This document shows positions 1-64,000 of a stretch of 64,000 bases of DNA, one piece after another; positions within the stretch are counted from its first letter, which is position 1; the number at the start of each line of letters is the position of its first letter. Both the position numbers and the translations under genes were made by a program. The DNA comes from Paenibacillus assamensis DSM 18201 (GTDB lineage Bacteria; Bacillota; Bacilli; Paenibacillales; Paenibacillaceae), in the NCBI RefSeq assembly GCF_000422445.1, contig NZ_AULU01000003.1, positions 186,001 to 250,000 of the forward strand, read 5' to 3'. The notes under the pieces are model-generated. The model made no database searches and was not told where the DNA came from. It was given only the letters and a program-made list of their open reading frames with translations.

Positions 1-48
1 TCTTACTAAATCGTACATTTTGAGAATTCCAAATTCAGCTCGCTTCAA
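1..48 (-). other. possible 5' end of a further minus-strand gene
   Basis: Reading down the minus strand, a TTG at 46-48 or an ATG at 16-18 opens a frame that runs off the window edge (residues KRAEFGILKMYDLVR). The stretch is too short to recognise, and no strong ribosome-binding site precedes either start. It is given only as a possible partial gene. Confidence 0.2.
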
Positions 49-65
49 CCAAATTCTATGTAAGC

Positions 66-560
66 TCAATATTTTACGGCTGCTCGTTCCACATAGTGCT
101 TTTCGATACTGCTAATCGCTGCTTGATGCTCTTTATCCCAAACCAAGCTTATTTCAAAAGTACCCGGTTGAAAAAACAAGGGAAACCGACTTCGAAACCA
201 ATCCTGCATCGGCAGCTCAAGTGCCTTATCCTTTTCAATCCAGAGCAGCTCTCCTTCTGGCGGATGCGCTAATAATTCCCCTTCAAATGCAGTAGCTAAA
301 TAGTTAAATACCATCGAACGCAATCCTGTCTGCGGCTCACAGTATTCTGCCAATCCTTTGTAGATAATGTCCGTTACAAGGAGTCCCGTCTCTTCTCTTA
401 CTTCTCGTATTGCACCATCGACGATACTCTCTGGATAATCGACCTTGCCCCCAGGAGCTATATACCCTGGAAACCCACGTTTCGTTGGTCGGTTTAGTAA
501 TAGCACTTTATCGTCGTTCTCAATCATACACATCGTGTATAATTCATGATTAATCTTCAT
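66..560 (-). CDS. Nudix hydrolase (MutT/8-oxo-dGTP diphosphatase-like)
   Basis: A 164-residue protein with a full Nudix box at about residues 37-59 (GGKVDYPES...REVREETGL, matching GX5EX7REUXEEXGU). The metal-binding REVREE helix is intact. Nudix enzymes hydrolyse nucleoside diphosphates linked to another group; the FPGYIAPGGK lead-in is typical of the MutT/YtkD-like group that acts on nucleoside triphosphates, but the substrate cannot be read from sequence. The start codon overlaps the stop of the upstream Nudix remnant (ATGA), so the two were once, or still are, translationally coupled. The C-terminus carries about 40 residues after the core with no recognised motif. Confidence 0.8.
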   Translation of the reverse strand: MKINHELYTMCMIENDDKVLLLNRPTKRGFPGYIAPGGKVDYPESIVDGAIREVREETGLLVTDIIYKGLAEYCEPQTGLRSMVFNYLATAFEGELLAHPPEGELLWIEKDKALELPMQDWFRSRFPLFFQPGTFEISLVWDKEHQAAISSIEKHYVERAAVKY

Positions 561-862
561 CTAACAATCATCCCTTTTAAAATAACTTGAAGGATCGCGT
601 AGGTTAGCTCAGAATCCTGAATTTGATTGTCTCGTATTTGATTCAGACATTCCTCTACCTTTATCTTCACTACTTGAATCCGTTCATGCGCTTCAAGGCT
701 TTGCTCGGTATAGCTTAAGATTTCGTCCGTGTAAAATACATGTGCAACCTCATTGCATCTCCAAGACGCAGGAAATAGTTGGCCAAGGTAATGCATATGC
801 CCACATTCATAGCCTGTCTCTTCCAGCAGTTCTCTTCTTCCAGTATACTTTCCCATGTTCAT
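557..862 (-). pseudogene. Nudix hydrolase remnant (ADP-ribose pyrophosphatase-like C-terminal part)
   Basis: The 101-residue frame begins inside the Nudix helix (GRRELLEETGYECG) and continues with a good ADP-ribose-pyrophosphatase-type C-terminal half (YLGQLFPASWRCNEVAHVF). The N-terminal beta-strands and the conserved glycines before the helix are missing. Upstream, a different frame starts at an ATG at 912-914 with a GGGGAG ribosome-binding site, reads about 35 codons and stops; this looks like a fused fragment left by an internal deletion. Without the start of the Nudix box the product is unlikely to be active. Its stop overlaps the start of the following intact Nudix gene. Confidence 0.6.
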
Positions 863-978
863 CTTGTAGTATCGAGAGCCCGTTGTTGTCTATTAACGTA
901 ATTATTTGGTTCATAACAGCCCACTCCCCTAACGTTCGCCACAGCGTCTATTCTGTGTATATGGATGTATTTCAAAAT

Positions 979-1113
979 GTAACGAACGTCAGTGAGCTTA
1001 TTTGTCAAATAGAGCGCTTATTTTCACCATTTTGGCTAATATAAGCTCTCCTACAACCGTTACAATTCTACGATGGGCAAATTCAGCAAAATAACGTCAA
1101 TGACGTTCGTTAG
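979..1113 (-). repeat. 135-bp MITE-like intergenic repeat, copy A
   Basis: On the minus strand the element begins CTAACGAACGTCATTGACG and ends CTGACGTTCGTTAC. The two ends form a terminal inverted repeat in which 21 of 25 positions pair. An inner inverted repeat (AGAGCTTATATT against AAAATAAGCGCTCT) lies in the middle. It aligns without gaps over all 135 positions with the copy at 25536-25670, about 86 positions being identical by hand count. It has no coding capacity and sits between the Nudix remnant and the peptidase E gene. Confidence 0.65.
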
Positions 1114-1291
1114 AGCCAAGTATACGGCTTCTTATGACATGTCATACAATCCAATCTGAATGACAATTAGCCATCCTCCTAAACCTGACACTATACTTAT
1201 GCCGCAGCGAAACTTCCTCGCTGTTATCGGCAGCCTTTATTTCCACGGTCTAGTTACTCCCTTTTTTTCTCTTGTAGCTCTATTAAGATCA

Positions 1292-1987
1292 TTATCCCAA
1301 ATAATCTGGCACAATCTCCGTCTCAACGATCTGTCCATTACGTACATTTACCTCATACGCCCTCGCAGCAGGACGCGAGCTTACAACGCGATACAATTCA
1401 TCACCACGATAATGAAGAGCAACCCCATCATCAGCCGCCCTACCTCCGCCCAGTAGACCCGCTAAAATAAGCTTCTGGTAAGAAGGTCTACGGTCTGCTT
1501 CGCCATCATAGTGTGGGCAGTTGCTGCCTTGCAGCCACCCTAAACCATTCAGCTTCGTTAACTGACCAGGTATCGAATCAGTCACAGCTTCTTCAAACCA
1601 GCATAACGAGCCAGCACTAAGCCCAGACAGCACAGTCCCATTTTCCCAAGCCCGCTTCAAATATAGATCGAGCTTCCACTCTTTCCATAACACAAGCAGG
1701 TTGCGAGTATTGCCCCCACCGACATAAATAATGTCTTTGTCCAGTACATAGTCTTCCAAATCTCCCGTTGGCGCGTTAAATAAAGATAAATGAGAAGGGA
1801 TGCAATCATATCGATTAAATGCCTTATAAAATCGCTGTATATATCCATCCGCGTCTCCACTTGCTGTCCCTACAAAGCAAATTTTAGGCTGTTTCGATTG
1901 AGCTTGCTGCAGCACGTATGTATCTAATAACGGGTTGTCTGGCTCCATCGAGAATCCTCCGCCGCCCATTGCGATAATTTGCCTCAT
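1292..1987 (-). CDS. peptidase E family protein (family S51)
   Basis: A 231-residue protein of the PepE/cyanophycinase-like serine hydrolase family, which cleaves N-terminal aspartyl dipeptides or related substrates in the cytoplasm. The nucleophile motif GLSAGSLCW lies at about residues 121-129 (catalytic Ser in SAGS), the glycine-rich N-terminus reads MGGGGFSMEP, and IIYVGGGNTRNLL at about residues 86-98 forms the second conserved loop. The length fits the family. The start has a GGGAGAGG ribosome-binding site. It appears monocistronic; the nearby Nudix genes are separated from it by the 135-bp repeat. Confidence 0.85.
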   Translation of the reverse strand: MRQIIAMGGGGFSMEPDNPLLDTYVLQQAQSKQPKICFVGTASGDADGYIQRFYKAFNRYDCIPSHLSLFNAPTGDLEDYVLDKDIIYVGGGNTRNLLVLWKEWKLDLYLKRAWENGTVLSGLSAGSLCWFEEAVTDSIPGQLTKLNGLGWLQGSNCPHYDGEADRRPSYQKLILAGLLGGGRAADDGVALHYRGDELYRVVSSRPAARAYEVNVRNGQIVETEIVPDYLG

Positions 1988-2056
1988 CTTAATCCTCTCC
2001 CAGTCGATATAAAATGTCGTCTTCTTGCTGTTTACTCTAATTTGTTGTCTATTAAG

Positions 2057-2932
2057 TTACCGATAGTCTTTCATCCCACATTCAAATGCTTCTGGATCAT
2101 TGTTAACAACCCCGTGCAATGCCTCTTGCAGAGCAAACGTGCTGCGATAAAACCGGACCCGTTCCGAAATAGCCTCGCCCCCAGGATAAAGCCTAATGCA
2201 TTCCTCGTAGAAATCTTCCCCATAACCAGCAAGAATGCCAGCCAAGTCATAGGCAGGATCGCCTAAGCCAGAACCGCCAAAGTCAATAACTCCCGATATT
2301 GCGCACGCCTGCGCATCCCATAAAATATTTCCCGTACCGAAATCGCCGTGGATTAGCGTTTGCTGCACATTATGATTTTTCTCATTTTCCAGGAAAGTTT
2401 GGAAGTTGTGGATGACACACTCTCTAGCATCGCTTCTCATGTACGAAAATAATTTCTCCTCCATATTTGCATATAGTAGCTTGGTCATCTCCAGTATTGA
2501 TTTTCTTTCTTGCTTAAAAATAGGTTCAAGAAGCTCACCTTTAGTCCCATGCAACTCTGTAAGAAAGGTTACGAGCTGAGAGGCAAGCCGATGCCGTGCT
2601 TCTTTATCCTTTACTCGGTCTAATTCTTCTTTCCAGAACGGCGCTCCAGCAATGAGCTTATATCCCGTAAATACTTGACCAGGCACCATCGCTTCAAAAG
2701 ATACATACTTCGGTACAGGGATCGGTAGCGTCGTCTGATGTTGAATAGCCTCTAGCAGCTCCGTCTCTCTTTTCAGCTGCCGAATCCCTTCCACATATTT
2801 AGGAAAGCGGAATACGAGCGAGTTGTTAATAATGACAACATCGTTGTTCTGCCCGATCGTGTTCGGCTCAATATGTTCAATAGCTAACTCGGGATACTTC
2901 TGTTCAATTAACTTCTTATATGAGGCAATCAT
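2057..2932 (-). CDS. APH-family phosphotransferase (aminoglycoside phosphotransferase fold)
   Basis: A 291-residue protein with a kinase-like fold. The catalytic loop LIHGDFGTGNILW lies near residues 199-211, followed by VIDFGGSGLGDPAYDLAG, which holds the metal-binding Asp of the DFG-equivalent. The N-terminal lobe has the nucleotide-pocket strand NNSLVFRFPK. The arrangement is closest to the APH(2'')/macrolide-kinase branch. The true substrate is unknown; chromosomal members often have no proven resistance role. I chose the ATG at 2930-2932 because AAAGGAG lies seven bases upstream; a longer frame to 2980 lacks such a site. Confidence 0.75.
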   Translation of the reverse strand: MIASYKKLIEQKYPELAIEHIEPNTIGQNNDVVIINNSLVFRFPKYVEGIRQLKRETELLEAIQHQTTLPIPVPKYVSFEAMVPGQVFTGYKLIAGAPFWKEELDRVKDKEARHRLASQLVTFLTELHGTKGELLEPIFKQERKSILEMTKLLYANMEEKLFSYMRSDARECVIHNFQTFLENEKNHNVQQTLIHGDFGTGNILWDAQACAISGVIDFGGSGLGDPAYDLAGILAGYGEDFYEECIRLYPGGEAISERVRFYRSTFALQEALHGVVNNDPEAFECGMKDYR

Positions 2933-3236
2933 CGGCGTACTCCTTTGTCCAATATGTATTTTTTCGCTACTGTAAAACAATTTTTAACCCTTATACTACC
3001 ACAAACAAAGGCTTTATATGGTAAATATTAAAATGAAATAATATTTAAAATTAGCAGGGTATCGTTTAGAACGAATTAGTGATTGAGAAAATCACATCGC
3101 GACAGTACTTACGTACATGCTTCAACACAACATTAACGTTACGAAAAAGACAAACATCAGCCCAACCATTAGAGGTATAATGGATAAAGCTGTTAATTAC
3201 ACCCAGTACAGGCATCCATATTTGGGAGGGAATCAT

Positions 3237-4526
3237 ATGAAACTGCTAATTAAAGACGTTACAATCGTCACCATGCTGGAAGAGGATCAGCCATTTAGAG
3301 GAGATATTTTAATCGAAGGCGATAAAATTAAGGAAATAAGCAGTCAAGTGCAAGAACAGGCAGATAAAGTCATTCAAGGGAATGGAAAAGTTGCCATGCC
3401 TGGTCTTATTAACGCGCATCAACATACGCCTATGAGTCTATTAAAAGGCTTTTCCGATGATTTAAAATTAATGGATTGGTTGGACAAAAAGATGCTCCCC
3501 GCCGAAAATAACATGACGCCAGAAGATATATACTGGGGTTGTAAACTATCCATGGCTGAAATGATCAAATCAGGCACAACAGCGTTCGCAGATATGTACG
3601 TACATATGAATGAGATTGCACAAGCTATTGACGAAGTCGGCATGCGAGCATCACTGACGAGAGGTTTAGTCTTCTTTCAAGATGATAAAGGTAGAAGACT
3701 CCGTGAAGCTATGGAGCTTATCGAGCAATGGCACGGTGCTGCGGAAGGAAGAATTACCACGATGTTTGGCCCGCATGCTCCATATACTTGCCCTCCTGAG
3801 CCTTTAAAAGAAGTCATCCGTCTAGCAGAAGAAAAGAATCTACCCATTCATATCCACTTGGCCGAAACTAAGGAGGAAATTGTTAAAATAAGAGATAAAT
3901 ACAATCAAACTCCTACAGAGTACTTATATAACCTTGGATTGTTCGAAAAATCCCATGTTTTACTGGCTCATGCTGTCCATTTGACTCGTAAAGATATTAG
4001 TTACTTGGTTGGCATGCGCGGTGGTGTTGCTCATAATCCTGTGAGCAATCTGAAATTAGGATGCGGCATTGCTCCTATCGTCGAAATGCTGAATCGTGGA
4101 ATACATGTAGGACTAGGTACGGATGGAGCAGGAAGTGCTACAACGCTCGATATGTTCCAGGAAATCAAGACTGCTACTTGGCTGCAAAAATTAGACTATG
4201 GCGATCCGACACAAATTCCTGCTAAAAAAGCGATTCAACTCGCTACGATTAATAGTGCAGCGCTGCTTAATATCGATAAAGAAGTCGGTACTCTCGAAGT
4301 TGGTAAAAAGGCAGATCTTATTTTGATCGATATAAATAAACCTCATTTAATGCCACATCACAACATAGAATCTCTAATCGCTTATAGCGTTAATGGTGGT
4401 GACGTAGATACAACGATCGTAAACGGAAAAGTACTTATGGAAAACCGCCAGCTTCTGACGATGAATGAAGAGGAACTTCTTCAAGAAGCAGCAGTACGTG
4501 CCAAGCGAATTGTAGAAGGAATTTAA
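3237..4526 (+). CDS. mtaD: 5-methylthioadenosine/S-adenosylhomocysteine deaminase-type amidohydrolase
   Basis: A 429-residue metal-dependent amidohydrolase of the MtaD/SsnA group, which deaminates methylthioadenosine, S-adenosylhomocysteine or a related nucleoside. Metal ligands are visible: NAHQHTPM (His61 and His63), HIHLAETKEE (His205 and His207), the AHAVH segment near 244-248 and Asp296 in GLGTDGAGS. The C-terminal beta-sandwich ends with the usual ADLILIDINKPH segment. The start at 3237 follows GGGAGGG; an upstream in-frame ATG at 3117 has no comparable site and would add 40 non-conserved residues. A rho-independent terminator follows, so it is probably monocistronic. Confidence 0.85.
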   Translation: MKLLIKDVTIVTMLEEDQPFRGDILIEGDKIKEISSQVQEQADKVIQGNGKVAMPGLINAHQHTPMSLLKGFSDDLKLMDWLDKKMLPAENNMTPEDIYWGCKLSMAEMIKSGTTAFADMYVHMNEIAQAIDEVGMRASLTRGLVFFQDDKGRRLREAMELIEQWHGAAEGRITTMFGPHAPYTCPPEPLKEVIRLAEEKNLPIHIHLAETKEEIVKIRDKYNQTPTEYLYNLGLFEKSHVLLAHAVHLTRKDISYLVGMRGGVAHNPVSNLKLGCGIAPIVEMLNRGIHVGLGTDGAGSATTLDMFQEIKTATWLQKLDYGDPTQIPAKKAIQLATINSAALLNIDKEVGTLEVGKKADLILIDINKPHLMPHHNIESLIAYSVNGGDVDTTIVNGKVLMENRQLLTMNEEELLQEAAVRAKRIVEGI

Positions 4527-4551
4527 TAGATATGCACGCCTAAGGTAAGTT

Positions 4552-4595
4552 AAGCTGCCTCCTGTACTTTATGACTGGAGCAGCTTATTTTTTTA
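4552..4595 (+). terminator. rho-independent terminator after mtaD
   Basis: AAGCTGCCTCC pairs with GGAGCAGCTT across a 14-base loop with one bulged base, followed by a run of seven T. Confidence 0.8.
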
Positions 4596-4691
4596 TTTTT
4601 CAAAAAACAAGGAGTCCAGTTGCTCACAGCGGTAACAAGTGGTAGGCTATTAGCTAGCATTGAATTGCCAACTTAATAAGGGAGTTCACAC

Positions 4692-5189
4692 ATGACGATT
4701 ACACACAAACGGAAGTTTATCATCTGGCTAGTACTTACGGTGGTATGGATGGGGGTTATTTTTTATAAGTCCTCAGAGCCTTATACAGAGCAGGATTTGC
4801 GTCCAGCCTTCGCATCCTTAATCGAGGCGAAGACGCTGCAGAAGTATATACCTGAGCTTTCCTTTTATTACGACAATCAACTTATCACTTGGGAAAAGCC
4901 TTACGACTTCGTTGAGTTTTTTATTCGCAAAGCTGCACATGTCTTCTCCTTTGCGCTACTATGCTTCTTCGCCATTAAGACGCTCTACGCTACAAAGATG
5001 AAAGATTGGGCATCCATCGGTCTAGGTGGATTATTTTCATTCCTCTACGCTTGTTCAGACGAATGGCATCAATCGTTTGTCGTCGGACGGACGGGGCATA
5101 TCGAGGATGTCATGGTCGACTCTATCGGAATTGTCCTTATCGTACTTATCATGAGCGTTCGTGCTTGGCGGCGCTGGTCCCATAGCTGA
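4692..5189 (+). CDS. VanZ-like integral membrane protein
   Basis: A 165-residue membrane protein with about four hydrophobic segments. The conserved VanZ-domain features are present: FIRKAAHVFSFALLC near the middle, SDEWHQSFVVGRTG, then DVMVDSIG before the last helix. VanZ-family proteins are found in many Firmicutes; VanZ itself gives low-level teicoplanin resistance by an unknown mechanism. The N-terminal helix is followed by a long extracellular loop (about residues 27-75) with the KSSEPY motif. GGGAG precedes the start. It stands alone between two hairpins. Confidence 0.8.
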   Translation: MTITHKRKFIIWLVLTVVWMGVIFYKSSEPYTEQDLRPAFASLIEAKTLQKYIPELSFYYDNQLITWEKPYDFVEFFIRKAAHVFSFALLCFFAIKTLYATKMKDWASIGLGGLFSFLYACSDEWHQSFVVGRTGHIEDVMVDSIGIVLIVLIMSVRAWRRWSHS

Positions 5190-5220
5190 TTCGTTCATGC
5201 AGAATCATTCGTACGACAAT

Positions 5221-5267
5221 GAAAGCTATCCACATTCCGGTATGTCATACCGGTGCGGATAGCTTTC
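5221..5267. terminator. perfect stem-loop between convergent genes
   Basis: GAAAGCTATCC (5221-5231) pairs with GGATAGCTTTC (5257-5267), and inside it CCGGTATG pairs with CATACCGG around a single T. It lies between the VanZ-like gene and the oppositely oriented MFS gene. No clear T-run follows on either strand, so it may be a terminator or an mRNA-end stabiliser. Confidence 0.55.
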
Positions 5268-5301
5268 GGCGCATCATCTTCTCCTTTTAACTGCCGATCT
5301 T

Positions 5302-6531
5302 CTAAATTGACATCTGCCCCTCTTCATAATGAGCTCGCTTTGACTTATCAAAGATGTGGAAGCTTAGTACAATCGCAATTACAATCGATACAACCGAGAA
5401 AATAATCGTAACGAGCTGCAAATCAAACCACTCCGCCAATGTCCCCAATGCAAACGTAGCCATAATTTGCACGATGCTTTGGAACATCCCCTCCATGCTG
5501 CCGAATCGCCCCATAATGGAGGTCGGTACATTGTTCTGATAAAAAGTCGCGTAACCGGTATTGGAGAAAGACATAAAGAATCCAAGCAAGATAAAGCTTA
5601 TCGTCGCAAACCAAAACCCTGAAGCACTGTAGAACATCGTATAGCCAATCGTTGTAAACAGTAGACCTACCGCTATGTACGTTTGAAGGGAGAATTGCTT
5701 CACCCAAATGGCCGATGCTGAAGCTCCAAGCAGAGCACCTATACCAGCCACGCTGACAATGACACCGTACAGTTGATCGTTCAAATGGAGATTTTGCTTA
5801 ATGAACGTAACTTCTTGCGAATCGAGCGCAAAGAAGATCATAATTGCAATTTGATATAGCAGATATATTTTGACAAAATAACGAGAACGCAGCATAAATT
5901 GCTGGACGAGCTTCCAATCTTCTATAATCATTTTCAAACGAATCGGCTCTCGCTTCGCTGCATTCTCATCGCTAACATCAGGCAGCATACCAATAAGAAA
6001 TGCACAGATCAGAAAACTAACCGCGTTGATGATGACGCACCAACCTGTACCTATCAAAATAATCAACACACCAGCAATCGCAGGACCGAGTAAAAAGGAG
6101 CCCGAGTTCATCATGCTCATAATGGAATTAAATCTCCTGCGCTCTTCTATTGCAACGAATTTGGTAATATAGAAGGTTGAGCTAGGTCCAAAAAAAGCAG
6201 AGGCTAGGCTGCACACAAACACGATCGCATATACAGCCCATATCGATGACATCAATGGAATGAGGAAAATAAGCACTCCTCGAATAACATCCGCAGCAAT
6301 CATAATTTTTCTCTTATTCATTCGATCAATGACTGACCCTGCCCATAAATTCGTAAACAGCTTCGCAATCGGGCCAATCATATATAAGCCCGCTACAGCG
6401 GCGGCTGAATTCGTCATGTTTAACACGAGAATGTTTAACGCAATCAAATAAATCCAGTTACCAAAGTACGAAACCCCTATTCCCCCCAGAAGCAGCGAAT
6501 ACTGCCTCCACCTGCCTAATCCCTCACCCAC
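5302..6531 (-). CDS. MFS transporter (MFS_3/macrolide-efflux-like)
   Basis: A 409-residue permease with about 12 hydrophobic segments. The loop between helices 2 and 3 carries the variant MFS signature GSVIDRMNKRKIMIAADVIRG, typical of the MefA/EntS-like MFS_3 branch that exports drugs or siderophores. It starts with GTG at 6529-6531, five bases after GGGGGAG. The substrate cannot be inferred. The divergent locus at 6722 and a perfect inverted repeat at 6594-6616 lie upstream. Confidence 0.8.
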   Translation of the reverse strand: MGEGLGRWRQYSLLLGGIGVSYFGNWIYLIALNILVLNMTNSAAAVAGLYMIGPIAKLFTNLWAGSVIDRMNKRKIMIAADVIRGVLIFLIPLMSSIWAVYAIVFVCSLASAFFGPSSTFYITKFVAIEERRRFNSIMSMMNSGSFLLGPAIAGVLIILIGTGWCVIINAVSFLICAFLIGMLPDVSDENAAKREPIRLKMIIEDWKLVQQFMLRSRYFVKIYLLYQIAIMIFFALDSQEVTFIKQNLHLNDQLYGVIVSVAGIGALLGASASAIWVKQFSLQTYIAVGLLFTTIGYTMFYSASGFWFATISFILLGFFMSFSNTGYATFYQNNVPTSIMGRFGSMEGMFQSIVQIMATFALGTLAEWFDLQLVTIIFSVVSIVIAIVLSFHIFDKSKRAHYEEGQMSI

Positions 6532-6593
6532 AAAATCTCCCCCTATCTAAGTTACCGATCCCACTTCTATTATCGTGCTAGAAAGACGAAGGG

Positions 6594-6616
6594 AAATCGA
6601 CAGATTATGTCGATTT
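6594..6616. promoter_or_regulatory. perfect 9-bp inverted repeat in a divergent intergenic region
   Basis: AAATCGACA, five bases, then TGTCGATTT. It lies between the MFS gene (minus strand) and the Hsp70-like stub (plus strand). The symmetry and position suit a dimeric repressor operator, but there is no T-run and no adjacent regulator gene; the nearest is the AraC-type gene at 8493. Confidence 0.4.
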
Positions 6617-6721
6617 AAAAATGAATAAATGATACTATTTTCATATAACAATGGAACTACTTTCATGCATGGCATTCATTATAGATGTAATTGAAATGTA
6701 TATGGAAAGGAAGGTACAACA

Positions 6722-6970
6722 ATGATTATCGGTATCGATCTCGGAATGACTTTCTCGGCTGTCGCTTATGTGGATAAAGATGGAATTCCAGTCATTATAC
6801 CAAACCATGAAGGTGAGCGAACATCCCCGTCCGTTATTTTATTTGAACAATCTGTGCCAAATACATATCCCTATTTTCATAAAAGCCCCCCTATTGTTTC
6901 TTATGAAGAAGGAATAGATAAAGCGCTGTGCAAGATGATAGAATTACCCTTAAAGACTGATACACACTGA
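6722..6970 (+). pseudogene. Hsp70/DnaK N-terminal fragment
   Basis: The 82 codons begin [17 protein letters not shown] and continue [18 protein letters not shown], the phosphate-1 loop and next strand of the Hsp70 ATPase domain. After about residue 42 similarity is lost and the frame stops at 82, against roughly 600 residues in DnaK. The catalytic-loop DLGTT is altered to DLGMT. A good ribosome-binding site (GGAAGG) remains, so a short peptide could be made. The next gene continues in the same frame immediately after the TGA. I read it as a remnant of an Hsp70-like gene. Confidence 0.6.
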
Positions 6971-6997
6971 GAAGAGGGTGATGTTATCCATACTCAT

Positions 6998-7933
6998 TTG
7001 CTTAGTAGAAAAAGTCATTTCAATTGCTTCAAAATTGAACTTGCTCATGTTTTACTTACTTACGAGTATGAGACAGCTCATCTATTTTATAATGCTTATG
7101 AAAGTACAAATGCGATCAATCAAGAGCTCCTGATAGAAAGAAAGGGCTTCTGGCTCCTCGACATGGACTGTCTAAACGATAGCGATTTGGCCCAAGTCGG
7201 TGTCCATTTTACAGATTTCGAAGGCTCTTCTACTAAGGAGGCAGCCCAATATATTGAGACTAATTTGCAGGCCGGAAATATCGTGTTCTCTGGTGCCAAA
7301 CCTAAGTATTTCCCCGAATTGCATTTCATGGATGGGGAATCCACGCATTACCTTATCATCGAACAATTTACAAATAAGCAGCACGCCATAATCAGTGATA
7401 TCAAAAACATTGTTAGCAAAACGTATGAAGCAGACTTTGTACTGCAAGTCACAGCTGATTCCGATTATCCTCTGTTCTCACTTCATAGAAAAGATATTCA
7501 AATTACTCCAGAAATAAAACATGCATTCCATAATAGAGCAAGACAGTGTATTTTACATAATGAAGACGATTCAAGACTATTCGATCATGCGCTTGAAATC
7601 GTTAAAATGTTGCCCTATTCTCCGCTGGAAATAGCTACACAGCTCACCTATTCTCTCGGTCAAGTATTTATCATACTCAGCGGATCAAGGTATGTGTTCT
7701 CCTGCTATATGGAGCTCCAGCCCGTTCCCGCTTACGTCGTCGATTTGTTAAGGCACTGTTCCGATCAAGCTGAAACTATCAAAAACATAATCATAAAAAA
7801 AGAAATTGAAATGAAAAACACAAACAACCACCGCCCTCTCCAAATCGCCCAACTGATAGAGAAATTAGAAATGCTGCGTGATTATGAACGGTTAACATTG
7901 TTAGCCTTGAAAAAAGAACTAGCCAATGAATAG
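6998..7933 (+). CDS. BtrH_N-like protein (possible papain/C39-fold domain)
   Basis: A 311-residue protein. Residues 1-130 resemble the BtrH N-terminal domain found near peptide and aminoglycoside biosynthesis genes: HFNCFKIELAHVLLTY would hold the Cys position and STHYLIIEQF the His position. The rest is helical with no recognised domain and ends in a charged coil. The start is uncertain. The TTG at 6998 has no ribosome-binding site; the well-placed ATG at 6981 (after GAAGAGGG) is out of frame and reaches a stop after about 50 codons; an in-frame ATC at 6986 sits at the right distance from GAGGG. Either a rare start codon or a small frameshift is possible. Family assignment is tentative. Confidence 0.5.
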   Translation: MLSRKSHFNCFKIELAHVLLTYEYETAHLFYNAYESTNAINQELLIERKGFWLLDMDCLNDSDLAQVGVHFTDFEGSSTKEAAQYIETNLQAGNIVFSGAKPKYFPELHFMDGESTHYLIIEQFTNKQHAIISDIKNIVSKTYEADFVLQVTADSDYPLFSLHRKDIQITPEIKHAFHNRARQCILHNEDDSRLFDHALEIVKMLPYSPLEIATQLTYSLGQVFIILSGSRYVFSCYMELQPVPAYVVDLLRHCSDQAETIKNIIIKKEIEMKNTNNHRPLQIAQLIEKLEMLRDYERLTLLALKKELANE

Positions 7934-8012
7934 GAAATACTCAATCTGCATGCAGCTTTCATAAAATGTCTATCCATTCGGTGAAGTCCATTTCCCTAAA
8001 AGGATGGTTGTG

Positions 8013-8381
8013 ATGGTGAATCCAGTTGAATTTTTAACAGAGCTAAGAAATTCGGACAAGTTTATTACCGATATTTACACGAAAGGAAGCTGCTATAAAT
8101 TATTCAGAATTCTGAAATTATTATATCCTCACTCCATCCCTTACAAATGTGGAAATGACAATGATTATTATCACGTCATCACATCGATCGACAACGTGTT
8201 CTATGACATCAATGGAGTCGTTAATCCCCTTCAGTTTGATTCCATTGTTCCTATGCTGATCGAGGACCAAGAAGAGTTTGAATGGTATTCCTATAGTCGA
8301 ATGTGGTATATTCCTGACTGCGAGGAATGTCCTGTTATGACCGCAGTTGCTGCGTATCAAACGGATCTAGAAGAAGGCTAA
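8013..8381 (+). CDS. unknown protein with Cys-His-Asp pattern, phage-like
   Basis: A 122-residue protein that I cannot name. It contains TKGSCYKLFRILKLL, then YYHVITSIDNVFYDINGVV, giving a Cys, a His and an Asp in the order and spacing seen in small cysteine-peptidase or transglutaminase folds. Similar small proteins occur in phages and prophages. The tail holds CEECP, which may be structural. I prefer the ATG at 8013 because AAAGGA lies eight bases upstream; the ATG at 8004 overlaps that site. Its gene follows the BtrH_N-like gene by 79 bases and may be co-transcribed with it. Confidence 0.5.
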   Translation: MVNPVEFLTELRNSDKFITDIYTKGSCYKLFRILKLLYPHSIPYKCGNDNDYYHVITSIDNVFYDINGVVNPLQFDSIVPMLIEDQEEFEWYSYSRMWYIPDCEECPVMTAVAAYQTDLEEG

Positions 8382-8410
8382 CGATGTACTTTGTATAAAT
8401 TAAGGCCACA

Positions 8411-8451
8411 AGCATCCTACAATATGGTGCACGGATTGTAGGATCGATGCT
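8411..8451 (+). terminator. hairpin after the unknown gene
   Basis: AGCATCCTACAAT (8411-8423) pairs with ATTGTAGGATCGATGCT (8435-8451), with a small bulge. Only a weak pyrimidine run follows, so termination is possible but not certain. Confidence 0.4.
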
Positions 8452-8492
8452 CTCCATTCCTGCTAATCTATAACCAAGAAGGAGGTGGGAGT

Positions 8493-9362
8493 ATGGATAG
8501 TCTAGAAAGGTTTAATCTTGCCTTACAGTACATCGAAAAACATCTCGATGCTGAGATCGACTACGCGGAAATAGCAAGGATTGCAGTTTGCTCGGAGTAT
8601 CATTTTACAAGAATGTTTTCATTCCTAGCAGGCGTTACACTCTCGGAGTACATCAGGCGCAGGCGCCTTTCGCTCGCAGCATTCGACCTCACTATTAGCC
8701 ATGTACGAGTTATAGATGTAGCGATTAAATACGGTTACAGCTCGGCAGATTCTTTCACTAGGGCGTTCCACAGCTTGCATGGTATAACACCGTCTGAAGC
8801 AAGACAGAACGGACAATTCCTAAAAGCATACCCGCCAATGACCTTCCAACTATCGATTCAAGGAGGAAGTGAAATGAATTATCGGGTGGTTGAAAAAGAA
8901 GCGTTCCACATTGTAGGAATTAGCAAGCGAGTACCTTTAATTTACAACGGTGTCAACCCAGAAATTGCAGGAATGTGGCAAAGCCTTAATGAAGAGTTGA
9001 TTGACACGCTCAAGCAGCTGTCTAATGTAGAACCGTCAGGATTGATCAGCGCATCAACTAACTTTTCTGAAGGACGACAAGAGCATGGCGAGCTGGATCA
9101 CTATATTGGAGCAGCTACAACGAAGAATTGTCCTGAACATTTGACTCAGTTGGATGTACCTGCTTCTACTTGGGCGGTATTTACCGCAGTTGGGCCATTT
9201 CCTGATACGCTGCAAAATGTGTGGGGACGTATTTATTCAGAGTGGTTCCCTAGCTCCAACTACCAACTCGCTGAAGGACCTGAAATGCTCTGGAATGAAA
9301 GTAAAGAGGTAACTTCACCAACGTTCAAGAGTGAGATATGGATTCCGGTCATGAAAAAATAA
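8493..9362 (+). CDS. AraC-family regulator with GyrI-like effector domain
   Basis: A 289-residue protein. Residues 8-105 form two helix-turn-helix motifs ([20 protein letters not shown] and [20 protein letters not shown], the latter continuing HGITPSEAR). Residues 130-289 form a GyrI-like effector-binding domain ending EIWIPVMKK. This architecture (Rob/SoxS-like DNA binding plus a C-terminal ligand pocket) is common in Bacilli and usually senses small hydrophobic or cationic compounds. AAGGAGGTG precedes the start. Target genes are unknown; a strong bidirectional terminator follows. Confidence 0.85.
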
Positions 9363-9373
9363 GTTTGGGTTAA

Positions 9374-9421
9374 CGAAAAACGCATGTCTAGTCATTTAAT
9401 GACCAAGCATGCGTTTTTTTA
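9374..9421. terminator. bidirectional terminator
   Basis: AAAAACGCATG pairs with CATGCGTTTTTTT, with an inner GTCATT/AATGAC stem. There are T-runs on both strands, serving the AraC gene and the convergent SLH-protein gene. Confidence 0.85.
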
Positions 9422-9468
9422 CTATTAGAAGATTTATAATCTCATTTACAGCTCCAACCCGTTTGTAA

Positions 9469-12213
9469 TTAAAGCAATAAATAAAGTCGGTACAGCATTC
9501 TCGTCGCCTCCCCACGAGTAACAGCCTCGCGAGCTTTAATCTGCTTATTAGCAGGAACATCAATCAAGCGCTGTTTTACTGCCAACGCCATCGTTCGCTT
9601 TGCCCAATTAGATATCGTTTTCTTGTCTTCGAATTGATTCAAGTAGACATCTGGATTTGATGGGTAAAAATAATTTTTCTTCTCATGCAAATATCGTGCG
9701 CCTATCGCAATCATTTCTTCACGAGCTATCGTCTTGTCTGGCTTAAATGTGCCATCAGGATAGCCTTTGACGATATCCTTTTTCTCAGACGAAGCGATAT
9801 AGGGATGATGCCACTGCGGAGACTGGACATCTGAAAAGCTCTCCGTCGCCGTTTTATCCAACGCGTAAAAAGCTTTAACTAACATCGATGTGAACTCTGC
9901 ACGGGTTATCAATGTATCTGGTTCAAACTTGCCACCGGCTTTCCCTTTCACAATTCCTTTAGAGGCCAGAAATTGAACGGCTTGCTGGAGCTCTGGATCT
10001 CGACCCTCCATATCAGGGAAAGAGGTAGCATTATCACCCAAATAATACGTGCCAGGACGGTTAATTTCAGCTTCCACTCCATTTTTGTACGGATTGAACT
10101 TTCCACCGATCGGATCCGTCGTAGTCCCATCCGAATAAAACACACTGTTATTGGTTGCATCCGACTGACTCGCGGGCAAAATAAGCCCGATGTTGCTTGC
10201 TACACTCGCAAGCTCTCTTCCTTGTTCATCTAAAAATTGTACGCGATATCCACCGTTCGTTTCTTTGACCACATGAATAACGATAACAGGATACGAATGG
10301 AACAGACGATCTGCAGTCGCAACATGAATCATTAACTTCGCATCTCCTGCATGTACGGTAATATAATCGATATCTTTACGACCGATTAAGCTATCTTTAT
10401 GCAGCATGAACGTATAACCATTTTGACCAGGTGAAGACAAAACTTCCCCATTAACAACTAACTCTCTAGCAAGAACAATTCCGCTTTCTGATAGCGATTG
10501 CTCCACCTCGGATTTAGCCTTTAGCGCACTACCAGCTATACGGTTCATCAACTCAGCGTTAATGACTACTTGTCCATTTACAGGAACCGGCTGCTCGCTG
10601 CTTGCAGCTGTAATAACGAGCTCTCCGGCTTGTATCAGCCCCTCCACAATATACGGCTTCTGTTTGTCAGCGGCAGGTACCGTGCGCACAGCAGTGTAAT
10701 ACGTATCGCTCAGCCTATTACTGTCAGCCACATATAGCATAAAATAGGCGAATACGTCCGGATAACCCGTTCTAGTTCCGGTTGCCCGCACAATTGTCTG
10801 CCCCGGTTTATTGGCTACTACGACTGGTGTACCATTCACATACGATATGCTCCCTATACTCGGATCATCTATCGTGTAAGTTACCTTGGTCCCAGGTAGC
10901 AGATTGTTAACCGCAATAGACTGATTTCCACCAGGCGGGAGCATTGTGACATATGGATACAGGCTAATATCCGGAGCTGTTCGCACCCTTGGTTCGCTTG
11001 TTGTTGTCGTTGTCTTAGGTTTATCGCCTGTTTGTTTATCAGATCGTTTATCTGTATGGCTATCTGTTGGGGTGCCCGTTTGGCCTGCTTGGTTACCTAC
11101 TGTTCCAGATTCACCACGCTGCTCCATTCTTTTCGTGAACACAACAAGCTTAGGATAATCAGAAGCACTTTCCCACGCCCACAATGTCTGATCTTCTTTT
11201 AATACATGATATCTTTTTGGGCCACTTGGTTCCCTTTGATGTACAGAAACGATATTCTTCAGTTCGGGAAAGACCTTTTCACTTTCCAAAGACCAGAGCT
11301 GGCCATCCTTTCGGAATGCATACATTTTGTCGAGATTGGGATCTCTAAGAAAATCCAATTGAACAATCGTTCGCACGTCTGCTGCTGTATGTACTTGAAC
11401 AGGAGCATTGTCGTCTCGATATGTTCGCCAGGACCAAACCGTTCCATCCTGCTTATAGGCATAACTTGTAATAGAACCTAAATCTATGTTGACAATATCA
11501 CTAAGCCCCGTAATTTGTTCAACCGTTTTGCTGCTAGATCGGTTATGCGGAAAATACGAGCTTGATCTCCATTTCCACACCGAACCGTCCTTTTTAATCG
11601 CAAATACATGGCCTCCAATTGATTGTAAGGATGCAACATCATCTAGCAGCTTCATTTGTTCCAGTGAGGATTTCGCATTTTTAGAGTTGCCTGTTCTCCT
11701 TCCCCACGTCCATACAGAGCCGTCAGATTTTAATACGAACAAAACTTTGTAATTACCATCGAATTTAGCAACGAATGAAGTCACGTTACTCAACTCTTTA
11801 ATAAGTAGCGGATCACTCGTAGGATATGGTAGATTATCTGTACGCTTGGCATCCCAATACCAGACGGTTCCGTCTTTTTTTAGCGCAACATATCCACGAA
11901 TATCCTTACTACTTCCACTTCCTCTAACATCGATCTGCTTTACATCTTTCAATCCTGGAATTTGTACCATATGAGCTTTGTAGACCGTGTCCGACGTGTA
12001 ATGAGATAATCCATTGTTGATATACCATATCCAAGCTGTTCCATCCTTCTTCGAAGATAGCACTTGCTCGTCAAGAATGTCATAATCCTCGCCCACACGT
12101 GTATAGTGCTGCTCGCTGACGACCTTCTTATCGCTTTGAATGGCTTGAACCGTTCCTGAATGAGCCGTCAAAATTAACATCAAGCTTATTAGTGCTGCCA
12201 TGTACCGTTTCAT
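9469..12213 (-). CDS. secreted SLH-domain protein with RCC1-like repeats
   Basis: A 914-residue exported surface protein. It has a signal peptide at residues 1-24 (ending TVQA). Residues 30-355 carry at least six degenerate repeats built on KKDGTVWYW / KSDGSVWTWG, the bacterial RCC1-like propeller pattern. Next come a Thr/Ser/Lys-rich linker (about 360-405), an Ig-like (Big) segment (about 415-495) and an uncharacterised beta-rich part (about 500-690). Three C-terminal SLH units follow (FLASKGIVKGKAGGKFEPD; KKDIVKGYPDGTFKPD; the last ends EAVTRGEATRMLYRLY). SLH repeats bind pyruvylated secondary cell-wall polymer, so the protein is anchored to the wall. The propeller may bind ligand or protein; its function is unknown. 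Confidence 0.85.
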   Translation of the reverse strand: MKRYMAALISLMLILTAHSGTVQAIQSDKKVVSEQHYTRVGEDYDILDEQVLSSKKDGTAWIWYINNGLSHYTSDTVYKAHMVQIPGLKDVKQIDVRGSGSSKDIRGYVALKKDGTVWYWDAKRTDNLPYPTSDPLLIKELSNVTSFVAKFDGNYKVLFVLKSDGSVWTWGRRTGNSKNAKSSLEQMKLLDDVASLQSIGGHVFAIKKDGSVWKWRSSSYFPHNRSSSKTVEQITGLSDIVNIDLGSITSYAYKQDGTVWSWRTYRDDNAPVQVHTAADVRTIVQLDFLRDPNLDKMYAFRKDGQLWSLESEKVFPELKNIVSVHQREPSGPKRYHVLKEDQTLWAWESASDYPKLVVFTKRMEQRGESGTVGNQAGQTGTPTDSHTDKRSDKQTGDKPKTTTTTSEPRVRTAPDISLYPYVTMLPPGGNQSIAVNNLLPGTKVTYTIDDPSIGSISYVNGTPVVVANKPGQTIVRATGTRTGYPDVFAYFMLYVADSNRLSDTYYTAVRTVPAADKQKPYIVEGLIQAGELVITAASSEQPVPVNGQVVINAELMNRIAGSALKAKSEVEQSLSESGIVLARELVVNGEVLSSPGQNGYTFMLHKDSLIGRKDIDYITVHAGDAKLMIHVATADRLFHSYPVIVIHVVKETNGGYRVQFLDEQGRELASVASNIGLILPASQSDATNNSVFYSDGTTTDPIGGKFNPYKNGVEAEINRPGTYYLGDNATSFPDMEGRDPELQQAVQFLASKGIVKGKAGGKFEPDTLITRAEFTSMLVKAFYALDKTATESFSDVQSPQWHHPYIASSEKKDIVKGYPDGTFKPDKTIAREEMIAIGARYLHEKKNYFYPSNPDVYLNQFEDKKTISNWAKRTMALAVKQRLIDVPANKQIKAREAVTRGEATRMLYRLYLLL

Positions 12214-12555
12214 TGTTGACCTCCACCATTTCTCCTTCAGTTCTCAACATTCAATCTTCATAGCCTACGGTAAGCAGATTGCTTGTCCTACTCTCCCATT
12301 CGCCTACTTACTACTATTTCTCTATTTAATTATCGGGAAAAGTAGATTGGAAAGTTAATATTTCCTAAACAATTAATAATATTGTAACTTTTTATAGTTA
12401 TTGATTTTTTAAAATATTTTTTCGAATTATAAATTTAACCAGAAACATTTTGTATCATCCAAAAGAATGAAATTAACTTTATACCTTAGAAAAACGTTAT
12501 TGAAACTACAAGAGAAATAAAAGAAGGGCGGATATCCGCCCCCCTCTTTCATTGA
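12214..12555. other. AT-rich intergenic region
   Basis: It holds the ribosome-binding site and presumed promoter of the SLH-protein gene (minus strand, lower end) and the terminator of the SbnA/MFS operon (upper end). The middle, about 12340-12480, is strongly AT-rich. No open frame of note is seen. Confidence 0.5.
12514..12543 (-). terminator. terminator of the SbnA-like/MFS operon
   Basis: The perfect palindrome GGGCGGATATCCGCCC (12526-12541) is followed on the minus strand by TTCTTTTATTTC. Confidence 0.8.
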
Positions 12556-13758
12556 TTACGAAAATGAAGATTCCTGACTCCCTCTTACATCCTCACTCCG
12601 ATACAAAGGAAGCAGCAGGCAAGCCACAAAGCACAATACCGCACACGTCATAAACATGATGTGAAACGATAACAAATCAGCGAGCAACCCCATCACTAAA
12701 GCCCCCAAGGCAAAGCCAAGATCAGCTGCACCGATAAACAATCCAAGTAAAAATCCTCTTGCCTGTTCAGGCACAGAAAACGATACAAACGTGAGCAGCG
12801 CAGGATACAGCATCGCAAATGCAATTCCGTTCAAGACTGCCGCGAGCAGCAAAATCGGCCCATATATAAACGAACTCAGCAGCAAGCTACCCACACTTGC
12901 CAACAAACTCATTATGAGCACGAGTCGTATCGGTGTTTCTCCATTAGACGGTATACGGCTTCGCCCTATAAATCGGCATAACACGAGCACAACGGTCTGC
13001 GTCAAAAAATAGAGACTTCCCCAAGTAGATTGTTGATTTTCCAGATGTATGGGAAGGAAGGTGAAGATAGCTCCATTCGCAATGGAAGCGAACAGCATAA
13101 TCGTTGAGGATACGAGCAGCTTGCGATTTTTCCACAGCCCCGACGGCTGTACATCGACTACTTCAGGGGCGAGTGTGTGCAATTGGTTCGTCTTAGACCG
13201 CGCTACGATAAGGGCAAATACTACATTCACCATACCTAGCACGACAAATCCAACAAAGATTTCAGTCATAGATGCGATATCCTTCAAATAAAGAGCCGCG
13301 GCTGGTCCAAAGGTTGACGGTATCATCGTAGCAAGTGAATATAGGGATAGTCCCTGCCCCCTCACTTTGTCAGAAAGAAGGTCAATCGTAATAATCTCCA
13401 TTGCAGTGGAAAAAAAGGCGGCCACGATCCCTTGAATAATACGGACAGCTCCGATGATCCATAGTTCAGGGACGAAATAACCAAGCAAAGATACCGCAAA
13501 CACGATTAGCACGATAACAAAAATACGGCTAGCCCCATGACGATCAATGAGCTTACCTGCAATAGGTCTTGCAAACATGGATGTTAGCATTGTTGCGCCC
13601 ATAAGGAGCCCGATATCGGTTTTGGTAGCATTCAGCGACAATGCATAGAACGGAACTATCATCAGAACCATATAGACAATGGCGTAAAATACAATCGTAA
13701 TCGCATAAATTTTCAAGGCCTGTGGTGAAAATGGATTGTCTCGCTCCCTACTAATCAT
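12556..13758 (-). CDS. MFS exporter paired with the SbnA-like gene
   Basis: A 400-residue, 12-segment major facilitator. The motif A loop reads GKLIDRHGASRIFV and the helix 4-5 region EIITIDLLSDKVRGQGLSLY. Its start ATG overlaps the stop of the SbnA-like gene (ATGA), so the two are translationally coupled. Members next to metallophore genes (SbnD, CntE-type) export the finished siderophore, and the coupling suggests that this one exports the product of the SbnA-like enzyme. Drug export is the alternative. A terminator follows. Confidence 0.8.
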   Translation of the reverse strand: MISRERDNPFSPQALKIYAITIVFYAIVYMVLMIVPFYALSLNATKTDIGLLMGATMLTSMFARPIAGKLIDRHGASRIFVIVLIVFAVSLLGYFVPELWIIGAVRIIQGIVAAFFSTAMEIITIDLLSDKVRGQGLSLYSLATMIPSTFGPAAALYLKDIASMTEIFVGFVVLGMVNVVFALIVARSKTNQLHTLAPEVVDVQPSGLWKNRKLLVSSTIMLFASIANGAIFTFLPIHLENQQSTWGSLYFLTQTVVLVLCRFIGRSRIPSNGETPIRLVLIMSLLASVGSLLLSSFIYGPILLLAAVLNGIAFAMLYPALLTFVSFSVPEQARGFLLGLFIGAADLGFALGALVMGLLADLLSFHIMFMTCAVLCFVACLLLPLYRSEDVRGSQESSFS

Positions 13759-14858
13759 CCAGCTGCCTCATCCGCAATATACTGCCGGCTTGGCGAGTCC
13801 AATAAATATTCAAGCTCAGGCTTGTAGTTGGCTGTCTCGATCGGATTGATACTATAAGGTGCAAGACGTGAAACTCTCTCTAGCAAATGAGTCGGATTCA
13901 GCGTCGTATCCAAGTTGCGCTCCCGCATCCATTCATCATTGTATATCGTGGACAAATAGCGCTCACCATTGTCTGAAGCAATGCATACGATTCGTTGTTT
14001 CTTGCTGCTCTCTCCTTGTAATGCAAGCTTCAAAGCTACTATCATTCCCGCTCCTGTCGAGCCCCCGCACATAATACCTTCATACTTTGCCATCATCCTG
14101 CACATCATAAACGAATCTTCATCGGCTGCTTTGTACACTGCATCAATACGATTCAGATCATCGATATTGGTCGGGGTCCAACTGAGGCCCATGCCTGGCA
14201 ACAAATATGAATGAGCTTGTCCTCCGAAAATCGTCGAACCTACAGCATCAACCGCCACCACCTTCACATGCGGTGCATGTTCTCGGAAATAGCGGGAAAA
14301 GCCGCCAACCTGCCCACCTGTGCTCACTGTTAATACGACAGCATCAAGCTCTCCCCCGCATTGCTCGAACAGCTCTTGTGCCGTTCCTTTGTAGTGCGCT
14401 TCTCCATTAAGCGGGCTAAAGCATTGGTCAGGTCTAAAAGAGTTGGAAATCTCTCGATGCAGCTTGTTCGCAAGCGCAATTCTCGTCTTATGGTAAGATC
14501 CACTGTCATCCTGTTCCGTCACCACAATAACCTCGGCTCCATACGCCTTAAGCAGCGCCAAGTTCGTTGGCGTCGTTTTCGGATCAACCAGTATAATGAC
14601 GCGATAACCACGCGCCGCCCCAATCATCGCCAATGAAATTCCGAAGTTACCCGATGAAGATTCGATAATCGTTCCTCCAGGTCGCAGCCAGCCTCGACGC
14701 TCCGCTTCCTTTACGATATACAGCGCTGGGCGGTCTTTAATGCTGCCTCCGGGATTCGTTCGCTCTAGCTTCAATCGAATATCATATCGATCACTATCTA
14801 CTAAATTACGCAGTTGTACCAATGGCGAATAGCCAACAGTATCCAATATCGTTATCAT
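13755..14858 (-). CDS. SbnA-like N-(2-amino-2-carboxyethyl)-L-glutamate synthase (PLP enzyme)
   Basis: A 367-residue fold-type II PLP enzyme. The Schiff-base lysine lies in NPGGSIKDRPALYI, the phosphate-binding loop is ESSSGNFGISLAMI, and VDPKTTPTNLALLKAYGAEV and YEGIMCGGSTGAG follow. These segments match SbnA of Staphylococcus, which joins O-phosphoserine and glutamate on the way to 2,3-diaminopropionate, better than cysteine synthase (TSGNTG). The usual partner SbnB, an NAD-dependent enzyme that releases diaminopropionate, is absent here. I chose the start at 14856-14858, after AAGGAGGG. The gene overlaps the downstream exporter. Possible roles are metallophore, antibiotic or opine-like synthesis. 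Confidence 0.75.
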   Translation of the reverse strand: MITILDTVGYSPLVQLRNLVDSDRYDIRLKLERTNPGGSIKDRPALYIVKEAERRGWLRPGGTIIESSSGNFGISLAMIGAARGYRVIILVDPKTTPTNLALLKAYGAEVIVVTEQDDSGSYHKTRIALANKLHREISNSFRPDQCFSPLNGEAHYKGTAQELFEQCGGELDAVVLTVSTGGQVGGFSRYFREHAPHVKVVAVDAVGSTIFGGQAHSYLLPGMGLSWTPTNIDDLNRIDAVYKAADEDSFMMCRMMAKYEGIMCGGSTGAGMIVALKLALQGESSKKQRIVCIASDNGERYLSTIYNDEWMRERNLDTTLNPTHLLERVSRLAPYSINPIETANYKPELEYLLDSPSRQYIADEAAG

Positions 14859-14993
14859 CAATTCCCTCCTTTTTTGAGAAGTCGGGTTAATAGACTCCAC
14901 CTTGAAACAAATCCTATTTATCTTCCCTTTTTTTTCGGAATTTGGATTTATCTAGACTCCCGCATCGAATCGCTTGGCCGCTAGAATAGTTCC

Positions 14994-15433
14994 TCAGATA
15001 TAAATGGAAGCTGATAGTGTCAGCATGGACTCGGCTCTTGATTGGATACTATAACCATACCTCTGTAATAGATTTAATGTATCACGTGGGTTCATTTCTG
15101 AAAATGACTCTTTCGAGTTATATGGAGGGTTTAAAAGTTGGGTTGGTGTGATGTCAATAAGTGTGGAGTGCATCTTGCTACCAACTACAATATTTTGCGG
15201 CTTCAAACCTGTGAATAAATACCTTGCTGATGTATAACTGAAATCGCAGCTAGTAGAGGAAGCATTGTATGTATGAGCAGCTCTCTAGAAGCTGTTGGCG
15301 TAAGATCTGAAGATTGAAAAAGTTAATCCAACAGCTTCATAATACTAGGGTGTTGAAACTTAGACAGGATTGCTACTTCCTGCATAAATGCTTGTTTATA
15401 TTCCAACAACGAAGCAAGAGGCTTACCTTTCAT
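14994..15433 (-). pseudogene. Ser/Thr protein kinase remnant with frameshifts
   Basis: Three pieces in different frames line up with a Hanks-type kinase. At 15323-15433 the frame reads FMQEVAILSKFQHPSIMKLLD, the C-helix and the next strand. At about 15203-15260 another reads AAISVIHQQGIYSQ, the lead-in to the catalytic loop. At 14994-15206 a third reads GLKPQNIVVGSKMHSTLID. The HRD motif is destroyed at the junction of pieces two and three, the DFG position reads LIDI, and the N-terminal glycine loop is gone. The gene is clearly inactive. It abuts the end of the flavodoxin gene. Confidence 0.65.
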
Positions 15434-15436
15434 CTC

Positions 15437-15889
15437 TTATGCGTTCGACAAAGCACGTACCGCATTGCGTCCGAATTCACGGCAGATCTCTCTCTCATCC
15501 TGAGATGGGGAAAGCTCCACTTTAAGCCCTTCATGCACAAGTGTACAACCAAGATCACGCAGCTTGTTCGATAAAATATCTACAGCAGCACCGTACTGAG
15601 CATAGCTCGAATCACATGAACCGAAGACAGCAGCACGCCTACCTTCCAACTTCAAACCTTCCATTTCATCATAGAAATCAAGGAACTCATCTGGAAGCTC
15701 GCCATCGCCCCACGTGTAGGCACCAAGCAATATCACATCATAACCTTCCAAGTCAGAGCCTTGTGCATCCATAACTTCCTTAACGGTTACATCCGCCCCC
15801 AACTCACGGATCCCCTCTGCAACAGCATCCTTCATTTCTTCTGTGTTACCTGTCATACTTGCATAAACCAAAATAATCGAATCACTCAT
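15437..15889 (-). CDS. short-chain flavodoxin
   Basis: A 150-residue electron carrier of the YkuN/YkuP type. The FMN phosphate loop is ASMTGNTEEM at residues 10-19. The aromatic flavin stackers lie in the 60s loop (AYTWGDGELPDEF) and the 90s loop (GSCDSSYAQYG). Flavodoxins replace ferredoxin under iron limitation. The upstream Fur-box-like site fits that role. GGAGG precedes the start. It appears monocistronic, with the kinase pseudogene immediately downstream. Confidence 0.9.
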   Translation of the reverse strand: MSDSIILVYASMTGNTEEMKDAVAEGIRELGADVTVKEVMDAQGSDLEGYDVILLGAYTWGDGELPDEFLDFYDEMEGLKLEGRRAAVFGSCDSSYAQYGAAVDILSNKLRDLGCTLVHEGLKVELSPSQDEREICREFGRNAVRALSNA

Positions 15890-15947
15890 TCCTCAATTCC
15901 TCCAATCCAAATATACAACTAACTAGCTGTCAGTCATTCCTTATGAG

Positions 15948-15968
15948 AAAGATTATCATTATCATCAA
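15948..15968 (-). promoter_or_regulatory. Fur-box-like site upstream of flavodoxin
   Basis: On the minus strand TTGATGATAATGATAATC closely follows the TGATAAT-N-ATTATCA consensus. The candidate -35 (TTGATG) overlaps the box and TCATAA lies 16 bases downstream as a possible -10, so a bound Fur would block the promoter. Confidence 0.6.
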
Positions 15969-16118
15969 TAAAAGTCCACTACAACATTTTCGTCAGCAAT
16001 AACTTCCAGCTGCTATCGTTCTTCCTAATTTAAACTATGCAGCTTATCCTAGATTTTTTCCTGATTATTTTACGTGCTCCGCACTTTTTCGTCCTGCACA
16101 CCTACTTATGGTGAACAT

Positions 16119-16147
16119 AAAAAAAGAGCTACGTAGGAAGCAGCTCT
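16119..16147 (-). terminator. terminator overlapping the histidine-phosphatase stop
   Basis: On the minus strand AGAGCTGC and GTAGCTCT pair around TTCCTAC, followed by a run of seven T. The stem includes the stop codon region at 16129. Confidence 0.75.
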
Positions 16148-16695
16148 CGCGATTGACCACAGCTCCATACTCGCTCTACAGAAAGTTGTTCGGCCTTACA
16201 TCGAATTACGAATATATCCATGTACGAAGTACCTTCCCCACGGGCATCCTCCTCAATATCAAAATAATTAAGAAGGGTGGATACTTCATGACGACTTGTC
16301 ATAACGGCAACATTGTTAGCTTGTTTATTCAGTGCATTACTAAGAACAGATAACCCGCTAAAAGACGTTGTTTGCTCGGTTGACGCTTCTTTACTCTTGA
16401 ACGCGGCATGCCCAAATAGTTGGACGAACTTCTTCATTCCCTCTTTCGAATGACAAATGGCAAGCAGCCGCTCTTCCATTCGTTCATCAATCACAATTGG
16501 CTTGCGCAATTGGATTGCAGTTGGCTGTAAACTATGTATCGATCGTAAAGATGGGCTTGAAATTAAAACATCAATATTCAATCCATTCATGAAGGATGCA
16601 AGCTGTTTAGCTTGCTCATTTTCTTCCGCTGTCAGTGGGGTTGACGGTTCTTTACCCGCTCCATAACAGTGCCTTATTATAAATAGGTTGTTCAT
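16129..16695 (-). CDS. histidine phosphatase family protein
   Basis: A 188-residue branch-1 histidine phosphatase (phosphoglycerate-mutase fold). The N-terminal catalytic motif is IIRHCYGAG (RHG box with Cys at the third position), followed by PLTAEENEQAKQLASFM and ISSPSLRSIHSL, the usual SSxxxR segment, then DERMEERLLA. In the second half the THG motif is replaced by MTSRHEV; a histidine is kept nearby but its register is unusual. The substrate is unknown. GGGGAT precedes the start. Confidence 0.7.
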   Translation of the reverse strand: MNNLFIIRHCYGAGKEPSTPLTAEENEQAKQLASFMNGLNIDVLISSPSLRSIHSLQPTAIQLRKPIVIDERMEERLLAICHSKEGMKKFVQLFGHAAFKSKEASTEQTTSFSGLSVLSNALNKQANNVAVMTSRHEVSTLLNYFDIEEDARGEGTSYMDIFVIRCKAEQLSVERVWSCGQSRELLPT

Positions 16696-16751
16696 CCAGG
16701 ATCCCCTTTACCTGCTCGTCGTTCTAGACACTAGTATGGCAGCACTTCCAC

Positions 16752-17189
16752 CTATGCCCTTGCGACCATCTCCGCCAGCTCCACGATAACCTGCTCCCAG
16801 TGCAGCTTCATCTCCTCGCGACGATGTACATCTTCCAGCTTCTCCTGATGGAAGCTAATGGTTGTTGTTCCATTCTTATTCGATATCAACCGAATCTGAA
16901 GGGTAGAAGGTGTATGCCATGCATGAGGCTGCCAAGTCAGCCTTAGCTGTTGAAGAGGCTTGACAACACGAAGTTCGCCCTTTGTTCCATTTTCGCAATG
17001 ATACTGCTCGCCTGCTTCCGCAACCAATGACTCAATAGGACCCAACCAAACATTCAACCCTTGCTTCGAAAGCAATACATTCCACATTTGCTCAGGCTGA
17101 ACAGAAAATGTCCTTCGAATACCTACTTGATATCCAGATGAAGCCGTAAGACCGATTGGCTTATCGTTGCTGCGCTGTGACTGCACCAT
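16752..17189 (-). CDS. SRPBCC/AHSA1-type protein
   Basis: A 145-residue protein of the START-like AHSA1 group. It has the N-terminal strand VGIRRTFSVQPEQMWNVL, a central WLGPIESL, then strands ending RLTWQPHAW and a long C-terminal helix (REEMKLHWEQVIVELAEM). Such domains bind hydrophobic ligands in a helix-grip cavity; members in Bacilli have few assigned roles. A GAGGAGG site lies seven bases before the start. The next gene upstream ends in a terminator, so this gene has its own promoter. Confidence 0.7.
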   Translation of the reverse strand: MVQSQRSNDKPIGLTASSGYQVGIRRTFSVQPEQMWNVLLSKQGLNVWLGPIESLVAEAGEQYHCENGTKGELRVVKPLQQLRLTWQPHAWHTPSTLQIRLISNKNGTTTISFHQEKLEDVHRREEMKLHWEQVIVELAEMVARA

Positions 17190-17226
17190 GACACATCCTC
17201 CTCATGAATTGAGCTGTATAGTAATA

Positions 17227-17263
17227 AAGCGCCATAACTTCCTTCATTGAAGTTATGGCGCTT
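17227..17263 (-). terminator. terminator after the GyrI-like gene
   Basis: AAGCGCCATAACTTC pairs perfectly with GAAGTTATGGCGCTT around seven bases; TTTATTACTA follows on the minus strand. Confidence 0.75.
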
Positions 17264-17312
17264 CTCACGAACGTGCATTCCTGACGTCGAAATCCACCAT
17301 GTATGATGACGC

Positions 17313-17771
17313 TTACTTTTTTACAGGTATCCAAAGTTCAACTTTCTCTTGCTGATTACCTTCCTCCACATGGAATAACTCGACACAACTAGCTCCCCAT
17401 TCCCGATCCAAATGCTTTTGGCGAATCCAACGATATACCGCTTTGTACGCATCGGAAATGGATTCTCTCTTGCCTTCTACAACCGCATAAAGCTGAGACG
17501 GCAAGTGCAATCCCACCATTCCATCGGGTACATCTTCAAGACTCTCTACTTGCAAGCAGCCCCAGTAAGTCATGAATTGATCGTTTCCATAATAAGGACT
17601 AAATATCAATTCCGTATGTGCGACAGAAGTAATCTCATCTCTTCGCTTCCAGAACCGCTCATGCAGCCTAATGGACTCATCTGGAAAGCATTCCTTCACA
17701 GGCCCAGAATAACTGATCCCAACCAGCTTCAACTCATCTTTTTGCATCAATTGACATTCATACATAAACAT
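17313..17771 (-). CDS. GyrI-like effector-binding domain protein
   Basis: A 152-residue single-domain protein like the C-terminal half of Rob/BmrR-type regulators. It has an N-terminal strand LVGISYSGP, a central YWGCLQVESLEDVPDGM and the C-terminal VELWIPVKK, which closely resembles the end of the AraC/GyrI protein at 8493-9362. No DNA-binding part is present. Stand-alone GyrI-like proteins bind small molecules, and some hydrolyse cyclopropanoid or electrophilic toxins. Two ATGs (17771 and 17765) follow GGAGG; the second has the better spacing. Confidence 0.7.
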   Translation of the reverse strand: MFMYECQLMQKDELKLVGISYSGPVKECFPDESIRLHERFWKRRDEITSVAHTELIFSPYYGNDQFMTYWGCLQVESLEDVPDGMVGLHLPSQLYAVVEGKRESISDAYKAVYRWIRQKHLDREWGASCVELFHVEEGNQQEKVELWIPVKK

Positions 17772-17874
17772 CGTCCTCCATTCGTGAAGTTCACAAAACT
17801 GGTAGTCATGTTCTTGCCATGCGATGTCACTTGGCTCAGCCCTTTTTTCTTAATAAAACAGGCTACTTATGCTT

Positions 17875-17910
17875 CAAAAAAGAACATCAAGATCGTTATC
17901 CTGATGTTCT
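17875..17910 (-). terminator. terminator of the gerA operon
   Basis: AGAACATCA pairs with TGATGTTCT around 12 bases; TTTTTTG follows on the minus strand, about 100 bases after the gerC-type stop. Confidence 0.8.
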
Positions 17911-18006
17911 ACTGAGATGGCGTCGGATTTGGTTTTGTTTAACATTATACACAGGTTGCCTAGAATCGGAAAGGTATTTTTGCACTCTTTTTCCAACACT
18001 AAGCCG

Positions 18007-19143
18007 TTATTCTATCGTTCCAGTACGGATGAGATTCACGTGAACTGCAGTATTGAACGTCGCTTTCTGGAACATATCTTGCCACTTATCTTTCGTTAAT
18101 GCAGAATTTCTCACCGAACTGCGGTATACTTCACCAAAGCCTACTGCATCAGAGTTAAGTCGCTTTAATTGGTTAAGCATCTTCACCAGATCTTTACTCA
18201 TCTGTTTACTCAACTCTGTTTCTAGCTGCTGCACAGCTCCTTGTTCAGCAAAGTCATAATCTTCAGATACTTCTTGCAGCTCTACATTCAGTTGGATGCG
18301 TACATCAAAGGTCAAGTCGTCCTTCGAAATAAGCTTAATAGACGAATGGCTTCCGATATTTCCAAGCGCCGTCTTAATATAGTTAAAGGAATGGCCCACT
18401 TTTCTTACATACTTCGCCATCCCATCCTTTGGCATTTTAACTTCGATTGTTTCAGGTTGATCCCGATCAAGCAGCAGCTTTAAATAAACGGCTTCTTTCG
18501 GCTGCATTTTTCCTATCATTACATCTTTTTTGAATAGGGCCAGCGCAGTTACGTTGACCTCTTTGTCGGTTCTTTCGACGAGTGGAAGTACAGCTTCTTT
18601 GCCTGCACTGTAGTAGTCATTGCGAAAATCATGCAACGTACATGAGGGCACCCAACTGTTCTGAATATTATGTGCAATTAATCTCGACATGTAGGTTCCT
18701 ACATTTGAAATATTCGGATATTTATAAGCAAATAGATCGCGGATTGGCTTCTCCGTAACAGACAAATACATCATTTCCCCATAAGAAGGATCTCGACTAA
18801 GCGTATCCACGATACTTATAATTCCTTCTTCGGCTAATTCACTTTCGTAAGCAATAAATCGAATCTGCCCGCTGACTACTTTGAAAGCCAGCTTATGATT
18901 CAGATTTTGGCGAGCCCCCTTACTCGTTTCACCTACTACTGAAATAACATGTGAGCTTTCCTTGCCTTCTTTACTAGTTGGGCCGTACAATACCGAACTT
19001 GTTTGAATTTTCCCTTCTCCCATTTTATCATAACCAAGTGCTACACTTATCGAGGTTCGTTCCAACACAGACGAGTGGAAACAGCCCGTCAGAAATACCA
19101 GCATAAGAACAACAGCTATTTGCGTGATTTTGAACTTGATCAT
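18007..19143 (-). CDS. Ger(x)C-family spore germination lipoprotein
   Basis: A 378-residue lipoprotein. Its signal peptide ends in the lipobox LTGCF (Cys about 21). The N-terminal Ger(x)C domain includes SVALGYDKMGEGKI and GQIRFIAYESELAEEG. The protein is the C subunit of a GerA-type nutrient germinant receptor on the inner membrane of the spore. Its start overlaps the stop of the B subunit gene (ATGA). It is the last gene of the operon and a terminator follows. Sporulation-specific (sigma-G) expression is expected, but I did not identify the promoter with confidence. Confidence 0.9.
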   Translation of the reverse strand: MIKFKITQIAVVLMLVFLTGCFHSSVLERTSISVALGYDKMGEGKIQTSSVLYGPTSKEGKESSHVISVVGETSKGARQNLNHKLAFKVVSGQIRFIAYESELAEEGIISIVDTLSRDPSYGEMMYLSVTEKPIRDLFAYKYPNISNVGTYMSRLIAHNIQNSWVPSCTLHDFRNDYYSAGKEAVLPLVERTDKEVNVTALALFKKDVMIGKMQPKEAVYLKLLLDRDQPETIEVKMPKDGMAKYVRKVGHSFNYIKTALGNIGSHSSIKLISKDDLTFDVRIQLNVELQEVSEDYDFAEQGAVQQLETELSKQMSKDLVKMLNQLKRLNSDAVGFGEVYRSSVRNSALTKDKWQDMFQKATFNTAVHVNLIRTGTIE

Positions 19144-20267
19144 GCTAGCTCATCTTCTCCCTTCTTTTGTTTATGCTGACGCCACCACCATACAACGGCC
19201 ACCGTAACATAAAGAAAAAGGGGATACACAAAGCTGATGAGAAGCGATACTTTACTAATCAGGCTATTTAACAAATCAATTTGTTCCCGATTATGAAATA
19301 CAAGCGAAACCACATATATAAAAATACTGAAAACAATCAGTACCTTTTTATGTGGAAAATTAAACAATCGTCGCAAGCCTCTGCTTATTACCCACGTCAA
19401 AATAATAATTCCTGGCACAACTGCGAACATCCATACCCCCATAGCAAGCACTTCTATACGCTCCAAAAATGGATATTTGACGATTTTGAGCATGTTGAGT
19501 GAACTCCACACCGTTCGCAGCAGTTGATCTTGGCTGAAAAAAATCGTCGTCACAATGATAATGAATAAATAAAGGATATTGGTCAGCAGCAAGCTTATTT
19601 GCATGTACTTTTGCGACTTATCTTTATCATTGAGGTACGGGTACAAATAAGTAACAATCTCAAAGCCCGACAAAGTAAATCCCATTGCAACTGCTCCATT
19701 AAGCAGTTGATACGGCGTTGCCTCTCCGATCGGAAGCAGCCTGTTCCATTGAGCGAACTGAATCGGATTGTAGTATAGTGTTGAGAAAGCAAACATAACA
19801 CAAAAACCTATGAAGCAGACCCCCACAATGACGCGCAAGCCGCTTATCCCTGCATACCATGACAAAAATAGTAGAACCAAGGCAAGCAGCCATGTAGGAA
19901 ACTCGGGGAAAATCCATGACTGTACCGCCTCAATGTAAGTACGCAATATAGTCACAGTAACGATCACGTAATAAAGCATCATCAGTATACTTAATCCCCC
20001 GCCTACCCAACGGCCGAACAAATCTTGGTGAATCCCGTATAAGTCCGCAGAATTATAGCGACGCAGCACTCTTATTAGCATCCACCCAGATAGGTGAGAG
20101 AGTATACCTGCCAGCAGTACAGCAATCCAAGCATCATGACCTGCCTCACGTGCTATATATCTTTGAAATCCAAATACGCCGATCCCGATCTGAACATTGC
20201 AGATGATAAACAACAGTCCAAACGATTGAATCATCTTATTCGGTCTCGGTTTAATTCTAACATCCAT
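19140..20267 (-). CDS. GerB-family spore germination permease
   Basis: A 375-residue membrane protein with about ten transmembrane segments. It belongs to the amino-acid permease-like GerB (APC superfamily) group and opens QSFGLLFIICNVQIGIGVFG, the unwound-helix region expected to bind the germinant. It is the B subunit of the GerA-type receptor. A GAGGG ribosome-binding site lies seven bases before the ATG at 20265-20267. The 3' end overlaps the GerC-type gene. The identity of the germinant cannot be read from sequence. Confidence 0.9.
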   Translation of the reverse strand: MDVRIKPRPNKMIQSFGLLFIICNVQIGIGVFGFQRYIAREAGHDAWIAVLLAGILSHLSGWMLIRVLRRYNSADLYGIHQDLFGRWVGGGLSILMMLYYVIVTVTILRTYIEAVQSWIFPEFPTWLLALVLLFLSWYAGISGLRVIVGVCFIGFCVMFAFSTLYYNPIQFAQWNRLLPIGEATPYQLLNGAVAMGFTLSGFEIVTYLYPYLNDKDKSQKYMQISLLLTNILYLFIIIVTTIFFSQDQLLRTVWSSLNMLKIVKYPFLERIEVLAMGVWMFAVVPGIIILTWVISRGLRRLFNFPHKKVLIVFSIFIYVVSLVFHNREQIDLLNSLISKVSLLISFVYPLFLYVTVAVVWWWRQHKQKKGEDELA

Positions 20268-20322
20268 GCGCTTCCCTCGTTCTTCCGTAAATTCACTTCA
20301 TTTTCACCAATAAAGCCTTTCA

Positions 20323-21819
20323 CTAGTTACTATCAGACTGCGGGTCTTTTGATGAAGAACGATTGCTTGCATTATCATTCTCACTACTGTTAAGGCTGCT
20401 CTGTGCGGGCGATCCCCTATAGCTGTAGTGCGACTGAGGTGTTAACAGCATATCGACTGTCAAATCTTTGCGACGAAATGGAAAGAGCGGGAATAAATAA
20501 GGTCTCCCCAAACTTGTTTGTCTCAGCAAATGTATAAATATAAGCATAGCTACAAATACGATGCCAAGAATCCCCCATAAACCTGCCATTATGATCATGG
20601 GGTAACGAATTAATCGGATACTTCCGCTCATTAAATAGTTTGGAGTGGTAAAAGATCCAAGTGCAGCCAAGGCAACCAGCATAATTAAAATATTGCTTGT
20701 AAATCCAGCCTGTACAGCAGCTTGACCAATAACGATACCACCAACAATCCCAATTGTTTGACCTACTTTCGTCGGTAAGCGAACACCAGCTTCTCGCAAA
20801 AACTCCATCGTCATCTCTAGCATTAGTGTCTCTAATAAAGGTGGAAATGGAACTTTGGAACGTGTTTCAATAAGTGATACAATTAAGGCTGGCGGAATCA
20901 TTTGATAATGAAACGTTAGCGCAGCGACATAAATGGGTGTCAAAAATACGGACATCATTAGCCCTACAAATCGCAGCATGCGAATAAAAAGGCCTGTCCC
21001 CCAACTCATATATCGATCTTCTACCGATAAGAAAAAATCAATAAACGAGCTTGGGCCGATAATAACATGCGAGTCTCCCTCCATAAAAATAACAATTTTA
21101 CCTTCCATTAGAGCCTGTATCGTACGATCAGGACGCTCTGTCAAGGTCATTAACGGAAAGAGGGCATAAGGATGATTTTGCAGCTTTTGCATAAGCAAAG
21201 CATTGCCGAGTAATCCATCCGTCTTGATTTGTTCTAGTTTGGACTTCACATATTTGATATACTGCTCGTCTACATATTCCGACATGTAGGTAAGCTGAAT
21301 ACGAGTTTCCATTTTTTCGCCTATTATATGAGGCTCTACTACTAAGCCTGGGCTTTTGATGTAAGAGCGTAGAACGGCAATATTTTCACCAAGCGATTCG
21401 TTAAATGCTAATACAGGGCCAAAAATGACCGTTTCATTTTCCGAAGCTGCAATTGCTCTAGTGGGGAAATGCGCTATATTGCATAAAAGGCCTTCATATT
21501 CGTCCAATACACCAATATATACATGCCCTTGCAGCAGCTTCAATGCGACTTGTTCCAGATTGCCTTCCCGCTCGATTTCACAGATCGTTATCGTTTGCCT
21601 AATTAGCTCCGTGTTTACTTCATCTTCATCCATCACCGTAATCACTCCGAGGATCGAAGAACTTAACACCTTCGAGTCAATTAATCCAGATATGTAGCAT
21701 ACAGCTACAGAAGAATTAATCCCATGAATCACCAAGTCTGAGCAATTGGGCAGCAGCTTCTTCAGCTCTACTTTTAAATAGACAGCCATATCAGAAATCT
21801 TCATATTTGAAACTGTCAT
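20323..21819 (-). CDS. GerA-family spore germination protein
   Basis: A 498-residue A subunit of a nutrient germinant receptor. It has a hydrophilic N-terminal half (about 1-235, including LLQGHVYIGVLDEYEG), then about five membrane segments that start after the FEMEGDS-like MEGDSHVIIGPSSFIDFF region and include PFPPLLETLMLEMTMEFLRE and the conserved GIVGGIVIGQAAVQAG. The tail is Ser/Asn-rich. I chose the ATG at 21817-21819, which follows AAGGAGG; a longer frame to 21846 lacks such a site. First gene of gerA-gerB-gerC, divergent from the helicase gene at 22008. Confidence 0.9.
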   Translation of the reverse strand: MTVSNMKISDMAVYLKVELKKLLPNCSDLVIHGINSSVAVCYISGLIDSKVLSSSILGVITVMDEDEVNTELIRQTITICEIEREGNLEQVALKLLQGHVYIGVLDEYEGLLCNIAHFPTRAIAASENETVIFGPVLAFNESLGENIAVLRSYIKSPGLVVEPHIIGEKMETRIQLTYMSEYVDEQYIKYVKSKLEQIKTDGLLGNALLMQKLQNHPYALFPLMTLTERPDRTIQALMEGKIVIFMEGDSHVIIGPSSFIDFFLSVEDRYMSWGTGLFIRMLRFVGLMMSVFLTPIYVAALTFHYQMIPPALIVSLIETRSKVPFPPLLETLMLEMTMEFLREAGVRLPTKVGQTIGIVGGIVIGQAAVQAGFTSNILIMLVALAALGSFTTPNYLMSGSIRLIRYPMIIMAGLWGILGIVFVAMLIFIHLLRQTSLGRPYLFPLFPFRRKDLTVDMLLTPQSHYSYRGSPAQSSLNSSENDNASNRSSSKDPQSDSN

Positions 21820-22007
21820 TCCACTGCTCCTCCTTCCAGTTGGCATTACCGGAAATTATCCCCCATTCGTTACAAAACCATGCAGATTATTGTGTTTGTA
21901 ATGAACTTCGTCAAAAAGAGCAGTATACTAAGAGCAGCAATTAACATCGAACGCTCATACATACAATTGCCAATCTATATAGATATAAAGAGTTACGGAG
22001 GAACAAC

Positions 22008-25000
22008 ATGTTTAACCAACTGGAATCTTACAGTGATGTGGAAGATATATGCGGCAGAACTTCCTATAGCAGAGGACTTAAGTATTACTTGACTCGGCGC
22101 ATCATTGAATTTAAACAAGTAACCGAGCACTTATACGCAGCTCTCGTACGCGGCAGCGAGGATTACAGTGTCCAAGTCAGGCTGCCAACGGTAAAAGAAG
22201 TAGAAGCAAGCTGTACTTGTCCTGCTTCCAATACTTATTTTGCTTATTGCAAACATATCGCTGCCGTCATGCTAGCTATTTGCGACAGCAGATTTGACAA
22301 AAAAACGGCTGATCAATATTTACCGAGTGCTCTCCAGAATAGGTATCCAGCCGCGATTAGTTCCAAAGATACGGCGTTAACTCGCAATATGATTTCTATT
22401 TTCGGCAGCCAAGCATACCAATCAGCGTCACAAGACGACTATGACGCCTACGAAGACGATGATTATGCGCGAGAAACGCTTCAAGTAGAGTGGATCTGCC
22501 ATGCCGTATCCCATGCGCGCAGAAGTTACTTCGCGCTTGAATTTCGAGTTGGGCCGCAGCGACTGTATATCGTACCTAAAGTAAGGGAGTTTTTGACGGC
22601 ATTTGCCCAAGCTCAACCGTTTGCATTTTCTAAAAAGTTCACCTACAGCCCTGATCAATATCGGTTCTCGGAACAGGATGAAGCGATTATCCGCAAGCTT
22701 ATCGACATCGTACGGATCGAAGAAAGTTATTATGACCTTATGTATGGCTTAAACAGCAGCGGTAGGCTTGGCACAGAACGGACCATTGTGATTCCGCCTC
22801 ATATGTGGGAGGAAACGATCCCCTTACTGCTGCAAGTTCCAATTCGAATCGAACAAGATACGAAGCAATACGATCTTAGACTCGGAGAACAAGGCAAAGT
22901 GCCCCTCTCCTTTCGGATCAAGCAGGAAGAAACGGATATTTACGAACTTGCTATTGAAGGCTTACAAACCGCACTGCCTATGGAACAGTACGGCTACATA
23001 TGTGCAGAGGGCATGCTCTGCCCTGTAAGCGACCTTCAGTTGGACCAATTTACAGCACTAAAGAAGCTGTTCTATATGTCTCGAAGCAACGAGGTTCGTA
23101 TTGCAGCTACTGAGCTTCCTGCTTTTATTGAACGGGCACTCCCAGGAATTAAGGCACTTGGTCATGTTTCGATTGGACCTGAGATTGCCGATAAGATTGT
23201 AAGTCCAAGTCTCATAACAAAGATCTATATTGATAGATTAGATAACAACTTATCGGTCTTGGTCGAATTTATTTATGATGATAAAGTCATCTACCCGTTT
23301 CAACCTGAGCAGGTATCGATGGAGCAGGACGTAGAACGCTATGTATTGCGCAGCTACGAGCAGGAAAATGAGATTGTTCGAATTCTGGAACAATCTGGCC
23401 TTCGCAACAATGGCAAGCAGTTGTACACCAATGATGAAGAAGCGATATACAGCTTCCTGTATCACTTGCTGCCCAAGTTGGAGCCGATCGCGCAGATCTA
23501 CTCCACGGAAACGGTCAAATCTCTGATGTTCCAAGCTCCACAGCAGCCTAGGGCAATGTTGGACGTAGATGCAGCTACAGATTGGCTGGAGGTCAAATTC
23601 GACATGGCAGGCATTGAGCAAAGCGATATTCACGATATCCTCTTCTCTATTTTGGAGAAGAAAAAGTATTATCGCTTGCCAAGCGGTGCTTTCCTTTCTT
23701 TGGAGCAAGAAAGTTATCGCCAATTCGGCGATCTTATGCATGAGGTAGGCATGAGCCGTACAGAAGTACAGCAGGATCGGATCTTCCTACCGATAACGAG
23801 AGGTCTTAGTCTTATTGAGACAGGAGACGACTATCGTGCGCGCGGGATGAAGTTTGGCAAGCAACTACGTCAGATGTTGGATCATATGAAAAGGCCCGAA
23901 GACTTGGAGTTTGAGGTTCCTGCTCCATTGGTGAATGTACTTCGGGATTATCAAACCTATGGCTTCCACTGGCTCAAGACGTTGTCCTACTATCGCTTCG
24001 GCGGCATTTTAGCTGATGATATGGGGCTTGGTAAAACACTGCAAAGTATCTCCTATATCGTTTCGGAACGTGAAGCAATTAACAAGGAGCAGATGGAAAC
24101 CAACAAGCCTGTACTCGTCGTAGCGCCTGCATCATTGGTCTACAACTGGCGCAATGAGCTTCACAAGTTCGCTCCTCAGTTGAGGGTAGAACTTGCAGCT
24201 GGCTTGAAGGATGAGCGCAGCCAAGTCATTGAGTCCTTAGAGGAAGTAGACGTGCTGATTACTTCTTATCCTTCATTACGTAGAGACATTCACCTGTATG
24301 AAAATATTACGTTCAGCATCTTGCTGTTAGACGAAGCACAAACGATTAAAAATGAAGCAACACAGGCTTCTAGAGCAGTCAGACAAATTACAGCAAGCCG
24401 CAGATTTGCTCTTACTGGTACGCCAATCGAAAATTCCGTTGAAGAAGTATGGGCGATTTTTGAAGCCGTATTCCCTGGTTTATTTACGAGCAAAAAGTCA
24501 TTTCAAGCCCTTACTAGAGAAGAACTGGCACGCAAAGTAAGACCATTTATATTGCGGCGTCTCAAGCAAGATGTATTGAAAGAACTACCAGACAAAATTG
24601 AAACCTTGCATATGACGGAGCTATCCCTTGATCAGAAAAAGCTTTACTTGGCTTATTTGAGCAGACTTCAAGAGGAAACGCTCGAAGTATTGGCAGCGGA
24701 AGGCTTCCAAAAAGGACGAATGAAAATACTCGCAGGCATCACTCGCTTGCGGCAGCTCTGCTGTCATCCAGCCTTGTTCGTACAAGAGTATGAAGGAACT
24801 TCAGGCAAGCTCGAACAGCTGCTAGAGCTTGTGGAGGAATGCATGAGCAGCGGCAAGCGAATGCTTATCTTCTCACAGTTCACGAGCATGCTGGAGCTTA
24901 TTCGCAGCGAACTCGAGCTGTGCGGCAGATCGGCCTTCTATCTAGATGGCAAGACACCTCCTAAAGAGCGGGTGGAGCTGTGCCAGCGATTTAACGAAGG

Positions 25001-25316
25001 AGAACGCGATATTTTCCTTATCTCCCTCCGTGCAGGTGGAACTGGGCTTAATCTAACTGGGGCAGATACTGTCGTCCTGTATGACCTATGGTGGAACCCT
25101 GCTGTTGAGCAGCAGGCTGCCGACCGTGCTCATCGTATCGGGCAAAAAAATGTGGTACAGGTCATTCGCCTTGTCACGCATGGTACGATCGAAGAGAAGA
25201 TTTATGAACTGCAGCAGCGCAAAAAAGATTTGATACACGAGGTAATCCAACCAGGTGAAGAAACACTGTCTGCCATTACAGAACAGGAAATTCGTGAAAT
25301 ATTAAGCATCAATTGA
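22008..25316 (+). CDS. SWIM-domain SNF2-family helicase
   Basis: A 1102-residue Swi2/Snf2 ATPase. An N-terminal SWIM zinc finger has Cys69, Cys71, Cys81 and His83 (CTCPASNTYFAYCKH). A helicase-associated region spans about 120-620. The ATPase core follows, with Walker A DDMGLGKT near 670, the motif II variant DEAQ near 774 and LTGTPIENS near 803. The second RecA domain includes LIFSQFTSMLELI and ends ADRAHRIGQ near 1040. Bacterial members translocate on duplex DNA and may remodel polymerase or nucleoid complexes; the role here is unassigned. GGAGG precedes the start. The gene is single and divergent from gerA. Confidence 0.9.
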   Translation: MFNQLESYSDVEDICGRTSYSRGLKYYLTRRIIEFKQVTEHLYAALVRGSEDYSVQVRLPTVKEVEASCTCPASNTYFAYCKHIAAVMLAICDSRFDKKTADQYLPSALQNRYPAAISSKDTALTRNMISIFGSQAYQSASQDDYDAYEDDDYARETLQVEWICHAVSHARRSYFALEFRVGPQRLYIVPKVREFLTAFAQAQPFAFSKKFTYSPDQYRFSEQDEAIIRKLIDIVRIEESYYDLMYGLNSSGRLGTERTIVIPPHMWEETIPLLLQVPIRIEQDTKQYDLRLGEQGKVPLSFRIKQEETDIYELAIEGLQTALPMEQYGYICAEGMLCPVSDLQLDQFTALKKLFYMSRSNEVRIAATELPAFIERALPGIKALGHVSIGPEIADKIVSPSLITKIYIDRLDNNLSVLVEFIYDDKVIYPFQPEQVSMEQDVERYVLRSYEQENEIVRILEQSGLRNNGKQLYTNDEEAIYSFLYHLLPKLEPIAQIYSTETVKSLMFQAPQQPRAMLDVDAATDWLEVKFDMAGIEQSDIHDILFSILEKKKYYRLPSGAFLSLEQESYRQFGDLMHEVGMSRTEVQQDRIFLPITRGLSLIETGDDYRARGMKFGKQLRQMLDHMKRPEDLEFEVPAPLVNVLRDYQTYGFHWLKTLSYYRFGGILADDMGLGKTLQSISYIVSEREAINKEQMETNKPVLVVAPASLVYNWRNELHKFAPQLRVELAAGLKDERSQVIESLEEVDVLITSYPSLRRDIHLYENITFSILLLDEAQTIKNEATQASRAVRQITASRRFALTGTPIENSVEEVWAIFEAVFPGLFTSKKSFQALTREELARKVRPFILRRLKQDVLKELPDKIETLHMTELSLDQKKLYLAYLSRLQEETLEVLAAEGFQKGRMKILAGITRLRQLCCHPALFVQEYEGTSGKLEQLLELVEECMSSGKRMLIFSQFTSMLELIRSELELCGRSAFYLDGKTPPKERVELCQRFNEGERDIFLISLRAGGTGLNLTGADTVVLYDLWWNPAVEQQAADRAHRIGQKNVVQVIRLVTHGTIEEKIYELQQRKKDLIHEVIQPGEETLSAITEQEIREILSIN

Positions 25317-25431
25317 TATCTGCATCATTGCTCATTCACTTGTTTGTGAAATCGTATGGAGCAGTATCCTTTTCAAGTTTTCAAGAAATAAACATGCAGC
25401 AAGCATTTTTCGATATGCCATGCCATAAGTA

Positions 25432-25480
25432 AAAGAGAGGGTCTGTCCGCACATTACTCTGCTGACAAGACCCTCTTTAT
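25432..25480 (+). terminator. terminator after the SNF2 gene
   Basis: AGAGGGTCTGTC pairs with GACAAGACCCTCT (one bulge) around a 17-base loop, followed by TTATATTT. Confidence 0.7.
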
Positions 25481-25535
25481 ATTTCATCTTAGAATATGGC
25501 TGCTGCATCCTAGAATCTTATGGTGCAGTGTTTAG

Positions 25536-25670
25536 CTAACGGATACCATTGACGTTATTTCGACGAAATTGTCTGTTTTCAAATTTTAACTGGCGCGAGA
25601 GCGCTTATTTTAGCAATATTCATGCATTCATTCGCTCCATAGAGTAAATAAACTCTACAGCATCCGTTAC
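25536..25670 (+). repeat. 135-bp MITE-like intergenic repeat, copy B
   Basis: It begins CTAACGGATACCATTGACG and ends CAGCATCCGTTAC. The ends pair at 18 of 25 positions, and the changed bases agree at both ends (CGGAT here, CGAAC in copy A). An inner segment CGAGAGCGCTTATTTTAGC matches the inner hairpin of copy A. A further partial module at 25671-25728 (reverse strand TAACGGTTGCCAGAGAG) resembles the middle of copy A. The rest of the intergenic region, 25317-25844, holds only the terminator. Confidence 0.65.
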
Positions 25671-25844
25671 CTATTAATATCAGCAAAAATAGGCTATATA
25701 GCCTCTCTGGCAACCGTTAAACTCGTTCATCCAATAGGTCTACCGAAAAATGTACTTCAATAGTGTTTCTAGACATATTCATTTTCTTCCACATACCATT
25801 CCAATTTCATATCCAGAAGTTTTTTCCAAATCGCCAACGTTTCT

Positions 25845-26906
25845 CTATTCTTCTTGTGAGAAATACACTTTGTAATAATGAAGCTTGCGCTCTTCGTCAT
25901 AGCCCCGTTCCACATAGGGGAAGCTTTCACTCTTTAGCTTCAACTCGACCCCGGTGTCAGTCTTAATCACGTTGCGCAGCGTTTTCTTCGCTTTCTTCAA
26001 AGCTGTTTGTGAAATCGGCATCGCATCGAATGGAGGTAGCTCATTCATTTCGGTATACGATTCTTTGTATACTTTGAACATCTCACCTTGATTATGATCC
26101 TGAAGTACGTTATGAATGAACTCCTCTTCCTCAAACTTATCTGTGCGAGAGAAATACTCCATCGTGCTATTAATGAATTCCAGCTTCTCCTTCTTCTCTG
26201 GCTGCTCTGAGGCCGGAGCAATTACATTGTCATAAAACTCATTCACCATTTGAATCGCATGGTCTGTATAGTAGTTCTCGTCCTCCATAAACGTAACGTT
26301 TAGGAAGTCTTCCATCCAATACATCGCCGCATCTTGTGTCTTTCCAGCTGTCGCATCAACTACGCCTACTACGAAGCCGCCGACCGCCTTTACATTCAAG
26401 ATCAGGCAGCCCTTATCCAGCTTACGAACGTTGACGCCCTCTTCGATTAGCAAGCCCAGATCATCCATGTTCGGTTCATCTAGCTTCAAATACACATCTT
26501 TGTTCTCCGACTTAAATAGCCCTATTGCATCAATGCTGAAGTCGTTATATAAAATGTTGTTCAAATGCACGACATAAAGCTCACCTGACTTTATTTGTGG
26601 ATGCGATGACTGCTCGTACAAATGATTTAAAATATGCACGGACTGCTCATGAAATGTATTAGGCTGGTCGAACATACGACTTGCGTACGTGTACACTTCA
26701 TTCATCGACAGATCCGTCTCATGATGGAACCGGTAAAACATATCGAACTTGAAGCTTGTCAAAAAATATTTTAACAACGTATCGCGTACTTCCTCACTCG
26801 GTACTTCATATCGAGTTTGCGAAATACGTACGCCCTCATCTCTAGATTTATTCCCTACTTTGTGAACGACCATCTGGTGAATATCTACCTTGGACAGATC
26901 AATCAT
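25845..26906 (-). CDS. nucleoid-associated protein (NA37/YejK-like)
   Basis: A 353-residue cytoplasmic protein. The N-terminus MIDLSKVDIHQMVVHKVGNK and the later GVNVRKLDKGCLILNVKAVGG fit the 37-kDa nucleoid-associated family; the C-terminal part is rich in charged helices. In gamma-proteobacteria YejK associates with the nucleoid and topoisomerases, but the role in Firmicutes is unproven. The start is not certain: the ATG at 26904-26906 matches the family start, while the GTG at 26913-26915 has a better-spaced GGAG upstream. Single gene, convergent with the SNF2 gene. Confidence 0.75.
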   Translation of the reverse strand: MIDLSKVDIHQMVVHKVGNKSRDEGVRISQTRYEVPSEEVRDTLLKYFLTSFKFDMFYRFHHETDLSMNEVYTYASRMFDQPNTFHEQSVHILNHLYEQSSHPQIKSGELYVVHLNNILYNDFSIDAIGLFKSENKDVYLKLDEPNMDDLGLLIEEGVNVRKLDKGCLILNVKAVGGFVVGVVDATAGKTQDAAMYWMEDFLNVTFMEDENYYTDHAIQMVNEFYDNVIAPASEQPEKKEKLEFINSTMEYFSRTDKFEEEEFIHNVLQDHNQGEMFKVYKESYTEMNELPPFDAMPISQTALKKAKKTLRNVIKTDTGVELKLKSESFPYVERGYDEERKLHYYKVYFSQEE

Positions 26907-27111
26907 CCTGCTCACTCTCTCTTTCTCCAAACGTCACATCTCCCCATTGTACCCTGATTGCCACTCAAAGAAAATAGCTAACAGCATTAACCTGCATTTT
27001 GCTATTTGGCATACTGCTATTTGGAACAGTCGGGGCAAGCCAAGCCCGCCCTGCATACGTTGTTAGCATGCCAATAATCAACATAATCGAATGCGGAAAG
27101 GAGTTCCCCCT

Positions 27112-27603
27112 ATGGCAAACATGTCTTCCTTTTTCCCCTGGCAGAAATTTCAGGAGCAATTCGGAATTACGATGCCAATAAACCCCTCACAGCTGTTAAC
27201 GCAAACGGCCATCCAAAAATATGTCGAGGAAGAAATCAAACGCTCCTTTTCCAAAGCATTTGACCAAGCCGAGTACACTTCCGATACAACCGATCCCCCT
27301 CCCTCAACTTCTCCAGCGACTAGTGGAAAGCCAGGATGGTCTTCCAGAGAAACGGATCATGAAATTACGATTGAAGTGAAAATGTCTAAAAAAACAAAGC
27401 CGCAAGATGTACGCCTACAAATGAACCCCTCACAGCTCCTGATCCAAAATACAAGTACATCTCGTAAACAGCTTATCCCCTTATCTGCCCCAGTATTTCC
27501 AAAGAGTACACGCGCCACTATTCAAGACAACAAGCTCCGTATTGTCATGCGTAAACAAGTTGCAGGCAATATGCAAAATATTGATATTCAAATTATTGAT
27601 TAG
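27112..27603 (+). CDS. Hsp20/alpha-crystallin-like protein at the gerP-like locus
   Basis: A 163-residue protein. The N-terminal 80 residues are helical and Pro/Ser-rich. Residues 85-163 form an alpha-crystallin-like beta-sandwich (HEITIEVKMSKKTKPQDVRL, then LIPLSAPVFPKS and NKLRIVMRKQ). NPSQLL occurs twice (about 20-25 and 110-115), coded by the identical 14-base AACCCCTCACAGCT. A spore-coat role like that of CotP is an inference from the GerP-like neighbours. I chose the ATG at 27112, which follows AAAGGAG by eight bases; the earlier ATG at 27091 overlaps that site. Confidence 0.6.
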   Translation: MANMSSFFPWQKFQEQFGITMPINPSQLLTQTAIQKYVEEEIKRSFSKAFDQAEYTSDTTDPPPSTSPATSGKPGWSSRETDHEITIEVKMSKKTKPQDVRLQMNPSQLLIQNTSTSRKQLIPLSAPVFPKSTRATIQDNKLRIVMRKQVAGNMQNIDIQIID

Positions 27604-27719
27604 ATTGTCAGCAAGCTATATTCGATCACTTTTTAATATTCACCATAGGCCAAGTTCCTTCTTCTGGGCGTATGACATAGAATACGGTTAGACGGATTAC
27701 AGTCAAAGGATGGATGGAT

Positions 27720-27935
27720 ATGCCTAACGTATTTAACATTTTCAATATTCGTGTCAATGCCATATCCAGCAACGGGTCCGTTAATCTAGGGAACACGATT
27801 ATTAAAGGTAATACAACAGAGACAAAAAGCGTAGGTGGCAATTCTGTCGTTGGTGATTGTACCTCTTCTATTAACAACGAGACCAATCTGGTCAATAACC
27901 CTGATTTTACAGCAAATCCAAGTGTGGTCATATAG
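27720..27935 (+). CDS. GerPA/GerPF-family spore germination protein
   Basis: A 71-residue protein. NIRVNAISSNGSVNLGNTI is the typical start of the GerPA/GerPF domain, followed by KSVGGNSVVGDC, where the family has the AGSGSFNTGD-like stretch. GerP proteins are spore-coat components that let small germinants reach the inner-membrane receptors. An ATG at 27714 would add two residues; both starts are downstream of AAAGG. It begins a short run of three GerP-related genes, all plus strand. Confidence 0.75.
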   Translation: MPNVFNIFNIRVNAISSNGSVNLGNTIIKGNTTETKSVGGNSVVGDCTSSINNETNLVNNPDFTANPSVVI

Positions 27936-27943
27936 AGGTGTGT

Positions 27944-28204
27944 ATGATGAATATCTGTATTAATCAAATAAAAGTTAACATCATAAGTAATCTGGCTTCC
28001 ATCAATATTGGAACGACATTTCTAGGAAACAACCAAAATGCAACAAGTCAAGTGTCAACTCCCGAAGGCGAAACCTCACCGACTATGAACTCTGGTTATA
28101 CACAGCCATCAGAGCCGATTGCCGTCCCTGAAGCGGAGCTAATGCAAGAGCCTGTTATTCTCCCTCTACTTGGAATGCCACCAATTGAAAGGCCGCTTGA
28201 ATGA
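27944..28204 (+). CDS. GerP-family small protein
   Basis: An 86-residue protein. INQIKVNIISNLASINIGTT repeats the opening pattern of the GerPA/GerPF domain. After about residue 35 it becomes a Glu/Pro/Thr-rich tail ending MPPIERPLE. It might stand in for GerPD or GerPE, but I cannot assign the member. AGAGGTG lies just after the stop of the previous gene; the ATG at 27944 or 27947 is the likely start. Confidence 0.6.
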   Translation: MMNICINQIKVNIISNLASINIGTTFLGNNQNATSQVSTPEGETSPTMNSGYTQPSEPIAVPEAELMQEPVILPLLGMPPIERPLE

Positions 28205-28231
28205 ATAAAATATAAGTATGGAGGCGATTCG

Positions 28232-28693
28232 ATGCAGCCTTACTCATCCTCACCTTCTACCTTTTATGTGTGGCAGACCTTAGAGGAACGGATACGCTCC
28301 ATGGAAGCTCGCATTTCACAATTAGAAACCCAAGTCCAACAGCAAAAATCAGAGAATCAATCCCTGCAAGAAAAAATAAAAGAAACCCAACCCATTCAAA
28401 TTGGTACGATCAACTATAAAATTCAAGAATTGCACGTTAGTGATTTATCAGGGACGCTCAATGTCGGTTTAACAGCGCTTACGGATGAAAAAGAGATGCA
28501 GAAGTTGATTGGATCACTCAAGGAGCAAGGAGAAAAGCAAATGGAGAACATGGATACAACGTATTCGAACGAGACTAATGTCTATGATATGTCAAAGCTA
28601 GATGAGGAAAAGCAGGGAGAAAACAATCAACAACATAGTAAAAATCAAAATAATGATACTAGCAAACAACAAAAGAGCACCGCATTCGAATAG
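28232..28693 (+). CDS. gerPC: GerPC-like spore germination protein
   Basis: A 153-residue protein. The N-terminal coiled coil (about 15-55, LEERIRSMEARISQLETQV) is followed by IQIGTINYKIQELHVSDL and SGTLNVGLTAL, the signature of GerPC, needed for coat permeability. The C-terminal 40 residues are Gln/Asn/Lys-rich and low in complexity. GGAGGCG precedes the start. Its last codons lie inside the terminator stem of the convergent infC operon. Confidence 0.75.
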   Translation: MQPYSSSPSTFYVWQTLEERIRSMEARISQLETQVQQQKSENQSLQEKIKETQPIQIGTINYKIQELHVSDLSGTLNVGLTALTDEKEMQKLIGSLKEQGEKQMENMDTTYSNETNVYDMSKLDEEKQGENNQQHSKNQNNDTSKQQKSTAFE

Positions 28694-28712
28694 TTCGAGT
28701 GCAGTGCTCTTA
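28677..28712 (-). terminator. terminator of infC-rpmI-rplT, overlapping the gerPC end
   Basis: AAGAGCACCGCATTCGAA pairs with TTCGAGTGCAGTGCTCTT around TAG, with a mismatch. TTTTGTTGTTT follows on the minus strand. Confidence 0.8.
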
Positions 28713-28730
28713 ATCGTATAACGCAAGCTA

Positions 28731-29090
28731 CTATGCGTTGATTTTTTGTTTAGCTACTGTTGCCAAAGAGTTGAACGCGTTGATATCGTTCACTGCAAGA
28801 TCAGCAAGCATTTTACGGTTGATGTTTACTTCAGCAAGCTTCAAGCCGTGCATGAATTTGCTGTAGGACAAGCCGTTCATACGAGCAGCTGCGTTGATAC
28901 GAGCGATCCACAATTTGCGGAAATCGCGCTTCTTAACGCGACGATCGCGGTATGCATAAAGCAAGGATTTCATTACTTGCTCGTTAGCTGTCTTAAATAG
29001 ACGGTGCTTGGAACCAAAGTAACCTTTAGCTAGTTTTAGTACTTTTTTATGACGACGACGTGTAGTAAATCCGCCTTTAACTCGTGCCAT
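28731..29090 (-). CDS. rplT: 50S ribosomal protein L20
   Basis: A 119-residue basic protein beginning [20 protein letters not shown], with [12 protein letters not shown] and the C-terminal [12 protein letters not shown] region: full-length L20. It binds 23S rRNA early in 50S assembly and in Bacillus also represses its own operon by binding the leader. Last gene of infC-rpmI-rplT. A GGGAGG ribosome-binding site is present. Confidence 0.97.
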
Positions 29091-29166
29091 TCTAGTAACC
29101 TCCCAATCGAATCATGTATCCGAATTATTGCTTGAGCCGTTTGTGCGACTGCAAGTTCTTACGTTA

Positions 29167-29367
29167 TTACTTCAAGTTAGCCAATTGCTGTTTCAAACGG
29201 TTCACGTCACCAGGAGCCATTACTGGGTTTCCAGCGAGAACGCGCTTTTGACGTCCGGACTTATGGGACAACAGGTGGTTTCTGTAAGCTTTGTAACGGC
29301 GAACTTTACCAGTACCTGTAATTTTGAAGCGGCCTTTAAGGCTGCTGTGCGTTTTCATTTTAGGCAT
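29167..29367 (-). CDS. rpmI: 50S ribosomal protein L35
   Basis: A 66-residue protein beginning MPKMKTHSSLKGRFKITGTG, the standard L35 start, and ending LKQQLANLK. I chose the ATG at 29365-29367, eight bases after AGGAGG; an upstream in-frame ATG sits too close to that site. Middle gene of the operon. Confidence 0.97.
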   Translation of the reverse strand: MPKMKTHSSLKGRFKITGTGKVRRYKAYRNHLLSHKSGRQKRVLAGNPVMAPGDVNRLKQQLANLK

Positions 29368-29430
29368 AATCATTTCCTCCTCAATAATCAAATCCAATCC
29401 GCCACCTTCTCCGCGTGGCGGGTGGGTCCG

Positions 29431-29943
29431 TTAGTTGCTCTTTGGCGCTAGAATCATAATCATGCTGCGACCTTCAAGCTTAGGTTGACGCTCGATTGTG
29501 CAAAGCTCTTCAACCTCTTTCTTAACGCGCTCCAACACGCGTTGACCGATTGATGCATGTGTAATCTCACGACCACGGAAACGAACGGAGCATTTAACTT
29601 TGTCCCCATCTTTGAGGAACTTAACAACGTTGCGAAGCTTCGTTTGGTAGTCATGTTCCTCGATGTTTGCACGGAACCAAACTTCCTTCATGTCAACAAT
29701 CTTCTGGTTCTTACGAGCTTCTTTCTCTTTCTTCTGCTGCTCATAACGGAACTTTCCGTAGTCCATAATGCGGCATACTGGCGGCTTCGCTTGTGGTGCT
29801 ACATTAACCAAGTCCAACTCTGCATCAATAGCCATCTGAAGCGCTTCACGGAAAGGCTTAATACCTAACTGTTCACTATCTGGTCCGACAAGACGAACTT
29901 CCTTAGCTCGAATTTCTTCGTTAATCATATGTTCCTTGCTAAT
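29431..29943 (-). CDS. infC: translation initiation factor IF-3, AUU start
   Basis: A 170-residue IF-3. It has the N-terminal MINEEIRAKEVRLVG and RIMDYGKFRYEQQKKEKEARK, then the C-terminal domain ending RSMIMILAPK. The likely start is ATT at 29941-29943 (ATTAGCAAGGAACATATG), seven bases after GGAGGTG. The internal ATG at 29928 has only a weak site of its own. An AUU or other poor start on infC is a known self-control device: IF-3 rejects it, so excess IF-3 lowers its own translation. Confidence 0.9.
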   Translation of the reverse strand: MSKEHMINEEIRAKEVRLVGPDSEQLGIKPFREALQMAIDAELDLVNVAPQAKPPVCRIMDYGKFRYEQQKKEKEARKNQKIVDMKEVWFRANIEEHDYQTKLRNVVKFLKDGDKVKCSVRFRGREITHASIGQRVLERVKKEVEELCTIERQPKLEGRSMIMILAPKSN

Positions 29944-29949
29944 GACCTT

Positions 29950-30137
29950 CCACCTCCATCATTTATATCCCCAAATTCATCAAAAAAGGGATGCACGCTC
30001 ATAAAAGAGCCCACATCCCTCACTTATCATCACACGTGAGTATCGCACTAAAAGCGATAAGTTTCATAGACCAGCCAACTCTGAGTCGGTCAGGTGAGAA
30101 GCGGGCGCTCCTGCTTTCGTATTAGTCGTACTCAAGT
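29950..30137 (-). ncRNA. L20/infC leader RNA
   Basis: The 5' untranslated region of about 190 bases between the promoter and infC carries several hairpins and an intrinsic attenuator at 29982-30019 (GGGATG...CATCCC then TTTTTT). This matches the known Bacillus leader in which L20 binding to an rRNA-like structure favours premature termination. The segment ACTTATCGCTTTTAGTGCGA with its flanks forms one of the upstream hairpins. The exact L20 site was not mapped. Confidence 0.7.
29982..30019 (-). terminator. attenuator in the infC leader
   Basis: On the minus strand GGGATG pairs with CATCCC across a 26-base loop that itself can pair partly (GCTC/GAGC), followed by TTTTTT. It ends some 40 bases before the infC start. 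Confidence 0.75.
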
Positions 30138-30166
30138 AATATATCATATGCAGTATACAGAGTCAA
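30138..30166 (-). promoter_or_regulatory. sigma-A promoter of infC-rpmI-rplT
   Basis: On the minus strand TTGACT (-35), a 17-base spacer and TATATT (-10). Confidence 0.8.
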
Positions 30167-30211
30167 GTGTACCAGAACGTAAATTTTTACATTGTCTATT
30201 TAGCTGAACTA

Positions 30212-30244
30212 TGAAAAAGATGGGGAGCCTATAGACTCCCCATC
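30212..30244 (-). terminator. terminator after the glycosyltransferase gene
   Basis: GATGGGGAG pairs with CTCCCCATC around eight bases; TTTTTC follows on the minus strand. Confidence 0.8.
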
Positions 30245-30264
30245 GAACATGTAACGTCTGTATA

Positions 30265-31503
30265 TTAGGCTTGCTTGCCCTGTACATCTTCCAATCTTAC
30301 AACACGTGTATGCTCTGTATGGCTCCATACTTTGTTGTTCTGCGTGAAGAACGCATAGAACGTAATCGGCCACCAAGAAAGCAAGAAGATTGGGAATGTA
30401 ATCAAGGATGCATAGATACGCGGCGATCTAACACCTTCAAGTACTAGTGCCAGAATGAATGCTGCACATGTCATCACGATTGAGCCAACAAACAGCCATG
30501 GCGGCAATATTTCGGTTAGCGTCGGGAAGTTCGGACCATTGAAGAACGCTGCATCCACCCAAATATAAGCAGTAAGCAAGAACGTAATCAATACGGTATA
30601 TACCGTCATGCTGTACAATGCTGTATCAAACTTCGCCAAGTTGCGCTCCTTAATACTTTGCCACATCAATGGGAAGAAATAACGACGTGCTACTGTAAAG
30701 TGACCTTGCATCCAGCGTAAGCGCTGGCGTGCAGAAGCTTTGAACGTAAGCGGCTTCTCATCAAATACGCGAGCCTTATAGTTAAATACGGGATTAACAC
30801 CATTCTTAACACAACGAACCGTAAACTCCAAGTCTTCTACCAAGCTTGTAGCTCCCCAGCCCATTTCTTGAAGCAATTTACTCTCAAAGCACATACCCGT
30901 TCCACCCAAGAAGTTAGCCATCTTGAGGTTCGTCCGGGACAACTGCCACAAGCGGTTGCAGTACCAGTAAGTTACACCGTATGCTGCTGTGATCCAAGAA
31001 TCATGAGGATTCTTCGTATCAATGTAACCTTGAATAACGCGTGCTCCAGAGCATAGGTCATTGTTCATTTCAGTTAGGAAGTCAGTGCTGACCAAGTTAT
31101 CCGCATCAATCATGACAACGGCATCGAACTGGCGCTCCATTTCCCACAAATTCTTCAACATCCACTCAATGGCAAAGCCTTTACCGCGCTGCTGAGGATT
31201 GTGACGCTCGCAAGCTGTCCAACCGTGCGCACGAACGATATCTGCTGTATTGTCAGTACAGTTGTCACAGATAACAAAAACATCATACATATCTTTCGGA
31301 TAATCGAGCGTCTTCAGGTTCTCCATCAACGCATCAATAACCGTTGCTTCGTTATGTGCAGCTACGAGCACAGCGAATGTCTTCTTCGGCTCGTGTTGTA
31401 TATGTTTCTTCTTACGATAAATTCCAAACAAAGAAAGTGTAAATTGATAAACCCCGATAGCTGCCAGCAAAAACTGCATAACAACTAACCAATTATCCAC
31501 CAT
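30265..31503 (-). CDS. processive family-2 glycosyltransferase (membrane)
   Basis: A 412-residue membrane GT2. One N-terminal membrane segment (about 5-27) precedes the GT-A domain: VLVAAHNEATVI, the DADN metal motif at 133-136, VEDLEF near 221, which holds the catalytic base, and QRLRWMQG near 263, the QxxRW motif of processive enzymes. Three or four C-terminal membrane segments follow. It resembles the BcsA, hyaluronan- and N-acetylglucosaminyl-synthase group, which make and export a polysaccharide. The polymer is unknown, and no partner genes lie in the same transcript. Unusual repeats lie upstream at 31569-31646. Confidence 0.8.
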   Translation of the reverse strand: MVDNWLVVMQFLLAAIGVYQFTLSLFGIYRKKKHIQHEPKKTFAVLVAAHNEATVIDALMENLKTLDYPKDMYDVFVICDNCTDNTADIVRAHGWTACERHNPQQRGKGFAIEWMLKNLWEMERQFDAVVMIDADNLVSTDFLTEMNNDLCSGARVIQGYIDTKNPHDSWITAAYGVTYWYCNRLWQLSRTNLKMANFLGGTGMCFESKLLQEMGWGATSLVEDLEFTVRCVKNGVNPVFNYKARVFDEKPLTFKASARQRLRWMQGHFTVARRYFFPLMWQSIKERNLAKFDTALYSMTVYTVLITFLLTAYIWVDAAFFNGPNFPTLTEILPPWLFVGSIVMTCAAFILALVLEGVRSPRIYASLITFPIFLLSWWPITFYAFFTQNNKVWSHTEHTRVVRLEDVQGKQA

Positions 31504-32244
31504 GCTAGGTGTCCCCCTTTAATCAAATACCCCTAATACATATCCTAATCTCTCTCTACAGGCTTACATATTACGTTTGCTCACTAACGAGCTGCATTCC
31601 AATTTCTCTCTTCTGAATGTCATACGAATGTCATCCAAACGTAATAAAACGGTCGATCATGATTGTCTAATGTTTGCACCCTTTTGTCAAAACCTTTTAT
31701 TGGCTTTCATTTGCTTCTGACTGCGTTATAAGCGGTTGGCGTGCAATTTATATGCAGCTGACGTCTATTCATGCTACTTTATACTCATTTTCAACCAAAT
31801 CCAACGTTTTTGCAGCTAAAGTCCCTCTTTCTCTTGGTGTTATACCCTTTTTAAGGACTACAAAGATGCATGGACAAGCAAACGACAGAATGAATGAAGC
31901 ATAACGAAATGACCGACTCATTCGTTATGACGGGTTTGAACGATAAAAAGTTGCACAAACAATAACTTTTTATATGATGTTAAACCATACACAGCAAAAT
32001 GAATCAAACATGAAAGCTCAACTATTCATGTGTCAATCATTGTAGCAAATCAATCAACCAAATTCTACTTCAGTATACCCAAACGATGGTTACTTGAATC
32101 TAAAGGACGTACAATGTTGTACACGCTACCTTTACATATTCATCATGAAAAATTCACAAAATGATTATCTTCTGTTAATGTTACCTTGATAAGATGTGTT
32201 CAAACTTCAGTCCAACCATAACTTGCTACTACGGAGGGGATATT
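31504..32244. other. long intergenic region between divergent GT2 and PAP2 genes
   Basis: About 740 bases without a credible gene. It holds the GT2 ribosome-binding site, the repeat structure at 31569-31646, a hairpin at 31900-31929 (CATAACGAA/TTCGTTATG with TGA/TCA extension) and AT-rich sequence up to the PAP2 ribosome-binding site (GGAGGGG). A plus-strand frame at 31674-31904 has no ribosome-binding site and an implausible composition. Confidence 0.5.
31569..31646. promoter_or_regulatory. nested inverted and direct repeats upstream of GT2
   Basis: TATTACGTTTG (31569-31579) and CAAACGTAATA (31636-31646) are perfect 11-base inverted repeats. Next to the second are two head-to-tail 11-base units, GAATGTCATAC and GAATGTCATCC (31615-31636). 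An 11-base period equals one helical turn, as in tandem response-regulator sites. The array lies 65-145 bases upstream of the GT2 start. Confidence 0.5.
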
Positions 32245-32799
32245 ATGACCCGTCTGCTCTCATGGTTATTGCAACGCGAACGACAGCTGTTTTTCTGGAT
32301 TAATCATCGGATGCATCATCGCATCACGAGCTTTGTCCTATATTCATTTACCCACTTAGGTGGAGCAACATTTACAATAGCATGTTCATCGCTTATTGCA
32401 CTGTTTAGCCCTGCACCTTGGAGTATGGCAGGCTGGCAAGCTCTACTTGCACTAGGCATTAGCCATATACCTGTTGTACTTATTAAAAAGGTATACCCGC
32501 GGCTTCGTCCGCATGTAGCTATGCCTGACATACGTACATTTAGGAAGCCGCTCGTCGATCATTCATTTCCTTCTGGACATTCAACAGCGGCATTTTCGAT
32601 CATTGTACCCTTTATCGCGTTGGTGCCGCAGCTAGCCTGGATTCTTGTTCCTGCAGCCAGCATTGTGGCATTGTCTCGCATGTATCTTGGTTTGCATTAT
32701 CCGTCGGACTGCTTGGCAGGTGCTATACTCGGCGCAGGAACAGCAGCGCTAACCGTGTCACTATGGCCAAGCAACTTATTCGATTACTCATTCGTTTAA
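32245..32799 (+). CDS. PAP2-family membrane phosphatase
   Basis: A 184-residue membrane protein with about five segments. All three PAP2 motifs are present: KKVYPRLRP (KXXXXXXRP), PSGHS, and SRMYLGLHYPSD (SRXXXXXHXXXD). Members dephosphorylate undecaprenyl diphosphate (BcrC type) or phosphatidylglycerol phosphate. The ATG at 32245 follows GGAGGGG; a frame from 32194 has no site. The UgtP-like gene follows within 90 bases, so the two may form a lipid or cell-envelope unit. Confidence 0.85.
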   Translation: MTRLLSWLLQRERQLFFWINHRMHHRITSFVLYSFTHLGGATFTIACSSLIALFSPAPWSMAGWQALLALGISHIPVVLIKKVYPRLRPHVAMPDIRTFRKPLVDHSFPSGHSTAAFSIIVPFIALVPQLAWILVPAASIVALSRMYLGLHYPSDCLAGAILGAGTAALTVSLWPSNLFDYSFV

Positions 32800-32885
32800 T
32801 GTGGTAAGAGAAGTTGAAGGGATAACCTACTTGCAATCCGTCAGATTCAAAGTGTTTAAAATTCAATCGAGGAAAGGTGACAGGT

Positions 32886-34100
32886 ATGGAACAACAAGCC
32901 TTGTCCATGTTCAACGATACAGAAGCACAATGGTTCGGCAGCATAACGGGTGAAAAGAAACGCATTTTGCTTTTATCCGAACGCTTCGGAGCAGGCCATA
33001 CACAAGCTGCACATGCTTTATCGGTTAGCTTGCGTAGAACTTCTCCTCATGTCCAAACACGTGTTATGGAGCTTGGAAAGTTCTTGAACCCAATAATGGC
33101 ACCGCTCATCATCGAAGCTTATCGCCATACCGTAACGATACAGCCAAAGCTTGTCGGCTACATGTACAAGAAACAATATCGTCGTTCTTTAAATCGTCTT
33201 ACGACCCTTGCCCTGCATCGTCTATTTTACACGCATGCAATGTCCGTATTTCGACAATTAAAGCCAGATATGATCGTATGCACGCATCCGATCCCGAACG
33301 CCGTCGTCTCTCGACTTCGCCGTCAAGGTCTGAACGTGCCCTTATATACATTAATTACCGATTACGATGCACATGCTGCATGGGTATCACCTATGGTCGA
33401 TCGCTATTTGGTATCCACGCATGAAGTGAAAATGAAACTAGTAGAACACGGTGTCCATCCTGACCGCATTGAAATTACCGGCATACCTGTACATCCAAAA
33501 TTCTGCGAACAGCATGACCGTAATATGAAAGCGGACATTCGCAAGCAATTAGGACTTAAGGAAATGCCAACGGTTATGGTCATGGGCGGCGGTTGGGGAC
33601 TTATGGATCCCAATGATACGAACGAGCTGCTGACACGTTGGACCAACCATATTCAATTCGTATTTTGCGTTGGCAACAATGACAAGCTGCGTGAGAAGCT
33701 GCTTAAAAACCCACGCTTTCAGCATGAAAATGTCCATATGATTGGCTATACGAATGAAGTGGATAAGCTGATGGATGTATCGGACCTGCTCGTAACGAAG
33801 CCCGGCGGCATGACATGCACAGAAGCACTAGCTAAGGGCATTCCTATGCTGTTCTACAGTCCACTTCCTGGGCAAGAGGAAGAGAACTGCCAATATTTCA
33901 CAGCAAAAGGATACGGTGAGCCTATTGACTGCCCGAAAGCGGTGGCTAAATGGATGAGCAAGCTAGCGTATGAGTACGAAGAAGTGTCTGCGAGAAGGAT
34001 GGCCTATGTAGAAAATGCATCACGCTATCACCCGCAAGCATGTGCGGAATCATTACTGCATGATTTATTAGGCGAAAAGCAAATGCTTAGTCGCTTGTAA
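32886..34100 (+). CDS. UgtP-like diacylglycerol glucosyltransferase (GT28)
   Basis: A 404-residue cytoplasmic-face enzyme of the MGDG-synthase/UgtP family. The N-terminal domain is RILLLSERFGAGHTQAAHAL; CTHPIPNAVVSRLR and ITDYDAHAAWVSP follow. The C-terminal nucleotide-sugar domain has GGGWGLMDP and KPGGMTCTEALAKGIP. The family adds one or more sugars to diacylglycerol, giving glycolipid anchors for lipoteichoic acid. The ATG at 32886 follows GAGGAAAGG; a GTG at 32877 would add three residues. The preceding PAP2 gene is a possible operon partner. Confidence 0.85.
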   Translation: MEQQALSMFNDTEAQWFGSITGEKKRILLLSERFGAGHTQAAHALSVSLRRTSPHVQTRVMELGKFLNPIMAPLIIEAYRHTVTIQPKLVGYMYKKQYRRSLNRLTTLALHRLFYTHAMSVFRQLKPDMIVCTHPIPNAVVSRLRRQGLNVPLYTLITDYDAHAAWVSPMVDRYLVSTHEVKMKLVEHGVHPDRIEITGIPVHPKFCEQHDRNMKADIRKQLGLKEMPTVMVMGGGWGLMDPNDTNELLTRWTNHIQFVFCVGNNDKLREKLLKNPRFQHENVHMIGYTNEVDKLMDVSDLLVTKPGGMTCTEALAKGIPMLFYSPLPGQEEENCQYFTAKGYGEPIDCPKAVAKWMSKLAYEYEEVSARRMAYVENASRYHPQACAESLLHDLLGEKQMLSRL

Positions 34101-34228
34101 AATAGTCTATCCGTTATCGACAACATTCGGCAATTGCGAAATAAAAAAACGTGTCGTAGTACATTGGGATAGATAAGAAATTCGTATGATGCAAATGTTG
34201 AACTTTATCGAAATTTATGTCATATAAC

Positions 34229-34280
34229 AAAAAATCCCCTTCGTATCCGAATCGAATTACGGATCTGAAGGGGATTTTTT
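34229..34280. terminator. bidirectional terminator
   Basis: AAAAAATCCCCTTC pairs with GAAGGGGATTTTTT, with an inner ATCCG/CGGAT stem. Serves the UgtP-like gene and trmB. Confidence 0.9.
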
Positions 34281-34338
34281 GTTGTAACTAGTTGGCAAAT
34301 GTCTCTCAAATCGCCGTATTCAATAGAACCTAATCCGT

Positions 34339-35094
34339 CTAGTTCTCTTCTTGTTCATCCTTGTCTTCCACAACAGCACGGCGCTTCTCCTGCTGTTTCT
34401 CTTCTCGATATTTGCGAATCGCCTCTTCACCTACAACAACTTCAATCCGATGAATGTTCATTCCTTTGCCCATGAACTTTTGCTCATATTCAGTCATCAC
34501 ATGCTCTTCATTAATTCCGTCACGATGCAGATTTAATGAAATACGACGTGTAATAAGCTCCATATCTGCAAAGCTGTTCAGGGAAGATTCGAATAAAGTC
34601 TCTGAATCTGTCTTGAAGTGAATCTCTCCTAACTCGTTCATAATATGAATATATTTCTCAACGAAGCGGTAATGTGTCAAACGGCGGCGAGCGTGACGCT
34701 TCTTCGGCCAAGGATCACTGAAATTCAAGTACACGCGCTCCAGCTCATTTTCCGCAAATACATTTTCGATAAATTCAACGTTCGTGCGAACGAGCTTTAA
34801 GTTGGCTGGATGAGGCAGCTCCGTCTCAAGGCCTTCCACTGCTTTCATCGCCTTTTCGCTTGCACGTGCAAGCAACTCGTCATACATATCGATACCGATA
34901 AAGTTAACATGCGGATATTTCAAACTCATTTGTGTAATGAACTGACCTTTCCCCATACCGAACTCTACCCAGATCGGGTTATCGTTTCCAAATAAGCTAC
35001 TCCATTTCCCTTTATGGGCTTCTGGCTCCAAAACAACAAGTGAAGTCATTTGCTCCAGTTGTGAGAGAGCACCTTTTTTACCACGCAAACGCAT
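34339..35094 (-). CDS. trmB: tRNA (guanine-N7)-methyltransferase
   Basis: A 251-residue SAM-dependent enzyme that methylates G46 of tRNA. WVEFGMGKGQFITQM is the SAM loop, INFIGIDMYDELL-like FIGIDMYDELLARA follows, and NFSDPWPKKRHARRRLTH is the TrmB signature. The C-terminal 30 residues are very charged (EEKQQEKRRAVVEDKDEQ) and look like an extension. The ATG at 35092-35094 is nine bases after GGAGG; an ATG at 35115 would include that site in the coding sequence. Confidence 0.92.
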   Translation of the reverse strand: MRLRGKKGALSQLEQMTSLVVLEPEAHKGKWSSLFGNDNPIWVEFGMGKGQFITQMSLKYPHVNFIGIDMYDELLARASEKAMKAVEGLETELPHPANLKLVRTNVEFIENVFAENELERVYLNFSDPWPKKRHARRRLTHYRFVEKYIHIMNELGEIHFKTDSETLFESSLNSFADMELITRRISLNLHRDGINEEHVMTEYEQKFMGKGMNIHRIEVVVGEEAIRKYREEKQQEKRRAVVEDKDEQEEN

Positions 35095-35330
35095 AAATGT
35101 AAGCCTCCATATCATGTTGGTCGTTTTTTAAATAAATCAAAAATAAATGGAAAAACCGCAGCAGCAACGCTCCGCATAAAAGGAGCAGAATACGCATGTT
35201 GTGAAGTGGTTCCAATATATGAATTTCTAATGTACAGTAATCCTCACATTATACAAAACGATGACGTGATAACAAGACAACTGTTCCGATTGTTAATTGT
35301 GCCAAAAAGACTATCCCCCTGTAAAGCACG

Positions 35331-35363
35331 AAAAAAAGGAATGCCGCTAAAAGCATCCCTTTT
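35331..35363 (-). terminator. terminator after the 58-residue gene
   Basis: On the minus strand AAAAGGGATGC pairs with GCATTCCTTTT (one mismatch) around TTTTAGCG, followed by TTTC. It lies 40 bases after the stop of the small gene and shares the 35095-35402 gap with a weak GCTCC/GGAGC hairpin and nothing else of note. Confidence 0.7.
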
Positions 35364-35402
35364 CCATCACTATCTTTTCGTAACTATCATCATAATCGCG
35401 CA

Positions 35403-35579
35403 TTAATTACTAACAATCTCGTATTGACGCTCTACAGCTTGACGAACCTTCTGCTGAGCTGCTGCCTTTACTTCAGACCCATATGGGAATTGCTGCCCCA
35501 TTAATGCCATCGCTTCCTTAATCGTCAACTCCACTGCAATCTTCTTTTCCCCTTGCGGAATCACAAATAGATCGCCCAT
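35403..35579 (-). CDS. small conserved-type protein of unknown function (58 residues)
   Basis: A short frame with its own ribosome-binding site (GAGGTGA, seven bases) and terminator. It begins MGDLFVIPQGEKKIAVELTI and ends VRQAVERQYEIVSN. The composition is soluble, with a predicted strand and two helices (KEAMALMG and KAAAQQKVRQAVERQ). I do not recognise the family. The full set of expression signals makes it a real gene rather than chance. It is divergent from the MnmL-type gene. Confidence 0.6.
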   Translation of the reverse strand: MGDLFVIPQGEKKIAVELTIKEAMALMGQQFPYGSEVKAAAQQKVRQAVERQYEIVSN

Positions 35580-35811
35580 CGTTGTTCACCTCACCTTATT
35601 TCGATGTCCTTACATTTGTAAGCATCGTCTGGATCAGTCCGACTTATTCTATACTATTCTACTAGTAAGCGCTTTCTTCCTCCTCAAAAATGTAACATTT
35701 TGTGTAAGTTTTATTGAAGCTCAACTTCGCATTTGTACCCTGTTTCTGTTACAATAAGTAGTGCATCTTCATGATGCTTATGGACGATTGGAAAGGGTTT
35801 AACATATACCT

Positions 35812-36792
35812 ATGACACATACAGAACAACTTATTACTGAAGTTGAGTTCAGCGATGAACAACCTATGCTATGGGCAGACAAACGGTTTCATACATGGAA
35901 TTATGAGATGCGCGAACAGTTCGGGGAAAAAGTATTCAAAGTGATGCTTGATGCTGGCTTTACTTGTCCGAACCGAGACGGAAATATTGCAATTGGCGGC
36001 TGCACCTTCTGCAGTGCGCGTGGTTCCGGCGACTTTGCAGGACGTCGTCGTGACGATCTCGTCTCTCAGTTCAATACAATTCGTGATCGCCAGCATACGA
36101 AGTGGCCAAATGCCAAATATATCGGCTACTTCCAAGCTTATACGAACACCTACGCACCAGTAGAAACGCTGCGAGAGTATTTCGAGGTTATCCTTGAACA
36201 GCCCGGGGTTGTAGGGTTATCGATTGCCACACGTCCAGACTGCCTGCCTGATGACGTCGTCGAGTATTTGGCTGAACTGAATCAGCGGACGTATTTGTGG
36301 ATTGAAATGGGATTGCAAACCGTGCATGAATCCACATCCAACTTAATTAATCGTGCACATGACACTGCCTGCTATGTAGAAGCGGTTGAAAAGCTGCGCA
36401 AGCACGGCATTCGTGTGTGTACCCATATTATTTATGGATTGCCGCAAGAGACGCATGAAATGATGATGGAGACGCTGCGCCAAGTTTCCCGTATGGATGT
36501 GCAGGGCATTAAGCTGCACCTGCTTCACCTAATGCGTAAGACACCTATGGTCAAGCAATACGAGGCAGGCTTGCTTCGCTTCTTGGAGCAGGATGAATAT
36601 ATTAAGCTCATTGTAGACTCCTTAGAGCAATTGCCGCCAGACATGATCGTGCATCGCGTTACAGGCGATGCGCCGCGCGATCTTCTTATTGGCCCGATGT
36701 GGAGCCAGAAGAAGTGGGAAGTGTTGAACGGCATCGACAAGGAGCTGCGACTCCGCCATACATGGCAGGGCAAGTATTGGAGGGAGAAGTAA
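35812..36792 (+). CDS. ytqA: YtqA/MnmL-type radical SAM protein
   Basis: A 326-residue radical SAM enzyme of the TIGR01212 group. The cluster motif is CPNRDGNIAIGGCTFC, with the spacing special to this family. Later come KYIGYFQAYTNTYAPVETL and THIIYGLPQETHEMM. In Bacillus subtilis YtqA has been assigned as MnmL, which with YtqB (MnmM) completes mnm5-type wobble-uridine modification without the C-terminal methyltransferase domain of MnmC. The next gene follows after one base, so the pair is an operon. Confidence 0.85.
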   Translation: MTHTEQLITEVEFSDEQPMLWADKRFHTWNYEMREQFGEKVFKVMLDAGFTCPNRDGNIAIGGCTFCSARGSGDFAGRRRDDLVSQFNTIRDRQHTKWPNAKYIGYFQAYTNTYAPVETLREYFEVILEQPGVVGLSIATRPDCLPDDVVEYLAELNQRTYLWIEMGLQTVHESTSNLINRAHDTACYVEAVEKLRKHGIRVCTHIIYGLPQETHEMMMETLRQVSRMDVQGIKLHLLHLMRKTPMVKQYEAGLLRFLEQDEYIKLIVDSLEQLPPDMIVHRVTGDAPRDLLIGPMWSQKKWEVLNGIDKELRLRHTWQGKYWREK

Positions 36793-36793
36793 G

Positions 36794-37384
36794 ATGGGAT
36801 TCCTTTCTGTGCTGAGCTTTGCCCAGCAAGTAGTGAAAGAGCGCGTCCAACTAGGCGATCGCGTAGTAGACGCAACGATGGGTACGGGCGTAGATACGTT
36901 GTTCCTTGCCCGGCTTGTTGGGGAACGCGGACATGTAGCCGCGTTCGACATTCAGGCGCAAGCGCTTGAGCTGACGCGTAAGCGCCTCCACAGCGGCCTT
37001 GGCCTGGACACAGCAGCGCATGTAGACTTGCGGCTTGCAAGCCACGCCGACCTTGTCGGTGCGCTGCCCCCGGAGTGGCACGGGCAGACGGCTGCCGTCA
37101 TGTTCAACCTTGGCTTTCTACCAACGGCAGAAGCAGACAAGGCTGTCATGACGGAGCCGTCCACGACGCTGGCTGCGCTGGAGGGAGCGTTGGCTCTGCT
37201 GCGCCCTGGCGGCGTGCTCAGCGTCGTGCTTTACCCGGGCCACGATGGAGGCGACCGCGAAGCGGACGCCGTCCAGGCTTGGGCCGCTGGCCTGCCCCAA
37301 GTAGTTGGGCAGGCATTGATCTACCGCATGCTGCAGCGCCCGCATGCGCCTTACGCGATCGCCATCGAGAGGCGGCGGAGCTAG
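36794..37384 (+). CDS. mnmM: MnmM-type tRNA methyltransferase (YtqB)
   Basis: A 196-residue SAM-dependent methyltransferase. DRVVDATMGTGVDTLFLA is the SAM loop, FDIQAQALELTRKRL follows, and MFNLGFLPTAEADKAV is the characteristic catalytic region. It completes the mnm5(s2)U34 modification of tRNA by methylating nm5U. The start overlaps the end region of the MnmL-type gene, after GGAGGGAGAAGTAAG. The gene is markedly richer in G and C than its neighbours, especially about 36940-37300. Confidence 0.88.
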   Translation: MGFLSVLSFAQQVVKERVQLGDRVVDATMGTGVDTLFLARLVGERGHVAAFDIQAQALELTRKRLHSGLGLDTAAHVDLRLASHADLVGALPPEWHGQTAAVMFNLGFLPTAEADKAVMTEPSTTLAALEGALALLRPGGVLSVVLYPGHDGGDREADAVQAWAAGLPQVVGQALIYRMLQRPHAPYAIAIERRRS

Positions 37385-37564
37385 GCTAGCTTCTAACTTC
37401 ATGAGCGAGCATCCGTTCTTTTCTTTACAAACATACGGAAACTGCACGACTCACCCGAATCAGGTGTATCCTTCCTATAGCCCGCCTACTAGGCAGTGGA
37501 AGCTACATATAGATCAAGTCCAGATCGAACAAGACAAGACTACAGCTAAAAGGAGACGAAGAAG

Positions 37565-37954
37565 ATGGCCGTACGCAAGCTCGAACATACCGGGATTATG
37601 GTGCGCGATTTGGAGCAATCCATTGCCTTTTATACCAATATTATCGGCATGACGTTGAAAAATAAGCTTCTTCATACGAATGGCATTATTCACCTAGCTT
37701 TTTTGGGCTTTCCGGGTCAGGACAGCATTGAGCTCGAACTGATCCAAGGCTACAATGATAACTTGCCTGCTGAAGGAAAAGTGCATCATCTTGCCTTTAC
37801 CGTCGATGACATCGAGTCTGAATTTGAACGTATTCAACAACTTCAAGTTGAACTTATCGATCAGGAAATCGTAACATTGCCCAACGGCAGCCGCTATTTC
37901 TTCTTCAAAGGACCAGACGGCGAACATCTTGAGCTGTTCCAATCAACTAGATAA
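37565..37954 (+). CDS. VOC/glyoxalase-fold protein
   Basis: A 129-residue protein with two beta-alpha-beta-beta-beta modules: KLEHTGIMVRDLEQSIAFY at the start and VHHLAFTVDDIESEFERI in the middle, ending FKGPDGEHLELFQ. Metal ligands at the usual places (His8, Glu near 60, His about 75, Glu about 122) are present, so it could be a glyoxalase I or a dioxygenase/isomerase-like member. The substrate is not known. AAAGGAG lies ten bases before the ATG. The manA gene follows after 28 bases, so the two may be co-transcribed. Confidence 0.75.
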   Translation: MAVRKLEHTGIMVRDLEQSIAFYTNIIGMTLKNKLLHTNGIIHLAFLGFPGQDSIELELIQGYNDNLPAEGKVHHLAFTVDDIESEFERIQQLQVELIDQEIVTLPNGSRYFFFKGPDGEHLELFQSTR

Positions 37955-37982
37955 ACCTTAACTTACATTGGAGTGAAGAGAC

Positions 37983-38951
37983 ATGACAATACCATATCCA
38001 CTGAAATTCCAACCCGAATTCAAAGAACGTGTCTGGGGCGGACGTGCCTTGGAGCAATTCGGGCTTGAACTGCCGGAAGGTCATATTGGAGAAGGTTGGA
38101 TGATCGGTGACCATCCGAATGGCATTACACAAGTTGTGAATGGTGAACTTGCTGGAAAAGGACTGGATGAAGTTCGTGAACAATTTGGGCGCGAATGGTT
38201 CGGCACGAAAGGCTTCTCAGAAAAAAACGGACGCTTCCCGCTGCTTATTAAGCTGCTCGATTGCAACGATGACTTGTCCATTCAAGTTCATCCCACAGAT
38301 GAATACGAAGGCTTACCTACAGGCGAGCTTGGAAAAACAGAAATGTGGTATGTACTCGATGCCAAGCCAGGTGCTAAGATCATTTACGGCCTAAAAGAAA
38401 ACGTCGATCGCGCTGCTCTAGCACAAGCCATGGAAGAAGGACGTATTTTGGATGCACTTCAAGAAGTTCCTGTTCAAGCCGGAGACTCCTTCTACATTCC
38501 AGCAGGCACGGTGCATGCTCTATGTGCTGGGGTTGTGGTGGCTGAAGTGCAGCAAAATTCCGATACCACTTATCGCCTGTATGATTACAACCGCCCTGGC
38601 CTTGATGGCCAGCCACGTGAGCTGCATATCGAGGATTCCTTGAATGTAATTGCTTACGAGGGCGCTGGAGCAACTCGCATGAAGACAGATGATGCGAAGC
38701 CTAATGAGTGGCTGCAGCTTGCACAATCACCGTACTTTATTGTGGAAAAAGGAATCGTAAGTGAGTCTTGGGCGTTGTCAACGACTGCCGAGAGCTTTGT
38801 TATTCTCGTTATTTGTGATGGTACAGGTACGCTTAGCTGGCAACAAGGTTCTATCGAGTTCCGCTCTGGCGAATGCTTCCTCTTGCCAGCTAACCTAGGC
38901 AGTTATTCACTTGAGGGCAGTTGCACAGTACTTCGTTCTGTTGCACCTTAA
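37983..38951 (+). CDS. manA: mannose-6-phosphate isomerase, class I
   Basis: A 322-residue zinc enzyme that interconverts mannose 6-phosphate and fructose 6-phosphate. FKERVWGGRALEQFGLELP is at the start, zinc ligands lie in QVHPTDEYE (about 101-109), and FYIPAGTVHALCAG is the cupin motif. The C-terminal domain ends in a short beta part. The size fits the Bacillus ManA/Pmi group. It feeds mannose into glycolysis and supplies GDP-mannose precursors. A terminator follows at 39060. Confidence 0.92.
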   Translation: MTIPYPLKFQPEFKERVWGGRALEQFGLELPEGHIGEGWMIGDHPNGITQVVNGELAGKGLDEVREQFGREWFGTKGFSEKNGRFPLLIKLLDCNDDLSIQVHPTDEYEGLPTGELGKTEMWYVLDAKPGAKIIYGLKENVDRAALAQAMEEGRILDALQEVPVQAGDSFYIPAGTVHALCAGVVVAEVQQNSDTTYRLYDYNRPGLDGQPRELHIEDSLNVIAYEGAGATRMKTDDAKPNEWLQLAQSPYFIVEKGIVSESWALSTTAESFVILVICDGTGTLSWQQGSIEFRSGECFLLPANLGSYSLEGSCTVLRSVAP

Positions 38952-39426
38952 TATTTCTGAATGATCGTTGGCAAGTATTTTAAGATGAACGTATGATTAA
39001 CATTCATTTGTGCTCTCATTTTGATATAAACAAATAGCTGCAACTTATTAGTTAAGGTTAAGAGATCCGTTTCATTTAAGCGGATCTCTTTTTTCTTTAT
39101 ATTGATTTTTAAGCATCGATATTATCTTCATACGTTGTTAATTCCGATACCTTTCGTAAGCTTCGATACGTCCCTCACGGAACTCAGCGCTTATCAATTC
39201 TTATTCATATACAGTAAAAATCACAAATTGTTCATGGACTCGGATAATATTGTGACTAATTTCACATGAATGAATGTTCAAACTATTTACGATGTAAGTA
39301 AGACCATTACATACCACTCTATACACGGCTAGATTCAATTGCACACTGCACAGAGTGAGAAAAAGATTTTTGAACTGCATCACGATACGAGAATTGCAGC
39401 TCAACTATAAAGAAAGGATGATCGTA
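38952..39426. other. intergenic region after manA
   Basis: Contains the manA terminator at 39060-39098 and the presumed promoter and ribosome-binding site (AAAGGATGATCG) of the secreted-protein gene. No other feature is seen. Confidence 0.5.
39060..39098 (+). terminator. terminator after manA
   Basis: AGAGATCCG pairs with CGGATCTCT around 11 bases, followed by TTTTTCTTT. Confidence 0.85.
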
Positions 39427-39990
39427 ATGAAACGAACAACACTCGTCTTTATAGCCATTTTACTAACGATTGGCGTAGCATGGACGGCATATGGAGAAGA
39501 AGCACTTCCTCCACCAAAACGATTGACGACGAAACATATGATGGCTGATCTCAAACATGCGTACACGATGCTGCTTCAACACCATCCGCATTTCAAAGAG
39601 ATGGATATTAATATGAAATCGGACTGGATTGATAGCTACAATAATTATTTGCAACTCATTAAACAGGCCGAGGACGAAGAACAATTCAAACAAGTTATGC
39701 AAATCATGCTAAACGACCTCCGAGATGAAGATACACGATTGTTAGCCAAGGAAGAGTATGATGAATATTATGATCACTGTCAGAGCGTACAGCAATCCAC
39801 TTTTAAGGATGAGCTAGAAAAAATGGCAGCGAAACGTCGATATGCCCACCAGCCAATGGACGAATCGACTCATCACCATATGCAGCGCAATCATCATCAA
39901 GAAAGCGATATGCACAGTGAAGAGAACGACTTGCAAATGTTCACACTGCCGAATAGCGGTTACGTTTTACGTGTCCCGAATTCGATGTAA
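39427..39990 (+). CDS. secreted protein resembling an orphan S41-peptidase N-terminal domain
   Basis: A 187-residue protein with a signal peptide (about 1-22, ending TAYG). Residues 35-100 (MMADLKHAYTMLLQHHPHFK and FKQVMQIMLNDLRDEDTRLL) resemble the helical domain that precedes the catalytic part of S41/tricorn-core proteases, ending where those proteins have a DGHT-like turn. No protease core follows; the rest is Gln/His/Glu-rich. The start ATG at 39427 follows AGGATG; 24 further codons upstream are not credible. Function unknown, exported. Confidence 0.5.
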   Translation: MKRTTLVFIAILLTIGVAWTAYGEEALPPPKRLTTKHMMADLKHAYTMLLQHHPHFKEMDINMKSDWIDSYNNYLQLIKQAEDEEQFKQVMQIMLNDLRDEDTRLLAKEEYDEYYDHCQSVQQSTFKDELEKMAAKRRYAHQPMDESTHHHMQRNHHQESDMHSEENDLQMFTLPNSGYVLRVPNSM

Positions 39991-40057
39991 GATACATGAC
40001 AGACTACCAAATATCAATTTGTATATGTGGGCTCTGTATCGAGCCTGATTTTCAAAG

Positions 40058-40108
40058 AAACAGGACCTCAACTCCCACATAAAGTGGAGAGCGAGGTCCT
40101 GTTTTTAT
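40058..40108. terminator. bidirectional terminator
   Basis: AAACAGGACCTC pairs with GAGGTCCTGTTTTTA, with an inner CTCCCAC/GTGGAG stem. Serves the secreted-protein gene and the convergent radical SAM gene. Confidence 0.85.
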
Positions 40109-40204
40109 TGTCATCATGGACGTTTCTATCGTGTACACGTAATTGAAGCATCTCAATTCTGACAACCATGAAGCGACTTCATGGATTTGTATATCGGCCT
40201 ACAG

Positions 40205-42082
40205 CTAAGCCATCAACAACTTCTCCGATACGACGAATACGAGCGGACGTCCATTTTCCTGCTGTTGGTATACAACGATCACAATAGATGACTCTATATC
40301 CGCTGAAGGTGCAGCGGCAATTGTCTGAACCGATGTAGTCTCTTCCATAGAAGCAGTCTGTACCTCAGGATTAGAAGGGGCGTTGGCGTTTCCATCGTCC
40401 ACCGATTCTTGCCCCGCTGTCTGACCTACAACCATCCAATAGGCAACATCGAACGGCATTCGCTCAACAACGGCATGCTTATGCAGCTCACGCTCATTCA
40501 ACCCGAGCGCCGCAAAGTCACTGCCCAATCGCTCAGGATGTTCCGCTGCTGCGCGTAGAATTCGCCCTACCTCATCTTTATCAAGTACGTCTTTCCACCA
40601 TATTTTACGAGGCTTGTACTTGTGGTTCATAAAGTAGTCCAACCTCATTAGCCCTTGTGCAACCTCTGGATGCTTCAGTTCGCGCTCTTCCAAGAAGCTG
40701 CTAAGGCGGACAAATAGATCTTCCAACTGATGGCCAATCTTCTGCCATCCCTGGCCTTCCCAATAGTCACCGAACGCTTGGAAGAAATCAAATGGGGAGC
40801 CAAACTCACGCTCCATCAGATGCTCCATCGTCGTATCCAGACGATGCGAGTTCCAATATTTCTCCAACACATCTTCCAGACGCTTGAGACGGACAACATC
40901 GTCAAATGGCAGCATATCATTGCTGAGCATCTCATACGGAGCGTGATCCATATACACATATCCGTACTTCGCGGCATCAATACGCAAGCCTGTTCCACGC
41001 AGCAGCTTCAAGAAACCAAGCTGGATTTCTTCTGGACGCAGCGCAAACACATCATTAAACGTCGTACGGAATGTCGCATAATCTTCTAGCGGCAAGCCAG
41101 CAATCAAATCAAGATGCTGATCAATCTTCCCACTATTTTTAACCTTCGTTACTGTACGCGTCAATTTCTTAAAGTTCTGGCGACGCTTCACCAGTTCATT
41201 CGTTGGGTCATTCGTCGACTGTACACCAATTTCAAAACGGAATATACCTGGAGGTGCATGCTCTGCTAAGAAATCAAGCACTTCCGGACGCATAATATCT
41301 GCCGTAATTTCGAATTGGAACACACATCCGTTATGATTATCAATGAGGAACTGGAAGATTTCCATCGCGTAATCTCGCTTAATGTTGAAGGTTCGATCGA
41401 CAAATTTAATCAATTTCGCGCCATTGTTAATGAGATATAACAAATCAGACTTCGTTCGCTCCATATCGAAATAACGCACGCCAACCTCAATACTGGAAAG
41501 ACAAAATTGACAGCTGAACGGACAGCCACGGCTCGTCTCGAAATACACAACACGACGCCCCAAATCAGGCACATCCTCCGCAAATCGATACGGAGTCGGA
41601 ATTTGATTCAGATCCAGCTTCGGACGCGGCGGGTTAATAACAACCTCATTCGTTTTATTACGATATCCAAGCCCAAACACAAAGTGATACTTTTGATCCG
41701 TACTTATTTCTCGCAGCAAGTGAAGCAGCGTCTCTTCCCCTTCACCTACAATAATGAAATCAACATCAGGAAGACGCTCCATCCAATACGTCGTATCATA
41801 AGATACTTCAGGACCACCTAGCACTACTTTGACTTCCGGCAATACTTTTCGCAGCATGCTAATGACTTTTATCGTCTCTTCAATATTCCAAATATAACAA
41901 GAGAATCCAATTACATCAGGTTTACGCTGATATAAATCAGATACGATGTTCATCACAGGGTCTTTAATTGTAAATTCTGCCAACTCTATCGGGAATTCCG
42001 GTTCACAATGCGCTTTTAGGCATCGGATGGCGAGTGATGTGTGAATATACTTTGCATTTAACGTTGCTAGTACGACTTTCAT
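40205..42082 (-). CDS. B12-binding radical SAM protein with DUF4080
   Basis: A 625-residue enzyme. An N-terminal cobalamin-binding Rossmann fold (about 1-135) reads KVVLGGPEVSYD and GEGEETLLHLL. The radical SAM core has CPFSCQFC near 195-202. A C-terminal DUF4080 domain follows (DHAPYEMLSNDMLPF region onward). B12-dependent radical SAM proteins usually methylate unactivated carbon or phosphorus or make ring changes; DUF4080 members in Bacilli have no firm assignment. The ATG at 42080-42082 follows AAAGGAG. The last 60 residues are low in complexity, rich in Thr/Ser/Ala, and end VYQQQENGRPLVFVVSEKL. Confidence 0.75.
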   Translation of the reverse strand: MKVVLATLNAKYIHTSLAIRCLKAHCEPEFPIELAEFTIKDPVMNIVSDLYQRKPDVIGFSCYIWNIEETIKVISMLRKVLPEVKVVLGGPEVSYDTTYWMERLPDVDFIIVGEGEETLLHLLREISTDQKYHFVFGLGYRNKTNEVVINPPRPKLDLNQIPTPYRFAEDVPDLGRRVVYFETSRGCPFSCQFCLSSIEVGVRYFDMERTKSDLLYLINNGAKLIKFVDRTFNIKRDYAMEIFQFLIDNHNGCVFQFEITADIMRPEVLDFLAEHAPPGIFRFEIGVQSTNDPTNELVKRRQNFKKLTRTVTKVKNSGKIDQHLDLIAGLPLEDYATFRTTFNDVFALRPEEIQLGFLKLLRGTGLRIDAAKYGYVYMDHAPYEMLSNDMLPFDDVVRLKRLEDVLEKYWNSHRLDTTMEHLMEREFGSPFDFFQAFGDYWEGQGWQKIGHQLEDLFVRLSSFLEERELKHPEVAQGLMRLDYFMNHKYKPRKIWWKDVLDKDEVGRILRAAAEHPERLGSDFAALGLNERELHKHAVVERMPFDVAYWMVVGQTAGQESVDDGNANAPSNPEVQTASMEETTSVQTIAAAPSADIESSIVIVVYQQQENGRPLVFVVSEKLLMA

Positions 42083-42248
42083 AGTAGCTCCTTTCAACGG
42101 CTAACCAGCCAATCCTCTCATTATAACGATTTTTCGCCCATTATTCGAGATTCTATACGATATCTATTAAAATAAAAGAAAGGACCAACATTGGTAAGGA
42201 GCACTCCTCTGCAATGTGTAGCCCTCTAACATTTATCCTGTTAAAATG

Positions 42249-42283
42249 CACAAAAGCTCTTTACAAAAAAGAGACTTTTGTAA
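42249..42283 (-). terminator. probable terminator after recQ
   Basis: ACAAAAG and CTTTTGT enclose TCTTT/AAAGA arms with mismatches, and TGCATTTTAAC follows on the minus strand. The T-tract is weak. Confidence 0.45.
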
Positions 42284-42317
42284 CATTCTCTTTCTGTCCT
42301 GCTCACTTCGTCAGCGC

Positions 42318-44168
42318 TTAATACCCTTCATCCTCATGCCAGCCAGACGGCTCATCCTGCGCAGCTTCCTGCTGCTCCAAATTGCGGAACAATTCAAGGA
42401 ATGGCTGTCCGAACTTCTGCACCTTCGCCTCACCCACACCTTTAACTTTCAGGAATGCATCCACTGTCGTTGGTCGCTTCTCCGTCATTTCGCGAAGTGT
42501 ACTATCGTTGAATACGATATACGGCGGTACATTCGCTTTGTTAGCTATGTCACGACGCAATAAACGAAGCTGCTCGAACAATGTCTCATCAACTGCCGCT
42601 TCCACCTTCGGCTTCAGCTCGTTCGCAACTTTCTGGAATACTTGCTGCTTGCCCTTCAACACGTCTGCCGCTGTAGGCAGCAAACGAACAACAGGATATT
42701 GCCCTTCACTCAAGCTTAAGTATCCGTCAGCAATAAGAACGTAGATAAGATCGGAGATTGCCTTCTCTGTCAGATGACGCATCATGCCATGAGTTGGCAG
42801 TATATCAAAACCATTTTGCACAACCTTTTTGTTTCGAGAACCTTTCAATACCGAGGCAACCATCGAAACACCCCAGCGCTCTCTCATCCGATAAATACAG
42901 GAAAAGATTTTTTGCGCATCCAACGTAATGTCGACTTGCTCGCGCTCATCCTTACAATTGCCGCACATGCCGCAAGGTTGTTGGTCAATTTCGCCAAAAT
43001 AACGCTGCATATACGTAACAAGGCACTCCGGCGTATAGCAGAAGTCGATCATTGACTGTAGTTTCTTATATTCATGGGCTTTGCGCTCTGGCAATGCTTC
43101 ACTCTGCTCAATAAAGAACTTTTGCGTCAAAATATCCTGCGGGTGGAATAGCAGCACACATTCACTCGCTTCTCCATCTCGTCCCGCACGACCTGCCTCC
43201 TGCACATACGCTTCCATATGCTTCGGCATGTTGTAATGCAGTACATATCTGACGTTAGACTTATCAATTCCCATACCAAATGCATTCGTCGCCACAATAA
43301 CCCGGATGTCATCGTATAGAAATGCTTCCTGCATATGTGCGCGCTCATCATCCGACAATCCAGCATGATAGCGCCCTGCTGGAATGCCTGCCTTCACTAA
43401 CATGCTATGCAAATCTTCGACATCTTTACGAGTAGAAGCATAAATAATGCCGACCATATTCGTGCGCTGGCGAACATAGTTCAACGCAAAGTCTTTGCGA
43501 TTTTCACCGCGCAGCACCGTAAACGCAAGATTATCGCGCTTGAATCCAGTCACGATCAATTCGGGGTCTTGCAGCTCCAGCAATCGGATCATGTCCTCTG
43601 TTACTTCCGGTGTTGCCGTTGCCGTAAATGCTGCAAGCAGCGGGCGCTCACCATAGTTATGCGCGGCCAATTCACGTACAAATGGTGCAATCGCCCGATA
43701 GCTCGTGCGGAAGTCATGTCCCCACTGCGACACACAGTGCGCTTCATCCACAGCAATAAAGGCAATGCGCAGCTGCTTGGCACGCTCACGGAACCATTCG
43801 CTTTCCAATCGTTCTGGTGCAACATATAGGAGCTTCAACTGTCCGCGCTCTGCTTCGTACAAAATACGCCCTGCTTCAGAAGCATCCTGTGTACTATTTA
43901 TATAGCCTGCTCTTACCCCTAAACTGTGAAGCGCATCAACTTGGTCTTTCATTAAAGAAATTAGTGGTGAAATAACTAGCGTCAAGCCATGCTGAAGAAG
44001 TGCTGGCACTTGATAGCAAATCGATTTTCCTCCGCCAGTTGGCATAATACCAACGGTATCTTTTCTTTGCAGCAAATGGTTAATAATTCGAGATTGCCCT
44101 TCTCGAAAATCATCATAACCATACACTTTTTGAAGCGTTGAACGCGCTTCGCTCATCGTCAATGTCAT
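42318..44168 (-). CDS. recQ: RecQ-family ATP-dependent DNA helicase
   Basis: A 616-residue superfamily-2 helicase. Walker A IMPTGGGKS lies near 41-49, DEAH in AVDEAHCVSQWGHDFR near 138, and TNAFGMGIDKSNVRYVLHY in the second domain. A RecQ zinc site has CYTPECLV, then CGMCGNC. The C-terminal winged helix and an HRDC domain (VPPYIVFNDSTLREM) complete a full-length RecQ. It unwinds 3' to 5' for recombination and repair. Two candidate start codons (44168 and four codons later) lie after AAGGAG; spacing is longer than usual. Confidence 0.92.
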   Translation of the reverse strand: MTLTMSEARSTLQKVYGYDDFREGQSRIINHLLQRKDTVGIMPTGGGKSICYQVPALLQHGLTLVISPLISLMKDQVDALHSLGVRAGYINSTQDASEAGRILYEAERGQLKLLYVAPERLESEWFRERAKQLRIAFIAVDEAHCVSQWGHDFRTSYRAIAPFVRELAAHNYGERPLLAAFTATATPEVTEDMIRLLELQDPELIVTGFKRDNLAFTVLRGENRKDFALNYVRQRTNMVGIIYASTRKDVEDLHSMLVKAGIPAGRYHAGLSDDERAHMQEAFLYDDIRVIVATNAFGMGIDKSNVRYVLHYNMPKHMEAYVQEAGRAGRDGEASECVLLFHPQDILTQKFFIEQSEALPERKAHEYKKLQSMIDFCYTPECLVTYMQRYFGEIDQQPCGMCGNCKDEREQVDITLDAQKIFSCIYRMRERWGVSMVASVLKGSRNKKVVQNGFDILPTHGMMRHLTEKAISDLIYVLIADGYLSLSEGQYPVVRLLPTAADVLKGKQQVFQKVANELKPKVEAAVDETLFEQLRLLRRDIANKANVPPYIVFNDSTLREMTEKRPTTVDAFLKVKGVGEAKVQKFGQPFLELFRNLEQQEAAQDEPSGWHEDEGY

Positions 44169-44420
44169 GCGATCAGATGCTCCTTACGTTGATTAATAAA
44201 TGACTCAGCTGCAAGGTCTATTCGAAATTACCTTGTGATTCCATCCGTCCATATGCGGAAACGCCTTAACATTAATTATAGCATGACTATTCCCCTTCGT
44301 GCTTTCGATAGCGTGAGATAGCTCTTTTTGATATGATGGGAGTATTCAATCCGTAATGATGAACGGAATTCATGATCGGCTTGCACTTACGCTGCATGAA
44401 GAAACAGAAAGAGGTCAACG

Positions 44421-45488
44421 ATGAAGAAAAGAAACAGCTACGCATCACCTACTGGAAAACCAACTCAACAAAGAAGCAGTGGCTCCAATAGAAACCATAA
44501 TAAAAATAGAAATCACGGTTTGGAACATGCTACATCAAAACCACCCAAACCATCTAAGCATACAAGTGCGAAAACGTCACAACATACGCCAGTAAAAGCA
44601 CCGCCAAAGCCGCAAGCTAAATCCTATACGGTTGAACAATCGTCTGAGTTGCTGAGCTTCTTGATTGCACATGTAAACATGGGTCGCAACGCGGTTAAAT
44701 CCGTACTAGCACGTGGACAAGTATCCGTAAATAACAAAGCGACAACCGTATATAACTTCCAACTTGAACCAGGCGATATTGTCACAGTGAGCAAGGAGAA
44801 AACGAGCGATGCGCCTGCCTTCGTAGGCTTGAGAATTATCCATGAAGATGATCATGTAATTGTTATCAACAAAGATGCTGGATTGCTTTCCGTTGCTTCG
44901 CCACAGGAAAAAGAAATGACGGCTTACCGTCAGCTTACGGCACATGTGCGCCAAGCGCATCCAGCCAATCGTATTTTCGTCGTTCATCGTCTGGATCGCG
45001 ATACATCTGGTGTCATGATGTTTGCCAAGAGTGAACATGTTCAACAAACATTGCAAAATGCTTGGAAGGAAAACGTGCAGGAACGTCTATATGTTGCGCT
45101 TGTCGAAGGTGCTGTTACTAAACCAGAAGGTACGATTTCCTCCTGGCTAAAAGAAAGCAAAACGCTAAAAATGTACTCCAGCCCATACCCAAATGACGGT
45201 CAACATGCGGTTACTCATTACAAAGTGCTGCAGTCCAACCGCCAGTATTCCTTGCTGGAAGTTCAGCTCGAAACAGGTCGCAAAAACCAAATTCGCGCAC
45301 ATATGGAAGACATCGGACATCCAATTGTTGGAGATAAAAAGTACGGTGCAAAAGTAAGAACGATAGGCCGCCTCGGCTTGCATGCTCGTGTTCTTTCCTT
45401 TACGCATCCGATAACAGGCAAAGTGCTTCGCTTCGAAACAGACATTCCTAAGAAATTCACGAACCTATTTACAACCGTGAATTCTTAG
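44421..45488 (+). CDS. RluA-family pseudouridine synthase with basic N-terminal tail
   Basis: A 355-residue enzyme. Residues 1-70 are low-complexity and basic (Asn/His/Lys/Pro-rich). An S4 RNA-binding domain (about 75-125, NAVKSVLARGQVSVNN) follows. The catalytic domain (about 135-345) has the active-site motif VHRLDRDTSGVMMF, with its aspartate after HRL, and LLEVQLETGRKNQIRAH. It isomerises uridine in rRNA or tRNA; the target cannot be fixed from sequence. AGAGGTC precedes the start. Such tails are uncommon in this family and may aid RNA binding. Confidence 0.85.
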   Translation: MKKRNSYASPTGKPTQQRSSGSNRNHNKNRNHGLEHATSKPPKPSKHTSAKTSQHTPVKAPPKPQAKSYTVEQSSELLSFLIAHVNMGRNAVKSVLARGQVSVNNKATTVYNFQLEPGDIVTVSKEKTSDAPAFVGLRIIHEDDHVIVINKDAGLLSVASPQEKEMTAYRQLTAHVRQAHPANRIFVVHRLDRDTSGVMMFAKSEHVQQTLQNAWKENVQERLYVALVEGAVTKPEGTISSWLKESKTLKMYSSPYPNDGQHAVTHYKVLQSNRQYSLLEVQLETGRKNQIRAHMEDIGHPIVGDKKYGAKVRTIGRLGLHARVLSFTHPITGKVLRFETDIPKKFTNLFTTVNS

Positions 45489-45513
45489 TCTCAGCTTTCT
45501 CTAAATAAGCAAA

Positions 45514-45548
45514 CAAAAAGGGACGGTCACAATGACTCGTCCCTTTTC
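45514..45548. terminator. terminator between RluA-type and GIY-YIG genes
   Basis: AAAAGGGACG pairs with CGTCCCTTTT around 12 bases. T- and A-runs flank both sides. Confidence 0.8.
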
Positions 45549-45615
45549 AGTCTATTGAATTGGCATATCTAAGCCCATGTGGCAGGTATTGATCTCGTAA
45601 TACCACATATATAGC

Positions 45616-45960
45616 TTACTTGTTATACCCTGCTTCACCATATGGCTGCAGCTCGTTCAGCCACTTCTCTTCTAGCTTCTTCAATTCTTCTTTCTCATCA
45701 AAATAACCATGTTCTTTCTTTTTCAAAATTTCCAGTGTTTCAATTTCAAACGCCGCTTCTCCATAGGCATTCCATTCTGATTGCAGTACCTTATTCATAT
45801 GTCCGCCCATATTAAGCTGAAATTTCTTTCCTTCAATGGTTCGCAAATTCGACGTGCTTACCACAAGCCTTTTATTATTCATCGTATTGCGGATTTGATA
45901 CACGCCCGCTTCCGTCTTTATTTCTTTATATGCTGCTTTTAGTTCTTCTCTGCGATTCAC
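45616..45960 (-). CDS. GIY-YIG nuclease-fold protein
   Basis: A 114-residue protein. AGVYQIRNTMNNKRLV corresponds to the first two strands of the GIY-YIG fold (GVY...YQI in place of GIY...YIG), and LNMGGHMNKVLQSEWNAYG matches the following helix. The C-terminal helix holds the EKW region of the family. The canonical tyrosines and catalytic arginine are partly altered, so the nuclease may be weak or inactive. It follows the DUF2087 regulator by about 50 bases on the same strand. This pairing is common in Bacilli, but its role is not known. Confidence 0.7.
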   Translation of the reverse strand: MNRREELKAAYKEIKTEAGVYQIRNTMNNKRLVVSTSNLRTIEGKKFQLNMGGHMNKVLQSEWNAYGEAAFEIETLEILKKKEHGYFDEKEELKKLEEKWLNELQPYGEAGYNK

Positions 45961-46012
45961 TTCTATCGCACTCCTTTCTACTCATAAACCCTCTAATTCA
46001 TATGACTAGCTC

Positions 46013-46765
46013 TTACTTGAGCCAATATTCACTGCCGTCTTCTTTACGATCAAGAAAGCCATATTCGATCAAATATCTGCGCAAAGTCACGTAATCATCG
46101 TAAACCGCTTTTAAAACTTGATTAATCTCCTTCTCATTGTAAATCGTACCGATCTGGAAACGCTTAGTGATCTCTCGCAGCACGACTAGTTTACTCTTCT
46201 CTTTCATCGAGAACGTCTTCAACTTGCCATCCGTCCCGTCAGGGAAGTATTTTTCCAGAAGCTTATTATTCTCTTCTTGCGTCACGTTATATCGCTCATC
46301 TACCATCGTAGCCGTCTTATGATACTCTACAAAAGCAGGTGCGTGTTCATCCTTCTCCTTCAGAAGCTCCATTAACGTTAAGAACACCTTTGCTTGACGT
46401 TCTTTCTCCTTCAATACGAAGCGGTGATTCCGAATCGTGGAGGCACTACCGATGCCCATCTGCTGCTGAATATCACGATCGCTTTTCCCCTCATAAAAAC
46501 ATTGGAGCAAGCCGTTCTGGTGTTCTGTCAATCCTGTCATCTTCTTATCCATCTGAATGAGATAGCGGAACACAGATTGATGCTCACGCTCAATATGGAG
46601 GCGCGTGTATCGCTCAGCTTCGTACAACGTATCGCCTTTCTTATAGATAATGCCTTTCTCCACCTTCTGGCCGCACAACAAACAAACATATTGCTTCTCT
46701 TGCTCATGATATCCTTGCTTCAATTCATCTATAGAAGCATTCCAGAACATTTCTGATATATCCAT
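46013..46765 (-). CDS. DUF2087 transcriptional regulator
   Basis: A 250-residue regulator. A Cys pair in YVCLLCGQKVEKG (about 28-40) suggests a metal or redox site. A LuxR-like helix-turn-helix (GKSDRDIQQQMGIGSASTIRNHR) lies near 91-113. The C-terminal DUF2087 domain has VVLREITKRFQIGTIYNEKE and VTLRRYLIEYGFLDR. I chose the ATG at 46763-46765: the sigma-A promoter at 46805-46833 lies inside any longer frame, so translation cannot start farther upstream. The gene is probably co-transcribed with the GIY-YIG gene and self-regulated through the inverted repeats that flank its promoter. Confidence 0.7.
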   Translation of the reverse strand: MDISEMFWNASIDELKQGYHEQEKQYVCLLCGQKVEKGIIYKKGDTLYEAERYTRLHIEREHQSVFRYLIQMDKKMTGLTEHQNGLLQCFYEGKSDRDIQQQMGIGSASTIRNHRFVLKEKERQAKVFLTLMELLKEKDEHAPAFVEYHKTATMVDERYNVTQEENNKLLEKYFPDGTDGKLKTFSMKEKSKLVVLREITKRFQIGTIYNEKEINQVLKAVYDDYVTLRRYLIEYGFLDRKEDGSEYWLK

Positions 46766-46781
46766 ACCTAAACACATCCTA

Positions 46782-46840
46782 TTTTTGTTTGTCTTATAAT
46801 AGACATTATTACTCATCGTTTGAATATTGTCAAACAAAAA
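46782..46840 (-). promoter_or_regulatory. promoter flanked by inverted repeats, DUF2087 gene
   Basis: On the minus strand TTGACA (46828-46833), a 17-base spacer and AATAAT (46805-46810). Around it, TTTTTGTTTGTC (46782-46793) and GTCAAACAAAAA (46829-46840) match as inverted repeats in 11 of 12 positions. One arm overlaps the -35 and the other lies just downstream of the start site, a good arrangement for a looping or blocking repressor. Confidence 0.65.
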
Positions 46841-46963
46841 GCAAACAACTGATGTGTTTGTCTATGAATTTTCCTCTGAGATACCCTATTTACACTTTTC
46901 GGGCTATACTGAATATAGCTCTGTAGTTCCATTTTCCATATCTATAAAAGGAGAGATCATCGT

Positions 46964-47221
46964 ATGGCTTACTTTGCAGCTATTTTGAACATGAAAGATG
47001 TTTCTAAAAATGCTACTTATCGCCCTGACCATCTAGCTTACCTTGAAAGTCTGCACGCACAGGGAAAGATTTATGCTAGAGGACCATTCGCAGACGGCTC
47101 AGGTGGCATGGTTGTTTATATTGCAGACTCCTTTGAAGAAGCGAAGCAGTTGGCAGAGCAAGATCCATACATTATTGAAGGTGTACGTCACTTGGAGTTA
47201 AGAGAATGGGGTCTTATGTAA
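46964..47221 (+). CDS. YciI-family protein
   Basis: An 85-residue ferredoxin-like alpha/beta protein. RPDHLAYLESLHAQGKIYARG and DPYIIEGVRHLELREWG match the YCII domain, including the conserved His and Asp thought to form an active site. Members act as small lyases, isomerases or regulators in varied pathways; this stand-alone one cannot be assigned. AAAGGAGAG precedes the ATG. A terminator follows. Confidence 0.8.
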   Translation: MAYFAAILNMKDVSKNATYRPDHLAYLESLHAQGKIYARGPFADGSGGMVVYIADSFEEAKQLAEQDPYIIEGVRHLELREWGLM

Positions 47222-47244
47222 GAGAACGAATTTTGTTTCTCAGC

Positions 47245-47290
47245 AGCTGCCTTTCAAGCTAAGTTAGTGCTTGGAGGCAGCTATTTATAT
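47245..47290 (+). terminator. terminator after the YciI gene
   Basis: AGCTGCC pairs with GGCAGCT, extended by CAAGC/GCTTG. ATTTATATAT follows. Confidence 0.7.
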
Positions 47291-47433
47291 ATCAGAATGA
47301 TTGAGACCGACATACTCATCTTGTTCCTTATCATCCTCATCCTACCTCCAAAGATTGTTTCTCCTGTTTATGACCATTGTCGTTTATAATAAATAGATTG
47401 CACAATAAGATCGGTTATATAGGGAGGCTTCAC

Positions 47434-47763
47434 ATGTTTACCGCAGTATTGTTGTTTATGGTCGCTGGACTAGCCGAGATTGGCGGAGGATATCTTATTT
47501 GGCTGTGGTTAAGGGAGTCCAAGCCACTTTCCTATGGCATTTGGGGAGGTATTATTCTTATCGCTTACGGAATCATCCCCACACTGCAATCATTTCCTTC
47601 TTTCGGAAAAGTGTATGCAGCTTACGGAGGCGCATTTGTTATGCTTGCCATCCTTTGGGGCTGGCTTGTAGATAAGCAGGCACCTGATCGATACGATATC
47701 ATCGGCGGATTGATATGCCTTATCGGCGTTGCGGTTATTTTGTGGGCTCCACGATCTGCATAA
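47434..47763 (+). CDS. YnfA-family (UPF0060) small membrane protein
   Basis: A 109-residue protein with four hydrophobic segments. AGLAEIGGGYLIWLWLRE is the typical start and GKVYAAYGGAFVMLAILWGW the conserved middle. YnfA members are related to small multidrug (SMR) exporters and may act as dimers. The substrate is unknown. The ATG at 47434 follows AGGGAGG; an earlier in-frame codon at 47377 is unsupported. Confidence 0.88.
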   Translation: MFTAVLLFMVAGLAEIGGGYLIWLWLRESKPLSYGIWGGIILIAYGIIPTLQSFPSFGKVYAAYGGAFVMLAILWGWLVDKQAPDRYDIIGGLICLIGVAVILWAPRSA

Positions 47764-48110
47764 AGATAATGAGGGGGGAAGGACACCTTCCTTCTTCTCC
47801 GTAGATTTTCCTTTTTCGCTACAATTAACTGGTATAGAAGCTTCTATTTCCCTTGATAGGGTCCCCTCTTTTCGACACTTATTCATAAATAAGACTCTTA
47901 TTTTATAGTAGAAAGCCACTCTTCTTACATCTATATACAAATTAGTAGGAATAAAGTAACAAAAAAATTATAATCTTCCCTTTTGATTTGTGTTACATTT
48001 ATTTCAGATCAATCAGCAACATTCGTCTATTATTTCGCGTCTACTAAGTATGGTAATTTAAAGTATTATATGTTTGAATTGGATGATTTACTAACGAGGG
48101 ATGGAGGATT
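47764..48110. other. intergenic region before the amidase gene
   Basis: About 350 bases. A short hairpin (GGAAGG/CCTTCC, 47778-47792) may end the YnfA transcript. The rest is AT-rich and holds the amidase promoter region; I could not pick one promoter with confidence. No gene is visible. Confidence 0.4.
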
Positions 48111-49751
48111 ATGTCGACTACCATGAAAAAATACGGTCTCTTGCTAATGTTACTGACGTTATTGTTCACGCTTCCTACTATTGCTGCTGCTGAGCAAAGT
48201 GAAAAATCTACTAATCTCACACAATCTACTACAAAGAGCAAAAAAGCTGCTAATGGAACTAAGGATAAGAATACTACTAAATCTACACAACTTATCCAAC
48301 CTACTCCTAGCACGAAGGATGCAAAGAGTACAAGCATTATAATAGACGACAAGAAACTGACGCTCCCTTCAAATGCTGAAGTAAAAAATATGAATCAATC
48401 TGTCATGATTCCACTTCGAGTTGTCATTGAGCATCTTGGTTTCGCTGTCGATTGGCAGAAAGAGTCCAAACAGCTTCATATTTCTGATGGCACCAACAAA
48501 ATAGAGCTGACCGTAGGAAGCAATGCCTCTATCGTAAACGGAACAGAAACGACATTAAGCAGTCCGCCAATCGTTGAAGGCGGTACAGCACTTGTCCCTC
48601 TTCGATTTGTTGGAGAGCAATTCGGTCTAAAAGTTCGTTGGGATAATGCCAACAAGTCAGTCTTGATTCAAACGCCACCTCCTCCTCCTAAAGAAGAGGT
48701 GAATCCAGATCCAAACCAAAATAAAACGATACCTCCTGGAAATACAGGCTCTAACAAGGGTTCTAATTCGGGTACCGCACAAATAAACAATATCAACTAT
48801 ATAGATAATCAATTGATGGTCGAAGTGCAAGGAACAGTGCAGCCCAAAATATTTACTATGACTGACCCGAATCGAATTGTTATGGATATTCCTGCAACTG
48901 CCTTCACCACTGATTTTATTAATGGACAGCTTATGAACGGAAAAGCAGGATTCCACGGAAAACTTGACAATTTTATAGATGACCCGCACATCGAGCAAGT
49001 CCGCTACTCTTTATTTGACGAAAAGTCTTCTACGATTCGTATCGTACTAGACACGAGAGCAGATATCGGCTACACCATTACTGATGGAGGCAGTGAATCA
49101 GGGTTCCTTACGATGGAGCTGCATACAGGAGATCAAGTAGTGCCCCCGGCAATTACGGATCCTCCGACAACGACACCACCGATAACTACGCCGCCAACTA
49201 CGATTGACGGCAAGAAAATTGTTGTCATCGATCCCGGTCACGGGGCCAAGGATTCAGGTGCTGTCGGTTATTCAGGTAAATACGAGAAAGATTTTGTACT
49301 GGGACTAGCTCTAAAAGTGGAACAATTACTGCTCCAAGAAGAGAATATCCAAGTTATTATGACACGAACAGATGATACATTCATAGAGCTCCCAGATCGT
49401 ATTGAGGTGGCCAACCGCGTAAATGCAGCAGCATTCGTATCCATTCATGCGAATTCAGCAGCACCAAATCGCAAAGCGGGTGGAACCGAAACGTATTTTT
49501 ATCCGACTTCGCATGAAACATTTGCTGATACTATGCACAAGCACATACTAGGCGCAACTAAGTTCACAGATCGTAAAGTAAAAAGGCATCCGTATGCAGT
49601 ACTAGCTAAAGCCAAAGTACCTGCCGTTCTATTAGAAATAGGGTTTCTATCAAATCCTCAAGAAGAACAACAAATGCTATCCGAACAATTTCAAAATCGT
49701 GTAGCTGTAAGTATTGTGAATGGAATTAAAGAATCAATAGGTGTCCAGTAA
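48111..49751 (+). CDS. N-acetylmuramoyl-L-alanine amidase with copper-amine-oxidase-like and AMIN domains
   Basis: A 546-residue secreted cell-wall hydrolase. It has a signal peptide (about 1-27). A Lys/Thr/Ser-rich linker leads to a copper-amine-oxidase-like N-terminal domain (about 74-185, MIPLRVVIEHLGFAVDW and ALVPLRFVGEQFGLKVRWD). An AMIN domain (about 225-325) and a Pro/Thr linker follow. The Amidase_3 catalytic domain spans about 368-546. Zinc ligands are visible in VVIDPGHGAKDSGAVG (His) and SIHANSA (His), plus a Glu just after YSGKYEK; the catalytic Glu is in LLEIGFLSNP. It cleaves the link between muramic acid and the stem peptide. Confidence 0.9.
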   Translation: MSTTMKKYGLLLMLLTLLFTLPTIAAAEQSEKSTNLTQSTTKSKKAANGTKDKNTTKSTQLIQPTPSTKDAKSTSIIIDDKKLTLPSNAEVKNMNQSVMIPLRVVIEHLGFAVDWQKESKQLHISDGTNKIELTVGSNASIVNGTETTLSSPPIVEGGTALVPLRFVGEQFGLKVRWDNANKSVLIQTPPPPPKEEVNPDPNQNKTIPPGNTGSNKGSNSGTAQINNINYIDNQLMVEVQGTVQPKIFTMTDPNRIVMDIPATAFTTDFINGQLMNGKAGFHGKLDNFIDDPHIEQVRYSLFDEKSSTIRIVLDTRADIGYTITDGGSESGFLTMELHTGDQVVPPAITDPPTTTPPITTPPTTIDGKKIVVIDPGHGAKDSGAVGYSGKYEKDFVLGLALKVEQLLLQEENIQVIMTRTDDTFIELPDRIEVANRVNAAAFVSIHANSAAPNRKAGGTETYFYPTSHETFADTMHKHILGATKFTDRKVKRHPYAVLAKAKVPAVLLEIGFLSNPQEEQQMLSEQFQNRVAVSIVNGIKESIGVQ

Positions 49752-49765
49752 ACAAGCTTAATCAC

Positions 49766-49815
49766 AACTCACCACCATTTCCCACATCATTTGTGGCTTA
49801 ATGGAGGTGAGTTGT
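49766..49815 (+). terminator. terminator after the amidase gene
   Basis: AACTCACC pairs with GGTGAGTT, with further CCATT/AATGG and CCACA/TGTGG stems inside. A weak T-run (GTTCTAATTTTA) follows. Confidence 0.75.
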
Positions 49816-49831
49816 TCTAATTTTATATGTA

Positions 49832-49880
49832 AAAAAAGTGCTTGCAGGACAAGCACTAGGCAGTACCCTGCAAGCACAAA
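49832..49880 (-). terminator. terminator after the coat-like gene
   Basis: GTGCTTGCAGG pairs with CCTGCAAGCAC. On the minus strand a run of seven T (CTTTTTTTAC) follows. Confidence 0.85.
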
Positions 49881-49887
49881 CTAGTTA

Positions 49888-50214
49888 TTAATATTCGCCA
49901 CCGTATACTTTATGATGGCAGTCGCTGCGGCGTTTTTTGTGTTTTTTCTTGTGTCCACCACCGTAGCTTTTTCCACCACCATAGCTTCCGCCGCCGTAGC
50001 TGCTTCCGCCGTGAGAGCGAGTACCCAAGTTTACTTTGAATTTCTTTACTTTCTTCACAGTGAAGACTTTCTTTTCGATAACTTTAATGATTTTTTTAGC
50101 GCTCTTTTTCACTCTTGTGTCGATAAGTTTTTTGCGACCATGACCGTTACCATGACCGTTGCCATGTTTACGTTTTTTGGATTTTTTATGATGGTTCTCA
50201 AATTCTCTACCCAT
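49888..50214 (-). CDS. Lys/His/Gly-rich low-complexity protein, probable spore-coat-like
   Basis: A 108-residue very basic protein. It has an N-terminal His/Lys/Gly-rich part (KKSKKRKHGNGHGNGHGRKK), a Lys/Val-rich helix-like middle (KKIIKVIEKKVFTVKKVKKF) and a Gly/Ser/Tyr repeat (SYGGGSYGGGKSYGGG) before KKKHKKRRSDCHH. The composition is like CotG/CotC-type coat or other self-assembling proteins. The ATG at 50212-50214 has AAGGATGGG upstream; an ATG four codons earlier sits inside that site. The spore role is inferred from composition only. Confidence 0.5.
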   Translation of the reverse strand: MGREFENHHKKSKKRKHGNGHGNGHGRKKLIDTRVKKSAKKIIKVIEKKVFTVKKVKKFKVNLGTRSHGGSSYGGGSYGGGKSYGGGHKKKHKKRRSDCHHKVYGGEY

Positions 50215-50357
50215 ACGTAATCCCATCCTTCATATTAAATATTTTGTCTTGCACCACATTATATGAATTGCAAACAGCAGACTCCACGGCGTGAGCCTGC
50301 TGCTATAAAAGATGGTGAGAACATATATTTATATGAAAAATAGTATATTACAAGGCA

Positions 50358-51236
50358 TTATTTGTAACGTTTAATAAACTGTACCGCTTTACGAATATCT
50401 TCCGCTGGCTCGGTTCCAACTTCACGTTCAATCGTCAAATAACCATTAAAGCCAATGTCTACTAGAGCTTGGAAATAGTTATCAAAGTCAACGTTCCCTT
50501 CTCCTAATGGAAGCTCCTTGAATGGACCATCTGTAGCCATTTCTGCAAGCTTTTCATGACTCATCGGCTCAAAACCCAACATGCCATACACTTCTCGTGG
50601 ATCAACTTCACGCACGCGAATGCCGTCCTTCACATGCGTGTGCACAATGTAATCTTTTAACGTATAAACACCTTGGACAGGATCATCACCTGTTACCATA
50701 ACCATATTCGCTGGATCGAAGTTAACAGCCATCCCCCTGCCAGTCAATGAATCAAGGAACTGTTTTAAATGCGCAGATGTTTCTGGCCCTGTCTCAATGG
50801 CAAAATGTCCGCCTACACTGTTCGCATACTGACTAAGCTCCTCACAAGCACGCTGCATCGTCGCATAGATAGGATGGTCTTCATTAGGGACGATGCCAAT
50901 GTGCGTCGTTACAATATTTGAACCCAAATCAAGTGCCAAATCTAGAATACGCTTCGACTTTTCAATCTTCCACGGGTTAGCCTCTGGGTCTTGGAATCCA
51001 TGACCAGCCAAGTCTCCTACTAACGCTGATACTTCCAATCCTAAATCTTCAATATAGGATTTCAATTCCTTACGAGCAGTTGAAGATAGATTAGCAGGAT
51101 CCATTTCCCCTTCTACCGCATAAATTTGCACACCATTCGCGCCCACCTCTTGTGCCTTGCGCAGCGCTTCTTTTAATGGCAATTTGAAGCTATCTGTCAT
51201 TACCCCTATCGGTTGATGAATCTTCACCATATTCAC
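50358..51236 (-). CDS. sugar phosphate isomerase/epimerase (TIM barrel)
   Basis: A 292-residue AP-endonuclease-2-type barrel (IolE/IolI-like). Metal-binding residues are visible in HFAIETGPE, MAVNFDPANM, YIVHTHVKDG and the C-terminal GYLTIERE. It isomerises a sugar, keto-inositol or similar. GTG at 51236 follows GGGAGGG with good spacing; an ATG two codons on is also possible. It is the last gene of a three-gene catabolic operon with the Gfo/Idh/MocA dehydrogenase and a second isomerase. Confidence 0.82.
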   Translation of the reverse strand: MNMVKIHQPIGVMTDSFKLPLKEALRKAQEVGANGVQIYAVEGEMDPANLSSTARKELKSYIEDLGLEVSALVGDLAGHGFQDPEANPWKIEKSKRILDLALDLGSNIVTTHIGIVPNEDHPIYATMQRACEELSQYANSVGGHFAIETGPETSAHLKQFLDSLTGRGMAVNFDPANMVMVTGDDPVQGVYTLKDYIVHTHVKDGIRVREVDPREVYGMLGFEPMSHEKLAEMATDGPFKELPLGEGNVDFDNYFQALVDIGFNGYLTIEREVGTEPAEDIRKAVQFIKRYK

Positions 51237-51288
51237 TTATTCCCTCCCAATTCAACTATAATGTAACAACTTTATTTTAATAAGCGGA

Positions 51289-52368
51289 TTAATTTAATAC
51301 CTTCTCTATCTCATAGACAACTTCTTTGCCTGTACGGCTCGATTCATAAATACCGGACAATATTTTAAGCATTTCAACACCATCTTCTACGGGACAAATG
51401 GTCTCTTCCCTGCCCAAGCAAGTCTCAACGAAGTGAGCAACCTCAGCAGCAAACCCTTTCTCGAAATCAAAGGAGAGATCATCAATTTGCGGTGTAATAT
51501 TTAACATCGTATTGTGCTTCTCACTAACAATCGCAAGCTCAGGCTCCACCTCAGCTCCACCCTTATCTCCATACAGCTTCACCGCAAGCTCTTCTTGCTT
51601 CGCATGAAGCGTGAAGCTAACATCTACAGCCAGTGAAGCTCCATTTTCAAAACGAATCAGTGCATTAGCCATGTCTTCAATCGTATTATGACTTGCATCA
51701 TAATCAGCAGCTTGATAGAAGCTAAAGTTCTCAATATGACCGCGATTGCCTAGTTTATTGTACGTATTCCCAGTAACACTTTTCACCTTTGGCTTGCCCA
51801 TCAAGTACCAGCAAAGATCAATGACATGGACCCCAAGGTCAATCAATGGACCGCCGCCTGAACGCTGTATATCGCTGAACCAGCCGCCTGGATTGCCTAA
51901 ACGACGCAGACAAGAAGCCTTTGCATAATAAACCTCGCCCAGTTCACCTGCATCGATAAATTTCTTCAGCACCTTCGTATTTGTACCGAAACGGCGCACA
52001 TAACCGATCTGCAATATTTTTCCGCTCTCTTGAACCGCTTCCTGAATTGACAAAGCCTCTTCCACTGTGCGGCATAACGGCTTCTCCACTAGCACATGCT
52101 TGCCCGCCTTCAAAGCAGCAATGCTGTTTTCTGCATGTGTATTATTCCATGTACAAACGCTGACGGCATCAATATGTTCGTCACGTAGAAATTCCGCTAC
52201 ATTGGTATATACTTTACTAGCACCGAATTCGGTTGCCTTTGCTCGTGCCCGCTCCTCATTGAGATCACAGACAGCTACAATTTCTACATCCGGATGCTGA
52301 GCATAGCCTTTAAAATGAAACTCCGAAATAGATCCTGCTCCAATGACACCTACACGCAATTTGCTCAT
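51289..52368 (-). CDS. Gfo/Idh/MocA-family NAD(P)-dependent dehydrogenase
   Basis: A 359-residue enzyme. The Rossmann fold is GVIGAGSISEFHFKGYA (residues 7-23), and the signature EKPLC with its catalytic-site lysine lies at 95-99. The C-terminal domain has the GGGPLIDLGVHVIDLC metal/substrate region. The family oxidises a hydroxyl of a sugar, inositol or glycoside. It has a GGGAGG site and lies between two isomerase genes on the same strand, so it probably acts in series with them on one sugar or inositol. The substrate cannot be determined from sequence. Confidence 0.85.
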   Translation of the reverse strand: MSKLRVGVIGAGSISEFHFKGYAQHPDVEIVAVCDLNEERARAKATEFGASKVYTNVAEFLRDEHIDAVSVCTWNNTHAENSIAALKAGKHVLVEKPLCRTVEEALSIQEAVQESGKILQIGYVRRFGTNTKVLKKFIDAGELGEVYYAKASCLRRLGNPGGWFSDIQRSGGGPLIDLGVHVIDLCWYLMGKPKVKSVTGNTYNKLGNRGHIENFSFYQAADYDASHNTIEDMANALIRFENGASLAVDVSFTLHAKQEELAVKLYGDKGGAEVEPELAIVSEKHNTMLNITPQIDDLSFDFEKGFAAEVAHFVETCLGREETICPVEDGVEMLKILSGIYESSRTGKEVVYEIEKVLN

Positions 52369-52450
52369 CGATTTAGTTCCTCCCTATTAATCGCTCACTT
52401 GTATTACCTTTTTAAATACATACTCTCTTATTTCTTCTATGATCAAATCA

Positions 52451-53323
52451 TTACGCCTCATTCCATAATCGACGCAGATTGTCTAACGCAATTCGAGTCC
52501 CTTTCAGGCAATCTTCCATCCCTTCAAATTCTATGGATACATAGCCGTCATAGCCAGATTGCTTTACGATGGAAACGAGCTTCGGTATTGGTAAGTCCCC
52601 TTGACCTACAATCGCTCCTCTTAAATATTGGCCGTGAAGCGATTGAAACCAGCCCTCACCAGGATTGCAATCAGCAGGCCGCAAGTAGAAATCTTTGAAA
52701 TGGACCATGCTTGCTAACGTTACGTTAGCGCGAACAGCTGGCTCAGACGGTTCATCCACACAGACAAAGTTACCGACATCTAATGTCGTACGGAAATTGT
52801 CGCGATTCACATCAAGCACGATACGGCGCACTCGCTCACTATGCTGCGCATAGAAGCCGTGGTTCTCAATACTCGTCGTAATGCCATATTGGGATGCATA
52901 TTCCGCCAGCTCGCGACAAGCCGCGACAATTTTGGCGTAATCCTGTTCAAAATAAGCCGTTCCTGTCTCTGCCAAAGGACGGGAAGCAATATCATGGCGC
53001 ATGCGCTTTACTCCAAGTCGATGAGCGATATCGATATGTCCTTTAATATGGTTCACTTCAGCAGCGTAGGCTTCCTCTGTCAAGCCAGCTACATTGCCAC
53101 CTACACAGTAATTGGACAGTTCCAAGCCAATCTCATCTGCATACTGTCTAATCTGATCCGCTAGTTCCGGCTTGCCATGCAAGTCGAATCCAATATCTAT
53201 AAGCTGAACGATCTCAGCATGCTCGCCTCCATTTTCCTTGATCCATTTCAATACAGCGAATATGTCCATTTCCTGTCGTCCCATTGCTTGGTATAAACAA
53301 TACGTACTAACACCCAGCTTCAT
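52451..53323 (-). CDS. sugar phosphate isomerase/epimerase (TIM barrel), first gene of operon
   Basis: A 290-residue member of the same barrel family as the gene at 50358. GVSTYCLYQAMGRQEMDIF is at the start; ITTSIENHGF, TTLDVGNFVC, MVHFKDFYLRP and YVSIEFEG supply the metal site. GGAGTGG precedes the ATG. The cre-like site at 53366-53379 lies about 45 bases upstream, so the operon may be under carbon catabolite control. Confidence 0.82.
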   Translation of the reverse strand: MKLGVSTYCLYQAMGRQEMDIFAVLKWIKENGGEHAEIVQLIDIGFDLHGKPELADQIRQYADEIGLELSNYCVGGNVAGLTEEAYAAEVNHIKGHIDIAHRLGVKRMRHDIASRPLAETGTAYFEQDYAKIVAACRELAEYASQYGITTSIENHGFYAQHSERVRRIVLDVNRDNFRTTLDVGNFVCVDEPSEPAVRANVTLASMVHFKDFYLRPADCNPGEGWFQSLHGQYLRGAIVGQGDLPIPKLVSIVKQSGYDGYVSIEFEGMEDCLKGTRIALDNLRRLWNEA

Positions 53324-53365
53324 CTCGTTCCACTCCCAGCATGCCTAGCAACAAGGTGCCTCCGA

Positions 53366-53379
53366 TGGAAGCGGTTGCA
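53366..53379. promoter_or_regulatory. cre-like site upstream of the sugar operon
   Basis: TGGAAGCGGTTGCA agrees with TGWAANCGNTNWCA at 12 of 14 positions, including the central CG. It lies between the promoter region and the first gene, where CcpA would block transcription. Confidence 0.5.
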
Positions 53380-53483
53380 GGTTATAATGTATGTCACACT
53401 TTCATTATATGAAATCTGCCTGTGAAGCCATTGAACTATGTTCCACAGTTGTTGTACTTTCTTACAAACATTCGTGAAATGGA

Positions 53484-53515
53484 GTAAAAAAGAAACAGTC
53501 CATAAAGACTGTCTC
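53484..53515 (-). terminator. terminator after the AraC gene
   Basis: ACAGTC pairs with GACTGT around six bases with mismatched flanks; TTCTTTTTTAC follows on the minus strand. Confidence 0.7.
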
Positions 53516-53529
53516 CTCTTCGTTCTATA

Positions 53530-54510
53530 TTATGGCTTAGCCTGATGTGTAGAATGAGAATGAACAGACCTTGCATTCCGCTTGAATTGAGATGGCGATA
53601 CCCCTGTATGCCGTTTGAATATGCGTGAAAAATAAGCGATATCATTAAAACCGACACCATACCCAATCTCGGTAATCGTGCTGTCCGTATTGAGCAGCAT
53701 CTCTGCTGCTTTGCGGATACGCAGATCAATTAAGTAATCATTAAAGGTCTTACCTGTATATCGTTTGAATAACGCACAAAAATAAGATTTAGATAAATTA
53801 AATTGACGGCATAACCCTTCCAAACGGAGCTCTTCGGGATAATGTTCATGAATGTAGTTTAACGCTCCCATCATAAGACCTCGGAATTTCTCCATACGAT
53901 CTTCTTCCTCTGACCCTCCACCTCGCTGCTTAGTCATTTGACGAATAATGATGGACAGCAGCTTCAATAAGTTGGCCTTCAGAACTAGCTCATAGTAATG
54001 CTCACCCTGTTGGAACTCAGCAAGCATCTCGCTCAGCAAACGTGTTACTTCCGCATCCGCTTCTCCTAATAAGGTTACTTTCGGTATTAACTCATCTTCA
54101 CTGACCATAAATTGTTCAAGATAAGAATAGTCGAAGCGATCCGTGCCTTCATTTGGACGTTGAAAATGTTCATTAATAAAATGAGGGAGAAATTCACAGC
54201 CGATAATCTCCATCTCTTGATCAGGAATAAGATCAACACGATGAACAGCATAGGGAGGAATGACAAATAAGTTTCCCTTCATCATTTGATACGTCTTACG
54301 ATCAATCGTATGCTGGAAGGAGCCTTTTACGACATACCAGATCTGGAAATAATCATGGGCATGGTCGCGACTGCTGCCACCAGCTTGTGTCCAACGATAT
54401 ACTTTGAACGGAAGCAAGGTTCCGATTTCTAATTCACCACGATACAACGTTACGTCCGATGATAACGACGGTTGAGCGCTCTCCTGTGCAGCCTGCATCG
54501 GATTTTCCAT
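53530..54510 (-). CDS. AraC-family regulator with N-terminal cupin
   Basis: A 326-residue regulator. The N-terminal cupin (about 25-125) includes HAHDYFQIWYVVKGSFQH and NLFVIPPYAVHRVDL. Two C-terminal helix-turn-helix motifs read LCRQFNLSKSYFCALFKR and IGYGVGFNDIAYFSRIFKR, then HTGVSPSQF. The arrangement fits a regulator that senses a sugar. It is upstream of, and on the same strand as, the sugar operon, the likely target. The ATG at 54508-54510 is six bases after GGAGGT; the longer frame to 54555 is unsupported. Confidence 0.87.
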   Translation of the reverse strand: MENPMQAAQESAQPSLSSDVTLYRGELEIGTLLPFKVYRWTQAGGSSRDHAHDYFQIWYVVKGSFQHTIDRKTYQMMKGNLFVIPPYAVHRVDLIPDQEMEIIGCEFLPHFINEHFQRPNEGTDRFDYSYLEQFMVSEDELIPKVTLLGEADAEVTRLLSEMLAEFQQGEHYYELVLKANLLKLLSIIIRQMTKQRGGGSEEEDRMEKFRGLMMGALNYIHEHYPEELRLEGLCRQFNLSKSYFCALFKRYTGKTFNDYLIDLRIRKAAEMLLNTDSTITEIGYGVGFNDIAYFSRIFKRHTGVSPSQFKRNARSVHSHSTHQAKP

Positions 54511-54598
54511 CTCGTACCTCCAAGTCCTTGTATTCCCTTGTGATGCTGTCGCCACTATTATATCATGAAGGTAAAGTAAACAGCAGGAGGAACAAGCT

Positions 54599-55279
54599 AT
54601 GCATGTTGAACTTGTAGGACTCCAAGTCGGATTACCTAGTGAATCACTTATTCATAACGGCAAGCCTGTATTGTCAGGTATGATGAAACTTCCTGTAACT
54701 CATACGGTAGCACTGCGTACGTTAGGTTTCGAAGGTGATGGTCAAGCGGATTTAAGATATCATGGCGGCCCTGAAAAAGCAGTATGTGTCTATCCTATTG
54801 AGCATTACACCTACTGGAAGCAAGAATGGGGGTTCGATCTGCCCCTATCCGCATTTGGAGAAAATGTGACGACTCGCGGACTCATTGAAGATGATGTACA
54901 TATCGGAGATATTTTTCGCATCGGTACGGCTCGTGTCCAAGTAACCCAGCCGCGCCAGCCTTGCTTCAAGTTAGCAGCCAGATATAACATGCCGAAGATT
55001 CCAATATGGATGCAAGAGACCGGTTATACCGGATATTATTGGCGCGTACTAGAAGAAGGCATCGTTTCGCCAGAGGATCAGATTGAGTTGATTCATAGGG
55101 ATGAACAGCGCCTAAGCATTCGCTTTGCCAACGAAGTGATGCATCAGAAGCTGCATGGAGAAGAAGGTATTCGCGCATTATTGAGCAATAAAGGTCTGTC
55201 TACAAGTTGGAGAGCAACCTTTACGAAGCGTTTAGAAGGCGTCGAAACAGATACGTCCAAGCGGATTGAAGGAAGCTAA
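54599..55279 (+). CDS. MOSC-domain protein (YiiM-like)
   Basis: A 226-residue protein. GFEGDGQADLRYHGGPEKAVCVYP and ENVTTRGLIEDDVHIGDIFRIG are MOSC features, and the Cys in TQPRQPCFKL is the residue the family uses for sulfur or molybdenum-cofactor chemistry. A C-terminal 3-helix extension like that of YiiM follows. YiiM-type proteins reduce N-hydroxylated bases. The partner reductase is not nearby. GGAGG precedes the start, and the gene is divergent from the AraC gene. Confidence 0.83.
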   Translation: MHVELVGLQVGLPSESLIHNGKPVLSGMMKLPVTHTVALRTLGFEGDGQADLRYHGGPEKAVCVYPIEHYTYWKQEWGFDLPLSAFGENVTTRGLIEDDVHIGDIFRIGTARVQVTQPRQPCFKLAARYNMPKIPIWMQETGYTGYYWRVLEEGIVSPEDQIELIHRDEQRLSIRFANEVMHQKLHGEEGIRALLSNKGLSTSWRATFTKRLEGVETDTSKRIEGS

Positions 55280-55305
55280 TTGATCACGTTGGTACAGTTC
55301 GAACA

Positions 55306-55359
55306 TAAAAGGGATAGCTGCAGTAGAGGAATTCCTTTCTACTGCGACTATCCCTTTTT
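55306..55359. terminator. bidirectional terminator
   Basis: AAAAGGGATAG pairs with CTATCCCTTTTT, with an inner GCAGTAGA/TCTACTGC stem. It serves the MOSC gene and the convergent nucleotidyltransferase gene. Confidence 0.88.
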
Positions 55360-55388
55360 ACATTTAAATGATTACATAAGTAAATGCA

Positions 55389-56198
55389 TTAAGATTCAAG
55401 AGTAAGATGATCATTCAACTTACGCAGCATCCCTTTATCCACATCAAATTGATAATTTCCACTAAGATCATGTACAAGGTCTTCAACAACATGCAATGCA
55501 TTGCGGTATGCTTGATGCAACTCGACTTGATCTAGCTTAGAAGTAATGGATGCATACGCGTGATACAACTTTGCTGATAGATCCTTCTCCAGATTTTTCG
55601 TCGCGTTCAACCAAAGATCTGCGGTCTTTTCTCGAACTCTGATCAGTCTCAGGATAAATCGCTGTACATGCGATAAACACTCGAGTGAGCGAGCCAACTC
55701 TCCTCTTTTTAACACATTCACACCCATTAGCCATGCATTCACAAAGTTATGAAAAGAATCATTTACATTGTCATCCGTCATTCTCTCAGGCCCATCACCT
55801 TTTAAATGATCGAGACATCTTCGTAATTGGTCTGTTATATCATACACGAACATGGACATGGTGTCAGGAAAGCAACCCGTATCTTTGAACGACTTAATAA
55901 TTTCCATTTCAGATTCACGTAGAAAATGAAATTCTCCTCTAACTAAAGAAGAAAACACGACTACTTCTGTTCCGTACTCATTAATGAAAAGCAAGTCATA
56001 AGGTTCGATTTCCTCAATCCAACGGGAAGATGAAAAGGTCTGAATATCCTCATCCTTGATGAAGATATAGAATTCAATATCAGAGTACTGATCGCCTTCG
56101 CCTTTTGTAAAGGAGCCGTACATCATACAGGATGAAATACTCGGAGTCGTTGCACACTTCTCCCTAACTTTTGCAATCAACTTTTCTTGTAGCAACAT
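55389..56198 (-). CDS. Lnu(B)-like lincosamide nucleotidyltransferase homologue
   Basis: A 269-residue nucleotidyltransferase. CMMYGSFTKGEGDQYSDIEF (GS and the DxE-type metal residues) is nearly identical to the same stretch of Lnu(B)-type lincosamide enzymes, and the match continues with NEYGTEVVVFSSLVRGEFHF, SFKDTGC, WLMGVNVLKRGELARSLE and LNATKNLEKDLS. Overall length and the helical C-terminal half also match. Lnu enzymes adenylylate the lincosamide hydroxyl. No mobile element adjoins it, so it may be a native chromosomal relative, and resistance is not proven. GGAGGGG precedes the start. Confidence 0.8.
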   Translation of the reverse strand: MLLQEKLIAKVREKCATTPSISSCMMYGSFTKGEGDQYSDIEFYIFIKDEDIQTFSSSRWIEEIEPYDLLFINEYGTEVVVFSSLVRGEFHFLRESEMEIIKSFKDTGCFPDTMSMFVYDITDQLRRCLDHLKGDGPERMTDDNVNDSFHNFVNAWLMGVNVLKRGELARSLECLSHVQRFILRLIRVREKTADLWLNATKNLEKDLSAKLYHAYASITSKLDQVELHQAYRNALHVVEDLVHDLSGNYQFDVDKGMLRKLNDHLTLES

Positions 56199-56302
56199 AA
56201 GCCATTTCCCCTCCTATATTTTAAATGTAGGAAGCTATTGCTTATCTACTACTGGGCAGCATGAACAACACATATTTCATACTCCTTTCCCTTCCGCTGC
56301 TG

Positions 56303-56977
56303 TTAGCTTGTAACTTGCCTCGACTTGCGATCCGCAAAGTTCAACTTGCGTTGGAGATATCCTAATACAAGATCGGCCACGATAGCAATCGCTGCTGCCG
56401 GAATAGCTCCTGCATAAATACGCAGCGGATTCTGATTGTTAATGCCCGCATAAATTTCGCGTCCCAAGCCCTCTCCTCCAACGAGCGGTGCTATAGTCAC
56501 GACGCCGATAGCGATGACAGCTGCAATTCTTAGACCAGAAATGATGTACGGCAGAGATAATGGAAAGCGCACCTTAACGAGCAGTTGAAGCGGGCTCATT
56601 CCGATCCCTTTGCCTGCCTCCATATAACTTGGGTCTACTTGCTTCAGACCAATATACGTATTGCGTACGATGGGGTTCAAGGAATAGAACAATAAACCAA
56701 CAATAACCGTCTTGGAGCCTAATCCGAGCACGAGCATCAATAACACCAGCAAAGCCAAGCTCGGAATAACTTGCAGTATACTCGTTATGCCTAATATGAC
56801 TTTGGCTAGCTTTTCATGACGCGTACAGAGCACGCCCAATGGAATTCCTAGCACAATGGCTAGGCCAACTCCACTAACGACCATATAGAGGTGTGAGAGA
56901 AAATGCTCCCATAGCAAGTCAGAATTTCGACTCATATACGAGAACAAGTCTGCTAATGACCATTGATAGCTGTCCAT
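56303..56977 (-). CDS. osmoprotectant-type ABC transporter permease (second)
   Basis: A 224-residue membrane protein of the OpuBB/OpuBD (ProW-like) group with about six segments and the EAA-loop region YMEAGKGIGMSPLQLLVKVRFP. It carries glycine-betaine/choline-type solutes or thiol-betaine across the membrane with the ATPase at 58631. GTG at 56978-56980 precedes an ATG, and the ATG at 56977 has GGGAGG at better spacing. It is the last gene of a four-gene operon and follows the binding-protein gene after 15 bases. Confidence 0.85.
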   Translation of the reverse strand: MDSYQWSLADLFSYMSRNSDLLWEHFLSHLYMVVSGVGLAIVLGIPLGVLCTRHEKLAKVILGITSILQVIPSLALLVLLMLVLGLGSKTVIVGLLFYSLNPIVRNTYIGLKQVDPSYMEAGKGIGMSPLQLLVKVRFPLSLPYIISGLRIAAVIAIGVVTIAPLVGGEGLGREIYAGINNQNPLRIYAGAIPAAAIAIVADLVLGYLQRKLNFADRKSRQVTS

Positions 56978-56992
56978 CACAGCGCCTCCCTT

Positions 56993-57922
56993 CTACTTTT
57001 CATTCTTTTTCACCAGTAATCCTTGCTGTTCCAAATATTCGATAGCGACTTCGCGCTCACTTTTCTTCTCAATATCTACTTTATAATTCAAATCAATCAT
57101 CGTCTGTTCATCTATCGTACCGATAAGCGGTTGAATCGCCTGTACGACTTCTGGATGTTTTTGTGCTAGTTCTTTTAACAGTACGGGTGAAGCATCATAA
57201 GGCGGGAAAAATTGCTTGTCATCCTCTAACGTTTTCAAATCATATGCCTTAATCCTAGAGTCTGTAGAGTAGGCAAGTACGATATCCACCTGATTATTGC
57301 CTACTGCTTCATAGACAAGACTTTGTTCCATCGGAAATGCTTGCCCAAACTCCACGTTGTACGCCTTACGAAATGCTGGATACCCATCATTCGTCCGCTC
57401 CATCCACGTCGTGTCTACACCAAGCCGCAAGTCGCCTGCATCCTTAACTACATCGGATATACGTTCATACCCTCGCTCCTCCGCTAGCTTACTCTGTACG
57501 GTAAACGCATATGTATTTTCAAACCCTAGTGAATCCATCCACGTAAAACCTAAATACTTGTCAAAACCTGCTTGCGCCTGCTTCAATACTTCTTGACGGT
57601 CCTTCGTTTCCTCTACTGGGAAATGATTATTAAACAGTTCTCCACTGTATAGCGTCGCCATATGTACTTCATTTTTCTTCATCGCATTAATAATAACGGC
57701 ACTTGCAGCTAGATCAGGAATCACCTTCGCCTGCAAATCTGTCTGCTCTTCAATAAGTGCCTTATACATTTCAGCCATGATCTTTGATTCGGTAAACGTC
57801 TGTGTTCCGATAACAATCTGATCCTCCTTGCCGCAACCCGTCAGCAGCAAGGTCGTTGCGATAAGCACACCGCAAAGAAGGAGCGCTGTTACCTTTTTAG
57901 CCGAAGCTTTTATTTGTATCAT
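56993..57922 (-). CDS. osmoprotectant ABC transporter substrate-binding lipoprotein
   Basis: A 309-residue exported lipoprotein (signal peptide ending LLTGC) of the OpuAC/OpuBC (OsmX) group. It opens IVIGTQTFTESKIMAEMY and later has LRLGVDTTWMERTNDGYPAF and DIVLAYSTDSRIKAYDL, which line the aromatic cage or binding cleft. It captures betaine, choline, carnitine or ergothioneine. The ATG at 57920-57922 is seven bases after AGAGGG; a longer frame to 57997 lacks support. Confidence 0.87.
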   Translation of the reverse strand: MIQIKASAKKVTALLLCGVLIATTLLLTGCGKEDQIVIGTQTFTESKIMAEMYKALIEEQTDLQAKVIPDLAASAVIINAMKKNEVHMATLYSGELFNNHFPVEETKDRQEVLKQAQAGFDKYLGFTWMDSLGFENTYAFTVQSKLAEERGYERISDVVKDAGDLRLGVDTTWMERTNDGYPAFRKAYNVEFGQAFPMEQSLVYEAVGNNQVDIVLAYSTDSRIKAYDLKTLEDDKQFFPPYDASPVLLKELAQKHPEVVQAIQPLIGTIDEQTMIDLNYKVDIEKKSEREVAIEYLEQQGLLVKKNEK

Positions 57923-57968
57923 TCTCGTCCCTCTTTCTGGATTGTGTTCGTTGAGCATCAACGAGTCT

Positions 57969-58628
57969 CTATGCGGTAGTCGAACTCGTACGTCCATAAC
58001 GCTTCGTTAGTATGCGCTCTATCCATCCGAACAGCGTGTCTGTGATCAATACGAGCAAAATAGCACCAACAGCTCCGACTACTACAAGCTCCAGCTTATT
58101 AACACCAAGTCCACCAACGATCAATCTTCCTAGACCGCCTGCACCGATTAAGGTCGCCAGTGTCGCCCAGCTAATAATGTATACCGTCGTAATGCGAATA
58201 CCGGACATGATGTACGGCAAAGCCAGCGGTAGGCGAATGCGTAAAATCGACTGCATCGTGCTATAACCCATACCTCGTGCAGCTTCCAGCACACTATTGT
58301 CCACCGAACGAAAACCATCATACGTATTTCGCATAATCGGCATAATGGAATACAAGAACAAAGCAACGATAGCAGGCTTCATCCCTATCCCTAAGAAAGG
58401 AATAAATATCGCTAATAACGCGAGACTTGGTATCGTCTGCAATAAGTTCGCCATAAAGAAAACGGTATTCGTCAGCCAGTTCCAACGGCTATAAACGAGT
58501 GCAATTCCTAATGGTATCGCTATCAAGCAGCCGAGCAGCACAGAAATACCAGTAAGTACGATGTGCTCTTGCAGTGCGGTTCCAATATCGGAACTCCGTT
58601 CTTGTAGGAAGGCTATCCATCCGTCCAT
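57969..58628 (-). CDS. osmoprotectant-type ABC transporter permease (first)
   Basis: A 219-residue membrane protein resembling the permease at 56303, with about six segments and the EAA loop VLEAARGMGYSTMQSILRIRLP. Start at 58626-58628, seven bases after GGAGG. It directly follows the ATPase gene, nearly overlapping it. Together with the second permease it forms the heterodimeric channel seen in OpuB/OpuC-type systems. Confidence 0.85.
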   Translation of the reverse strand: MDGWIAFLQERSSDIGTALQEHIVLTGISVLLGCLIAIPLGIALVYSRWNWLTNTVFFMANLLQTIPSLALLAIFIPFLGIGMKPAIVALFLYSIMPIMRNTYDGFRSVDNSVLEAARGMGYSTMQSILRIRLPLALPYIMSGIRITTVYIISWATLATLIGAGGLGRLIVGGLGVNKLELVVVGAVGAILLVLITDTLFGWIERILTKRYGRTSSTTA

Positions 58629-58630
58629 CG

Positions 58631-59827
58631 TTACGCCTCCTCTCCTAAGCTCCAAGCAAACCGTTCTATCATAGCTGGATACACTTCATTTAAGTGTTTA
58701 ACAATACTTCCCCTCGTTATGAGTCCGACCAGTCGCCCACTGTCATCAACTACAGCTAGATTCGTCAAGCGGTGATTCGTCATTTGCTCAACCGCAATCG
58801 GAAGCGGGGTACCAGGCCCAACTTGGTAGCCAATTGGTTTCATAACATCTTTCACCGTCAATGATTCGTCACCATAACGATTCAACACGCGATAGATCGA
58901 AACGATGCCTAACAAGGTGCGGTTCTTATCTACGACGAACAAGGAATCTACCTTGCGCGCTTCCATGATCTTGATCGCTTCAGCCAAGCCGCGATTCGGT
59001 GATGTCGTAGCAGGTTGGGTAACCATCACTTCATCCACTGTCGTCATGGAAAGAGAAGCATCATCAAGCTCCATTTCATTTTCATCTTTGTCATTCGTAT
59101 GTATTCGCTTCTGGCCAATAAAGCTGCGTACAAAATCATTAGCTGGGCGTCGTAAAATGGCTTCGGGAGAGCCAGCTTGTACAATCTGCCCGTCTTTCAT
59201 TAAGACAATCGTATCTGCAATTTTAATCGCTTCATCCATATCATGCGTAACGAACACGATCGTTTTATGTACATCCTCCTGCAGTCTAACCAACTCTTCT
59301 TGCAGCTGCTCTCTCGTAATCGGGTCCAATGCACTGAAAGGCTCATCCATCAAAATAATGTCAGGATCAGCAGCCAATGCCCGCGCCACACCAACACGCT
59401 GCTGCTGGCCACCACTAAGTTCAGACGGATAGCGATTGCGATACGTATCAGGGTCCAAATTAACGAGCTGCAGCAATTCCGTTACTCTTTTATCAATTTT
59501 CGCTTTGTCCCAATTTTTCATCTGCGGTACGATCGCAATATTTTTTGCAATGGTCATATGGGGGAATAGCCCGACATTTTGAATGACATAGCCTATATTT
59601 CTTCGAAGTTCTACCGGGTGGTACTCCGATATATCTTTTCCATCAATGAAGATGCGACCGCTGGTAGGGGAAATCAAACGGTTAATATGTTTCATCGTCG
59701 TCGACTTGCCGCAGCCGCTCGGCCCGATAAACGCAGTAATCTCGCCTTTTTTAATTATTAAATTAATATCGGTAAGGGCTTGGAAGCCATCATCGTACTT
59801 CTTATTCACTTGTTGAAATTCAATCAT
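58631..59827 (-). CDS. osmoprotectant ABC transporter ATPase with CBS pair
   Basis: A 398-residue ATPase. Walker A GPSGCGKST lies near 36-44, the signature LSGGQQQR near 138 and Walker B ILMDEPFSALDP near 160. Two CBS domains (about 265-385: VDSLFVVDKNRTLLGIV and LTNLAVVDDSGRLVGLI) sense ionic strength or c-di-AMP, as in OpuCA. It drives the OpuB/OpuC-type importer. The ATG at 59825-59827 follows GAGGTG by nine bases. First gene of the operon. Confidence 0.9.
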   Translation of the reverse strand: MIEFQQVNKKYDDGFQALTDINLIIKKGEITAFIGPSGCGKSTTMKHINRLISPTSGRIFIDGKDISEYHPVELRRNIGYVIQNVGLFPHMTIAKNIAIVPQMKNWDKAKIDKRVTELLQLVNLDPDTYRNRYPSELSGGQQQRVGVARALAADPDIILMDEPFSALDPITREQLQEELVRLQEDVHKTIVFVTHDMDEAIKIADTIVLMKDGQIVQAGSPEAILRRPANDFVRSFIGQKRIHTNDKDENEMELDDASLSMTTVDEVMVTQPATTSPNRGLAEAIKIMEARKVDSLFVVDKNRTLLGIVSIYRVLNRYGDESLTVKDVMKPIGYQVGPGTPLPIAVEQMTNHRLTNLAVVDDSGRLVGLITRGSIVKHLNEVYPAMIERFAWSLGEEA

Positions 59828-59972
59828 ACTTGCGTTCACCTCATATAGATTAGACTTATTACCTACGAACATATGTCCACTATGATATATAAACGTCTAT
59901 GCAACGTTCTGAAACATCCATACAAGTATTGGAGATTGAAGCAGCTGATATACTATACCTTTCGGCGTAAAT

Positions 59973-60008
59973 AAAAAGACCCACAAGCAGTCTTTTGCTT
60001 GTAGGTCT
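59973..60008 (-). terminator. terminator after the DinG-type gene
   Basis: GACCCACAAGCA pairs with TGCTTGTAGGTC, with one mismatch, around TCTT. CTTTTTATTT follows on the minus strand. Confidence 0.8.
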
Positions 60009-60094
60009 CCATATCGGTAATGCACCTAAATTTTGTGTTCGTTATCCTTCATTGTGTTCCTCTTCATTTGTGTAAGCTGAAGACAAAACCACGG

Positions 60095-62065
60095 TTATAG
60101 TTCAAGCTGCTCGACGGTAACGCCGGATGGAACGATCTGCATCACTTTCTCTTTGATCGCTGCATCTTCCAGCTTCTCATCAAAGATTGTAATCGTACCT
60201 TCATCATCCTGCTTGCGTATGAGTCGCCCAGTTCCTTGCTTCAATCGAAGCAGCATATACGGCATATCCACCTCTTCGAATGGATTCGCTGCATCTTTAC
60301 GACGTGCTGCAAATACTGGATCATTCGATGGGAATGGCAAAGACCACATAATCACCTGAGATAGAGATGGACCTGGAATATCAAGCCCTTCCCACAGCGT
60401 AACGGCGCAAAGACAGCTCGTTTCATTTTGCTGGAACTCCGCAATCAAATTGCTTATTTCACCTGTTCCCTCATATAAAAACTGATAGTTCGCGAACTGT
60501 GGAATCTGGCTTGCTCCTTGCTTAAACTGGGCCAATTCTTCTTTGGAACGGAAGAGAAGCAGCGCTCTACCTTCTGTTTGTTGAAGCAATTCAAGTGTCG
60601 CTGTCAGTTTCTTCTCCAAATGCTGCTGAGAGCTTAGTGGAGCATACTGTATCTTCATCTGATTCTCGTAGTCGTATGGCGACGCCACTGAGAATGACAA
60701 CGCTTGTTCAACTCCAAGACTCTCTGACATATAGTCAAAGTTACCTTGAACAGACAACGTAGCTGATGAAAATACAATCGGCATTTTGCTGGAGAACAAC
60801 TGTTTCGTCAAAATTTCTTTAACCCACTTCGGCATAATAACGAGTGTTAGCGCGTCTTTATCCTCTGTAACCCAAGAAATAAGCTGATTGGACTTCTTGA
60901 ACAGTCCCAACGCGAGTTGGATCATTTCCAGATGCTCTTCAACAATTTTCAACTGATATTCGTCCAACGTGTACAATCCGCTCTCAAACACGAGTTCTTC
61001 CTCAATGGACGCGATCATGTCGCAGAAACGATTGATTTCACGCAGCAACTCATCATTCCAAGCAATTTCTCTGCGATCTGACCCAGGAACGGGTGAGCTA
61101 TGCACATCAAGCAATGCAAACAAGTGCTCACTTTGCACAATGGATTCTTCCACCGCTACCGCAAGGGATTCTCGCACTTCACCTTCCAGCAGACGCGTAA
61201 TAATACTTTCAAATACAGCGTGATTCAGTTTGTACGTCAATGCCTTCTGTGCCGCTGTCTCTAGCAGATGCCCTTCATCGAACACAACGGAGCTGTGCTC
61301 AGGCAATAACGGAAGCTGCCCTTCACGCTTGCGAGCCTCATATGTCCAAATATGCTCCATATAGAAGTCATGCGAACAAATAATGATATCCGTAGACTTC
61401 CGATAATGCTCACGGGATAACGTCTGTCCGCAGCGATGGCGTTGAGCGCACACAAGACAGTCTTGGAACACGTCCCAGCCAATCTTCTCCCACTGTTCAT
61501 CATGAAGATCTGGATAATCTTTTCGATCACCGTATGAATGAAACGCCTGCATCGTCTCAGGCGAATGAACGAACTTAGGCAAGCTGCGATACATATCATC
61601 ATAGAGCATCGCATCTTCATCCATCGACGCCCTCGCATCATCGAGCTTATTTAAGCAAATATATTGATCAGGTGATTTGCCCAATCTAGCATCAATAGTA
61701 AAATCCAAATATTTAGCAAGCTTCGCGATATCGCCTTCTTGCTTAACAAGCTGCTCGATCAGGGACTCGTCCGCACAAGCGATAATCGCTGGCTTTCTTG
61801 TATAACGTGCGTAGTTGATCGCGTATAGCAAATAGACGAGCGTTTTCCCTGTTCCAACTCCTGCTTCTGCAAAGATCGTCTGCTTATCGCGATAAGCACG
61901 CTCCAGTTGATAAGCCATATAAATTTGTTCGTCCCGCACTTCAAATCCGAACTCGGGAAGCTTGTCATAAAATACATCCGATACCCAATCGCTTACCTGC
62001 TGAACAAACGACTCTTTGGGATCAAAGGAAAAAGGATAGTTGCTCAAAATCTCGTGCCCCCACAT
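60095..62065 (-). CDS. ypvA: DinG/YpvA-family ATP-dependent helicase
   Basis: A 656-residue XPD/DinG-type superfamily-2 helicase. IFAEAGVGTGKTLVYLLYA is Walker A near 67-77. The Fe-S cluster site has the Cys residues CLVCAQRHRC. The DEAH-like VVFDEGHLLET lies near 270, and the C-terminal half has CAVTLWEGLDIPGPSL and GTGRLIRKQDDEG. It matches YpvA of Bacillus. It probably unwinds forked DNA in repair. No convincing ribosome-binding site lies before the ATG at 62065; an in-frame TTG at 62047 (SNYPFSFDPKESF) is a possible start. Confidence 0.85.
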   Translation of the reverse strand: MWGHEILSNYPFSFDPKESFVQQVSDWVSDVFYDKLPEFGFEVRDEQIYMAYQLERAYRDKQTIFAEAGVGTGKTLVYLLYAINYARYTRKPAIIACADESLIEQLVKQEGDIAKLAKYLDFTIDARLGKSPDQYICLNKLDDARASMDEDAMLYDDMYRSLPKFVHSPETMQAFHSYGDRKDYPDLHDEQWEKIGWDVFQDCLVCAQRHRCGQTLSREHYRKSTDIIICSHDFYMEHIWTYEARKREGQLPLLPEHSSVVFDEGHLLETAAQKALTYKLNHAVFESIITRLLEGEVRESLAVAVEESIVQSEHLFALLDVHSSPVPGSDRREIAWNDELLREINRFCDMIASIEEELVFESGLYTLDEYQLKIVEEHLEMIQLALGLFKKSNQLISWVTEDKDALTLVIMPKWVKEILTKQLFSSKMPIVFSSATLSVQGNFDYMSESLGVEQALSFSVASPYDYENQMKIQYAPLSSQQHLEKKLTATLELLQQTEGRALLLFRSKEELAQFKQGASQIPQFANYQFLYEGTGEISNLIAEFQQNETSCLCAVTLWEGLDIPGPSLSQVIMWSLPFPSNDPVFAARRKDAANPFEEVDMPYMLLRLKQGTGRLIRKQDDEGTITIFDEKLEDAAIKEKVMQIVPSGVTVEQLEL

Positions 62066-62246
62066 CAATATATATAATGCAAACAAAAAGGTCATACATT
62101 AATACCACTCACGTACTCATGAAAAAAGGTTGCGCCTGTTTACGCAACCAATACGATCTTTATCCTCGATACAATAAAAATAAAATATATCATTTTTATA
62201 TGGCAATCGTCAAAAATCAGCTGCTTGATTTCCGCGAACATTTCAT

Positions 62247-62831
62247 TTATTGCAAAGCTTTATTTAAACGAGTTACCTGATAATTCACATAGGCCTCGTA
62301 TTTCCTTATATCTTGCGTTAATTTATCTCGTTCAGCCTCTACCGCACGGAGACGCTCTTCCAGATTGAATTGCAGTACTTCGATTTCTTGTTCATAACGT
62401 TTAATTTGGTTGGACATCTCATCAAATTGCTGCTGCTGTGCATTGTATTTTCGATACATCTCTAGAAATAACTGCATCGCATCATGCATCACATATTCGA
62501 CTAAAGCTTGCTTGTCCTTCTCAGTCCAATCCGACGATTGCTCCTGACTTACAACTGCTGGTTTGACTGCTCGGCTTGTTTTAAGCGTATCCAGACTTTC
62601 CAACACATAGTTATACAAAGAACTTTCGCATCGCTGAATCGGCTGATACAAATTACGCTCATTATCCGGCATTCGTTTCGCAACAAATTGTTTAATAGGA
62701 TTCAAACCGTATGCGGACATATTCTTTTCAACGAATTGTTGAATCGCTTGTGATAGGGTTGCATCATATTGCATGTCTCCAAATGATTGACTATTCAGCT
62801 CCAATGTTTCTTTATTCAATCTCAGCTCCAT
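62247..62831 (-). CDS. coiled-coil protein of unknown function
   Basis: A 194-residue soluble protein. The N-terminal half is helical (MQYDATLSQAIQQFVEKNMS, then NPIKQFVAKRMPDNERNLY). The last 75 residues form a coiled coil (QFDEMSNQIKRYEQEIEVLQ, LEERLRAVEAERDKLTQDI). I do not recognise it. ATG at 62829-62831 follows GGGGAGG; TTG two codons upstream is less likely. It lies just upstream of the DinG-type gene on the same strand, about 180 bases away. Confidence 0.55.
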   Translation of the reverse strand: MELRLNKETLELNSQSFGDMQYDATLSQAIQQFVEKNMSAYGLNPIKQFVAKRMPDNERNLYQPIQRCESSLYNYVLESLDTLKTSRAVKPAVVSQEQSSDWTEKDKQALVEYVMHDAMQLFLEMYRKYNAQQQQFDEMSNQIKRYEQEIEVLQFNLEERLRAVEAERDKLTQDIRKYEAYVNYQVTRLNKALQ

Positions 62832-63296
62832 AGACAAAATCCTCCCCGCTCCCGATGTACTTCTACGATGTAATACCTAGCCTAGTAACTGATTTTTTTC
62901 TGTGTATGGCCTCCCAAACGATGGAAACAGTCCTCTTCCAAGGCTGCCTGCTCTTTGAAACCTGCTAAATCTCTTACTTCTTTCATAAAATTTTGAAAAA
63001 GTTATATGGATAACTCGATAGGTATCTACTTGAAAATAGAAATTAATAGATTGGCACTCTCTCTATTCATCTAAGATTTACGATAAATTAAATCACAAAG
63101 TGTGACTTTTGTCCTATTAAACAATATCTTATTACCCATTTATTAATGTTATCATGAACTTTCAAATATGTAATGTTTATTTTTGTATTTTTGTATTTTT
63201 TCTTTCGTTATATATAACCATCAGTGCTTGATTGCCATGAAGAGCAAACGATATGATAAATATAATTTCAATTAATAGATGAAGGAGGCTTTCACC
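62832..63296. other. intergenic region before the aldehyde dehydrogenase gene
   Basis: About 465 bases, AT-rich, without a credible gene. It has a small palindrome TCACAAAGTGTGA at 63093-63105 and ends in the AAGGAGG ribosome-binding site of the aldehyde dehydrogenase gene. No sure promoter was picked. Confidence 0.4.
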
Positions 63297-64000
63297 TTGA
63301 CCCATTTTACGAAGCACCTCTGGATCAACGGACAATGGATAGACACGGAAGCGTACTATGAACTTCATGCACCCTATGATCAAAAGTTAATTGCCAAGGT
63401 TGCTAAAGCGACTCCCTCGCATGTGAAGGAAGCAATAGATGGTGCACATACTGCTGCATCTCTAATGCGGGCAATGCCTGCCTTTGAGCGTGCGGGCATT
63501 TTAGCGCAAGTTGCGCTGCTGCTGCAAGACCGCAGAGAAGAATTGGCGGTGCTATGCGCCACTGAAGCCGGCAAGCCTATACGCGCAGCGCGTGCGGAAA
63601 TTGATCGCACAATTACGACGTATCAATTCGCCGCCGAGGAAGCGAAGCGCATCTACGGCGAGACGATTCCGATGGATGCAGCCCCTGGCGGCAGCAACCG
63701 GCTTGGCATGACATGGCGCGAGCCGCTCGGAATTGTTGTGGCGATTACGCCATTCAACTTCCCGTTTAATCTTGTCGCGCACAAGCTCGGCCCTGCTTTT
63801 GCGGCAGGCAATACGGTTGTGCTTAAGCCTGCCAATCAGACTCCGCTCAGCGCGCTCGCTATTGCGGAGCTGTTTCAAGAAGCGGGCCTCCCTGCTGGTG
63901 CGCTGCAAGTACTCACTGGCAGCGGCCGTGAGCTAAGTGATGAGCTGCTGCGTGATGAACGAGTGCGCAAAGTGACCTTTACAGGCAGCCCCGAGGTAGG
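63297..64000 (+). CDS. aldehyde dehydrogenase, 5' part (runs off window)
   Basis: The first 234 codons of an NAD(P)-dependent aldehyde dehydrogenase. It starts at TTG 63297-63299, eight bases after AAGGAGG. REPLGIVVAITPFNFPFNL, NTVVLKPANQTPLSALAI and KVTFTGSPEVG are the standard cofactor-binding motifs; the catalytic Cys and Glu lie beyond the window. The coding sequence becomes notably GC-rich after about 63480. The substrate cannot be judged without the rest. Confidence 0.88.
   Translation, partial: MTHFTKHLWINGQWIDTEAYYELHAPYDQKLIAKVAKATPSHVKEAIDGAHTAASLMRAMPAFERAGILAQVALLLQDRREELAVLCATEAGKPIRAARAEIDRTITTYQFAAEEAKRIYGETIPMDAAPGGSNRLGMTWREPLGIVVAITPFNFPFNLVAHKLGPAFAAGNTVVLKPANQTPLSALAIAELFQEAGLPAGALQVLTGSGRELSDELLRDERVRKVTFTGSPEV

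Follow-up and report, generated by a model that had tools for sequence, protein, structure and literature searches.

Production of the fungal zinc chelator aspergillomarasmine A demonstrates that one synthase can suffice to assemble such a molecule from phosphoserine and aspartate (PMC8319579, PMC12751119). The responsible enzyme is a single PLP-dependent synthase with the cysteine synthase fold that adds phosphoserine to an amino acid; its cluster is very small and its product is itself the chelator (PMC8319579, PMC12751119). Among bacteria, the ethylenediamine-disuccinate of Amycolatopsis is an aminopolycarboxylate zincophore under Zur control (PMC6103462), and in SbnA, the related enzyme of the staphyloferrin B cluster, selectivity for phosphoserine has been attributed to residues Arg132, Tyr152 and Ser185 (PMC12414870). 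A further point of comparison is provided by the staphylopine- and bacillopaline-type systems, composed of CntLM, CntE and CntABCDF. The locus described here resembles the fungal system in its presumed mechanism and its very small size, but is bacterial; it shares a fold with SbnA, though no NIS synthetase is linked to it as in the staphyloferrin B cluster; and it has in common with the staphylopine-type systems an exporter of the CntE family and, in related bacteria, an ABC importer of the Nik/Cnt type.

The locus lies within a 64,000-nucleotide stretch of the Paenibacillus assamensis DSM 18201 genome, hereafter referred to as the window, and consists of two intact open reading frames on the minus strand. 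The first (13755..14858) encodes a 367-amino acid SbnA-like, PLP-dependent beta-substitution synthase distinguished by an RPDQCF motif and a C-terminal extension, both clade-specific, and is preceded by a ribosome-binding site, GGAGG (14864..14870, minus strand), 5' of the ATG at 14858. The second (12556..13758) encodes a 400-amino acid CntE-family MFS exporter. As the initial annotation had described, the stop codon of the enzyme gene and the start codon of the exporter gene overlap in an ATGA (13755..13758, minus strand), read directly from the sequence, and a single terminator follows both genes, in the form of a terminator-like intrinsic hairpin of 13 pairs with a T-rich tail (12519..12548, minus strand). 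The overlap recurs in four related loci (L007, L008, L014 and L015) and suggests that enzyme and exporter are translationally coupled. Also in keeping with that annotation, no gene for SbnB, an NRPS or an NIS synthetase adjoins the pair; an Rfam search of the locus returned no match. Directly downstream, a 914-amino acid protein with RCC1-like repeats and SLH domains is encoded (9469-12213, minus strand), and this neighbor is kept in L007 and L008. Upstream lies a frame-broken remnant (14901..15436, minus strand) previously termed a kinase pseudogene; the broken frame is present, but its identity as a putative protein kinase is weak, as it derives from a single 37-amino acid fragment with a best Pfam kinase E-value of 0.026, and the remnant was judged to lie outside the module. 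An APH-type kinase gene 5' of a further Paenibacillus locus (L030), considered as a conserved phosphoserine-making partner, was unmatched in every other fetched locus and did not match the upstream remnant of the window, and was therefore rejected in that role.

The top curated family for the enzyme is SbnA (TIGR03945), at 319.8 bits, which nonetheless falls below the curated cut-off of 349.95 bits, a threshold exceeded by two further genes in this genome (419 and 408 bits). The best solved-structure matches of an AlphaFold model of the enzyme (pLDDT 86.7) are the SbnA structures 5d84-5d87, with 5d84 ranking first at 40% identity and a TM-score (target) of 0.91. In a phylogenetic tree the window clade and SbnA are joined and split from CysK/CBS-type enzymes with support of 100/100, and the enzyme clade is separate at 98/98, sister to SbnA rather than nested within it, although the long branches at this placement call for some caution. 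The initial description of the enzyme as SbnA-type is thus sound as a statement of its nearest family by sequence, fold and tree, but not as curated membership. Enzyme and SbnA share their fold, PLP lysine and active-site loop, and Arg132 and Ser185 of SbnA are kept across the whole enzyme clade, whereas the CysK/CBS-like rows of the alignment lack them. In contrast, the position of Tyr152 is occupied by Cys in all clade members, inside the invariant RPDQCF, and the clade carries a conserved C-terminal extension, modelled with fair confidence, of approximately 45 residues past the end of SbnA (invariant residues Ser336, Pro339, Asn344, Leu349, Leu353 and Pro356 in the clade alignment). Since the SbnA residues are in part kept and in part changed, and a tail of its own is present, the clade is, as judged from sequence, a distinct SbnA-like subfamily with a predicted altered pocket. 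By the same comparisons the enzyme classifies as neither a curated SbnA nor a cysteine synthase, and is probably phosphoserine-dependent.

CntE proteins are the exporters of staphylopine-family metallophores. The initial proposal that the enzyme is coupled to its own MFS exporter holds and can be narrowed to this family, as the exporter scores 263.8 bits against NF047574, a modest margin over the curated cut-off of 235. Homologues in L009, L012, L020 and L131 likewise score above the cut-off, while an unrelated MFS protein of the same genome falls under it. Elsewhere in the Paenibacillaceae, a CntE-family gene adjoins genuine CntL and CntM genes (L140; 680.8 bits). NikABCD-CntE-NikE operons were also observed in L130-L136, L138 and L144, combining importer and exporter with no recognised synthesis gene adjoining. 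In contrast to the staphylopine-type systems, no CntL or CntM gene is present at the window locus, the CntLM operons of this genome lying elsewhere with EamA exporters, and by gene content the pair is not an opine metallophore cluster.

Comparison with other genomes reveals that the two-gene unit recurs across genera. The 97% and 94% relatives (L007 and L008) have no importer linked to the pair; at 71-75% identity, relatives that all retain both genes are found in Paenibacillus, Tumebacillus, Domibacillus and one gammaproteobacterial metagenome-assembled genome (MAG). The exporter gene lies 3' of the enzyme gene in all ten close relatives inspected (L007-L015 and L033), and the two genes are adjacent in each of the four pair-holding genomes of the genus, that of the window included. 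Moreover, an uptake-type gene stands beside the pair in eight of these ten relatives: a NikABCDE importer is linked to it in L009, L014 and L015, a PepSY_TM gene lies directly upstream in L010 and L013, a second, different PepSY_TM gene lies directly downstream in L011 and L033, and a TonB-dependent receptor gene begins 33 bp downstream in L012. PepSY_TM proteins function in siderophore reduction. Together with the CntE-family exporter, these uptake-type neighbors lend independent support to the earlier suggestion that the product binds metal. The gammaproteobacterial locus (L012:620-5093), in which the enzyme is 73% identical and the pair and its TonB receptor gene sit beside birA and a pantothenate kinase gene, was likely acquired by horizontal transfer between phyla; an order-level search of eight genomes around this relative returned no further match. 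In Paenibacillus sp. L3-i20 (L171:7600-9640, the same locus as L030), the copy is broken: the enzyme gene is disrupted, with its remaining fragment continuing into part of a NikA gene, and no exporter gene is left.

At the window pair itself, no Fur, Zur, MntR, NikR or Nur box stands out 5' of the genes above shuffled background, and no Fur or Zur box was found 5' of the pair in the close clade either. While an importer is linked to the pair in P. aquistagni, none is linked to it in the species of the window, and the NikA of P. aquistagni has at best a 28% identical match in the window genome, with no close importer homologue found. The loci examined for an importer in this genome were a generic Opp/Nik-type operon and the opine-metallophore operons, which are equipped with EamA exporters of their own.

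By analogy with the fungal aspergillomarasmine synthase, we consider it moderately probable that the pair constitutes a minimal module for an aminopolycarboxylate metallophore, with direct export of the condensation product. Specifically, the enzyme would strip the phosphate from O-phospho-L-serine to yield a PLP-bound aminoacrylate, to which a second amino acid (glutamate, aspartate or similar) would add via its amino group. The resulting N-(2-amino-2-carboxyethyl)-amino acid, for which the aminocarboxyethyl-glutamate suggested initially is one candidate among others, would be a small chelator of the aminopolycarboxylate type. Because there is no SbnB to split off diaminopropionate, this condensation product would stay the end product, and it would leave the cell through the coupled CntE-type exporter. 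In the relatives, the metal complex would be retaken via the linked NikABCDE importer or TonB receptor, or with the PepSY_TM membrane protein, while in the species of the window the importer may be unlinked.

A second enzyme clade, at 55-60% identity, sits in larger operons of seven to nine genes that encode an ATP-grasp ligase, a DUF364 protein, a methyltransferase, NikABC(DE), the enzyme, usually CntE, and sometimes a GNAT protein (L139, L142, L170, L169/L018, L020 and L174-L183). The neighboring genes of the Cohnella-type operon were considered as CntKLM and ruled out, being those for the ATP-grasp, DUF364 and methyltransferase proteins. In these operons the sequence TCGTAATNATTACGA, which we take to be the box of the zinc regulator Zur, is matched in 10 of 11 distinct first-gene promoters, with L018 and L169 counted once as a single Cohnella locus, and the kinship of these rows means that the ten boxes are not ten independent events. 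Matches reach 12-14 of 14 positions, against approximately 9 in shuffled sequence, and in loci chosen without regard to zinc a match of at least 12 of 14 is met with about every 130-370 kb. In the window genome, the best matches to TCGTAATNATTACGA lie beside znuA, a cobW-type GTPase gene and a NikABC-CntL-CntM operon, a distribution that supports its reading as a zinc box. Each of the two enzyme clades is paired with a CntE branch of its own, so that the association carries more weight than one inherited linkage would. Taken together, these features mark the larger operon as a candidate for a new zincophore pathway, comparable to that of the actinobacterial ethylenediamine-disuccinate by its presumed product type and Zur control. 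Given that no Zur or Fur box is found at the window pair, the zinc link of this sister clade should not simply be transferred to it. In Bacillus sp. OV322 (L016:3162-9859), the setting differs: the gene for a 60% identical enzyme is accompanied by those for an MdtH-type MFS protein and three ATP-grasp ligases, one of them RimK-type, and the locus possibly makes a peptide-type product.

Several other explanations for the pair were weighed. That the enzyme is an unusual cysteine, cystathionine or cysteate synthase accompanied by an amino acid exporter is suggested by the common fold family and by CBS- and CysK-type profiles, which reach 240-290 bits; all of these scores are far under their own cut-offs, however, and the placement outside CysK/CBS, which answers the question raised at the outset of whether the enzyme belongs among the cysteine synthases, the retained Arg132 and Ser185, and a separate CysK-type gene on contig C19 render this explanation highly improbable. 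Equally slight is the probability that the enzyme feeds a diaminopropionate pathway in trans, using an SbnB encoded elsewhere in the service of an NRPS, DdaG-like or NIS cluster. The genome does hold two SbnB genes and an NIS cluster, and the search for such genes that the initial annotation had proposed was therefore positive for the genome, but none is linked to the pair. One SbnB-SbnA locus, on contig C11 (L125:7829-11099), adjoins a homologue of the DdaG-like fumarate-diaminopropionate ligase and may direct a dapdiamide-like product, while the second lies on contig C1 in an NRPS/PKS region, as recognised from ORF sizes and sequence starts. The NIS siderophore cluster, on contig C5 (L164:3940-14975), encodes SbnC- and SbnF-like synthetases, an aldolase and a decarboxylase. 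Against a shared pathway, each SbnB gene stands beside its own bona fide SbnA gene (the two that score 419 and 408 bits), the C5 cluster has a diaminobutyrate transaminase in place of SbnA/SbnB, and the gene coupled to that of the window enzyme encodes an exporter rather than a dehydrogenase. Contig C4 additionally carries two tandem, opine-type NikABC-CntL-CntM-EamA operons (L195:11344-18030 and L196:4997-11493), the second with a perfect Zur box. None of these loci includes the window pair or obviously needs it.

It was also proposed initially that the pair might be what is left of a larger cluster, and one could envisage a metallophore operon already stripped of its genes for synthesis and uptake and in the course of elimination. 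The operons of seven to nine genes in the related clade, the importer present in P. aquistagni and missing here, and the deletion scar across the enzyme, exporter and NikA genes of strain L3-i20 are each consistent with such decay. Comparison with L007 and L008, however, yields dN/dS values of 0.036-0.046 for the enzyme and 0.10-0.12 for the exporter, and since both are far below 1, both genes are maintained by selection. Furthermore, the coupling and terminator are intact, and throughout the close clade the pair as a rule stands as a two-gene unit, unaccompanied by genes for ATP-grasp, DUF364 or methyltransferase proteins. Such strong purifying selection, and the recurrence of the unit across genera and in the gammaproteobacterial MAG, run counter to the initial proposal; the pair is probably not a dying remnant, and its origin by ongoing loss from a larger operon appears very unlikely. 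Somewhat less remote, but still unlikely, is a small amino acid-like compound of the same chemistry made and exported for antagonism or signalling, much as an antimetabolite would be. No importer is linked to the pair in the window, L007 or L008, no metal-regulator box was found, and the fungal marasmins, from plant pathogens, have been recognised both as toxins and as chelators (PMC12751119). Weighing against such a role are the adjacent uptake-type genes of eight of the ten close relatives, which are of several unrelated kinds, and the exporter family, which is that of metallophores.

The reading of the pair as a metallophore module concerns a known kind of function, metallophore synthesis and export; what is new here is the minimal SbnA-like and CntE module. 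In the literature searched on nickelophore, EDDS and DUF364 metallophore clusters, with subscription papers outside its reach, neither the pair nor the larger operon is described, and no description of such an aminopolycarboxylate metallophore class was found. More broadly, though with a likelihood that falls a little short of even, the data may point to a horizontally moving two-gene SbnA-like and CntE system making an aspergillomarasmine-like metallophore in one enzymatic step, whose sister enzymes would be central to a Zur-controlled zincophore cluster not yet described (ATP-grasp, DUF364, methyltransferase, NikABC(DE), SbnA-like and CntE); this cluster occurs in Cohnella, Saccharibacillus and Paenibacillus, and Lachnospiraceae have clusters related to it. 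The larger operon with its zinc-type boxes offers a testable zincophore pathway, and is the most valuable side result of the analysis. Most known bacterial metallophores take several enzymes, whereas one enzyme and one exporter may do here. If this is true, bacteria would have an equivalent of fungal aspergillomarasmine, which is known to inhibit metallo-beta-lactamases, and the RPDQCF SbnA-like clade beside CntE would provide a clear marker with which to mine genomes for aminopolycarboxylate metallophores.
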